The position numbers and the translations under genes were made by a program. The notes below the pieces were generated by a model. That model saw only the letters and a list, made by a program, of their open reading frames with translations. It made no database searches and had not been told where the DNA came from. Of a stretch of DNA of 39,280 nt, positions 1-39,280 are shown piece after piece; the first letter of the stretch is position 1, and each line of letters begins with the position of its first letter. Source of the stretch: a virus; IMG/VR virus record IMGVR_UViG_3300010938_000015, positions 48,708-87,987 of that record. One strand, given 5' to 3'.

Positions 1-623
1 GAAATTAACTTATGCGGAGAAAATGAATAAGATCCAATATCACCGATTGTTCCGACTGATTTCCAAGTGGCTTCAGCGTGGCGGTGAAATAGCGCGGAAA
101 CTTTACTTATAGAATTCTCAAGAATTGTAGATCCAAATGATTGCGCTGCGTCCTCTATAAGTACTACGCCATAAGAGTGTAGAGTTTTCTTAAAATCTAT
201 TAATTGTTTTAAAGTATGACTTCTACCATTTAACGATACATAAATTACAGCCTTTATTTTATCATCTTTTATTACTCTATCTATTGTTTTATCTAAATCT
301 AAACATAGGTTATTTGGTACTACATCAACAAATACCGGTTCTATACCAATTAATTTGGCTGCGTTAGCAGAAGCTATCATAGTAATATCTGGTACTATTA
401 CCTTATCGCCAGCTTTTAATCCAAGGGCCATCAATGCTAAAGTTAAACTTATAGTTCCATTATTAACGCAAGAAGCATAATGAACCTTTAGGAACTTACA
501 AATTTCAGACTCGAAATTTATTGTTTCTTTATTTTCGGTAAGCCAACCGCCGCTGGCCATATAATTATTAACAGCTATTCTTTCTTCTTCACCAAATTGT
601 GGTTCATACTGTGGTATATTCAA
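1..623 (-). CDS. DegT/DnrJ/EryC1 family sugar aminotransferase, 3' part missing
   Basis: A frame open to the left window edge encodes about 207 residues of a PLP-dependent nucleotide-sugar aminotransferase. The N-terminus has the family's SGGWLTEN motif, then a Cys-Val-Asn-Asn-Gly-Thr cofactor-phosphate region, an IEDAAQSFGS aspartate motif, and the start of the Schiff-base lysine motif (SYSFSPHK) just before the edge. These enzymes transaminate 4-keto (or 3-keto) 6-deoxy sugars. The start appears to be TTG at 623: AAGGA lies about 9 bases upstream, and the TTG overlaps the stop of the cupin gene. No ATG serves the N-terminal motif. With the dehydratase in the same cassette it could make GDP-perosamine or a related amino sugar; that substrate is inferred. 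Confidence 0.88.
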   Translation of the reverse strand, partial: MNIPQYEPQFGEEERIAVNNYMASGGWLTENKETINFESEICKFLKVHYASCVNNGTISLTLALMALGLKAGDKVIVPDITMIASANAAKLIGIEPVFVDVVPNNLCLDLDKTIDRVIKDDKIKAVIYVSLNGRSHTLKQLIDFKKTLHSYGVVLIEDAAQSFGSTILENSISKVSALFHRHAEATWKSVGTIGDIGSYSFSPHKLI

Positions 624-1042
624 TTTAAAAATTCCTTGTCATCAGACACTACGCCATTAAACTGACCCGCTTTTATTTCATAAGCCATTGTTCCATCTTC
701 TAATATCTTAACTTCATGGAATCCAGCCCAAACAAAGATAGCATCGCCAGGACCGGCCATTAAAGTTCCCATTTCAATAATCTTACCATCACATTTATTT
801 GAGATTTTAACCGATAAACGTCCTTTTATGACAACAAAGCATTCTTGTGTTTTGTTGATAATTCTTGGATTAAGAATATGCCTATGCGCTTTAAATGTCT
901 TATGACTTCCATAACACATTAAAGAGCCTTGCAATGGAAATACGTTATTACCAAACCATTCTGTCTTATTACATTTATCAATGTAATTTTTATGCTCAAC
1001 TAGCTGAGCATAAATAGTACCATCGTCACCAGATATGATCAT
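620..1042 (-). CDS. Single-domain cupin protein, possible sugar isomerase/epimerase
   Basis: A 140-residue protein with a cupin barrel pattern: His53 and His55 in FKAHRHI, Glu67 in the next strand, a Gly-rich turn (VIKGRLSV) and His109 in WAGFHEVK, matching the usual metal ligands of the two cupin motifs. It overlaps the preceding glycosyltransferase gene by ATGA and has AAAGGA before its ATG. Lying between a DegT aminotransferase and glycosyltransferases, it could be a sugar 3,4-ketoisomerase of the FdtA/WxcM type or a mannose-6-phosphate isomerase-like cupin. The fold is fairly clear; the reaction is not shown by the sequence. Confidence 0.75.
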   Translation of the reverse strand: MIISGDDGTIYAQLVEHKNYIDKCNKTEWFGNNVFPLQGSLMCYGSHKTFKAHRHILNPRIINKTQECFVVIKGRLSVKISNKCDGKIIEMGTLMAGPGDAIFVWAGFHEVKILEDGTMAYEIKAGQFNGVVSDDKEFLN

Positions 1043-1998
1043 TTTATTCCTTTAATAATATTTATCAGTTCGCCTATTCTAATATTATGTGAATGCTTTT
1101 CATTAATAATTTTTAAGCCGCGTTGAACTATATCTAATCTTCTAGCATTATTATTTATTATTTCTTTTGCAACATTAACAACATCAGAATGGTCATTCCT
1201 ATACGTATAATAAGTTTTACCAGGGAATAACAATTCTAAATCGTCATTTGGATTAGTAAACAACGCAGATCCCGATGCAATAATTTCAAACATTTTGGCT
1301 GGACTTATTTTATATGTGCTTGAACAACTAAGATGAGAAACATATCTCCTTAAACAATTAATATAAGCATTGCCAGTTTTCTGACCACTAGAGAAAATAT
1401 CTATCATACCAGTATGTTTTAATTTTTCACATGCAAAGTATCTATATCTATAAACATCTCTACTAGTACTGCCAGCAAAACATATCTTATTTAATCTAAC
1501 ATCTGTGGCAGGACAAAATTTTGTAGTATCAACTGAAAATGGAAACCATTTCATCGGGACAACATTTTGTCTAAGTGAAGATGTATAGTGACGCTGCAAT
1601 ATTAAGTCAATTTTATTATCTTGATACCATTTATCATCGACTTCATAATGATAATCTTCTTCTATAACTATTCTTGGAATAGTTATGCTAGTAATACCAC
1701 TTGGTAACCATGGTCCACGTTCATATTTATTTGGGGGATGCGGATTATAGTCTAAAAACATCCTAGCTTTGGTGTTTAACAACATCACATCAAAATCAAA
1801 ATGCCTCTTTATATCATTTATCGTAATTGTACTACTATAAGGCAACGTTGTTAAATGCGGGTAGCCAACATGTATTTCTGGACCATATACTAGAACATCT
1901 ACATTTTGATATTGTTTTAAAACTTCAACAAATTTTAAATGTAGCCAATTATCATAATCATACTGCTGAGAATATCTATAAAACCAAAGTATCTTCAT
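1039..1998 (-). CDS. CgeB-like family 1 glycosyltransferase
   Basis: A 319-residue GT-B type protein. The N-terminal half resembles the Rossmann-like acceptor domain of CgeB-type proteins (MKILWFYRYS start). The C-terminal half has a LNKICFAGSTS strand and the donor-site signature SPAKMFEIIASGSALFTN near residue 233, typical of CgeB and related GT4-like enzymes in which the following Glu binds the nucleotide sugar. It overlaps the cupin gene by ATGA and starts just after the preceding small gene, so it is probably translated by coupling; no strong ribosome site is visible. The acceptor is unknown. Likely role: glycan assembly on host or virion surface. Confidence 0.75.
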   Translation of the reverse strand: MKILWFYRYSQQYDYDNWLHLKFVEVLKQYQNVDVLVYGPEIHVGYPHLTTLPYSSTITINDIKRHFDFDVMLLNTKARMFLDYNPHPPNKYERGPWLPSGITSITIPRIVIEEDYHYEVDDKWYQDNKIDLILQRHYTSSLRQNVVPMKWFPFSVDTTKFCPATDVRLNKICFAGSTSRDVYRYRYFACEKLKHTGMIDIFSSGQKTGNAYINCLRRYVSHLSCSSTYKISPAKMFEIIASGSALFTNPNDDLELLFPGKTYYTYRNDHSDVVNVAKEIINNNARRLDIVQRGLKIINEKHSHNIRIGELINIIKGIK

Positions 1999-1999
1999 A

Positions 2000-2245
2000 T
2001 TAGAATTTTACTGGAACCACTCCGTCCTTCTTTTTCCAACGCAATACGCATCCGTATTCGCCAGGAGCCGGTACACACCACACAACACCAGTGTTATCAA
2101 GAATCCTATGTGTAGTTTTACCAATCCATAGTTCAACAGGATTTTCTATACGCACAACTCTTCCTGAAAAATCATATTCGCGCCATAATACATCTTCTAG
2201 CTTGTAATTCGTTAATTCTGGCTTGTAATTCGTTAATTCTGGCAT
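2000..2245 (-). CDS. Small conserved-looking phage protein of unknown function
   Basis: An 81-residue protein. Its N-terminus is a direct repeat of seven residues (PELTNYK twice) created by a 21-bp tandem duplication. The rest is a compact, Trp- and Gly-rich, probably all-beta segment (LWREYDFSGRVVRIENP, then TTHRILDNTGVVWCVPAPG). AAGGAT precedes the ATG at 2245. The pattern is reminiscent of small hypothetical proteins of T4-like phages, but I cannot name a family. It sits inside the glycosylation cassette and may only be co-transcribed with it. Confidence 0.65.
   Translation of the reverse strand: MPELTNYKPELTNYKLEDVLWREYDFSGRVVRIENPVELWIGKTTHRILDNTGVVWCVPAPGEYGCVLRWKKKDGVVPVKF
2201..2242. 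repeat. 21-bp perfect tandem duplication at a gene start
   Basis: Two identical 21-bp copies (2201-2221 and 2222-2242) lie immediately after the start codon of the 81-residue protein. They encode the repeated PELTNYK, so the duplication preserves the frame and adds seven residues. Confidence 0.95.
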
Positions 2246-2278
2246 ATTTATCCTTATTCTATTGTATTCCCATCCTGA

Positions 2279-2884
2279 TTATACTTTCCTCTTAAATACA
2301 AAACAAAATTGCGGGTAATAATGAATATTTGGCTCTTCTCTAACATATTCAAATCCATTATCATCAAGAAATTTTTTTAAAATATCCTTAGTATAAGAAA
2401 CGCAATGAAAGCCATATTTGGTACGCCTAGGGCCAAGTAAATGTCTAATATAAAAATCATCGCCAGTTATTTTAAACTGCTTCATTGTCTCATCATGATC
2501 TGGAACATCAATTCTTAAAATACCATCATTTGTTAAAACTCTTTTTACTTCATCTAATGCTTTTTCTGCTTCAGATAACGACAAATGTTCAAAAACAGAT
2601 CTAGCTAAAATTTCGCCAACTGAATTGTCATGACACGGAATGAAGTGAAATGAACCATATCTATCACAAGCATATTCCTGGTTCATTGCTCCTTTTCTTA
2701 ATACATCAACAGTATTATCTTTATGCCTACCATAGTAGTCAGACTCATCAGTGATATACCTCTCTACTAAATCTGGTCTATCGGCGGCTAAAAATGTCCC
2801 AGGACATGGAACGTCAACATTAATATAACCTCTTAAGTAAACTGTGCCACAACCAATATGAACTTTATCCATATGTTCTTTCAT
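2279..2884 (-). CDS. SAM-dependent methyltransferase (class I)
   Basis: A 201-residue protein beginning, after a few residues, with motif I (VHIGCGTVYL, the SAM-binding glycine loop) followed by an acidic strand end (NVDVPCPG). The middle carries the usual post-IV region (ARSVFEHLSLSEAEKALDEV KRVL) and a strand LRIDVPDH. This layout is that of Methyltransf_11-type enzymes common in glycan and O-antigen clusters. ATGA overlap joins it to the upstream glycosyltransferase. A second Met at codon 5 is an alternative start. Substrate unknown; a sugar or peptide modification is likely from context. Confidence 0.78.
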   Translation of the reverse strand: MKEHMDKVHIGCGTVYLRGYINVDVPCPGTFLAADRPDLVERYITDESDYYGRHKDNTVDVLRKGAMNQEYACDRYGSFHFIPCHDNSVGEILARSVFEHLSLSEAEKALDEVKRVLTNDGILRIDVPDHDETMKQFKITGDDFYIRHLLGPRRTKYGFHCVSYTKDILKKFLDDNGFEYVREEPNIHYYPQFCFVFKRKV

Positions 2885-3774
2885 TTAAAAGTTCTAAATA
2901 TTATATGATGAATTCTAGGCCATAATTGAAGTTCATCTAATAATATATCTCTTGCTTTTGCTAATTCAGCTAAATTATCTTCGTAAAATGATGATTGTAC
3001 TATTTTAAGTACATCATCACCATTACTACTAATATCTATATACCTATAAGAGTTAGATGGCAAGTACGAATGCAAATTTCCTCCCCAATACAACGGCATA
3101 GCCCAAAGTAGCATGCAATCTAATATTCTTTCACTAAAGTATGCTCTACCAACAGTATCAAATTCTAGCATATATTTATGATCTAAATATACATTCTCCT
3201 TACCAATCATATGATTATTACCACCGCTTGCAGACGCGCCACGAGGATCATAACTTCCACAGATACCGCGATAATATCTCTGCATTTGAGGAGTTGATGG
3301 TACAATTCTTCCATGCAAATCGAATTTTAAATTATCTTTCAATGTGAAGCGTTTTAACCAATTTTTTCTAAGTATGTGTGCTGGGTCGCTATTGGCATTG
3401 CTCATTATGCAGCCAAGCTGTTTTGTTTTAGTAGGTGGACTTAATGCTTTTAAATAATCATAGTCAAAATTTATCCACCATTCTAGCATGCCAACTGTAT
3501 TATTAATATCGGTTTTTGCAAAACAATTAATATTACTGGTATTCCTATAACACTTGGATGTCTCTGGGTGTGTTCCTAGAATTATACACTTTGACATATC
3601 AATCTTAAGATTACCAGGAACTTCATCTATTGCCATGAAGTAATCGGCATCTCTATAATTATCAACTCCACGTAGTTGGCCCCATATACCACTAGAACCA
3701 GGAGTTTGCTTCTTAAAAATTTCTAATAATCTTTGTGGAGGTTCGCTATTACCAATGAATGCTATATTTTTCAT
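2881..3774 (-). CDS. GT10-like (fucosyltransferase-type) glycosyltransferase
   Basis: A 297-residue protein. The C-terminal half carries the alpha-1,3-fucosyltransferase-like donor region: KYMLEFDTVGRAYFSER, then ILDCMLLWAMPLYWGG, then LPSNSYRYIDI, which parallels the family's 'F.N....Y.TEK..DA...G..PVYWG......PP.SFI' signature. The N-terminal half is the variable acceptor domain. GT10 enzymes use GDP-fucose or similar GDP-6-deoxy sugars, which fits the GDP-mannose dehydratase two genes away. A strong TGGAGG site precedes the ATG. Overlaps at both ends show it belongs to the same operon. The exact donor is inferred. Confidence 0.72.
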   Translation of the reverse strand: MKNIAFIGNSEPPQRLLEIFKKQTPGSSGIWGQLRGVDNYRDADYFMAIDEVPGNLKIDMSKCIILGTHPETSKCYRNTSNINCFAKTDINNTVGMLEWWINFDYDYLKALSPPTKTKQLGCIMSNANSDPAHILRKNWLKRFTLKDNLKFDLHGRIVPSTPQMQRYYRGICGSYDPRGASASGGNNHMIGKENVYLDHKYMLEFDTVGRAYFSERILDCMLLWAMPLYWGGNLHSYLPSNSYRYIDISSNGDDVLKIVQSSFYEDNLAELAKARDILLDELQLWPRIHHIIFRTFK

Positions 3775-4343
3775 TTTTCGGCCTCCACATTTAAACTAAT
3801 TAGAGTACCGTTTTTATCCATATGTGGTATATAAGCTTGTGCATAATCATCATAATTAGTATGATCTTTAAACACTTCATCAAATTTCCAGCGCTTTACA
3901 TTTTTAAAGCCAATATCCTTTAAAAGATCTTCTAACACTAGAAAATCATATGCAGCTTTGTGATAGATAAACCCATGTCCTTTAATTTCCCATCTTCCAA
4001 ATAAAATATCTGTGCCGTTTAATGGAAAAGTTTTCTTTGGATCGTTATTGCCTTTTCTTTTATTATCTATGTATATTGCAGCCATTGCCTCAAAGTCTGG
4101 AACAGCCAATCGTATTATACCGCCAGGTCTTATTACTCTATACCATTCTTTTAAAATATCAATTATTTCAACACGGTCAAAATAATCAATGACATGTGAC
4201 GCATATATCTCATCAACACTGTCTGTATTAATCATTGGTAATGTTCTTATATCATGCTTAAAATTTATATGTTGATACTCTGCTAAGTCAATATGAGTAT
4301 AGCCAGCAAGAAAACGTTTATTACATCCTAAATGTAATTTCAT
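3771..4343 (-). CDS. SAM-dependent methyltransferase (class I), second copy
   Basis: A 190-residue methyltransferase-fold protein starting directly with motif I (MKLHLGCNKRFLAGY), followed by THIDLAE, a DEIYASHVIDYF motif and the EWYRVIRPGGIIRLAVPDF strand seen in predicted SAM-dependent methyltransferases near polysaccharide genes. It is only distantly similar to the methyltransferase at 2279-2884, so it is probably not a recent duplicate. It overlaps the dehydratase stop by ATGA. Likely acts on the glycan or nucleotide sugar made by this cassette; the substrate cannot be told from sequence. Confidence 0.78.
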   Translation of the reverse strand: MKLHLGCNKRFLAGYTHIDLAEYQHINFKHDIRTLPMINTDSVDEIYASHVIDYFDRVEIIDILKEWYRVIRPGGIIRLAVPDFEAMAAIYIDNKRKGNNDPKKTFPLNGTDILFGRWEIKGHGFIYHKAAYDFLVLEDLLKDIGFKNVKRWKFDEVFKDHTNYDDYAQAYIPHMDKNGTLISLNVEAEK

Positions 4344-6370
4344 ACTTTTAAATTTCTACTTTCTTGCTCATAATCATAATCACACATTTCTTTAACTAGC
4401 ATATCAAATGTATATTCTGGCTTCCATCCTAGAAGTGTTCTTATCTTGGTAGAGTCACCCAACAATGCCGGAACTTCATTTGGACGTTTTAGATCGTCAT
4501 TTACTACTAAATATTTATAAAAGTCAAGATTAAAATATTTAAAAACCTTTTCAGCAAACGAACGCACGCTATGGTACTCACCAGTCGATACTACCCAATC
4601 TTCAGGTGTATGATGCTCCATTATCATTATCATAGCGCGAGTATAATCTTTACTATGCCCCCAATCACGTAGAGCATCAAGATTACCTAATTCAATTTTA
4701 TCTTGCAATCCTAAAGCAATTCTAGCAGCTGAACGAGTTACTTTTTTGGTAACGAAATTCTTCCCACGTCTTGGAGAATTATGTATTCTAACTAAACCAG
4801 TTCCAGCAGTAAATTTACCAGATTCAGTTTCTAAATCAAAAACCCATTCATCTTCGCCGTCTTTTTCTATTATTTTTATAACGTCATTTTGTGTCTTTTT
4901 CAAATTCATACCAATATGACCAATATGACCAATATGACCATCAATATCTAAGTTTCGTTGCGAATTTATAAAACCTTTATAAATATGATCATGCTTACCA
5001 TATACATTATATGTTACATCAACGCCTGAAACGTTATTTATACAATATCTTAAACCAAGAGCTAAGACTGGCGAATCAGTTGTATAATACTGAAATTTAT
5101 TAGGTAATGATTTTGTACCATCTCCTTCACAATAACCATCTAAGAAAGCTTCCATATTCTCTATACTAGAATTTAAAATGATTTTTGGTACTTTTTTATA
5201 CTTATTCTGATTATGAGTTCCTTTTGTATATAGATTATTTCCCATCCATAATACCATTTCTGGGCACCCATTTAATGTTATATTGTGAATATTCTCACCA
5301 GCATACCCAGATATTTGTATTCCATGTGTAACATATCCACCAGATACTTTGTGCCAAAGTTCGGCCACTTTATTAATAAGATCAATATCCTTATTAATAA
5401 ATTTGGCCTTTTTGCCTATGACGCTACCATCAGCACTCATAGCTCCAAGCAACCATGCCATTTCTTTAGTACAAACTGTGTTAGAATTACTATATGGAAG
5501 TGAAGATAATTCTAATTTCGACCCTATATTTAAATCAGAGCATTTAATTTCGCCACCATTTTCATCTAACCAAATATGGTCAGCTGTTGTTTCAACTACT
5601 CCAGCTCTGCATACTATTTTCCGTATCTTACGGTTTTTATTTTTAGTGGCTGTTGCACACAACACTTTTACAAATTTGTCTTTATCCCATACTTCAAGGT
5701 TATTAACTAAACTAGTTTGCTTAATTTGCCCTTTTGTTTTATGTAAAACTAACTCACCAACTGGTTTAATATCAATCAACCCATCTTCTCTAATAATTAA
5801 AGGCATTTGATAAGTTAAACATTCATGATTAAAAAGTATTCCATTTGCTGCAAACATTCCATAGCTATCTCTATATGTTCTAGTAGCCCAATATGAAAAT
5901 AATTTTGCACACCCATATGGACTTGCTGGATGGAAGTAAGAGTTTTCATTCTGTGGTGGTAATGTTTTACCAAACATTTCAGAGCTTGAAGCTTGGTAAA
6001 ATTTAATACGTTTACTTAGGGCTAATTCTGCTTGTCTGACTGTTTCTAATAAATTAATCACACCAACAGCATTAATTTTAGCGGTAGAAACTGGTTCTTT
6101 AAATGACACAGCAACATGCGATTGTGCGGCTAGATTAAAAATTATATCTGGTTTAATATGATAAATCAAACCGTCTAATCCACCAGTTAAATCGCCATAA
6201 TGCAATTTACCCCTGCTATCGGCAGGAAAAATATGGTCAATCCTCTCTGTTGTTATTACACTAGATCTGCGCAAAACACCATGAACTTCATACCCCATAT
6301 TCATAAGATGTTCAGATAAGTAACTTCCATCCTGGCCAGTCACACCAAGAACCATAGCTATTTTATTCAT
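4340..6370 (-). CDS. gmd: GDP-mannose 4,6-dehydratase precursor with an intein
   Basis: Converts GDP-D-mannose to GDP-4-keto-6-deoxy-D-mannose, the branch point for GDP-fucose, rhamnose and perosamine. The 676-residue precursor is two extein parts (residues 1-183 and 532-676; 328 residues after splicing, close to the usual size) around a 348-residue intein. Visible features: NAD-binding GVTGQDGSYLSE, the catalytic SSSEMFG, YGCAK (Tyr-x3-Lys) and, split by the intein, NHE|SPRRG. All key residues are present, so the spliced enzyme should work. No strong ribosome site is seen; the gene starts a leftward operon in a 36-bp divergent region shared with the vWA gene. Confidence 0.95.
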   Translation of the reverse strand: MNKIAMVLGVTGQDGSYLSEHLMNMGYEVHGVLRRSSVITTERIDHIFPADSRGKLHYGDLTGGLDGLIYHIKPDIIFNLAAQSHVAVSFKEPVSTAKINAVGVINLLETVRQAELALSKRIKFYQASSSEMFGKTLPPQNENSYFHPASPYGCAKLFSYWATRTYRDSYGMFAANGILFNHECLTYQMPLIIREDGLIDIKPVGELVLHKTKGQIKQTSLVNNLEVWDKDKFVKVLCATATKNKNRKIRKIVCRAGVVETTADHIWLDENGGEIKCSDLNIGSKLELSSLPYSNSNTVCTKEMAWLLGAMSADGSVIGKKAKFINKDIDLINKVAELWHKVSGGYVTHGIQISGYAGENIHNITLNGCPEMVLWMGNNLYTKGTHNQNKYKKVPKIILNSSIENMEAFLDGYCEGDGTKSLPNKFQYYTTDSPVLALGLRYCINNVSGVDVTYNVYGKHDHIYKGFINSQRNLDIDGHIGHIGHIGMNLKKTQNDVIKIIEKDGEDEWVFDLETESGKFTAGTGLVRIHNSPRRGKNFVTKKVTRSAARIALGLQDKIELGNLDALRDWGHSKDYTRAMIMIMEHHTPEDWVVSTGEYHSVRSFAEKVFKYFNLDFYKYLVVNDDLKRPNEVPALLGDSTKIRTLLGWKPEYTFDMLVKEMCDYDYEQESRNLKV
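4778..5821 (-). mobile_element. Intein with LAGLIDADG (DOD) homing endonuclease, in gmd
   Basis: A 348-residue in-frame insertion interrupts the conserved NHE-SPRRG motif of the dehydratase. It begins with Cys (block A, CLTYQMPLIIRE), has the block B TADH near precursor residue 262, and ends with block F/G (EWVFDLETESGKF, then LVRIHN) before Ser+1, so splicing residues Cys1, His-Asn and Ser+1 are intact. Two dodecapeptide motifs, LLGAMSADG (about 307) and FLDGYCEGDG (about 409), keep both acidic residues, so the endonuclease may be active. A 9-bp triple repeat (HIG x3, DNA 4910-4936) lies in the C-terminal part. Confidence 0.94.
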
Positions 6371-6406
6371 ACTTTTAGATACTATTAAATAAATAAAATA
6401 TAAAAT
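6371..6406. promoter_or_regulatory. Divergent promoter region between gmd and the vWA gene
   Basis: Only 36 bases separate the two divergent ATG codons. The stretch is almost pure A/T with TAAATAAATA-type runs and a TTTAGATACTA word that recurs inside the inverted repeat near 38,740. Neither start has a clear Shine-Dalgarno sequence. Promoters in both directions must lie here or inside the genes. Confidence 0.5.
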
Positions 6407-7360
6407 ATGAGCGCCAAATCAACCCACATAAGTTCTCAAGGCTTTTCACTTGTATCCCACATAATACTGATAATATTTTTAACTTTAACAACAGTAGTAG
6501 TAGAGGAAGTAATACCAGATACTAAATATACTAGTATTGGGACTCAAATAATTTCACCGGTAGCAATGTCATTAAGTGGTTCTAAAAATGCAGACGATAC
6601 TGACTTATATTCACCATCTGGGACAAAAAATCCGACTAATCCAACTGAAAAGTCAACTACTAACCAAGAATCAATGATAACACCAGATAAACCAGTAGCC
6701 TCAGAAGAAGACAGTAGTAACGCTAAAGAGGGGCTACCAGGAGACCCCACACAAGAAGTAAAGCCATCTGATGGTATTACTGAAACAACAAAGAAAACCA
6801 AGCAAGGCATAGATTCAGATGGGATACCTGAATTATACGGCTTTCCGCTACAAGGGAAAACAGTATTCTTACTCGATGTGTCCGGTAGTATGGACTCACA
6901 GTACAAAAACATAACACGACTGGAAGCAATGAAAGTCCAGTTAGCTAATTACATCAAGTTAATGGCAGAGACAGACGAATTTGACATAATAATATTCGCT
7001 GGTGACATAGATGAATTTGGAAATAATTATAAGCATTTATGGGGAACGTTATTAAAAGCAACGCTAGAAAATAAATTAGAAGCCATAAAATGGGTAAAAG
7101 GATTAGAATCCTACGGTTCAACACCAACTTATGAGGCATTAAAGCATGCTTGTGATCATTATGACAAAGATTTAGCAAACATGCTACTAATCACAGATGG
7201 TTATCCAGACAGCAGCGAAGCAATAATAAATGAGGCCCCAGGCTGGTTTAAAAAATTCGATGATTGTATGCTAATATGTATAAGTATAGGTGGTGAAGGA
7301 TATGCATTTATAGCAAGATTAGCAAATGCCGTAAATGGTGCTTATGCTATGGTCGAATAA
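6407..7360 (+). CDS. Membrane-anchored von Willebrand factor A domain protein
   Basis: A 317-residue protein. Residues about 14-32 form one transmembrane segment (FSLVSHIILIIFLTL) containing a Ser-x3-His pattern like the TonB signal anchor. A Ser/Thr/Pro/Asp-rich linker follows to about 140, then a vWA domain. The MIDAS metal site is complete: DVSGS at 156-160, Thr in GSTPTYE (about 238) and Asp in ITDGYPD (263). The domain should sit outside the cytoplasmic membrane. This anchor-linker-vWA arrangement is one I know from planctomycete-type genomes. It is a plus-strand singleton among minus-strand genes, with no clear ribosome site. Ligand and role unknown. Confidence 0.85.
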   Translation: MSAKSTHISSQGFSLVSHIILIIFLTLTTVVVEEVIPDTKYTSIGTQIISPVAMSLSGSKNADDTDLYSPSGTKNPTNPTEKSTTNQESMITPDKPVASEEDSSNAKEGLPGDPTQEVKPSDGITETTKKTKQGIDSDGIPELYGFPLQGKTVFLLDVSGSMDSQYKNITRLEAMKVQLANYIKLMAETDEFDIIIFAGDIDEFGNNYKHLWGTLLKATLENKLEAIKWVKGLESYGSTPTYEALKHACDHYDKDLANMLLITDGYPDSSEAIINEAPGWFKKFDDCMLICISIGGEGYAFIARLANAVNGAYAMVE

Positions 7361-7505
7361 TCCAATCTATTGCGTTATCGTGGTCGATTGTCATACACCA
7401 ACGCAAGGCATGCATAGATAACACATCTTTTGCTACACTATAATCAATTGGCTCAAAAACCACTCTTTAGGATTTAATGGACTTGTATATCCGAATATTA
7501 ATATT
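7347..7505 (-). pseudogene. Remnant of a small gene broken by a one-base frameshift
   Basis: A minus-strand frame ending at 7347 (38 residues from a GTG at 7463) continues convincingly in another frame upstream: SPLNPKEWF joins EPIDYSVAKDVLSMHALRW if one T is added to the run of five T (plus-strand A's 7455-7459). No ATG is found in the joined frame. The product would be about 50 residues, C-terminal-looking, with no recognised family. It overlaps the end of the vWA gene. It could be a decayed gene or a homopolymer sequencing error. Confidence 0.35.
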
Positions 7506-7561
7506 TATCATTGAGAATCTTGCACTGTATTCGTACACTCGTATCAGCACTAGGCTTGGTA

Positions 7562-9511
7562 TTATTGTTCATTTTGTATGCAGCTTTGATTAACTTGCTT
7601 CTGCATATCTTCAAGTTGCTTATTTAACTTTTTAATTTCATTTTCTAGTTTAGAAATTTTCTCTTGATCATATGGTGCAGAAGCGTACTTACTACTCCAC
7701 TCACCTATTCCATCAACAATTTCACATTTTAAATCGCCCAATAATCCAGGAAATTTAGAGACTAATGTTTTAGCAACTTGATCAAACACTAACCTAATTT
7801 CTTCTTCTGCATGTCTGCTAGTGCGAATCTGAATTAAATGTCTTGCAGCCCTCATATTCATAGTCCAAATTATTGCTGTTGATAACCCTATTGGAGCTAT
7901 GCGTCTAAATGCTGAAGTTAATTTCTTTTTGGTAGAAAAGTCCTTCATTTGTTCAATACCATAAATTTCTGCTAATTGCTTCTGCTTCTCTTCTAGTAAT
8001 TTAACTGTTTCAATTACTGTTTCAACTCCCTTTCCGTCTTTATCATAGGTTTTTAGTACTTCTGGAATCCAGAAGCCTAACTTGGTCAGTCTAACATATC
8101 TCAATGATTCCTGAGACATAGCCGTACCAGCTCTGTGGCGCACCAACTCATGGGTATTTCCAGACCAAAAAGCTACTCCAGAATTTCTAACATATATTAA
8201 ACCATCATCTGTTTCAGGACAAAACACAAAGCCATCATAATTCATAATTTTTTGATGGTGTTTTTTAACCAACATAGATCTATCTGAATGAATTTCTAAG
8301 ATATAATACTTATTTTTATGTATAAGTTTTTGGCCATTTACCATATGGAATTGACCAATTCTATCCTTTTCAATTCTAACATTTGACGACTTGCCAAGTA
8401 CTGCTATAATAGATTGCAAGTCTGTAGCTATGTGTTTATTGCCACCACAATATATAGTTGTATGATCAAAATTACTATTATTTCTACTAGTTCCGTCTCC
8501 AAGAACCATACCATCAATAAATGATTTTAATAAATGTTTTGGCTTGTCAAGTAGTTTATACAATGTACGATCTTTATTTGTTCTACCAATAGTGTTAATT
8601 ACCCACAACTTCAACTCTTTATCAGAAATACAAAATTTACCAGCATACTCTTTCCATCTATTAGCAAATAATTCATCCATTAATATTCTAATCTCATCCA
8701 AATTTTTAATCTTTGTTTTAACTATAGAGCATCTATTTCTAGTTTTTAATATGTATCCATTAGAGGTCATTAAACCAAGCCATTTAAACAGTAAAGTAGA
8801 ATTATATGTATAATTGCCTATATTAATAAACGCTGGTGAGTCTAAATTATGCTCCATACGAATGCCACTATCTATAACAAATCGTTTATTATAAATATCT
8901 TCCATGCGAATTTTAGATGCATTATTTATGATATCATCGCATTTAGTGTTTCTAGATTTTCTCAAATCATATTTAGCGCACCACATAATATGATCAGGCG
9001 TTACCGCTGGCGATTTTATTTGACTATTCTCAAAATAATATAAGGGGCCACAATATCTAAAGGAATGTAATTTCTTATTTGTAGACCACCTACATTCACC
9101 ATTTTTTGGATTTTTTGTTAATATGATTTCATTGTTGTCCAATTTAGTTATATTTTTCCAACCCATATTCGTGAGAACTTCGGTTTCGGGATGGTAGCAA
9201 AAGACTCTACTAACATTCCAAAATGCAAATGTTACAGATCCGTGTTCTATTACAGATCCATGCCCTACTTTGTTAATATTATCCAAATATTCAAGACTGT
9301 TATCTCTTACTTTAGTAACATTAGGATTCAAGCCGACTTGGAACGACTTATAACACGCCTTTCCAGCGACCATTACTAAGTTTTCTATATCTGAAATTTC
9401 TGGATCTAATTCATATTCAGTAGCGCCAATTTCAGTTAGATATTTCTTAATTCCAGCTTCTTCAAGTTTAGTCTCAGCTATCAACTCTACACTAGGCGTT
9501 GTGAATTCCAT
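7562..9511 (-). CDS. thyX: Flavin-dependent thymidylate synthase precursor with an intein
   Basis: Makes dTMP from dUMP using FAD, NADPH and methylenetetrahydrofolate. The start is taken as ATG at 9511 because GGGAG lies just upstream; an earlier in-frame ATG at 9544 sits inside a hairpin and lacks such a site. The 649-residue precursor loses a 348-residue intein to leave about 301 residues. The ThyX signature reads RHRAGTAMSQESLRY, one residue longer than the textbook RHR-x7-S spacing. Other family motifs (HGSVIEH, AARHLIQIRTS) are present. The last 40 residues form a likely coiled coil (ISKLENEIKKLNKQLEDM). A phage with its own ThyX can boost dTMP supply. Confidence 0.95.
   Translation of the reverse strand: MEFTTPSVELIAETKLEEAGIKKYLTEIGATEYELDPEISDIENLVMVAGKACYKSFQVGLNPNVTKVRDNSLEYLDNINKVGHGSVIEHGSVTFAFWNVSRVFCYHPETEVLTNMGWKNITKLDNNEIILTKNPKNGECRWSTNKKLHSFRYCGPLYYFENSQIKSPAVTPDHIMWCAKYDLRKSRNTKCDDIINNASKIRMEDIYNKRFVIDSGIRMEHNLDSPAFINIGNYTYNSTLLFKWLGLMTSNGYILKTRNRCSIVKTKIKNLDEIRILMDELFANRWKEYAGKFCISDKELKLWVINTIGRTNKDRTLYKLLDKPKHLLKSFIDGMVLGDGTSRNNSNFDHTTIYCGGNKHIATDLQSIIAVLGKSSNVRIEKDRIGQFHMVNGQKLIHKNKYYILEIHSDRSMLVKKHHQKIMNYDGFVFCPETDDGLIYVRNSGVAFWSGNTHELVRHRAGTAMSQESLRYVRLTKLGFWIPEVLKTYDKDGKGVETVIETVKLLEEKQKQLAEIYGIEQMKDFSTKKKLTSAFRRIAPIGLSTAIIWTMNMRAARHLIQIRTSRHAEEEIRLVFDQVAKTLVSKFPGLLGDLKCEIVDGIGEWSSKYASAPYDQEKISKLENEIKKLNKQLEDMQKQVNQSCIQNEQ
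8156..9199 (-). mobile_element. Intein with a probably impaired LAGLIDADG endonuclease, in thyX
   Basis: A 348-residue insertion splits the ThyX motif between SRVF and THELVRHR, right before the active-site signature. Cys1 starts block A (CYHPETEVLTNMGW); block B has TPDH (about precursor residue 171); the end reads VAFWSGN before Thr+1, so the penultimate residue is Gly rather than His, a known variant. The first dodecapeptide motif reads LGLMTSNGYI, with Asn at the catalytic acid position, while the second (FIDGMVLGDG) is intact, so the homing nuclease is probably inactive although splicing may persist. Confidence 0.93.
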
Positions 9512-9521
9512 GTTTTCTCCC

Positions 9522-9529
9522 GATTTATA
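9522..9529 (-). promoter_or_regulatory. T4-late-like TATAAAT box upstream of thyX
   Basis: On the minus strand TATAAATC lies just before the GGGAG ribosome site of thyX. The T4 late promoter is TATAAATA at -10. Spacing is short but compatible with a transcript starting at the ribosome site. Confidence 0.35.
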
Positions 9530-9530
9530 A

Positions 9531-9569
9531 ATACTAATAATCAAGCCACTAGGATTTGATTATTAGTAT
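9531..9569. repeat. Perfect 14-bp inverted repeat in the thyX leader
   Basis: Arms 9531-9544 and 9556-9569 are perfectly complementary (ATACTAATAATCAA and its complement) with an 11-base loop. It is AT-rich and ends just before the TATAAAT box of thyX. It may be an operator, a terminator for upstream transcription, or a leader hairpin. Confidence 0.85.
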
Positions 9570-9582
9570 ACCTTCAAAACCA

Positions 9583-9602
9583 ACATATTTCTTGAAATAT
9601 GT
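9583..9602. repeat. 8-bp inverted repeat with CTTG loop upstream of thyX
   Basis: ACATATTT and AAATATGT flank a four-base loop, 13 bases from the larger inverted repeat. Two hairpins in a row in this 181-base gap suggest regulation, but no U-run supports a classical terminator. Confidence 0.6.
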
Positions 9603-9669
9603 AACAGCAAATTAACTATAACAAACACTCTCCAATGTTAACTTATGTTATCTTCTAAGTATAAGAGAG

Positions 9670-9685
9670 AAGCCAACTCCGGCTT
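9670..9685 (-). terminator. Possible terminator after the 81-residue protein gene
   Basis: Read on the minus strand, AAGCC and GGCTT pair around a six-base loop and are followed by a pyrimidine run (CTCTCTT), eight bases past the stop at 9693. The stem is short and the U-run imperfect. Confidence 0.4.
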
Positions 9686-9692
9686 TACGGTA

Positions 9693-9938
9693 TTAAGATT
9701 GAGTAACGATCATATATTGATCTAGGTGTGTAACTTTTCTACCAGCAGCATCTTCTAAAACAATAAAGTCAGCAATGGTTGGATAATTGTCTGAATTACT
9801 ATTCATAGCGTTTGGTAATACTCTATGTACATGCGTTGCAGTCATCATTTGCTTTATGGTTAACCCAGTTTTATCTGGATAAACGTCACCATTTTCAAGA
9901 ACATAAACTAAACCTATATAAGCTACAGTAGCTGCCAT
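9693..9938 (-). CDS. Small protein of unknown function
   Basis: An 81-residue protein with a hydrophobic start (MAATVAYIGLVYVLENG), a middle segment TATHVHRVLPNA and a beta-like C-terminus (DAAGRKVTHLDQYMIV). AAGGATTAATC gives a good ribosome site before the ATG. It follows the 147-residue gene by two bases. I do not recognise a family; the compact, beta-rich pattern would suit a small virion or baseplate-associated protein, but that is only a guess. Confidence 0.65.
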   Translation of the reverse strand: MAATVAYIGLVYVLENGDVYPDKTGLTIKQMMTATHVHRVLPNAMNSNSDNYPTIADFIVLEDAAGRKVTHLDQYMIVTQS

Positions 9939-9940
9939 GA

Positions 9941-10384
9941 TTAATCCTTATCTGGTCCATAAATTTTATCGAAAAGCCAGTCAACAACCTTCGGTATTAG
10001 AGAACTCAATATCATACTTTTGATAAAATTACCAATAAAATCTGGAATGTATGGTAACTTAGGACTATATCTTTTAAATAAATTTTTTAACAGTTCATCA
10101 ACAAGTTTCTCAGTAGCTTCTCTATCTTGAGTATTATCAACAAGTTTTGTAATACTCACTATGGCGTAAATCGGATCTAAAATATGGACGCGCCAATTAA
10201 ATGTTCTATTATTTTTAAATCCGTCTATAACTTCTTCTAACAAAGCTTCAATTTTAATTGATAATTCTACATCTATTTTACCGTTATTCTCTGCTAAAGC
10301 TTCAGACGCTACAGCAACGAACCCCTCATCTGATTTGGTGTCTTTTAACTTACTCATTAATTCATCTAAATTTAATTTACCCAT
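9941..10384 (-). CDS. Protein of unknown function with hydrophobic C-terminal helix
   Basis: A 147-residue, mainly helical protein. Residues about 110-142 contain an amphipathic or membrane-associated stretch (PDFIGNFIKSMILSSLIPKV), ending in a charged tail GPDKD. It overlaps the stop of the lipoprotein gene by one base and is followed two bases later by the 81-residue gene, so the three form one small operon. With a lipoprotein upstream, a role at the cell envelope (for example lysis or superinfection exclusion) is possible but not shown. Confidence 0.65.
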   Translation of the reverse strand: MGKLNLDELMSKLKDTKSDEGFVAVASEALAENNGKIDVELSIKIEALLEEVIDGFKNNRTFNWRVHILDPIYAIVSITKLVDNTQDREATEKLVDELLKNLFKRYSPKLPYIPDFIGNFIKSMILSSLIPKVVDWLFDKIYGPDKD

Positions 10385-10677
10385 TATTTATCTCTCGATT
10401 CTTTTATATCTTTGTAGTGGTCGAATGCTCTTTTATATGTTTTATCAAAATCACTATTAATTTTGATTCTCAACGCTTTTAATACTTCTTTATCATCAAC
10501 ATCAAATACTGCTTCTTCAGAAGCATCTGCATATATATTAAATTGTCTTTTCATAACAACAACATTATTCACAATATCAGCGCTATCAACCTCCATCCTG
10601 GCAGGAATAGCCCCAGAAGTACATCCAACGGAGTATAACAGTGGTACAAATAGCGTAAGTAGCAATAATTTTTTCAT
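10384..10677 (-). CDS. Small predicted lipoprotein
   Basis: A 97-residue protein with a signal peptide (MKKLLLLTLFVPLLYSVGC) ending in a lipobox-like SVGC, so Cys19 would be lipid-modified; the -3 residue is Ser rather than the usual Leu. The mature part is short, charged and helical (KEVLKALRIKINSDFDKTY). GAGG precedes the ATG and TATAAATA lies just upstream, so this gene probably starts a transcript. Phage lipoproteins of this size act as outer spanins or superinfection-exclusion factors; neither is established here. It diverges from a membrane-anchored coiled-coil gene at 10713. Confidence 0.72.
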   Translation of the reverse strand: MKKLLLLTLFVPLLYSVGCTSGAIPARMEVDSADIVNNVVVMKRQFNIYADASEEAVFDVDDKEVLKALRIKINSDFDKTYKRAFDHYKDIKESRDK

Positions 10678-10688
10678 GTAAACCTCAA

Positions 10689-10696
10689 TATTTATA
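10689..10696 (-). promoter_or_regulatory. TATAAATA (T4-late-like) promoter for the lipoprotein operon
   Basis: On the minus strand TATAAATA sits 11 bases before the ATG at 10677, with the GAGG ribosome site between. This matches the T4 late promoter -10 word exactly. The same 35-base gap must also drive the divergent gene at 10713. Confidence 0.45.
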
Positions 10697-10712
10697 TACC
10701 ATCAAAAATAAT

Positions 10713-11267
10713 ATGAGGTATGCCATAGAGACAGGAACTATTATAAAAATAGCAACAGAAGTATCAAAATCGTATACGATTGAAATACTTATATGGGCTA
10801 TTAGTATTGTGTCACCAGTTGTATTAGGTTTAGTAACTGCTGTTACAGTATTATGGAGATCTAGAATAGAAAGTAGAAAAGATTTAATAGAAAATATAGA
10901 GCGTTTAAGAAAAGAAAACCAAGATTTACAGATAACATTACAAGCTCAACAAAAAGAGCAAATAACAACATATTACGAAACTTTAAAAAATTTAACACCA
11001 TTTCTAGAAAAATCTGTAGATATTCAAACACGTATATTTAATTCGTGCGATGAATTAATAGATATGATAAAAAGTTTTGATTCTAGGCATCAATCTACCA
11101 ATAATAGCATCAGTAATATCGAAAAAAACATATTGAATCTAATAAATAACGTAGAATCAATACTACGAGAGTCAGATAAATTACATTTAGTAACTGTTAC
11201 TAAAATAGAAAATCTGATAGACACAGCCAATAACTTGTTAAATAGAATAAGGGATAAAAATGAGTAA
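10713..11267 (+). CDS. Membrane-anchored coiled-coil protein
   Basis: A 184-residue protein with one transmembrane segment at about residues 25-48 (IWAISIVSPVVLGLVTAV) followed by a long helical region rich in Glu, Lys, Gln and Asn (RKDLIENIERLRKENQDL and on). This is the shape of an inner-membrane spanin (Rz-like) or of phage chemoreceptor-like decoys. The adjacent divergent lipoprotein would be the natural partner if this were a spanin pair, though spanin pairs are normally co-directional. The start lacks a clear ribosome site. A 50-residue gene follows with overlap. Function not proven. Confidence 0.7.
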   Translation: MRYAIETGTIIKIATEVSKSYTIEILIWAISIVSPVVLGLVTAVTVLWRSRIESRKDLIENIERLRKENQDLQITLQAQQKEQITTYYETLKNLTPFLEKSVDIQTRIFNSCDELIDMIKSFDSRHQSTNNSISNIEKNILNLINNVESILRESDKLHLVTVTKIENLIDTANNLLNRIRDKNE

Positions 11268-11412
11268 AGAGTCTGAAAAACTACCAAAATATAAAGTACT
11301 CAACTCTGAAGATGATTTTTGTATAGAAAAGTTGAAAGAAAAAATTAACAAAACAAGAGAAAGACAAGAAAAACTCATAGAGGCAAGAGAAGCAAAGAAA
11401 AAGAAATCATAG
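11260..11412 (+). CDS. Small, highly charged 50-residue protein
   Basis: The start ATG overlaps the end of the coiled-coil gene and has AAGGGA upstream, indicating coupled translation. The product (MSKESEKLPKYKV start, ending in EAREAKKKKS) is Lys/Glu-rich and helical in its second half. It ends in a six-base tail-to-tail overlap with the double glycosyltransferase gene. No family recognised. Confidence 0.6.
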   Translation: MSKESEKLPKYKVLNSEDDFCIEKLKEKINKTRERQEKLIEAREAKKKKS

Positions 11413-13254
11413 TCTGCTTCTTAATGTATTAATATAATCTTGCTTATTTAAACCTTTTAATTGTGCCACAATTTCTTTATTTCTAATATGGCATTGCTCC
11501 CAACCATCAACACGCCCATGGCGTAAATGATAAAAAACTTCAGTTCTCTCATCGAAAAATTTCGAATTCGAACTAAGGCGTGAGAAAAATTCTGTATCTT
11601 CACAACCATACCCTTCAAAATCACTATTAAACCCACCAACAGAGTAATAAGTAGATTTTTTACAAGCGAGCGATCCACCCTCAAAATACCCAACTTGTTT
11701 TTCGCATGAACCATCTAAACTAACAACACATTCATCGTTGATTTTATTAGTAAATTGTTCTGTTAAATAAATAACATCTTTCCCAATATGAACACCATCA
11801 TAACTATTTAATTTATTATAAACTTTTTGTGTATAATTATCTTGAATTAATATATCCGCGTCATGTAATATAATAAAATCAGACGTTGAGTTAGAAACAC
11901 CAAAGTTAAATGCTTTAGATTTATTAAAATGTTTTTCAGGTTCTGACTGCTTGAAAATATATTTAATTGGATTTATATCGGCACAATTAAATGTGCTTTG
12001 AACATCTTCTTCAACTAAAATTATCTCTATATTTGGGAAAAGTTGTGATCTTATATTATTTATAACAGTCTTAGCAGATCTAGCCCTATCATATATTCTG
12101 ATTGGTATTACGTAAGATATACTAGGAACTAGCACCTTATTAGAGCAGTTAACATAAATTCTTGAATCATTATTAGAATATTTACCAAATTGATCACGGG
12201 CTACTCTTAGATGAGATTTATTAGCTTTACTTGGCTCATTATGAACTGTAACATATGCATTAGAGCCAATAACATCAAAATATCCTTTCTCTTGTATCCC
12301 AGATAAGCCTACTCTATTGGACCAATCGACATGCTCCATACCATACGAACCAAGATCCTCATCAAAATATCCAACTTTAGAAAACACATCATTTGTAAAG
12401 AATAATACTGCACCGTGTGGCTTCTGAGTGATTTTTTGTAACATTATGCCATTTTTATTTATTACTGCCCCATCATTTTCTGACGCCCCTATTAGTCCAT
12501 ATTGTCTATGACAAAAATGCTGCAGCCCAGATTGTTTATGCGCATTTATATAAAAGTCTATCCAACCATTATTTAAGATTTCAGTATCATCGTTTAATAA
12601 AAAATTGTACTTAAATCTACTTAGGCATTTTAATAACCTATTTGAATTTCCTGCAACACCAAGATTTTGTGAGTTATCAAGTAGCACAATATCTGTTTGT
12701 GATCTTAAATAGTTTTTAACATCTTGATCTGAGGACTCATCACTAACAAATACAGTAACCTTCCCAACATTAGTATACCTTCTTATTGATTCTAATAGCC
12801 TTTTTATACACCAAAGTCTATTATAACTCAATATACCAATCCCAACATTATTTGATATTGAAATGTTATTAGATTTTAATGAATCTTTAAAATATTGAAG
12901 GGCACCAGCAGTTCCTGCTACACTTCTACCAACAATCTTCCTATGGCTTTTATGTAATATCTTATTCCTGGCCAATTTTATTTCTTTCCTAACTTCTGGT
13001 TTCGGAGCTAATTTTGGAATAGATTTTGTCTTATTTGGTAATTGTTTAAAGACTGGCTTGCTTCTACTCATGATTTTAGTTACTTGCTTTGGAAGATTAT
13101 TTGGTAAATTTTTTATTAACTTTAATGTATTTGGTGGTACTACAAAGTTATCATTAAGTACTACTCGTTTAAAGCCATGAACTATAACACGTTCCCCAGA
13201 AGGGTTTGTTAAAACTATTCTATACGGATGCGGATTGTAGTATTCGTTACCCAT
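11407..13254 (-). CDS. Two-domain GT2-type glycosyltransferase
   Basis: A 615-residue protein with two GT-A domains. The first (about 137-345) opens with GIGILSYNRLWCIKRLLES, has VFVSDESSD and the metal-binding NDDTE (221-225). The second (about 378-585) opens with SYVIPIRIYDRARSAK, has HDADI (464-468) as its DxD and the galactosyltransferase-type GGFNSDFEGYGCEDTEF ending at 556. Both therefore look catalytic. The N-terminal 120 residues are Lys/Pro-rich with no recognised domain. Such bifunctional enzymes build disaccharide repeats, like chondroitin-type synthases; here a glycan on virion or host surface is inferred. It overlaps the kinase gene upstream. Confidence 0.88.
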   Translation of the reverse strand: MGNEYYNPHPYRIVLTNPSGERVIVHGFKRVVLNDNFVVPPNTLKLIKNLPNNLPKQVTKIMSRSKPVFKQLPNKTKSIPKLAPKPEVRKEIKLARNKILHKSHRKIVGRSVAGTAGALQYFKDSLKSNNISISNNVGIGILSYNRLWCIKRLLESIRRYTNVGKVTVFVSDESSDQDVKNYLRSQTDIVLLDNSQNLGVAGNSNRLLKCLSRFKYNFLLNDDTEILNNGWIDFYINAHKQSGLQHFCHRQYGLIGASENDGAVINKNGIMLQKITQKPHGAVLFFTNDVFSKVGYFDEDLGSYGMEHVDWSNRVGLSGIQEKGYFDVIGSNAYVTVHNEPSKANKSHLRVARDQFGKYSNNDSRIYVNCSNKVLVPSISYVIPIRIYDRARSAKTVINNIRSQLFPNIEIILVEEDVQSTFNCADINPIKYIFKQSEPEKHFNKSKAFNFGVSNSTSDFIILHDADILIQDNYTQKVYNKLNSYDGVHIGKDVIYLTEQFTNKINDECVVSLDGSCEKQVGYFEGGSLACKKSTYYSVGGFNSDFEGYGCEDTEFFSRLSSNSKFFDERTEVFYHLRHGRVDGWEQCHIRNKEIVAQLKGLNKQDYINTLRSRL

Positions 13255-13747
13255 TTATGACTGCTAATATCTTTTTTAAACTTGATTTGGTGTCTTCTTT
13301 AGTATTTGTATTCAATACTACCACTTTGTAATTTTCACGCAATAGTTTAATTACCTCATATAATTTATGCTTATATTCAGCAATTTTAGAATTAGATAAT
13401 ACTAACTTTCTATTGATATTTCTAGCTTTACAAATTTCAGAGTCTGTATTCATAGCCGCAATTATAACCTTATGTCCCAATTTAATGCTGCTGTTAGCTA
13501 ACTCTATCATAACATCTTTATTAGAACCACATGTATCTAATATAATAGTCGAATCGATATTATAAATTTCTTCCTTAAATTGCTCAATACAAGTATCCCA
13601 AGCTGCCATTTTAGTTGCATTATCGGCTGTAGAACTATATAGTAATTCTGGCTGTAATACTACTAAGTCTACTTTAGACAATTTTACTAAATAATTAACT
13701 AAAGTAGACTTACCAGATCCAGGAATACCGGCAAATAATATAACCAT
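13247..13747 (-). CDS. P-loop kinase/NTPase (AAA_33 or polynucleotide-kinase-like)
   Basis: A 166-residue protein starting with a Walker A loop (MVILFAGIPGSGKST, Gly-x4-GKST at residues 7-15). A strand ending STIILDTCGSNKD (about 91) resembles the Asp-bearing motif of small kinases, and AARNINRKL-like Arg residues (KARNINRKL) could form the lid. This layout matches AAA_33 / T4 Pnkp-like kinase domains that phosphorylate nucleic acid ends or small molecules. No phosphatase domain is attached. It overlaps the glycosyltransferase gene, so the substrate could equally be a sugar or a nucleic acid. Confidence 0.7.
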   Translation of the reverse strand: MVILFAGIPGSGKSTLVNYLVKLSKVDLVVLQPELLYSSTADNATKMAAWDTCIEQFKEEIYNIDSTIILDTCGSNKDVMIELANSSIKLGHKVIIAAMNTDSEICKARNINRKLVLSNSKIAEYKHKLYEVIKLLRENYKVVVLNTNTKEDTKSSLKKILAVING

Positions 13748-13752
13748 TATAA

Positions 13753-14223
13753 TTAAAATATTTGATGCTGCTCTCTATATAAAAGAGCACTGATAAGATT
13801 TTCTAAAAATTCAACCACTACTAATTTTTCATCATCATTTAAGTTAAATATTAATTTAACACCAAACCACCATGAATCTCTATCTATTTCATAAATTCTA
13901 TCAAGAAATTTCTTAATAATTAAAAAATTTTTAATATCTTTCCCTGTTAAATATACTAGGCAATCTTCAATAGATTCTTCTATTTTAGAATTTCTAAACT
14001 TAACAACATCATTCCATATAGCATCATCGTCGCTACTAAACTCTTCATAACCGTATGAACATATCGATGCAGGTAAAGCCTTTAAATTACTAGCTAAGAT
14101 CATCAAACCTTCAGTATCAATAATTGAAGGAGTTTTACCCTTTATTATCCACCTAATATCGTCCAATATTCTAACAACATTATGCGGAATTGCATTATCA
14201 TTTAGACGGTGGCAATTTATCAT
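13753..14223 (-). CDS. Protein of unknown function
   Basis: A 156-residue acidic, mostly helical protein. Visible segments: HNVVRILDDIRWIIKGK near the N-terminus, SYGYEEFSSDDDAIWNDV in the middle and a hydrophobic C-terminal helix (EKLVVVEFLENLISALLY). No catalytic motif or metal site is recognised. The ATG overlaps the stop of the preceding gene, so it belongs to the same operon; the kinase gene follows five bases later. Confidence 0.6.
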   Translation of the reverse strand: MINCHRLNDNAIPHNVVRILDDIRWIIKGKTPSIIDTEGLMILASNLKALPASICSYGYEEFSSDDDAIWNDVVKFRNSKIEESIEDCLVYLTGKDIKNFLIIKKFLDRIYEIDRDSWWFGVKLIFNLNDDEKLVVVEFLENLISALLYREQHQIF

Positions 14224-14783
14224 TATATTCTCGCTTTAACATGCTCTACATCTTCATTTCTAATCATCAATTTTGGAGAAGATGTTTTAACAATATACCT
14301 CTTCCCACTAGATTTTAAATTACTAATAACCTCATTTGTTAATTCTTCTATCTTAACAACATTAGGAGGGCTAATACCACATTTTGCTATGACATCTTTA
14401 AGCATACCAGGACTTAAATACTTATTATAATGTGTTCTAGCATCAACCAGCATTACACTAGATCCATTAACAGCAAAATACAATTGAAGCATTTTAACTC
14501 GTGTTAATTTCAGCAAGTTAATATAATTATGAATATGTTGAAATACTTTTGAAATTTGTTCTCTATATTCAGTATGATTAAGCATATCAAATTCATTGCC
14601 ATCATATGATCCAAATTTAAAATATACAGTATCATCTTTCCTATAAATTAATAAAGAGAACCCATTATCTGAATAATCTTCTAAGATATAGCAAAATTTA
14701 CCCTTTATTTCAGGCACTTCTTCTATGTTTAGTGTCTTACTATATGGAAGTAACTTTGGATCAGATATACCAGACGCTGACAT
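14223..14783 (-). CDS. Protein of unknown function
   Basis: About 186 residues from ATG at 14783, which has GGAG four bases upstream; an earlier ATG (14840) would overlap the upstream gene by 80 bases and lacks such a site. The middle looks like an alternating beta region (FCYILEDYSDNGFSLLIYRK, then DDTVYFKFGSYDG), followed by helices and a basic C-terminus. No family recognised. Confidence 0.6.
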   Translation of the reverse strand: MSASGISDPKLLPYSKTLNIEEVPEIKGKFCYILEDYSDNGFSLLIYRKDDTVYFKFGSYDGNEFDMLNHTEYREQISKVFQHIHNYINLLKLTRVKMLQLYFAVNGSSVMLVDARTHYNKYLSPGMLKDVIAKCGISPPNVVKIEELTNEVISNLKSSGKRYIVKTSSPKLMIRNEDVEHVKARI

Positions 14784-15051
14784 TTTGCTCCACTCTTTGT
14801 ATTGAATATTTTGAACTGCTACGTTGAATATAATTAACATCTAATACAACGGTATTTTTAGCCATTTTTAAGTCGTTATATGAAAATAATTCTATAGGTG
14901 AGCCAGCTCTTATAACGGTAACTTCATTACCTTTTATTCCGTTAATTACGCCAATCCATCTATTAAACCAACCATAAAAGAAAACTACATCACTAATTTG
15001 TGGTGTCCACTTTATTATTGGTTTATATACAGCTAGTTCAAGTTGTACCAT
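14761..15051 (-). CDS. Small beta-rich protein, possible SH3/KOW-like fold
   Basis: A 96-residue protein. The segment ISDVVFFYGWFNRWIGVI followed by GIKGNEVTVIRAG has the 'barrel entrance' pattern seen in small SH3-like or KOW domains. Overlaps of 14 and 23 bases link it to both neighbours. The family and partner are unknown. Confidence 0.55.
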   Translation of the reverse strand: MVQLELAVYKPIIKWTPQISDVVFFYGWFNRWIGVINGIKGNEVTVIRAGSPIELFSYNDLKMAKNTVVLDVNYIQRSSSKYSIQRVEQNVSVWYI

Positions 15052-15433
15052 ATTCTATCACACCAGTAAATGGATCAAAAGTGTGTCTACCGTCTTTTAA
15101 TTCCCATACAATTAATAATCCTTCTCGTTTAGCACCAAGTCTTCTAGAAATCAATTCATCAACCCAATGAGCTGCTATGACTTCAGGAACAATCGGTTTA
15201 TATGCACCAAATTTTGATTGATCTAAACTTTTATATTGATCTAAAAAATCATACCTTTCTTTAATTTTAGTCATACCGTCAACAAGATGCTTTCTAATTT
15301 CTGCTTCACTGCCTGGTAAAAAATTAGATACTGCTATTGGGATTTGTGATTTACTTATAATTCTAATCGGTTCGATCTTCTGTGGTTTCACTCTCAATTT
15401 CTGCATGTTGCGAAGATCCGTTTCCCTCTTCAT
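15038..15433 (-). CDS. Protein of unknown function
   Basis: A 131-residue protein. Basic N-terminal 30 residues (RNMQKLRVKPQKIEPIRII) precede a helical part (AEIRKHLVDGMTKIKERYDF) and a beta hairpin C-terminus (LLIVWELKDGRHTFDPFTG). AAGGGG stands before the ATG. Its first 70 bases overlap the end of the upstream membrane-protein gene in another frame, an unusually long overlap for this window, but the ribosome site supports the start. Confidence 0.6.
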   Translation of the reverse strand: MKRETDLRNMQKLRVKPQKIEPIRIISKSQIPIAVSNFLPGSEAEIRKHLVDGMTKIKERYDFLDQYKSLDQSKFGAYKPIVPEVIAAHWVDELISRRLGAKREGLLIVWELKDGRHTFDPFTGVIEYGTT

Positions 15434-15770
15434 CTACCATCCCCTTTTTAAAAGCTAAAATTGATATAAATTGATGTCTACTAAACCACCCAAAAATATC
15501 ATGTATAATATTTGAAAGTCTATGAATTAGACATACAGATAAAGCATAACTAACAATACAATTCACAATATTTATTGGTGACACAAATGCAAGTATAACT
15601 GAAATCCAGACAGAAAAACAATATCCACAAGTTATTAAAGTGCCCAAAAACGATGAAAGCTTCATAACTTTTGATCGTAATGGGAAAAATATAGCAGAAG
15701 TTGTTACTATTTCAGTAATAGCCTCAGCAGCAATCGCTAGAATTAATATTGTTATAATATCATACCACAT
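15363..15770 (-). CDS. DUF1360-like small membrane protein
   Basis: A 135-residue protein with about three hydrophobic segments (residues 2-22, 40-62 and 67-85). Between the first two lies TLITCGYCFSVWISVI, matching the 'CxxC..W' signature of DUF1360 proteins, which occur in sporulating bacteria and phages with unknown role. The C-terminal 30 residues are acidic and probably cytoplasmic. It overlaps both neighbours. It should sit in the host cytoplasmic membrane. Confidence 0.7.
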   Translation of the reverse strand: MWYDIITILILAIAAEAITEIVTTSAIFFPLRSKVMKLSSFLGTLITCGYCFSVWISVILAFVSPINIVNCIVSYALSVCLIHRLSNIIHDIFGWFSRHQFISILAFKKGMVDEEGNGSSQHAEIESETTEDRTD

Positions 15771-15954
15771 AGTTACATGACTTATTTGTACAACGCCTAA
15801 TATTAGCCATCTTTTTCATAGATTTATCATATCTATTAATATTAACAATTAATGAACCACATTTAGGGCATTTAAAATTTTTAGTATATGCCTGCGGTAT
15901 ACTAGATGGGCGCTTTATTGAGATATTTTTACCCTTACCACATCCACAGCCCAT
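15760..15954 (-). CDS. Small zinc-ribbon protein
   Basis: A 64-residue protein. It begins MGCGCGKGKN and has a C-terminal zinc ribbon: FKCPKCGSLI with a second pair in RRCTNKSCNYVV, i.e. Cys-x2-Cys ... Cys-x4-Cys. GGGACTAAT precedes the ATG. It lies between the resolvase and a membrane protein. Such ribbons bind nucleic acid or protein; the partner is unknown. Confidence 0.7.
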   Translation of the reverse strand: MGCGCGKGKNISIKRPSSIPQAYTKNFKCPKCGSLIVNINRYDKSMKKMANIRRCTNKSCNYVV

Positions 15955-15955
15955 A

Positions 15956-16498
15956 TTAGTCCCAATTTATTTTTTCACGATCTTTATTAATTTTATTTAT
16001 AGTATCTTTCATATGCTTCTTTGTTAAAACAGCATTTGTTGCTATATCCCTACATATCATAGCCAAGAAAATAGCATCAGATTCATTATCATCATTAACA
16101 TCTATGTTATAATTCTTATATAACTCTTTAATTAATACAGCTTTTTTAGAATTACCATTACCAGTTGCATATTTCTTTAATTGAGACCCTACAATTGTTA
16201 AAAATGGCATTTTAATGGTGTAAAGATAATATCTAACACAAGCTCCAAGTTCAGTTAATTTTTGCGTTGTGTCATTATTAGTAACAAAAGGATTTATTAA
16301 ATAATCCTCTATAACAACAAATTTAGTATTATTATCTTTTAAATATTTATCCAAAAAATCAAGAAAAGCTTGAACTCTATCCCATCTATTTTTAAAATTC
16401 TTTTTTTCAGTTCCAAATGTACAATGTGTTATATCGCCGTTAGCACTTATACTTGCAAATCCAGCGGCACTTAAAGATATATCTAACCCTGTATACAT
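15956..16498 (-). CDS. RuvC-like Holliday junction resolvase
   Basis: A 180-residue RNase H-fold nuclease. Acidic active-site residues are visible at the expected places: Asp6 in YTGLDISLSAAGFA, Glu64 in FVVIEDYL, and the C-terminal NESDAIFLA (Asp141). The size and order match phage and bacterial RuvC. It would cut four-way or branched DNA made during recombination-dependent replication and before packaging. It overlaps the flap nuclease gene by 16 bases, which supports a shared role in DNA processing. Confidence 0.88.
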   Translation of the reverse strand: MYTGLDISLSAAGFASISANGDITHCTFGTEKKNFKNRWDRVQAFLDFLDKYLKDNNTKFVVIEDYLINPFVTNNDTTQKLTELGACVRYYLYTIKMPFLTIVGSQLKKYATGNGNSKKAVLIKELYKNYNIDVNDDNESDAIFLAMICRDIATNAVLTKKHMKDTINKINKDREKINWD

Positions 16499-17343
16499 TC
16501 TAAAGTTTTCTTAATTTTTGGTATGTCATCAAATAATGCAGAAAAATTATTTTCCTTTATAAATTTTATCATATCAGTATAGCTAAACTTATTTACTTGT
16601 TTACATTCTTCGCTTTTAATATATTCAAGATTCATCTTTAAAAATGGATTTTTATCAAGATCTATAAGAGTTTGATATAATTTATAAAATTGCCATCTAG
16701 AACCGTCACCTTCATCAAGGAATTTCTTCATTTCGCTTTCATTTAAAGCCAGTTTACCAGCTTTAACTGGCCCAATACCTCTAAATCCAGAAATATTATC
16801 AGATTTATCGCCATGTAAGCACTTCATTACAATAGGATTGACAGTTGGAATTGGTATAAATGAGTCCTTTAAAGGGTTAAAAACTCTAACATTTTTAATC
16901 CTGTACGGAATTTGGATTAAATCACTGTCGCTTGATATTATAACAATATCTTCAGTGTGTGATTTGCAATATGCATATATCAAATCATCTGCCTCTTGAA
17001 ATTTATATTCATATTGCCTAAATCCAAAAATATCAATCAATTTTTTAATATTATAAACAGTATCATTTATAACTTTACCAATATCTACACCATATTTTTC
17101 TGCGGCTTTTTTCCGTTGTTCTTTTCTATTTTTATATTGAGGATATTTTTTAGTACGCCAAATCATACCATCATAGTCCCACATTACATGGACGTTTTTT
17201 GGCTTCATCTTCTTTAGATAATTAATTAGTAGCTTTGATAATACTACTGTATATTGTTCAGATCTGCTAGCGAGTGATGCAAATACAGCTCTGTACACGC
17301 TATTTCTGCCATCTATTAATAATGTATCGGTTTGATACTCCAT
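16483..17343 (-). CDS. 5'-3' exonuclease / flap endonuclease (T4 RNase H-like)
   Basis: A 286-residue FEN-family nuclease. Metal-binding acids appear in order: Asp11 (LLIDGRNSVYRAV), Asp in HVMWDYDGMIWR (about 57), EADDLIYAY (about 121), SSDSDLIQI (about 140), and the helix-hairpin-helix GDKSDNISGFRGIGPVKAG (about 178) that holds two more acids and binds DNA. This is the full active site of T4 RNase H, T5 D15 and the Pol I N-terminal domain. It would remove RNA primers and flaps; the family A polymerase here lacks such a domain, so the two probably cooperate. GGAT precedes the ATG. Confidence 0.93.
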   Translation of the reverse strand: MEYQTDTLLIDGRNSVYRAVFASLASRSEQYTVVLSKLLINYLKKMKPKNVHVMWDYDGMIWRTKKYPQYKNRKEQRKKAAEKYGVDIGKVINDTVYNIKKLIDIFGFRQYEYKFQEADDLIYAYCKSHTEDIVIISSDSDLIQIPYRIKNVRVFNPLKDSFIPIPTVNPIVMKCLHGDKSDNISGFRGIGPVKAGKLALNESEMKKFLDEGDGSRWQFYKLYQTLIDLDKNPFLKMNLEYIKSEECKQVNKFSYTDMIKFIKENNFSALFDDIPKIKKTLECIQG

Positions 17344-17361
17344 ATTTATCCATATACTTTA

Positions 17362-17405
17362 GTGTCTGTGTAAATTCAGAAAAGATACCGAATTTACACA
17401 GACAC
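17362..17405. repeat. Perfect 16-bp inverted repeat after the ssb gene
   Basis: Arms 17362-17377 (GTGTCTGTGTAAATTC) and 17390-17405 are exact complements with a 12-base loop. It fills the 69-base gap between the ssb stop (17413) and the flap nuclease start. As RNA it is a very stable hairpin eight bases past the ssb stop. No U-run follows on the minus strand, so it is more likely an mRNA stabiliser, processing site or attenuator than a simple terminator. Confidence 0.92.
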
Positions 17406-17412
17406 AATTTAA

Positions 17413-18375
17413 TTACTCTGCTTCTAATTCGTTAAGTAGGGAATCTAATTCAGCTTCGTCATCTGTTTTAGCAGTAACTTTAACTTCCTTAGATTTTGCT
17501 TCTACCTTAACTTCTTTAGGCTTAGCAACTTCAGTCCTCTTTACTTCTACTTTAACTTCTTCAACCTTGGTATCTTGCTTCTTAGATTCAACCTTGGTAT
17601 CCTCTGACTCCTTTTCTTCAACATTATCAGCGCTACCACTAGATAATTGCTTGGTTGCATAATCAGCTAGAGCATTAATGTCTGGCTTTGGGAATTTATT
17701 CTTAACAGACGGTCTAGATTTTAGAACCTGCTCGATATTTGCAATCTCCCAAGTCTTATCACCCAAAAAGTCTGATTGATCGTAATTATTATATCCACCC
17801 TTTTCACACACATGCAAATTAAAAATGTATGAGTTAGTAACATCTGTGAACATTCCAAATGCTAATGGCTTATGCTTATCCTTGCCAGGATCATTTCTAA
17901 GTAGGGCATCTTTCATTTTAGTCCAAACAGACCCTGGTGCATTATACCACATTACCTTACCACGTAGATCGCCGTTTACTTCATCATCAGTGAATAAGAC
18001 ATTGATTGCGTACTTCTGCTGTGGTAGAAATTTCTTAGCAATACCACTTCTAATCTTCTTATCAGTCTGACCTTCCATAAGGTCAAAACCCAATTGGCAG
18101 CATGGGCAGTCAACACTATTACCATTTTCATCAACAGTGTCGTGTGCACGTGGACATTGAATATATCTGTTATTAATAAAGTGAGCACCATTCTTATAAA
18201 AGAATTCGACCTCATCTTCTACTAAAGGTAAAATGTGAAAGTAATAGTCTCTTGACTTACCAGGTTCCATCACTGGTGGTTTAAACTCTAATGGATCCTT
18301 TTGATACTTGCTAACTTTTTCACCCATTCTTTTACGCATCTCTTCCAACATCTGTTGCCTTTTATTGCTTTCCAT
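17413..18375 (-). CDS. T4 gp32-like single-stranded DNA-binding protein
   Basis: A 320-residue protein with the gp32 layout. A basic N-terminal segment (RKRMGEKVSKYQ) for cooperative binding precedes an OB-fold core. A metal site is indicated by HFINNRYIQC (His65, Cys74) and VDCPCCQLGF (Cys90, Cys93), comparable to the His-Cys-Cys-Cys zinc site of T4 gp32. After a Lys/Glu/Val repeat-rich linker the protein ends in an acidic tail (DDEAELDSLLNELEAE) that in T4 recruits partner proteins. It lies next to the UvsY-like and flap nuclease genes, its functional partners. GAAGGAG is a strong ribosome site. Confidence 0.92.
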   Translation of the reverse strand: MESNKRQQMLEEMRKRMGEKVSKYQKDPLEFKPPVMEPGKSRDYYFHILPLVEDEVEFFYKNGAHFINNRYIQCPRAHDTVDENGNSVDCPCCQLGFDLMEGQTDKKIRSGIAKKFLPQQKYAINVLFTDDEVNGDLRGKVMWYNAPGSVWTKMKDALLRNDPGKDKHKPLAFGMFTDVTNSYIFNLHVCEKGGYNNYDQSDFLGDKTWEIANIEQVLKSRPSVKNKFPKPDINALADYATKQLSSGSADNVEEKESEDTKVESKKQDTKVEEVKVEVKRTEVAKPKEVKVEAKSKEVKVTAKTDDEAELDSLLNELEAE

Positions 18376-18428
18376 CTTTATCTCCTTCTTCTAGTTCCCC
18401 TATACCAACCAAGGTATTTGCGGGTAAG
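18376..18428 (-). promoter_or_regulatory. Structured leader of the ssb mRNA
   Basis: The 53-base gap before ssb can fold ATACC with GGTAT around TTGGTT, upstream of the strong GAAGGAG site. T4 gp32 represses its own translation through a pseudoknot in an AT-rich leader; a similar role here is an inference from position only. Confidence 0.3.
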
Positions 18429-18947
18429 TTAATTATTAGTTTCTCTGCGTTCTTGTCTTTTAAATCCAGCTAAGGATCGAAGGTGTTCGGATTTCATCCT
18501 ATATCCTTCAACTATAGCTTTGATTTTAGACTGGTTCTTTTTAGCTATTATGTAACGTATTTCTGCCTCGTTAATATCTTTATCTGCCTCTATCATCTCC
18601 TTAATTTGCCATTGAGGAGGCGTTCTATCACTATTTTTAATACTATCAGATTTTTCGTTAAATTTATCAATTATTGCTTCTTGCAATAGACCACGTTTAT
18701 ATTTAACGGTTCTTTCTAATAATGCAACTTGGGCTTCAGCCTCTGCTGAAATAAAGCACCAGTATGCAAACATGCCAGGCATTTCCTCTAACTGCTTTTC
18801 TAAGGATTCATAATCAATATTGAGGCTAGATATTACTTCGCTAAACGTCAGTTGCTTTTTATCCTCACCATCATTTACTGATAGTTTAATTTTACATATT
18901 ACGTCAGCAACCTCTGGTGGAATATTTTTATTAAACCATTCATTCAT
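18429..18947 (-). CDS. UvsY-like recombination mediator candidate
   Basis: About 172 residues from ATG at 18947, which overlaps the polymerase stop as ATGA; a GTG eight codons earlier is the alternative. The protein is helical. Its second half reads IKEMIEADKDINEAEIRY, then IKAIVEGYRMKSEHLRSL and AGFKR, closely paralleling the T4 UvsY pattern (MK.VLSADKDVLK, then ALDAIKSRGFAIKHIQDMRAFE). T4 UvsY loads the UvsX recombinase onto gp32-coated DNA. Its place between a polymerase and a gp32-like gene supports the call, but identity is low and it is somewhat longer than UvsY (about 137 residues). Confidence 0.6.
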   Translation of the reverse strand: MNEWFNKNIPPEVADVICKIKLSVNDGEDKKQLTFSEVISSLNIDYESLEKQLEEMPGMFAYWCFISAEAEAQVALLERTVKYKRGLLQEAIIDKFNEKSDSIKNSDRTPPQWQIKEMIEADKDINEAEIRYIIAKKNQSKIKAIVEGYRMKSEHLRSLAGFKRQERRETNN

Positions 18948-20074
18948 CGTATGACTTTCAGTGTTTTCCACTTACACCATCTATTTCCAACACTAATTTT
19001 ATAAGGCAATGTTATATCATAATCTAAAATACCTTCAAATGGCCTATATATTATTTTTCCAACTTCTTCTATTACATCTTTGACAACCGATCTAGAACAA
19101 GCACAAACAATTGAATCATATATATCAGAAAATAATACATCCTTATCTAAAGTATAAATTTTCTTAAAAGCTGCCTTTACAGCCTCAGCTACAGATCCCT
19201 GCATTGCGGCATTAATAGCTGCCTTTTCATTATGGTCTTTGTTAGATACGTATGGCCTACCCATAATGTCTGTAATAGGTTTTTTGGAATCAGCATTCTC
19301 GCCAATATTTTTTAACCATGATATAAAATCTGGAAATAATCCAAATATAGGATCATCATAATTTCTATTATACATACTAGCAAGGAAAGAAACTTTAAAA
19401 GAATCTCTATCAATATTTAATTGTTGTGATAAATAAGTATAAGGATCTGAGTCATTAAACATTTCAAGAAGCTCTACATCTTTTGACAATAATCCAGCAA
19501 ATCGTATGTCTGCACTAACCCAGTCAAAATGCACAAATGTATCTCTACTAGAATCTATAGATCGTATATCTTCTTTGTCGCCCATTCCATGAATAGAGAA
19601 CCCAGCAGAGCGTGCTCTGCCAGTATAAGTATCCAAAAAGAATGTCGGTCTAACAAGTTTACCAAAATAGCTATAGCCTTTATTTTCTAAATATTGATAC
19701 ACAACTGACGCTTCAGAAGTCAATTTCATCCATGGTTCCCCATGAGTATCAATAGACTTCATTAATCTTAATAAATTCTTTTTTGATTCATTTAAATCTT
19801 GATTATTGGCCGGTCTGTCACAGCATATATCATATACATCATATTTAGCGTCTAAATTTAAATTAAAACACTTTAAATGCGTTTTAAAGTCATTACAAAT
19901 TATATTTTTATTAGTTTCTAATAAGTTTCTAATAAAACTTTTATTTTGTTCTGCTTCGTATAGTGAAATACCAGAGGCTGGATGATACAAATTATATATT
20001 TTTAATGTTTCGTCTTTAACTAATGTTAAAAGCGGAACAAATTTATTATAGTCAAACAGTGTCAGTATTATCAT
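18944..20074 (-). CDS. Short family A DNA polymerase (Pol I type) without active exonuclease
   Basis: A 376-residue protein. The first 85 residues look like a vestigial 3'-5' exonuclease domain (NIICNDFKTHLKCF), without the catalytic acids. Then come TGRARSAGF, motif A with Asp184 (HFDWVSADIRFAG; Asp for the usual Glu), motif B RDSFKVSFLASMYN (Arg223, Lys227, Tyr235; Leu at the Phe762-equivalent), NAAMQGSVAEA, and motif C DIYDSIV with Asp320 but Tyr and Ser for His and Glu. Both catalytic aspartates remain. It is shorter than Klenow. With PolIII alpha also encoded it may do repair or primer replacement. Confidence 0.85.
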   Translation of the reverse strand: MIILTLFDYNKFVPLLTLVKDETLKIYNLYHPASGISLYEAEQNKSFIRNLLETNKNIICNDFKTHLKCFNLNLDAKYDVYDICCDRPANNQDLNESKKNLLRLMKSIDTHGEPWMKLTSEASVVYQYLENKGYSYFGKLVRPTFFLDTYTGRARSAGFSIHGMGDKEDIRSIDSSRDTFVHFDWVSADIRFAGLLSKDVELLEMFNDSDPYTYLSQQLNIDRDSFKVSFLASMYNRNYDDPIFGLFPDFISWLKNIGENADSKKPITDIMGRPYVSNKDHNEKAAINAAMQGSVAEAVKAAFKKIYTLDKDVLFSDIYDSIVCACSRSVVKDVIEEVGKIIYRPFEGILDYDITLPYKISVGNRWCKWKTLKVIR

Positions 20075-20636
20075 TATTAATGTCGCTAACGTCTAAACCG
20101 AATTCTTCTTTAAATTTTTTATTTAATTCTTCTTTAAGATCTTCTTGTTGTTTAAGTTTAGATTTTAGAAACAATTCAACATCTTTTTCGTAAAGAGATT
20201 TACTTACTTCTCTTCTTTCATTTATTGGAGTACAATCATCACATCTAGATTTCGTGCCACAGTTAAATACTGTGCACGGAAGAGTTTTGTTGCACGATTT
20301 ACAAACTTTATAAACAATCTCTTCGTTTTTGCGTAAAAAAGTAGCTTCTTCAATATTCTTACCTAGTCTTTTTAATAAATCATCTTTTTCACCTTTTTCC
20401 CTCATACTACCATAGGGATCATTCTGATTTAGTGTATGTCTATTCATATCTCGCATAGCACCAACTTTATCTAAATAACAATTACCTTTAACGTAAACTT
20501 GTATAGTAACACCTTCTATTGTTTTTTGCGCTAACGAATTGCAAATTGGGCAATGTACCTCAACCTTACCATCATCAGATAGACTCATTTTTACACTAAA
20601 TAATTTACCACAGCATTTATAATTATATAGAGGCAT
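20052..20636 (-). CDS. FmdB-type zinc-ribbon protein with second zinc motif
   Basis: A 194-residue protein. The N-terminus (MPLYNYKCCGKLFSVKMS, then VHCPICNSLAQKTIEG) is an FmdB/CxxC regulatory zinc ribbon, missing one Cys of the usual first pair spacing. A second Cys cluster lies at about 112-137 (YKVCKSCNKTLPC and SRCDDCTP). The C-terminal 50 residues are a charged helix. It overlaps the polymerase by 23 bases and the upstream gene by 14. The FmdB family has no settled function; here, a DNA- or replisome-binding adaptor is plausible. Confidence 0.7.
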   Translation of the reverse strand: MPLYNYKCCGKLFSVKMSLSDDGKVEVHCPICNSLAQKTIEGVTIQVYVKGNCYLDKVGAMRDMNRHTLNQNDPYGSMREKGEKDDLLKRLGKNIEEATFLRKNEEIVYKVCKSCNKTLPCTVFNCGTKSRCDDCTPINERREVSKSLYEKDVELFLKSKLKQQEDLKEELNKKFKEEFGLDVSDINNDNTDTV

Positions 20637-21006
20637 TTTTTGATTTATCCTTTTGTACTAACTGCGTAATTTCATTAACTTTCTTCTTAAATTCTTTAAA
20701 TGCCATATCTTGATTTTTCTCTCTTTTCAGGAATGTTTTTAATTTAGGAATTTCACTTATATTTCCAGATATAACATCTAAATAGATTATATTATCATAA
20801 TAATAATTATTTGGCATATAACCAATATAATTATCACGTGTGAAATTTATTTTAGATAAATTCCAGTGATAACTTTCTACAGCATCAAATTCATCCTCTT
20901 CTGGAATCGTATAGAAATGTTTAAATTTATTTTTAATATAAAAAGCTACCTTTTTATTCGATACCATCTTATCTATAATACTATTAACAGTATCAAATTG
21001 AAGCAT
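20623..21006 (-). CDS. Protein of unknown function in the replication operon
   Basis: A 127-residue protein. Helical N-terminus (TVNSIIDKMVSNKKVAFYI), a central Tyr/Asn-rich segment (YIGYMPNNYYYDNIIYL) and a basic helical C-terminus. No motif recognised. It overlaps dnaB by 14 bases and has GAAGGCGG before its ATG. Position directly after the helicase would fit a loader or primase-associated factor, for which there is no sequence evidence. Confidence 0.62.
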   Translation of the reverse strand: MLQFDTVNSIIDKMVSNKKVAFYIKNKFKHFYTIPEEDEFDAVESYHWNLSKINFTRDNYIGYMPNNYYYDNIIYLDVISGNISEIPKLKTFLKREKNQDMAFKEFKKKVNEITQLVQKDKSKNASI

Positions 21007-22315
21007 CCGCCTTCTCCATCATCTTACTTGAATCATATTTCACTTGTGCAGTTATTTTCTTAAATTTAGCGCCATTTCTATTCTTAGCTATATAAAGACT
21101 GACCTCAGGAATTGCCATACCATATTCAATTTTAGATTGTTGTAAACTTACTATATATTCCAATGCCATAGTCTTACCATAAGAGTCAGCAACTTTATCT
21201 AAATCAAGATCCTTATTGGCTTCTTTAGGATCTGTACCACCACGGTTAGTTTGAGTAGCAGTTAATACTAATGCATTAGCTTTAAATGCTAATCCCCTAA
21301 CCTCAACAGCTACCGCTTTTTGTTTTTTATATTCATCAGAATTATTATCTTTATATCTGCTATTAATTAATTCTAAATAATCTACTATAATAATATCAGG
21401 GACAAAGTTTTCATATTGACGCAAATTGTCTAATAAAGCATATACATTATCAACAGTTGAATCATTTGGTGAAAATGCGTGAATAATTAATTCACCACGT
21501 TTAGATGCTTTTGTTTTACCAAGACTTATTTTAAATTTTTCTTTTTCTGCGTCTTCAAAACGTCTATTCATATTAAGATTTGTAAAGCAACCAGCATATC
21601 TAACACCAGTTTGTTCTTCTGTCATTTCAAATGTTAGATGTAGAACATTATGGCCCTTTTGTATATTAGCAACGCCAGCATTAACAAGAGCAACTGATTT
21701 TCCGACACCAGTAGCCGCCATGAAACAGAATACTTCTTTTCTAGATGGTCCACCATCATTAATGTACTTGTCTAATGTTGGGAACCCAGTTGTGAAGTGG
21801 CATATAGTTTCTTTAATAAAAATTTCCTCATATCTATCAAAAAATTTGAAGCCAACATGGCCGAAATCTTTAACTTTACTTGCTTCTTCTATAATTAATT
21901 CAAGTTTATCATATTCCCTATTTTCATATGCGGAAAGAGATTCTTCTGAATAAATTTTACCATATGCTTGATCTCTAGCCCAATCTAGCAATTCGCCTTT
22001 GATAACTGGTACATCTCTTGGATTTATTGTTCCATCTATAACAGCTAAAAAGTCTTCATACTTGCTGTCAACTGTTAAATTTTTTAATGCTGTATCTCTT
22101 ACAACTGCTCTGCTTGGTATAAAGCCATACTTTTCAACATATTTGCTAATTATAGCATATGCAAATTTTGCGCCTTTATCTTTAAAATAATCAATATTTA
22201 AATAGCGATTAACTAATTCAAAAAATTCTGGTTGATCTAAAGCTAATGAAATTATGGCTTTTTCTAAATTAGGTCCAAACTCTGGTCTTGACTTTATTAC
22301 TTCTAAATCATTCAT
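20993..22315 (-). CDS. dnaB: Replicative DNA helicase, DnaB / T4 gp41 family
   Basis: A 440-residue RecA-fold helicase. A helical N-terminal domain (1-150) is followed by the motor: Walker A AATGVGKSVAL (201-207), catalytic Glu in LTFEMTEEQ, Walker B IIIVDYLELI (about 308), TATQTNRGG sensor loop, and a C-terminal arginine-finger region (LYIAKNRNGAKF). It unwinds DNA 5'-3' at the fork and hydrolyses ATP. The compact N-terminus resembles gp41 more than bacterial DnaB. GAGGGAAC precedes the ATG, which overlaps the preceding stop. No primase gene was recognised in the window. Confidence 0.93.
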   Translation of the reverse strand: MNDLEVIKSRPEFGPNLEKAIISLALDQPEFFELVNRYLNIDYFKDKGAKFAYAIISKYVEKYGFIPSRAVVRDTALKNLTVDSKYEDFLAVIDGTINPRDVPVIKGELLDWARDQAYGKIYSEESLSAYENREYDKLELIIEEASKVKDFGHVGFKFFDRYEEIFIKETICHFTTGFPTLDKYINDGGPSRKEVFCFMAATGVGKSVALVNAGVANIQKGHNVLHLTFEMTEEQTGVRYAGCFTNLNMNRRFEDAEKEKFKISLGKTKASKRGELIIHAFSPNDSTVDNVYALLDNLRQYENFVPDIIIVDYLELINSRYKDNNSDEYKKQKAVAVEVRGLAFKANALVLTATQTNRGGTDPKEANKDLDLDKVADSYGKTMALEYIVSLQQSKIEYGMAIPEVSLYIAKNRNGAKFKKITAQVKYDSSKMMEKADASI

Positions 22316-22647
22316 GCAGTTCCCTCACAACTAAATTTACTAATATCAGAATTTATTTCTAATAATCTATTTTCTAAATATGCCCTTGCTAATAAAAGAG
22401 CCTCACAGTGAGTACAAAGATCTTCATCTTTTAATTCTATAATTCTACTTTTAGTAAGATTATTTCTGTCGCCGATAGTTGGAAGCATATTAAGTGGCGT
22501 TTTTGGAGATATCAAAATTGTATATCTATAAGTAGACCCAACACTTCTAACTTGTGAAACTTGATATGATTCAAGCCAGCCAGCCTTAGCAGAGGCAACA
22601 ATATACACAATAGATTCAGGGGAAAATCTAGGAGCACTTAATGTCAT
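22312..22647 (-). CDS. Small protein of unknown function between recA and dnaB
   Basis: A 111-residue protein. The first 70 residues are beta-like (SIVYIVASAKAGWLESYQV, then YRYTILISPKTP). The C-terminal part contains LCTHCEALLLARAYLENRL, a single Cys-x2-Cys followed by a helix. It starts right after the recA stop and overlaps dnaB by ATGA, so it is translated with them. No family recognised. Confidence 0.62.
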   Translation of the reverse strand: MTLSAPRFSPESIVYIVASAKAGWLESYQVSQVRSVGSTYRYTILISPKTPLNMLPTIGDRNNLTKSRIIELKDEDLCTHCEALLLARAYLENRLLEINSDISKFSCEGTA

Positions 22648-22649
22648 AA

Positions 22650-23765
22650 TTAATCCAATTGGGTTTCCACACTAGTTTTAACTTCATCATCATCAACAAA
22701 TATCGTCTGCTTAGAATTACTAAGTTTTTTTACGATTTCATCATAGATTGTTTTGTCATTACGCAAAAATTCTTCGGCTTTTACTTTACCTTGACCCATC
22801 TTAAGTTCTCCATAAGTATACGATGAGCCACGAACTTCTATAACACCAGCGGCTTTTGCTACATCAAGAACCTCTGAATATGGGTCAAATCCATATTTAC
22901 CATCATCAAACATTAAATGCACTTCTGCTGCTTTAAATGGCGGCGCACATTTATTTTTTACTACTTTAACTTTCATTACTCTTCCAACAAGTCTATCAGT
23001 AGCTTTTGCCATTTCCAAAACAGTCCCATCATCTCTAATCTTGCCGCCAGCTTTTACCTCTATTCTAACTGATGCATAGAATTTTAAAGCTCTTCCGCCT
23101 GGTTGAACCTCTGGATTTCCAAACGATACACCAACTTTTTCTCTCAATTGGTTCAAGAATATAACTAATGTATTACTTTCACTAACAGCTACAGAAAGTC
23201 TGCGCATAGCCTTAGACATTAATCTAGCCAAAGGAGCCATTTGCTGATCGCTAAGTTCACCATCAAGTTCTTCTTTTGGTGTTAAGGCAGCTACAGAGTC
23301 AATCACAACAACATCAAAGGCTTTTGATTTAATTAAAACTTCAGCGATTTCTAAAGCTTGTTCACCAAAGTCTGGCTGGCTAACAGCCAGCTTATCTATC
23401 TTAACACCTAATTTAGCAGCCCATTCAGTACTCAATGCGTGTTCAACGTCAATAAAGGCAGCATTTCCGCCATTCTTAACAGCTTGCGCAATAACACATA
23501 AAGCCGTAGTTGTTTTACCAGCAGATTCTGGACCATAAATTTCAACAATTCTTCCCCTTGGTAAGCCACCAATACCAAGAGCCATATCAAGTGCTAGCGA
23601 TCCAGTTGATATAACATCAAAGTTACCGATTACAGGGTTATTACCAAGTATTAACGATCCGGCACCAAACCTGCTATTAATAGTTGCCATTACGTCTTCT
23701 ACACTTTGGCTACTAGATCCAACAACAACTACCTTACTCTTTGACTTTTCCTTCTCCGCTGCCAT
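22650..23765 (-). CDS. recA: RecA recombinase, bacterial type
   Basis: A 371-residue protein with all RecA hallmarks: MAW-like RFGAGSLIL (33-40), Walker A GPESAGKTTTA (78-88), FIDVEHAL with the Glu switch residue, Walker B VVVIDSVAAL, loop L1/L2 sequences including LNQLREKVG and NPEVQPGGRALKF, and a C-terminal domain with the acidic tail shortened. It is far closer to cellular RecA than to T4 UvsX. The ATG has GAAGGAA upstream and overlaps the preceding gene. It would promote strand exchange and recombination-dependent replication with the gp32-like and UvsY-like proteins. Confidence 0.96.
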   Translation of the reverse strand: MAAEKEKSKSKVVVVGSSSQSVEDVMATINSRFGAGSLILGNNPVIGNFDVISTGSLALDMALGIGGLPRGRIVEIYGPESAGKTTTALCVIAQAVKNGGNAAFIDVEHALSTEWAAKLGVKIDKLAVSQPDFGEQALEIAEVLIKSKAFDVVVIDSVAALTPKEELDGELSDQQMAPLARLMSKAMRRLSVAVSESNTLVIFLNQLREKVGVSFGNPEVQPGGRALKFYASVRIEVKAGGKIRDDGTVLEMAKATDRLVGRVMKVKVVKNKCAPPFKAAEVHLMFDDGKYGFDPYSEVLDVAKAAGVIEVRGSSYTYGELKMGQGKVKAEEFLRNDKTIYDEIVKKLSNSKQTIFVDDDEVKTSVETQLD

Positions 23766-24030
23766 TTCCTTCTCCCTTTATGAGTTCTTTCGTAACATTT
23801 TCTATTTTCTTAAATACCTTATCTAAATCATAAGACCCAACTTTCCTAATATTCATAATATCAGTTACAATTATAGTTTCATCTTTTGACAATACTATTT
23901 TCCCATCACCTCTAATAGCTACTATATACCAATATCCATCTGGTTTTGCCGGATTACCCTGCGGTCCAGATAACCATACAATTCCCTTAGTAGATAAAAT
24001 GTAAACTACGTCAAAGATTTTAAATTCCAA
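23734..24030 (-). CDS. Small protein of unknown function upstream of recA
   Basis: A 98-residue protein that appears to start at TTG 24030 with AAAGGTG upstream. Beta-rich N-terminus (FKIFDVVYILSTKGIVWL, then GYWYIVAIRGDGKIVL) suggests a small barrel; the C-terminus is Gly/Glu/Lys-rich and contains the recA ribosome site. It overlaps recA by 32 bases. It is the first gene of the leftward unit that begins in the 37-base gap before the divergent gene at 24068. Confidence 0.58.
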   Translation of the reverse strand: MEFKIFDVVYILSTKGIVWLSGPQGNPAKPDGYWYIVAIRGDGKIVLSKDETIIVTDIMNIRKVGSYDLDKVFKKIENVTKELIKGEGNGSGEGKVKE

Positions 24031-24067
24031 TGTGCACCTTTATCAAATATATTTCCAGGAGTGTTCG

Positions 24068-24601
24068 ATGACTCTAAATAATGACGAAAAATATTTACTA
24101 GAAGCGGTAAAAAATGTCCTAGACGCAAAGGCATTAGGACTATTATCAGGTGACAATAAACACAAAGAGACATCACATTTTCAACAATTTCAACATGAAG
24201 ATATTCAAAGCATGATGCTCTTAAAAGTTAATAAATCGCCATTCGCAACAGCAATAATGGCGGCATTTGCAAAAAATCACTCTTATAAATACTTAGATGA
24301 CCCAACATTTACAGAGGGATTTGTAAGAGATATGAAAGCAATGGCCATCCCAGCAAACGAGCAACAAAAAGCAGTTGATGCAACAAGTGATATTATTCAA
24401 GAGTTATCAAAAGATGGATTTAGCGCAGAAAGAGACTTTGGATGGAATCCAAAAATGGATAAGTTAGTTGATTTAACCTCAAATGCTGATAATAAAAAAG
24501 CAGAAAGATCCACACCATTCAACAGTGAAGAGATAGTATTAAGGCCAACAGAAATAAATACTAAATACAAGCAAATGACGAGTGGCGGAAATAAGGTATG
24601 A
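24068..24601 (+). CDS. Protein of unknown function (plus strand)
   Basis: About 177 residues from ATG at 24068, chosen because AGGAG lies seven bases upstream; the frame is open 36 bases further. Mainly helical and polar, with YLLEAVKNVLDAKALGLL near the start and Gln/His-rich HFQQFQHEDIQ; the last 40 residues look disordered. Overlaps the next gene by ATGA. No family recognised; a helical polar protein beside a Pro/Ser-rich one could be virion-associated, but there is no direct support. Confidence 0.62.
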   Translation: MTLNNDEKYLLEAVKNVLDAKALGLLSGDNKHKETSHFQQFQHEDIQSMMLLKVNKSPFATAIMAAFAKNHSYKYLDDPTFTEGFVRDMKAMAIPANEQQKAVDATSDIIQELSKDGFSAERDFGWNPKMDKLVDLTSNADNKKAERSTPFNSEEIVLRPTEINTKYKQMTSGGNKV

Positions 24602-25023
24602 AATTATCAGATTTATATAGGTTAAATAAAACATATAATTTTCATAGCTCAGATAAACCAACTTCTACTAAAAATAGTATATCGCCAAACAAAGCATTGT
24701 TTGCAGCAGCCGCAATTGAAACACCACAAGTAAAAGTTGACCCATATTCAGTCTCTGACCCATTAAAATACAGAGACGACATGGAAGTAGATGATTTTCA
24801 GCAGTCAAACGGTTTAAAATTATCTTCTAAATTAGATCAATCTCTAAATAGTCGCAGTAAGAAAATGCAAGATCCAAATTATATAGAATCTCCAAGGAAA
24901 AGAACAATAAATCCAGATAGTACTGTTCCAAGATTACCATATAGAACAGGTGGCAACGATGCAGCAATACCAACTAAACCAAGACATAGAAAATTTTTCA
25001 ATGTAGAAATTACACAAAGTTAG
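24598..25023 (+). CDS. Protein of unknown function, largely disordered (plus strand)
   Basis: A 141-residue protein coupled to the previous gene by ATGA overlap. It is rich in Ser, Asn, Pro and Lys (KPTSTKNSISPNKALF, then ESPRKRTINPDSTVPRLPY), with few hydrophobic stretches, so probably intrinsically disordered. It meets the minus-strand zinc-finger gene tail to tail with a four-base overlap. Confidence 0.58.
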   Translation: MKLSDLYRLNKTYNFHSSDKPTSTKNSISPNKALFAAAAIETPQVKVDPYSVSDPLKYRDDMEVDDFQQSNGLKLSSKLDQSLNSRSKKMQDPNYIESPRKRTINPDSTVPRLPYRTGGNDAAIPTKPRHRKFFNVEITQS

Positions 25024-25799
25024 ATTAGTCCACTACCACCACAAGATGTACAAACAACACTCTTGCCCATAACATTCACAGTACCGGCACCATTACATTT
25101 TCTACAGTCATCACCATATCCTTGACTATTATAATTAATTCTATTAAGTGTATCTGAATCACCATCTCTTGAAGCTTTATCAATTATCTTCATCTTTTTA
25201 TCGAGATCAGATCCAGTAAATGTTTGAGCAATTTTAATACTAGTAGTGCCGTCTTTGCTTTTCATCAACTTAGGTACAACAACCTCCCTTCCAGCTTCGG
25301 TTTTAACTTTTTCGTTTATTATTTTTAAGTCTTTTTCCCTTTTTACTTTATGACTGCTATATGATCCAGACACTGATGGTGTACCAGTAGATGATGTAGG
25401 CGTAACACTAGTAACTGCTGGCCTAAAGTCAACAAGACCAGGTTCAACATTTTCATCTAATTCAATATCTTCAGATGCAGATTGCTCTCCAGAAGAACGC
25501 AAACGTTGTTTTAACTCTTTAGGGAGAGCACTAACGAGTTTGCTTGCGTCCTTCTTCGATTTTAAGCTTTCATACTCCTCTTGGGAAAGTGCAACCATTC
25601 CCATAGATTTCACCTTCTCAAGTATTTCATCAAGTTCAGTAAGTTTTTGTGAAAGCAAAATTTTAGCATCCTTTGGAGTAGTATTACTATGCGTTTCGCA
25701 TAAGTATACTTTATATGTATGACCCATTAAAGTAAGTTCAAAAGAAGTATCTAAATTTTGTAGTGTTCCACAATGTAAACATTTTTTTGGTAATTGCAT
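25020..25799 (-). CDS. Protein with N-terminal Cys pair and DnaJ-type zinc-finger C-terminus
   Basis: About 259 residues from ATG at 25799; a longer frame to 25874 would run into the divergent gene at 25814, so it is rejected. N-terminal CLHCG and YLCETH could form a zinc site. A Ser/Thr/Glu-rich linker follows (about 110-170). The C-terminus holds CRKCNGAGTVNVMGKSVVC and TSCGGSG, i.e. two CxxCxGxG-like motifs as in the DnaJ zinc domain. No J domain is present. Such motifs bind unfolded protein or act as disulphide centres; the function here is unknown. Confidence 0.68.
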   Translation of the reverse strand: MQLPKKCLHCGTLQNLDTSFELTLMGHTYKVYLCETHSNTTPKDAKILLSQKLTELDEILEKVKSMGMVALSQEEYESLKSKKDASKLVSALPKELKQRLRSSGEQSASEDIELDENVEPGLVDFRPAVTSVTPTSSTGTPSVSGSYSSHKVKREKDLKIINEKVKTEAGREVVVPKLMKSKDGTTSIKIAQTFTGSDLDKKMKIIDKASRDGDSDTLNRINYNSQGYGDDCRKCNGAGTVNVMGKSVVCTSCGGSGLI

Positions 25800-25813
25800 A
25801 AAGGTATCGCTCC

Positions 25814-26236
25814 GTGAAAAAGAAACTAGAAACCATAGAAGTTGAGATCCAATTGGATCTCGAAAATGAAGCAAAATTATATACTAAGCCAAAATTATCA
25901 GATTCAATAGTATCAAGATTGGATGAAATTATAAATGAACAAAAAGTAATATCTAACGCATTAGCACAAAAGCAAATCAAAAAAGCAATAAGTAACGAAG
26001 CAATATCAAAAGTATTTGCAATACTAAAAGAATCATATGATAGAGCATTATTTGATAAATGCAATCCAGAACCAATTAGAGCTGAAAAGTTAATAGAATT
26101 ATATGGACAAAACATACAATTATCAGCTTTGATAACCAGGTTAAAACATTTCATAAAATCAGAATATAATAACGAGTATATTCTGATTAGAAAATTAAAA
26201 AATAAAAAGGCAGCATATATTTTAATCAGAAGTTAA
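25814..26236 (+). CDS. Protein of unknown function (plus strand)
   Basis: A 140-residue helical protein starting at GTG 25814 (MKKKLETIEVEIQLDLEN). Segments VSRLDEIINEQKVISNALAQ and KAISNEAISKVFAILKESY suggest long helices, perhaps a coiled coil. Only 14 bases separate its start from the divergent ATG at 25799. It ends in an 11-base tail-to-tail overlap with the flavoprotein gene. No family recognised. Confidence 0.58.
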   Translation: MKKKLETIEVEIQLDLENEAKLYTKPKLSDSIVSRLDEIINEQKVISNALAQKQIKKAISNEAISKVFAILKESYDRALFDKCNPEPIRAEKLIELYGQNIQLSALITRLKHFIKSEYNNEYILIRKLKNKKAAYILIRS

Positions 26237-27125
26237 TAAGAGCATTTATACAAGTGCTAATATCATAAAAGTCATCCCATCTAGCTAAGCTTCCAACTGG
26301 TTTTATATCATCACCTAGCCACTTTAAATTTGGCCTATTTATAGGAATATAATTAGGAACTTGCGTAGAATTTAAAACCTCAATATCTAATATTAAAGAT
26401 TGCAAGTACATTAAAGATAATTCACTAAGGCTCTTAATTATGTAAATATTACTATTAACCTTGGTTATATTATAAATAGGAGTTTCTTTATCAGAAACTA
26501 GTAATTCATTTGCTGATTCAAAGTCAAACATCCCAGTTTTGATTAAATATATGAACGATTTCTTAGCTTCAAGATCACAGACTAATCCAAGATATTTATA
26601 CAATGCATCTAATGGTATAGTACTTATAATTGATTCATATTCAAATATACCAGTTTTAGTGTGAATCAAATGTTCTTCTTGATCTATTTTTAAAAGTTCA
26701 GAATATTTATTTAAGTCTTCGATTATAGAGCTATTTTGTTCAATACCAAGTTTATTATAAATTATACCAGGGGTAATATTTAAACATACTGGAAATAATG
26801 TCTTACTTAAAATTTTAGATGCAATATAATCACAATCACCATATACTTTATTCAAGTATTGTTCAAGTACTAAAGAATTATAATATAAATCGCCGTTAAA
26901 AGAAAATGGTCTTTTATACTCATACAACAACGGAAGAACTTCATCATACCTCTTAAATTTCTTAACATATTCACTTATGTTATTATTAACAGATATATAA
27001 TTCTCACCAATAGGAATATCATAATTATAAAATCTAGATTTTCCAAATGGTATAAAATTATAGCTTGGGAATAAGTCCTTTGCAATCCTTGCTACTAATC
27101 CAGAACCTAATATAAATTTACTCAT
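26226..27125 (-). CDS. Putative FAD-dependent oxidoreductase (amine-oxidase/UDP-galactopyranose-mutase-like)
   Basis: A 299-residue protein. The N-terminus is a dinucleotide-binding start (SKFILGSGLVARIAKDLF, Gly-x-Gly-x2-Ala). The middle contains EEHLIHTKTGIFEYESIIS followed by TIPLDALYKYLG, the family's 'phi-D-x-VI-x-TIP' strand, and the C-terminus GSLARWDDFYDISTCINAL resembles the last FAD-contact motif of UDP-galactopyranose mutase-like proteins (GR...W.....D...A). The substrate-binding domain is shortened. It is out of place in a replication operon; the substrate is unknown, sugar or small metabolite being possible. Confidence 0.6.
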   Translation of the reverse strand: MSKFILGSGLVARIAKDLFPSYNFIPFGKSRFYNYDIPIGENYISVNNNISEYVKKFKRYDEVLPLLYEYKRPFSFNGDLYYNSLVLEQYLNKVYGDCDYIASKILSKTLFPVCLNITPGIIYNKLGIEQNSSIIEDLNKYSELLKIDQEEHLIHTKTGIFEYESIISTIPLDALYKYLGLVCDLEAKKSFIYLIKTGMFDFESANELLVSDKETPIYNITKVNSNIYIIKSLSELSLMYLQSLILDIEVLNSTQVPNYIPINRPNLKWLGDDIKPVGSLARWDDFYDISTCINALINF

Positions 27126-27525
27126 TTATCATCTTTGTATATTTAATTTCGGTATCAGTTAAGTCATTAAAAATAATATTAAAATCTACATTATCAAGTA
27201 ATATAATATCATCTATATCTGTAGTTTCAACAATAGCTTTATTAACATTATCAGCACTACCAGCACTACCAGTACTACCAGTATTTAAAGAATTCCATTT
27301 ATCAAGACCTAGATTGCATGTCTCGCAAAACACATATTTAATATTATCACTAATTTTAATTTTAGAAGTAGGAATATCAACTCTTTGAATACATTTAGGA
27401 CATGTTGTATGGTAAGAAACTACCTTAGTAGAGAGTTCATCAAAGGCATACGGTCTAGCATCTATGCTTATATCACCAAAGTTAACAACTACCAAATTAA
27501 AAATATTTACGTCTTCGCTGTCCAT
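27118..27525 (-). CDS. Small Cys-pair (zinc-ribbon-like) protein
   Basis: A 135-residue protein. YHTTCPKCIQRVDIPTSKI and YVFCETCNLGLDKW give two Cys-x2-Cys pairs about 27 residues apart, a zinc ribbon. A Ser/Gly/Ala tandem (TGSTGSAGSA) follows, then an acidic, Ile/Asp-rich C-terminus (TDIDDIILLDNVDFNIIF). Two zinc-ribbon genes stand in a row here, downstream of the polymerase. Confidence 0.62.
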   Translation of the reverse strand: MDSEDVNIFNLVVVNFGDISIDARPYAFDELSTKVVSYHTTCPKCIQRVDIPTSKIKISDNIKYVFCETCNLGLDKWNSLNTGSTGSAGSADNVNKAIVETTDIDDIILLDNVDFNIIFNDLTDTEIKYTKMINE

Positions 27526-27956
27526 TCATCTTCCTTTTCAGAGTATTTACCACGAACTTCTATAATTTGTTTGGATAAGTTCTTTAACGATTCACCAGCA
27601 ACAACAATATCAATATCTTCATTGGATGACATTATACCATTTTTGGCTTCTTTAGCCACAACTACTTTAGTCAATATTATTTTAGCATAAGCAGTTTTTG
27701 TATAAAAAGTATCACTAAAATCATCTTTTATTTTACCTGGCTGAATCTTTTTAACATTATTCAAAATAATATCTGTATACTTACTATAACAATTACTACA
27801 CATATCAAATGTTATAGTCTGACTGGTTTTATTATTAAGATGTTTACTAACATCAATAACATTAATACTACCATCACAAGAATAATATGTAAAATTCTCT
27901 CTATACGGAGTTCCACACAAATCACACCTAATACCATCCTTCGATTTTAATAACAT
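27507..27956 (-). CDS. Small zinc-binding protein
   Basis: A 149-residue protein with IRCDLCGTPYRENFTYYSC near the start and TFDMCSNCYSKYTDII at about 56, i.e. two Cys-x2-Cys pairs bracketing a beta hairpin. The rest is helical and charged. It begins right after the polymerase stop and overlaps the next gene by 19 bases. A DNA-binding or polymerase-accessory role is possible from context only. Confidence 0.62.
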   Translation of the reverse strand: MLLKSKDGIRCDLCGTPYRENFTYYSCDGSINVIDVSKHLNNKTSQTITFDMCSNCYSKYTDIILNNVKKIQPGKIKDDFSDTFYTKTAYAKIILTKVVVAKEAKNGIMSSNEDIDIVVAGESLKNLSKQIIEVRGKYSEKEDEWTAKT

Positions 27957-27957
27957 A

Positions 27958-30528
27958 TTATTCTTCCGTTGTTGTAGAAACTTCCTCTATTATATTTTTA
28001 TCACCATTTTCACTGTTACTACTATTACTTTCTACTTCATCGTTTTCTAGATCGATGTATAAGTCTTCTTTATCATGATTATAAAATTTATCATAATCTG
28101 TTTTCTTGACAAGTCCAACTACTTGTTTGCCTCTTTTGCATGAGAAGCTTCTGAACTTATCACTCCAAGTTACTTCCACTCTTATACCAACACCATCATT
28201 AAATAATTTAGCATCCGACGAAGTTATCTGTTCACCAAATATCAAAAGTTTAACTTCTTCTAAGCCATCAGTAACAGTCAATCTTAGATAATCATTACCC
28301 TTGGCACTCTTAGCGATTTCTATGTCTTTAATAACACATTCCAAAATACCAGATTCTTTTGCATCTTCTATATTATGTTTAACATTCACATACAAATCCA
28401 TCGGTGAATGCCAATAAAAGCCATAAAAATTCTTCTCAATTAAAAGAATATCAGTTAATGAATAATCATTTTTAAATAACTTTTCAAAATGTTCTAAAGT
28501 ATATTCTAATTTCTTTGGCTTCCAATTGTTTATTCTATGTGGTACATTTTTATTTTTATCTTTTTGATTACTCTTCCAGTCAGCAGCCATCTTTTTACGT
28601 TCTTCTATAATTCTATTCTGATTCCAACCAAATTCATCATCTAATTTAGCTATTATTTTCTTACGTAAGTTATCATCGCTGTTGTCTGTATACTTATAAA
28701 TATAATAATACCACAATGCTCTTCTATTCTTATGGAAATTGCAAAATGCTCCAAGTTTAATCAACCTGGCCATAGAAGTTTTATTAACTAATAATTTATC
28801 ACCATTAGAATGCAATTTCATAAATTCATCTAAACTAGATAAAGATGTTCTACCATAGCTAGACAATTGTACTGAAGCTTTAGGCCCAATTCCCTTCATA
28901 ATACTCAAGCCAGGTAATATTTCTTCATGTTTTGCATGGAAGTCAGTCTGAAGATTATTAAAATCTATAGTACCAAATTTAATACCTTCAATTCTTGCCA
29001 AACCAATATACTTAGCTCTCTTTTCTGGCTTAGTATGGGAGAGTACCGAAGCCCACCATTCAGTAGGAAAGTATGCCTTTAAGAATAAGCATCTCCAACT
29101 AATAACCGAGTATGCTGCAGCGTGTGATAGATTAAAGGCATAACGTCCAAATTTTGTCATCTTTTCCCACCACTCTTTTGCAAATTCAACAGAGGAGTGT
29201 TTAGCTAAACCATTAATAATCTTAGGTTCTAATTTTAAAAGTTCATCTGCCTTCTTCTTAGCGACAGCTTTTCTGGCTTTTTCTGATTCAGGAACAGTTA
29301 AACCACACATTGTAGTCCAAATATTAGATAACTGTTCTTGGAAAATAATAACACCATGAGTTGGCTCTAATATTTTTACCATCTTTTCAGGTAGATTATT
29401 TTTCCACTTCTTTTTTGGATCATCTCTATTTTCTACATATGATGGAATCTGTTCCATAGGCCCAGGACGACCAAGCGAAGTAGCAGCGACAATATCCCAA
29501 TAACTCTTAATACCAACTTCTTTCAGAATATTCATTGCGAAGTCTGTTTCAAATTGGAATACCGTTTCTACTCTTTGTGTATTACATAACTTTAATATCT
29601 CCTCATCATCCATCATTATGTTATGCCAAGTTTCTTCACCTATTTTCCTCCAGCGACCCAAGACTCTTTCCAATGGCAACATATATTGCCAATCTATCTC
29701 AATATTTCTATTCTCCTTAACATATTGAGATGCTACAGTAATATCCCACATCGTATTTAGACCAAGAAGATCAAATTTAACAAATCCAAATTTAGACAAT
29801 TGCTGATTGAATCCCTCAGTCCATGATGATACGTGTTGCTTTAATTTATGATCATATGTTAAAGGTACATGCTTACCTATTGGTTCAGATGAAATAATTA
29901 AACCACCAGCGTGTCTACCCTGCGTCTTAATTCTACCAACCATTCTATACGCGATATCACATATTGACGGAAATTTATTTGCAAATTCCTTAAAAGCTGG
30001 AAATTCAAATTTTGCCTTTTCAAGATCATCAATATCATCAAATTCTTTTGGTATTGATTCTAATAACTCTTCTAAATAATGACCGAATTGGCTGTCAGTC
30101 ATCTTTTCATCTTGTGATCCTAATGCTCTGACAGCATCCTTTAATGCTAGTCTTGGTTTATAAGTTAACCAAGAGCCAACATTACAAACTTTATCAGCAC
30201 CATACTTCTGAGTTATATATTCTTTAATTGGCTCTCTGGCATTTGGAAGGAAATCAATGTCGATATCTGGGAAGTCAGGTTGATAACTAATATTATGTTT
30301 AATATTAGCAGCAATCGGGTCAACACTACATATTCCCATCAAGTAGGCTATTACTAAACCATTCTTATTAACATCAAATTTTTTACCTGATTCTAGTAAG
30401 TCAATCCAATATTCATTAGAACCCTGTTTCTCGATTTCTTTTATCTCAAATTCTAATCGCTTAATATACTCAAGCCCAAGTGAATTTGCCTTTACTATTA
30501 ATTCTGATTTTATTGTATCCCAATCCAT
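27958..30528 (-). CDS. dnaE: DNA polymerase III alpha, catalytic C-terminal part
   Basis: An 856-residue DnaE-type polymerase lacking the PHP domain. It begins with about 85 residues that echo the palm entry (GLVIAYLMGICSVDPIAA), then PDIDIDF (87-93, catalytic Asp88 and Asp90) and KFDLLGLN (Asp253). Later come TVFQFETDF, GRPGPM, GVIIFQEQL and GRYAFNLSHAAAYSVIS of palm and fingers, a helix-hairpin-helix around KGIGPKA, and an OB domain (about 730-800). No tau-binding tail is seen. The PHP part is a separate gene at 31307-32923; the two products must assemble to give a whole alpha subunit. Confidence 0.93.
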   Translation of the reverse strand: MDWDTIKSELIVKANSLGLEYIKRLEFEIKEIEKQGSNEYWIDLLESGKKFDVNKNGLVIAYLMGICSVDPIAANIKHNISYQPDFPDIDIDFLPNAREPIKEYITQKYGADKVCNVGSWLTYKPRLALKDAVRALGSQDEKMTDSQFGHYLEELLESIPKEFDDIDDLEKAKFEFPAFKEFANKFPSICDIAYRMVGRIKTQGRHAGGLIISSEPIGKHVPLTYDHKLKQHVSSWTEGFNQQLSKFGFVKFDLLGLNTMWDITVASQYVKENRNIEIDWQYMLPLERVLGRWRKIGEETWHNIMMDDEEILKLCNTQRVETVFQFETDFAMNILKEVGIKSYWDIVAATSLGRPGPMEQIPSYVENRDDPKKKWKNNLPEKMVKILEPTHGVIIFQEQLSNIWTTMCGLTVPESEKARKAVAKKKADELLKLEPKIINGLAKHSSVEFAKEWWEKMTKFGRYAFNLSHAAAYSVISWRCLFLKAYFPTEWWASVLSHTKPEKRAKYIGLARIEGIKFGTIDFNNLQTDFHAKHEEILPGLSIMKGIGPKASVQLSSYGRTSLSSLDEFMKLHSNGDKLLVNKTSMARLIKLGAFCNFHKNRRALWYYYIYKYTDNSDDNLRKKIIAKLDDEFGWNQNRIIEERKKMAADWKSNQKDKNKNVPHRINNWKPKKLEYTLEHFEKLFKNDYSLTDILLIEKNFYGFYWHSPMDLYVNVKHNIEDAKESGILECVIKDIEIAKSAKGNDYLRLTVTDGLEEVKLLIFGEQITSSDAKLFNDGVGIRVEVTWSDKFRSFSCKRGKQVVGLVKKTDYDKFYNHDKEDLYIDLENDEVESNSSNSENGDKNIIEEVSTTTEE

Positions 30529-30529
30529 A

Positions 30530-30940
30530 TTAAATATTGCCTAATTTTTGCACAGCAATCTGTAATGCAGATTTAAAATTACTCAATTCGTATTTTGGAA
30601 ATTTTTTTAAAGTAAGCTTAAATTTAGAGTCAAGAATAAGATTACGTAACTTTTCAACTAAATATTTAGCACTTTGCGGTTTCTTAATCCAAGATTCATC
30701 TTCAATTTGAAGCATATCAAGTACGAAATCACTAGTATACAATTCTATATCAATATTTTTATTACTAAAAGGAAGTAATGCAAAATAGCAATTCATTAGT
30801 TCAAGTTGGTTAACAGGATACTTACCACACTTAATTACATGAATGTATTTATCATTAACTCTAAATAGCAAAACAGATAAACCTTCAGAATTAATCATTA
30901 AAGACGAATTAGAGCTAGCGTAAGTAATTATTTTAATCAT
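30530..30940 (-). CDS. RNase HI-like protein with degenerate active site
   Basis: A 136-residue protein whose pattern follows RNase HI: a first strand MIKIITYASSNSSLMI (RNase H: I-Y-T-D-G-S), then NQLELMNCYFALL (T-N-N-x-M-E-L), and DIELYTSDFVLDML (L-Y-T-D-S-x-Y-V). The Glu is kept, but the first Asp position is Ala and the second is Ser, so it is probably not a nuclease. It lies between the two polymerase halves and overlaps the next gene by eight bases. It could be a structural or nucleic-acid-binding subunit; fold assignment is by eye. Confidence 0.5.
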   Translation of the reverse strand: MIKIITYASSNSSLMINSEGLSVLLFRVNDKYIHVIKCGKYPVNQLELMNCYFALLPFSNKNIDIELYTSDFVLDMLQIEDESWIKKPQSAKYLVEKLRNLILDSKFKLTLKKFPKYELSNFKSALQIAVQKLGNI

Positions 30941-31304
30941 TTAATTCTGGTAATGGCTTTATATCATTAGCAAGATTCAAATGTGCTAGCAAGGTATTCA
31001 AAGTTTTAATTGCTGAATTTTTAGCCTTAACACTCGCACTCTTCTTTTTCTGTTTTAAAATTTCCTGTTCAACCAGTTCTTTAAATTTTTTATCTACAAC
31101 CTTATCAAGTAGCAAGTCACATAAATCAATTATGCATTTCATCATAAGATTTTCTAAATCTTTTATTAGTTGTTTCCTATTTCTAGACATAGCAGAATTT
31201 ATAATATCAGGTATCTTCAAATAATTAGGAAGACCACCAATAACAGAATAAATAGCAAGAGAATGATACGCCTGCCTAGTAAGTTCTTCAAGACCTTTAT
31301 CCAT
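30933..31304 (-). CDS. Helical protein of unknown function between the polymerase halves
   Basis: A 123-residue, almost entirely helical protein: LEELTRQAYHSLAIYSVIGG, then RKQLIKDLENLMMKCIIDL and a basic segment KQKKKSASVKAKNSAIKTL. GGGGTAATT precedes the ATG, two bases after the PHP gene's stop. It and the RNase H-like gene occupy the exact gap of the split polymerase, so a role in bridging the halves is worth considering. No family recognised. Confidence 0.58.
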   Translation of the reverse strand: MDKGLEELTRQAYHSLAIYSVIGGLPNYLKIPDIINSAMSRNRKQLIKDLENLMMKCIIDLCDLLLDKVVDKKFKELVEQEILKQKKKSASVKAKNSAIKTLNTLLAHLNLANDIKPLPELND

Positions 31305-31306
31305 AA

Positions 31307-32923
31307 TTACCCCATTGTAGTATTTAACATAAATCCACCTCTACTAGGAGACAAGAATCTGTCAAAGCTTAAATCCCATTGTAAAGGGTCCATTTCATGA
31401 ATACCAAGTAGATAGCAAACCAGTGAACCACCAGCAGAACCGCGCGCTGGGCCAGTCGGACTTCCATACTCACGAGTTTTGTTGCATAAGTCAGCAGTTA
31501 TTAAAAAGTAGCTGCTGAACTTTTTCTCTATAAACCTTTGTAATTCTAATTTCATTCTAGAAACATATTCTGGTTTATCTGCAAGACCCTTCTCCTTAAG
31601 GCCACGCAATGTTAATTTTACTAATTCTCTATCCGCATCACCAACATCAGGTAATTTAGGATCTAGATTTGGTTTAAACTGCTCGCATTTAGATGCAACA
31701 TCTAAAGTATTGTCACAATAACATTCAAATTCATTAATCGAGGCATACTCATTATATTTATTCTCTATAAATTGCTTCCTAAATTGTGATCTTGTTTTAA
31801 AAAATTGTTCATTTGAATTAACATGGAACAAAGTTGGATCATCAACTTTTTTATCTTGGTCAACAGCCATCATCACCATCTGAATATTATAATCTTCACG
31901 AGATAAGTAATGGCAATCACCTGATAATACCGTCTTAATTTTCATATGCCTACTTATATCAGAGATCATTTTAAATGCTTTACGGCCATTCGGTACTGAT
32001 TCTCCAGGCATTTGAATTTCTAAGTAAAAATCATCACCAAAATCTTCTCTAAATTGTTTTATCCATTCTAACGCAACCACTTTAGGTTGAGCATAAAGTT
32101 TATCATTTAATTTAGTACCAGCTTCAAGTCTCTTACGAATAGTACTAGATACAGGTACAGAAATTGCTTCTTCTCTCAATTCATGGCATACAGGACCATT
32201 TAAGCAGCCAGATAATACAATCAAGCCTTCTTTATGTTCTCTCAATAAATCATACCACACGCGTGGCTTATAATAAAATCCTTTTTCCCAAGCTGTATTT
32301 TGTATAGCTATTAAATTTTGATAACCAATCTGGTTCTTGGCAAGTACTGTTAAATGCCTATTTCTTCTGAATCTTGATTCTAATTCTGGTGCCTCAGCCC
32401 TCAACGAGCCAAGCTTTGAATGATTTCTCAGAATTGGTATTCTACATTCAGAATTTTTACCATCAAGCGCTAATGATTGCCATTCTTTAAATTCAGGTTC
32501 AAAATCGCATAAATATATTTCACATCCAGCAATCATCTTAATATTGTTCTTTCTAGCGGCAAAGTAAGCATCTGGAATAGCTGCAACGCTACCATGGTCA
32601 GTTATAGCAAAAGCCGGTTGATTGCATTCCTTGCAGCCAGCCATGTATTCTTCTGGTTTAGCAACACCATCTAAAGCACTATAGATAGTGTGATTATGAA
32701 GATGTACAAATTGCTGCTCACCTGGGTAATTTTTAGCAGCATCCATTCTTTCTTTTTCTGTAGAAGAAAGAATATGTTCAACTTGACCACATGTTGAACA
32801 ATTATGACTAAATTTATCACCAGCATTCAAATTAGCCGCAGATTCAACAATCTGATCCGGTAAATTACTTATTTTACCGCATCCAGAGCAAGTGCAACCC
32901 AATTTATGATTATACATATCCAT
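31307..32923 (-). CDS. dnaE: DNA polymerase III alpha, PHP and N-terminal palm part
   Basis: A 538-residue protein. An extra N-terminal zinc motif (Cys10, 12, 15 and 42, 45) precedes the PHP domain. PHP metal residues look intact: VHLHNHTIYS (His74, His76), ITDHGS, GCEIYL, the His of LTVLAKNQ (His before it), LSGCLN and SGDCHYL, so proofreading or pyrophosphatase activity is plausible. It ends with the palm entry GPARGSAGGSLVCYLLG, then FDRFLSPSRGG and a stop eight residues later, just where PDIDIDF is expected; that motif is in the other gene. Starts a leftward operon. Confidence 0.92.
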   Translation of the reverse strand: MDMYNHKLGCTCSGCGKISNLPDQIVESAANLNAGDKFSHNCSTCGQVEHILSSTEKERMDAAKNYPGEQQFVHLHNHTIYSALDGVAKPEEYMAGCKECNQPAFAITDHGSVAAIPDAYFAARKNNIKMIAGCEIYLCDFEPEFKEWQSLALDGKNSECRIPILRNHSKLGSLRAEAPELESRFRRNRHLTVLAKNQIGYQNLIAIQNTAWEKGFYYKPRVWYDLLREHKEGLIVLSGCLNGPVCHELREEAISVPVSSTIRKRLEAGTKLNDKLYAQPKVVALEWIKQFREDFGDDFYLEIQMPGESVPNGRKAFKMISDISRHMKIKTVLSGDCHYLSREDYNIQMVMMAVDQDKKVDDPTLFHVNSNEQFFKTRSQFRKQFIENKYNEYASINEFECYCDNTLDVASKCEQFKPNLDPKLPDVGDADRELVKLTLRGLKEKGLADKPEYVSRMKLELQRFIEKKFSSYFLITADLCNKTREYGSPTGPARGSAGGSLVCYLLGIHEMDPLQWDLSFDRFLSPSRGGFMLNTTMG

Positions 32924-32953
32924 TACCTATAAAATACTTATCAAACATATAAC
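32924..32953. promoter_or_regulatory. 30-bp divergent promoter region
   Basis: Separates the polymerase PHP gene from the kinase-like gene. On the plus strand TATAAAATA lies about 20 bases before ATG 32954. No ribosome site is seen for the kinase gene. Confidence 0.4.
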
Positions 32954-33649
32954 ATGAATCACGGAGATATTAGATTATTAGAAAAAAGTCTATTCTACAT
33001 GTTATGGGGCAACGAATTCCAAAACAAAGTATTGATAGATAAAGAATATGATCTTAGTATTGAAAAAGACGCACATGATTTAGCATTAAAAGTAGCAAAA
33101 ACAATATTAAAAGAAAGTGGGGCGCAAGGTTTAATAAGTATTGGAGAAGGAAATTATGGAGAAGCATTTAAAACAGCACAAAATGATGTATTAAAAATAA
33201 CAACAAATCCAAAAGAAGCAGATAATTCAAATAAAATTAAAAATAAAATTATAAAAGGTGTAGTATTTATCCAAGATGTAAAAAATATAAAAAATACACC
33301 AATATATTATATAATGCAAGAATACGGTGGTGTGCCAATAAGCAGAGCACCTGGTTATAAATCATTAGCAACATTTATTGATTATGAATGGGACAATGAC
33401 CCAAGTAGTTTATCAAAATATTCATCTGAATTCCCAGGGTTACAATCTTTAATTGATGCTCTAAATGAATTAGAAAAGCATGGTGTAAGCCATGGTGATG
33501 TACACAGCAATAATATAGTAGTTGATAATGATGGAAACCTTAGACATATAGATTTAGGTGTCAGCGGTGTTACTGACTCTAATATTGAATCGATTTCATT
33601 ATTAGAATATAAATTATTAAATATATTTAATAATATTAACAAAGTTTAG
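32954..33649 (+). CDS. Protein-kinase-like protein
   Basis: A 231-residue protein with the small kinase fold. Visible: glycine loop IGEGNYGEAF (63-72), Lys81 in DVLKITTN, hinge YYIMQEYGGVP (118-128), catalytic loop SHGDVHSNNIVV (His180, Asp182, Asn187) and the metal motif HIDLGVSG (Asp200, DLG for DFG). All core catalytic residues are present. It is small, with little beyond the helix after DLG, so it is nearer to RIO/aminoglycoside-phosphotransferase-type kinases than to large Ser/Thr kinases. Substrate could be a host protein or small molecule. Plus-strand singleton overlapping its neighbour's tail by 14 bases. Confidence 0.8.
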   Translation: MNHGDIRLLEKSLFYMLWGNEFQNKVLIDKEYDLSIEKDAHDLALKVAKTILKESGAQGLISIGEGNYGEAFKTAQNDVLKITTNPKEADNSNKIKNKIIKGVVFIQDVKNIKNTPIYYIMQEYGGVPISRAPGYKSLATFIDYEWDNDPSSLSKYSSEFPGLQSLIDALNELEKHGVSHGDVHSNNIVVDNDGNLRHIDLGVSGVTDSNIESISLLEYKLLNIFNNINKV

Positions 33650-34262
33650 TTCTAAGACGATTCTTGATATTCATCATAAACAAACCCTTCTTACCTGAAT
33701 CTATAAAATGTTTATATTTCGCGCATATATCATTACCTATACCATATTTATTAGCAACTTTAGATAAAGAATTAAAATCATTGCAAATTGCAAGTTCGGC
33801 TTCGGCCTGGATATATTGTTGATTAATTTTCTTATTCTCAATTTTCTTATTCTCAATTTTCTTTGGTTTTATATTTTGTCTTTCAATCTTAGTATCACCA
33901 AGCTTCTCGTTTTTAAACGATTTAATCAAGTTATCAACTTTATGCACCCTATTATTAATATTCGCACTTTTAATATTATTCTTAATTTTATAATTATCAA
34001 GAACTGCTAATAAATTTTTTTGTCTAAGCGGACGTTGTATATCTTCATCCAGTATTAAAAGTTTTGACCTGTCCATATTTTTAGTGACATCTTTAGAATT
34101 TATAATCATAACATCACAGTCATCTAATGATAAGTCACTAGATATCGTAATATCATAAAACCACATAATAACGCAATTTTCACCAAATCCATCATACCCA
34201 CCAAGGTACGACCTGATTAAATAAGCAAGAGAGTCAGTACCATCATGAATTTTAACTAACAT
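33636..34262 (-). CDS. Protein of unknown function with Lys/Asn-rich repeat
   Basis: A 208-residue protein. The first 95 residues look like an alpha/beta domain (GENCVIMWFYDITISSDLSL, then DVMIINSKDVTKNM and KLLILDED). The centre is a Lys/Ile/Glu/Asn repeat (KKIENKKIENKK), from a short in-frame tandem. A C-terminal helical part follows. AGGAG precedes the ATG. The N-terminal pattern could be a receiver-like or NTPase-like fold, but no signature is complete. Confidence 0.58.
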   Translation of the reverse strand: MLVKIHDGTDSLAYLIRSYLGGYDGFGENCVIMWFYDITISSDLSLDDCDVMIINSKDVTKNMDRSKLLILDEDIQRPLRQKNLLAVLDNYKIKNNIKSANINNRVHKVDNLIKSFKNEKLGDTKIERQNIKPKKIENKKIENKKINQQYIQAEAELAICNDFNSLSKVANKYGIGNDICAKYKHFIDSGKKGLFMMNIKNRLRTKLC

Positions 34263-34298
34263 ATATTCTCCTAGTGATTATAAATAATTATAACACGT

Positions 34299-34308
34299 TA
34301 GTATACTA
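34299..34308. promoter_or_regulatory. 10-bp palindrome in a 68-bp AT-rich gap
   Basis: TAGTATACTA is a perfect palindrome between the GGDEF gene and the gene starting at 34262; two ATAATTAT palindromes flank it. It lies upstream of the minus-strand ATG at 34262 and may mark its promoter or operator. Confidence 0.35.
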
Positions 34309-34330
34309 TTCATAATTATTATGATAATCT

Positions 34331-35356
34331 TTATAATCGCCTGTCGCCTCGCCTACGCTCAGGTCCAGAATATTGTTGTGAATTCTTGCGTCTATCTTCT
34401 TTACGTCTATCTAAAATAGCCTTAACTCTATCAGATTCTGTACCAGGCTTTTCAAATTGCGGTGCTGTCTGCTCATAGGATCTTTTCTTAGTAGCAGAAG
34501 ATCTTCTATATCCAGCTAATAACCTGCCTATTAACCCTGGCTTAGGACTAAATTTATTCGCTACAATTTTAATATAATCAGAATAGCTATCTACTTTATC
34601 ATCTGGTACATCATCAAGTGCCTTCACCATCGCTTCTAATGCTGCTGGCGATAATTTTGGTCCACCCTTTTTCATATAATGTTTAGCCATACTTAATGCT
34701 CTTTCAGCATCATCTTCACCAACACCAATACCAGCCGTAATACCAGTTTCTAATTTTCCGTATTTTTCTTCTGGAAATTTATTAGCCAATAATCTAGGGA
34801 AGTTCACACTAGCATTGTCTAAATCATTTAATGCCATTATTATATTACGCAATTTGAAGTCTCTAAAAATAATAAAAAATTCATCACCACCGTGATGAAT
34901 AAGTTCAGCATTATTTTTAGAAGCTATATTATCCAATAAACCAGCTGCTATTTTAATTGCTTCATCAGCCCTATCATGGCCTAATTTATGATTTAAAATT
35001 TTAAAATCATCTAAATCTACAACAGCCCATAATTTATCATCACCACCGGATGGTTTTAATTTAGGTAATCCAGTCACATCATGAGTAGATGCAAGACCTC
35101 TCAATTGACCCCATAATTCTTTTAACTCCTTCTTAGCATTATCATCTTGTAATTTACCTAATAATACTTGAAATAACCCCTGTAATTCATTCAATACACT
35201 AGTCACATCTCTCTTACTCTCAATAAGATAACGGAAAGTATAAATAAGTCCATGCTCATCATTGAATATTGGCTCACAACCAAGATTAACAATAATCTTC
35301 TCACAAATATCTTCCTTCAAAATAAACAAGTTATCCAACTTTTCATTAAATTTCAT
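34331..35356 (-). CDS. GGDEF-domain protein, putative diguanylate cyclase
   Basis: A 341-residue protein. A helical N-terminal region (1-90) with no recognised sensor precedes a GGDEF domain (about 91-245): HDVTGLPKL, metal/substrate strand VVDLDDFKILNHKLGHD (Asp114), the signature HHGGDEFFIIF (156-160) and GITAGIGVGEDDAERALSMA. The catalytic residues for making cyclic di-GMP are present. No inhibitory RxxD site is seen before the signature. The C-terminus (about 290-341) is Arg-rich with PERRRGDRR. Cyclases are rare in phages; it could alter host motility or biofilm state. No transmembrane segment. Confidence 0.88.
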   Translation of the reverse strand: MKFNEKLDNLFILKEDICEKIIVNLGCEPIFNDEHGLIYTFRYLIESKRDVTSVLNELQGLFQVLLGKLQDDNAKKELKELWGQLRGLASTHDVTGLPKLKPSGGDDKLWAVVDLDDFKILNHKLGHDRADEAIKIAAGLLDNIASKNNAELIHHGGDEFFIIFRDFKLRNIIMALNDLDNASVNFPRLLANKFPEEKYGKLETGITAGIGVGEDDAERALSMAKHYMKKGGPKLSPAALEAMVKALDDVPDDKVDSYSDYIKIVANKFSPKPGLIGRLLAGYRRSSATKKRSYEQTAPQFEKPGTESDRVKAILDRRKEDRRKNSQQYSGPERRRGDRRL

Positions 35357-35378
35357 ACTAATCTCTTATGTATAATTT

Positions 35379-35555
35379 TCAATTTTTATAATAATTTGGA
35401 TCTTCACTAAGATGATCCTTAGCCATTTCTTTAGCTAATTTTTTATTTTTAGTGTATTCAAGTTCAACTTTTATACCAGCATCTAATTGATCTTCTTCGA
35501 ATTTATCATCAGGCAACACGTCCTCATATAAATTATATAATTTATATAATTTCAT
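35379..35555 (-). CDS. Small DUF5661-like protein
   Basis: About 58 residues from ATG at 35555 (MKLYKLYNLYEDV); five more codons are open to 35570. The body FEEDQLDAGIKVELEYTKN and AKEMAKDHLSEDPNYY matches the small phage/bacterial family DUF5661 ('GxxVELEH...A..IA.DHL.E.PDYY'), whose function is unknown. It follows a mirror-symmetric divergent promoter and lies 23 bases before the GGDEF gene. Confidence 0.75.
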   Translation of the reverse strand: MKLYKLYNLYEDVLPDDKFEEDQLDAGIKVELEYTKNKKLAKEMAKDHLSEDPNYYKN

Positions 35556-35590
35556 AATATAAATTTGCATGGTATATATTTATATTATGA
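35552..35590. promoter_or_regulatory. Mirror-symmetric divergent start region with 13-bp inverted repeat
   Basis: Arms 35552-35564 and 35578-35590 are perfect complements (TCATAATATAAAT and its complement). Each arm ends in the ATG of one divergent gene, so both genes begin with the same context TTATATTATGAAA. Each also has TATAAAT about 20 bases upstream of its ATG. This indicates a shared, symmetric control site, and supports the starts at 35555 and 35587. Confidence 0.7.
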
Positions 35591-37200
35591 AAAACAGATA
35601 CCATGAAATAAAAATAACATCATTAATATATGCAGCAGCAGCACATTTAGCAATATTAATATTATTAATGAGTGTACAAAAAGACTATTTTATAAGAGTA
35701 TCACAAATATTTGAAGAAAATCACAACATAGCTTACAACACCATAAAAGCAGAAACATCGTACGAAGCTGGTAGTAGCGAAGCTGGCACTTCATCACAAA
35801 TGCCAGAAATACAAAACGATCTAATGACAGATTTACCAGTAATACCAGCACCACAATCAGAACCAACAATACCACCACCAAAAGAAATACCAATAACAGA
35901 CGACGAATCTGAACCATCACCAGAAATAAAAGAGGTAAAAGAAGAAATTGCACCACCAGTAAAACAACGCTCAATGAATCTACCAAAATTTAAAGGAAAA
36001 GCCAAGGACGCAGCAACAGATTCAACAAATAAAGAAACAGAATTACCAGGTCAAAATGGTATAAGAGAAAAAGGAAGAAAAGGAGTAGGATTAGAAGAAG
36101 CAGGAGGCGATCAAGCAACCGAGGAAGCAGTAGAAGAGGGACTACAATGGCTAGCATCAGTACAAGATGACGACGGAAAATGGGATTCAGATGGATTTAT
36201 GAATCATTACCTACCTAACGATATTACAGATAACGATAGATATAAAGAAGGTGCCGGAGGAACATATTCAGATATAGGTATAACAGGATTATGCTTACTA
36301 GCATTCACTGGTGTAGGAAATACACACGAAAGTGGCAAATATTCAGGCAATGTTGCATTAGCAAAGCGATTTTTATTATCAGAGCAAAGAATTGAAGGTG
36401 GATTTGGAAAAACAGTAGGTTGGTCAGCAACCATGTATGATCATACAATAGCAATGCTAGCATTAGCAGACTTATACTTCATAAGCAAAGATCCAGAATT
36501 AAGAAAACCACTAGAAAAAGCATTACAATATTTATTAGCCATGAGAAATATATCAGGCGGATGGGACTACACACAATATTGGAATAAAAAACCAGAAGGT
36601 GACAGAGGAGATTTATCAATATCATGTTGGGCAATTATGGCAATATCATCATGCAGAGCCTCTGGGATTAATGTATCAAACGAATTATTAAAAGAATTAA
36701 AAACTTTTTTAATAAATTACACAGACAATAATACAGGAGAAGGAATATATTCAAAGAAAAGTCCAAGAGCCTTCGATAGAGGATTATCAATGGTAGCAGC
36801 TTCAAGCTTCTCAAGAAAATTATTAGGTGAAAAATCAACAAGTAGTACACAAAAGAAACAGTACAACAAAATGATCCAAGAAAAACCAACAGAAAAGGGA
36901 ATGAATAGTTTATCAGGAATATGGTATCTATACTACGGTTCGTTATCCATGTTTATGGATAAATCAGAATACGAAGAAGAATGGAAAAAATGGAACAATT
37001 CATGTAAAAATGTAATAATGAAATACAGATGCAAAGACGGAGTAAGAAAAGGCAGTTTTAATCCAGTTGATGCATTTAGTATACATGGTGGCCGTTTATG
37101 TTCAACAGCTATGTCAATATTATGTTTGCAAGTTTATTACAGATTAACACCAGCATATATAGAAAAAGCCAAAGAATTATCATATTTATGGGATGATTAA
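35587..37200 (+). CDS. Membrane-anchored alpha/alpha-toroid (prenyltransferase/squalene oxidase repeat) protein
   Basis: About 537 residues from ATG at 35587. Residues about 12-29 form a single transmembrane anchor (SLIYAAAAHLAILILLM) with a central His at position 20, as in TonB. A long Pro/Glu/Ser-rich linker follows, then from about 177 to the end an alpha/alpha toroid: EEGLQWLASVQDDDGKWD, GITGLCLLAFTGVG, MYDHTIAMLALADLY, ISGGWDY. These repeats are those of planctomycete-type prenyltransferase/squalene-oxidase-repeat proteins; no cyclase DxDD or zinc ligands for a prenyltransferase are evident, so it is probably a binding scaffold facing the periplasm. Ligand unknown. Confidence 0.85.
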   Translation: MKNRYHEIKITSLIYAAAAHLAILILLMSVQKDYFIRVSQIFEENHNIAYNTIKAETSYEAGSSEAGTSSQMPEIQNDLMTDLPVIPAPQSEPTIPPPKEIPITDDESEPSPEIKEVKEEIAPPVKQRSMNLPKFKGKAKDAATDSTNKETELPGQNGIREKGRKGVGLEEAGGDQATEEAVEEGLQWLASVQDDDGKWDSDGFMNHYLPNDITDNDRYKEGAGGTYSDIGITGLCLLAFTGVGNTHESGKYSGNVALAKRFLLSEQRIEGGFGKTVGWSATMYDHTIAMLALADLYFISKDPELRKPLEKALQYLLAMRNISGGWDYTQYWNKKPEGDRGDLSISCWAIMAISSCRASGINVSNELLKELKTFLINYTDNNTGEGIYSKKSPRAFDRGLSMVAASSFSRKLLGEKSTSSTQKKQYNKMIQEKPTEKGMNSLSGIWYLYYGSLSMFMDKSEYEEEWKKWNNSCKNVIMKYRCKDGVRKGSFNPVDAFSIHGGRLCSTAMSILCLQVYYRLTPAYIEKAKELSYLWDD

Positions 37201-38489
37201 GTTGGCCACTTATCTTCTGAATCCTCAAAATTACCATCTTCTGAATCCTCAAAATTACCATCTTCTGGAAATTTATTATGGCCTATAGCCTGATTTAATA
37301 ATTCAGATGCGTGTCCAGGATCATCAATAACAGCGTCAATAATTTTATGAACTTGTTTGGGCTTTAACTCACCAAATGCCATCATTAATTCAGAAATATT
37401 AGAACCCTTTGGTATAATCTTTAAAAATCTACGCCATAATTCAGGACCAACTTGTATAAGCCATGGTTCATCAGTCAAGACATCAGCATGAGATTGCAAT
37501 TTTTCCTGAACTTTCGGATCTAATTTAGCATAACCATGCATCATTAATAATTCCATTACACCTTTTGACAATTCTTGAATCAAAACCGGAAACACTATAC
37601 CCCTAGCAACCACAGTAGCAGTAGAATCTTCCACATCCATAGTAACATCATCTTCAACATTTTCAAAATCTTTATCTTTCTCATTAGTATCCGCCTCAGC
37701 AGCAGGCCAATCAATATATTCTTCACCAACCTTATACCCAGCTAAATCGATCATTTTAGAAAAATCAATCAACCAGTAATTTTTAACAGAACTCTTAGCA
37801 AGTGATGTGTATAATTTCAACAAATTCTTATCAATAGCATCTAACTCCTTATTAATTAAATAATGGGCAGAAGCCATTTGATGGATACTAGCACCATGTG
37901 TCAATGCATTAGTAGTAATGCGTTTATTAATTTCATCGCGTATGTCCTGATCAACATCGCCATCTTTTTCTAAAGTTGCTAAATCAGACTCGCCATCAGA
38001 CTTATCATTTTTAGGTGCCTCCAACTTACCATCGAGCATATTCTCATCAATACCCCAAATCTGCGATATAACTTTCTTAGCTAAAGCCTCTAATTCGGAT
38101 TTATGTTTACTCTCAACTCTCAATATCTTATGAAAAATAGCCCGCATTTCACGAATATCGCCATCAGAAACATGCTCATACGCAGATTTAGATAATTTAT
38201 CACCATGCATCGCTAAAACAGGATGTTTTGAAAAATGATGTTTAGACAACTCCGGATTCTTAATATTAGACCAAAATGCTAAGACAGAAGGATCTACCTC
38301 ATCCTCATATGCTTCAGTTAATTCATCCTTAGATTTAGCCTTTGGTTTAGGTACAACAGCTGGTTTAGGTGGTTTGAATGGGCTTGGCCTAGAAGGTTTA
38401 GTTGTTGGTTTAGTAGGAGCTATAGGAGCTTCTTTTGTAGTCGAAAATTCATTTAAAAGTAGACGTAATTTTGTATAGAAGTCGGCCAT
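37197..38489 (-). CDS. Large protein of unknown function, possibly virion-associated
   Basis: A 430-residue protein. After a helical start (MADFYTKLRLLLNEF) there is a Pro/Lys/Thr-rich linker (19-55). The core has FSKHPVLAMHGDKL, a helical part around ILRVESKHKSELEALAKKVI, VARGIVFPVLIQELSKGVME and LIQVGPELWRRFLKIIPKG. I have an impression of similar uncharacterised proteins in T4-like phages, but no family name. The C-terminus is a repeated acidic EDGNFEDS. AAGGAATAAT precedes the ATG. A tail-to-tail overlap of four bases joins it to the toroid gene. Confidence 0.7.
   Translation of the reverse strand: MADFYTKLRLLLNEFSTTKEAPIAPTKPTTKPSRPSPFKPPKPAVVPKPKAKSKDELTEAYEDEVDPSVLAFWSNIKNPELSKHHFSKHPVLAMHGDKLSKSAYEHVSDGDIREMRAIFHKILRVESKHKSELEALAKKVISQIWGIDENMLDGKLEAPKNDKSDGESDLATLEKDGDVDQDIRDEINKRITTNALTHGASIHQMASAHYLINKELDAIDKNLLKLYTSLAKSSVKNYWLIDFSKMIDLAGYKVGEEYIDWPAAEADTNEKDKDFENVEDDVTMDVEDSTATVVARGIVFPVLIQELSKGVMELLMMHGYAKLDPKVQEKLQSHADVLTDEPWLIQVGPELWRRFLKIIPKGSNISELMMAFGELKPKQVHKIIDAVIDDPGHASELLNQAIGHNKFPEDGNFEDSEDGNFEDSEDKWPT
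37213..37260. repeat. 24-bp tandem repeat at a gene's 3' end
   Basis: Two exact 24-bp copies (37213-37236, 37237-37260) and the start of a third encode the repeated acidic EDGNFEDS tail of the 430-residue protein. The unit is a multiple of three, so the frame is kept. Confidence 0.93.
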
Positions 38490-38497
38490 ATTATTCC

Positions 38498-38590
38498 TTA
38501 TTGTATAACAACTGAAAATTGATCTATCGAATTATCGGTATATGTTACTATACCACCAAAACTAAAAATAACAGCAGTTATATTCGCCAT
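38498..38590 (-). CDS. Possible 30-residue small protein
   Basis: ATG at 38590 opens a 30-codon frame (MANITAVIFSFGGIVTYT start) that stops just before the ribosome site of the 430-residue gene. It has no clear ribosome site and overlaps the end of the frameshifted gene upstream by 29 bases. It is beta-like and may be real through coupling, or chance. Confidence 0.3.
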   Translation of the reverse strand: MANITAVIFSFGGIVTYTDNSIDQFSVVIQ

Positions 38591-38787
38591 TATTTATATT
38601 TGTTACAATAATTTTTCTAAATGTAGTTCTAACATCACGAAGCATCATACGACTCAATAATTCAATTAGTAGATCAATATACATGCATTCAAGATTACTT
38701 TCCTTACCAGAGCATTTCTCTTTAATTCTATTATAATATTTAGATACTACTGTAATGTCGATAGTATCTAAATATAAGCCTTTTCAT
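38562..38787 (-). pseudogene. 74-residue gene interrupted by a one-base frameshift
   Basis: AAAAGGAG stands six bases before ATG 38787, but that frame stops after 15 codons. Removing one A from the run of four directly after the ATG (plus-strand T's 38781-38784) gives a continuous 74-residue protein: MKGLYLDTIDITVVSKYYNR start, then YIDLLIELLSRMMLRDV and FRKIIVTNINNG. The strong ribosome site and protein-like sequence argue for a real gene with either a homopolymer error, a true mutation, or translational slippage. No family recognised. Confidence 0.5.
38736..38775. repeat. Perfect 14-bp inverted repeat
   Basis: Arms 38736-38749 (ATATTTAGATACTA) and 38762-38775 pair perfectly around a 12-base loop. 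It lies inside the frameshifted 74-residue gene. A perfect TATAAT box on the plus strand (38732-38737) overlaps its left edge and points to the structured region on the right, so it might be an operator or transcript end. Confidence 0.8.
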
Positions 38788-38800
38788 TCACATCTCCTTT

Positions 38801-39280
38801 TAAGCTATCGACATGGCTGAAGGGTAAAGTTAGGCTAAAAAGAAACTAGTGGTGCGATGTCGGGTTGGAAAGGGTCTAGACGGCTTTTCCTACCAAATCA
38901 AATCAAATCAATTCTCCGTCTAACACTAAATCTAGGAGCGAGAGAGTGCCAGAGGGTAGTTCTTACACTGTCTAAACCCCTCATAGCGTCATAGACGCCC
39001 CATACTGAATAATTTACGTCTTCGGACGGTTTAAACGAGGTAGTGGTAACATTGCCTCGTCTGGAGGGTTGGTCCAATTCATACGACCAACTGTTTTACT
39101 CCAACAGGTGTGGCCTGCATAATCCTAGTCCCAATCATCATTTTGTAAAGCGATGCTCTTGGTGTTTTTTCTGGCACCTTTTGTTTCAGGTGGGAAAGGG
39201 AGACAGTGTATATTGAAAGGGAAACCATAACACCACACCTAAACAAATTGAAGGAACACCTACTAAACAGTCTAAAGGGC
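38801..39280 (+). ncRNA. Candidate large structured non-coding RNA, continues past the window
   Basis: The last 480 bases hold no convincing gene, have about 43-52% G+C against 20-33% nearby, and contain many helices on the plus strand. Examples: 38809-38814 with 38857-38862; 38877-38883 with 38916-38922; 38986-38990 with 38994-38998; CGTC-UUCG-GACG at 39017-39028; an 11-bp stem with GUAA loop at 39035-39060; a 7-bp stem at 39068-39091; 39175-39179 with 39188-39192; and 39106-39113 with 39233-39240, perfect over 8 bp at long range. UUCG and GNRA loops occur only when read on the plus strand. Phages carry large ornate RNAs (GOLLD, ROOL) in such places; class not assigned. Group I/II introns remain possible. 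Confidence 0.6.

Follow-up and report, generated by a model that had tools for sequence, protein, structure and literature searches.

A gene-free, G+C-rich block at the end of a phage contig as a candidate structured noncoding RNA

The window analyzed here (39,280 nucleotides; positions 48,708–87,987 of the 87,987-base virus record IMGVR_UViG_3300010938_000015) ends in a gene-free, G+C-rich block (38797–39280, plus strand; coordinates refer to the window unless a locus is named) that is a candidate structured noncoding RNA truncated where the contig stops. The record is partial and linear, has no end repeats, and shares its right end with the block. At the left end of the record, an open, low-complexity coding frame runs off the edge, so that the record cannot be closed there and the block does not simply continue on that side. 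Because the contig ends within the block, its far side is missing, and the 480 or more bases that an earlier note on this DNA had placed at the right edge are a lower bound on its size. The block has a G+C content of 0.44 compared with 0.325 over the 87,987-bp record, a value equalled in only 0.6% of the record's 480-bp windows, in agreement with the earlier description of a block richer in G+C than its AT-rich surroundings. As its gene content (two-part DNA polymerase III alpha, DnaB, RecA, ThyX, and inteins) and relatives of 320–640 kb show, the record is one piece of the genome of a large and probably huge phage. A second G+C-rich island in the record lies to the left of the window (L002:13540–13975; 52% over 480 bp), encloses a minus-strand frame of 87 aa (13561–13824) with no Pfam or PHROG match, and has the appearance of foreign DNA or of a chimeric join.

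Several other genes of the record were also noted. An intein carrying a LAGLIDADG endonuclease interrupts the GDP-mannose dehydratase gene (4340–6370), and ThyX was matched in two separated stretches (7562–9544), a pattern suggestive of a further intein. DNA polymerase III alpha is divided between two genes that have partly overlapping profile matches and are separated by two small genes (27958–32923), and the same order of gene sizes is found in the relative L005. A GGDEF-domain (diguanylate cyclase-like) protein (34331–35356) and a protein resembling squalene-hopene cyclase or pectate lyase (35569–37200) are unusual phage cargo, and a phage-encoded DnaJ-domain protein is present at L002:12547–13425.

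Two minus-strand genes lie to the left of the block. One encodes a 430-aa protein (37197–38489) that is conserved in huge phages and served as the synteny reference for related loci; the other is a probable small gene of ~75 aa (38562–38786) with the best coding score of the six frames, preceded by a Shine-Dalgarno sequence (AAGGAG, 38793–38798) and an ATG. Directly after this ATG, an A run (AAAA) contains a one-base frameshift, beyond which the best coding score is reached, and which may represent a sequence error, a pseudogene, or frameshifting. In related huge phages, a gene of 76–104 aa lies directly upstream of the counterpart of the 430-aa protein gene, and no sequence similarity between it and the small gene was shown. 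The small gene is AT-rich and marks the left limit of the block, and the G+C step falls at its Shine-Dalgarno sequence; the start of the gene-free block is thus better placed at ~38797, at this natural gene boundary upstream of the small gene. A 10-bp perfect inverted repeat on the minus strand (38755–38764/38805–38814) encloses the Shine-Dalgarno sequence and start codon, and a 14-bp hairpin (38736–38775) overlaps and competes with it. Local folding around the inverted repeat (38755–38814) gave z-scores of −4.65 on the plus strand and −3.71 on the minus strand. Together, the overlapping hairpin and inverted repeat (38736–38814) resemble a two-state translational switch around the start of the small gene.

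The block codes for no protein gene, as the earlier note had also read it. Its longest stop-to-stop frame is 67 aa, eight frames taken from the block and the adjacent flank had no meaningful match in Pfam or PHROG, and the phage codon-use score is negative in all six frames of the block, compared with +0.3 to +0.4 for true genes.

Folding strength, measured as excess over dinucleotide-preserving shuffles, is concentrated in one part of the block. Over its whole length, z-scores were −1.92 (plus) and −1.76 (minus), with 4 and 6 of 100 shuffles, respectively, folding as well, and the left part (38797–38960) showed no folding excess (z = −0.5). The only significantly structured part is a multibranched core of 255 nt (38960–39214), with a minimum free energy on the plus strand of −87.9 compared with a shuffle mean of −63.7 (z = −4.83; 1 of 150 shuffles as low), an excess that is somewhat inflated since the borders were picked after the fold had been seen. 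This excess amounts to 24 kcal/mol, compared with a maximum of ~19 kcal/mol among the 690 same-length grid windows of the record. The other strongly folded windows of the record that we inspected, one a terminator hairpin and one an AT-rich palindrome, were unremarkable. The core also folds strongly on the minus strand (z = −4.2), and the fold is likewise strong with DNA parameters (z = −3.9). Thus, the folding of a 255-nt domain is far stronger than that of shuffled sequence, and the earlier statement that the block is full of helices holds for this domain and not for 38797–38960 or for the block as a whole.

In the predicted plus-strand fold, the core is a five-hairpin domain closed by an interrupted, long-range rod of 24 bp. 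The 5′ arm of the rod (38964–38973, 38978–38981, 38999–39003, and 39005–39009) pairs, in this order, with the segments of the 3′ arm (39201–39210, 39197–39200, 39190–39194, and 39185–39189) at mean pair probabilities of 0.7–0.96. This rod was absent from the earlier note, and its 10-bp perfect repeat, taken alone, is present in 9% of shuffles. A 5-bp hairpin (GCGTC-ATA-GACGC, 38986–38998; pair probability 0.98) branches from the rod. Within the domain, the C(UUCG)G hairpin (39017–39028; ~0.8) and the 11-bp hairpin with a GUAA (GNRA) tetraloop (39035–39060; mean 0.99) were found where they had been described earlier; two G-U pairs of the latter stem form on the plus strand only. They are followed by a two-part hairpin (39062–39066/39099–39103 and 39067–39074/39085–39092; 0.91 and 0.99), a weaker hairpin (39105–39117; 0.56–0.60), and a 6-bp hairpin (39161–39178; 0.96) followed by TTTTGTTT, a weak terminator-like match. 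A possible outer closing helix (38849–38854/39231–39236) has a pair probability of ~0.9 and no significance of its own. The 8-bp long-range pairing (39106–39113/39233–39240) that the earlier note had singled out is present, and one of its arms is overlapped by the weaker hairpin; as a signal it is at chance level, given that the block contains three perfect 8-bp pairs and 20% of shuffles have as many. If formed, it would make a pseudoknot with the better-supported rod.

The tetraloops and the base composition bear on the strand. Among the shuffles, 0.5% contain a C(UUCG)G hairpin with a stem of 4 bp or more and 2% a GNRA hairpin with a stem of 7 bp or more, and the combination of both on the plus strand only occurred in none of 1000 shuffles; the minus strand of the block has neither a C(UUCG)G nor a long GNRA hairpin. 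On the plus strand of the block, G exceeds C and A exceeds T, opposite to the flanking minus-coded genes, and nearly all genes of the record are on the minus strand. A promoter and terminator scan revealed no convincing plus-strand promoter and only chance-level terminator matches, and the record yielded no shared promoter motif. The plus-strand reading of the earlier note is supported in part by the tetraloops and the local folding excess and weakened by a minus strand that folds nearly as well. Weighing the tetraloops and skew against the minus-strand folding, the minus-strand genes, and the inverted repeat, we consider the plus strand more likely, although the matter is not settled.

Comparison with known RNA classes yielded no assignment. 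At gathering thresholds, Rfam searches of the whole record were empty; up to E 10 in 38500–39280, they gave one meaningless match and no family. Membership of GOLLD (RF02032) and ROOL (RF03087) was defined as a family-model match of at least 150 and 99.1 bits, respectively. A search for GOLLD at E 10 was negative across the record up to the contig end, with first-look candidates scored, and ROOL was not matched up to E 10 in 38500–39280; the ROOL search of the record was also empty, in a run in which no control genome gave a signal either. The catalytic core of group I introns (RF00028, P3–P7) was not matched at E 10 in the record with working controls, although it could lie beyond the edge, and no TnpB-like protein (PF07282) was found in the record up to the contig end, again with controls giving their signal. 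Neither tRNA nor tmRNA genes were detected in the partial 87,987-bp record (ARAGORN and Rfam). By comparison, a related 395-kb phage carries a tmRNA and two tRNA genes (L005:3685–4846) ~6 kb upstream of its polymerase. Thus, the Rfam check recommended by the earlier note (GOLLD, ROOL, introns, and tmRNA) matched no family on the available sequence, and the likeness to GOLLD and ROOL drawn there is not supported, either by a family match or by tRNA neighbours.

As a matter of kind only, the block may be likened to three large RNAs. GOLLD, a large phage noncoding RNA with long-range pairing and many hairpins, is similar to the block in these respects, but it is often found near tRNA islands (PMC12286853), whereas the block has no tRNA neighbours. 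ROOL is likewise a large, phage-encoded RNA predicted to be elaborate, and the block has neither a ROOL match nor a tRNA island. OLE, an ornate noncoding RNA of ~600 nt, differs in being bacterial, occurring in extremophilic and anaerobic Gram-positives (PMC9723947), whereas the block is from a phage and has no Rfam match. All three form RNA-only oligomers, and the function of GOLLD and ROOL is still open (PMC12286853).

Homologues of the block were not found in the collections searched. A blastn comparison with phages and plasmids returned short matches only (best E 0.1–0.2), exact patterns from the block and the contig end had no match in IMG/VR, and the block translated through as a pseudo-protein matched nothing in IMG/VR or bacterial genomes; the searches of bacterial genomes, plasmids, and phages were coarse. 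A covariance model built from the single sequence recovered its own site at E 1e-72 and nothing else of note. Using the polymerase and the 430-aa neighbour, we collected 20 records of related large or huge phages; the 430-aa protein led nowhere as a single query and recovered 11 related loci as a profile. Neither BLAST nor the single-sequence covariance model of the core detected a counterpart in these 20 records. Weak matches in LR756502 (E 0.01–0.08) sit inside long open frames and were taken as chance. Beside the relatives of the 430-aa protein in huge phages, genes or short gaps occupy the position of the block, showing that the neighbour gene is conserved whereas the block is not. Close relatives may exist, as records very near the window's own genome possibly fall outside the searched set.

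Two alternatives retain the block as a functional element in another form. It could act as DNA through its inverted repeats, serving as a divergent promoter region, a replication origin, or a packaging site. Its location between genes, where a long array of minus-coded genes ends, and its strong fold with DNA parameters are consistent with such a site, but neither iterons nor clustered repeats resembling protein sites were found, there is no promoter excess, and UUCG and GNRA loops are RNA-type features; we regard a DNA-level role as unlikely. Similarly unlikely is a functional minus strand, in which the block would be the long, structured 5′ leader of the operon containing the small gene and the 430-aa gene and would control its translation or expression. 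Like the structured 5′ leaders of phage operons, the block immediately precedes a minus-strand operon whose first ribosome-binding site is enclosed by an inverted repeat, and this repeat, with its competing 14-bp hairpin, ties the block (38805–38814) to the small gene (38755–38764). The orientation of nearly all genes and the minus-strand folding of the core also favour a leader. Unlike in operon leaders, however, the plus-specific features are mostly at a distance of >200 nt and belong to the opposite strand: both tetraloops are confined to the plus strand, the 11-bp stem loses two G-U pairs on the minus strand, and the base skew favours the plus strand.

Two further alternatives were considered. 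The last 480 bases could be a chimeric contig end or a recent foreign insertion, as might be suggested by the sharp G+C step at the contig end, the absence of the block from related phages, and the other foreign-looking G+C island in the record. This explanation is improbable given that the G+C step coincides with a gene boundary, that the inverted repeat spans the step, and that bacterial genomes, plasmids, and phages gave no match, albeit in coarse searches. A member of a known RNA class, truncated at the contig end (a self-splicing intron, GOLLD or ROOL, or a TnpB/IscB guide RNA) would fit a phage with LAGLIDADG-type intein insertions, given that large phages carry such elements; the empty Rfam results for the block, together with the lack of group I, GOLLD, or TnpB-like matches in the record, make it very improbable.

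Our leading explanation, to which we give about an even chance, is that the block is a plus-strand structured noncoding RNA, specific to this lineage of phages and truncated where the contig stops. It draws on the lack of any ORF or domain, the negative codon scores, the folding excess of the core, the UUCG and GNRA loops on the plus strand only, the skew, and the G+C step at a gene boundary. Against it stand the lack of homologues in the collections searched, the weak excess of the whole block, the minus-strand folding of the core, the lack of a convincing promoter or terminator, and the absence of the block beside the neighbour gene in huge phages. Transcription would start near 38800 and run rightward, away from the minus-strand operon; the RNA would close the rod (38964–39009/39185–39210) around a multi-hairpin junction with UUCG and GNRA loops, and the folded molecule would act in trans during infection, alone or with a protein. 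Action in trans is a guess, the alternative being that the RNA forms the leader of an unseen gene to the right. A bolder proposal, that the block represents a new class of self-folded, trans-acting phage noncoding RNA of large size (400 nt or more), restricted to one lineage of large phages, with an interrupted 24-bp rod around a UUCG/GNRA hairpin junction and possibly a pseudoknot, is doubtful and offered tentatively.

Without homologues the block cannot be called a class and is a single-sequence candidate; it is a fair lead that the earlier note over-described, and its present value is that of a well-located lead in one sequence. Large phages have been little explored for ornate RNAs, and a new lineage-specific RNA would add another architecture for comparison.
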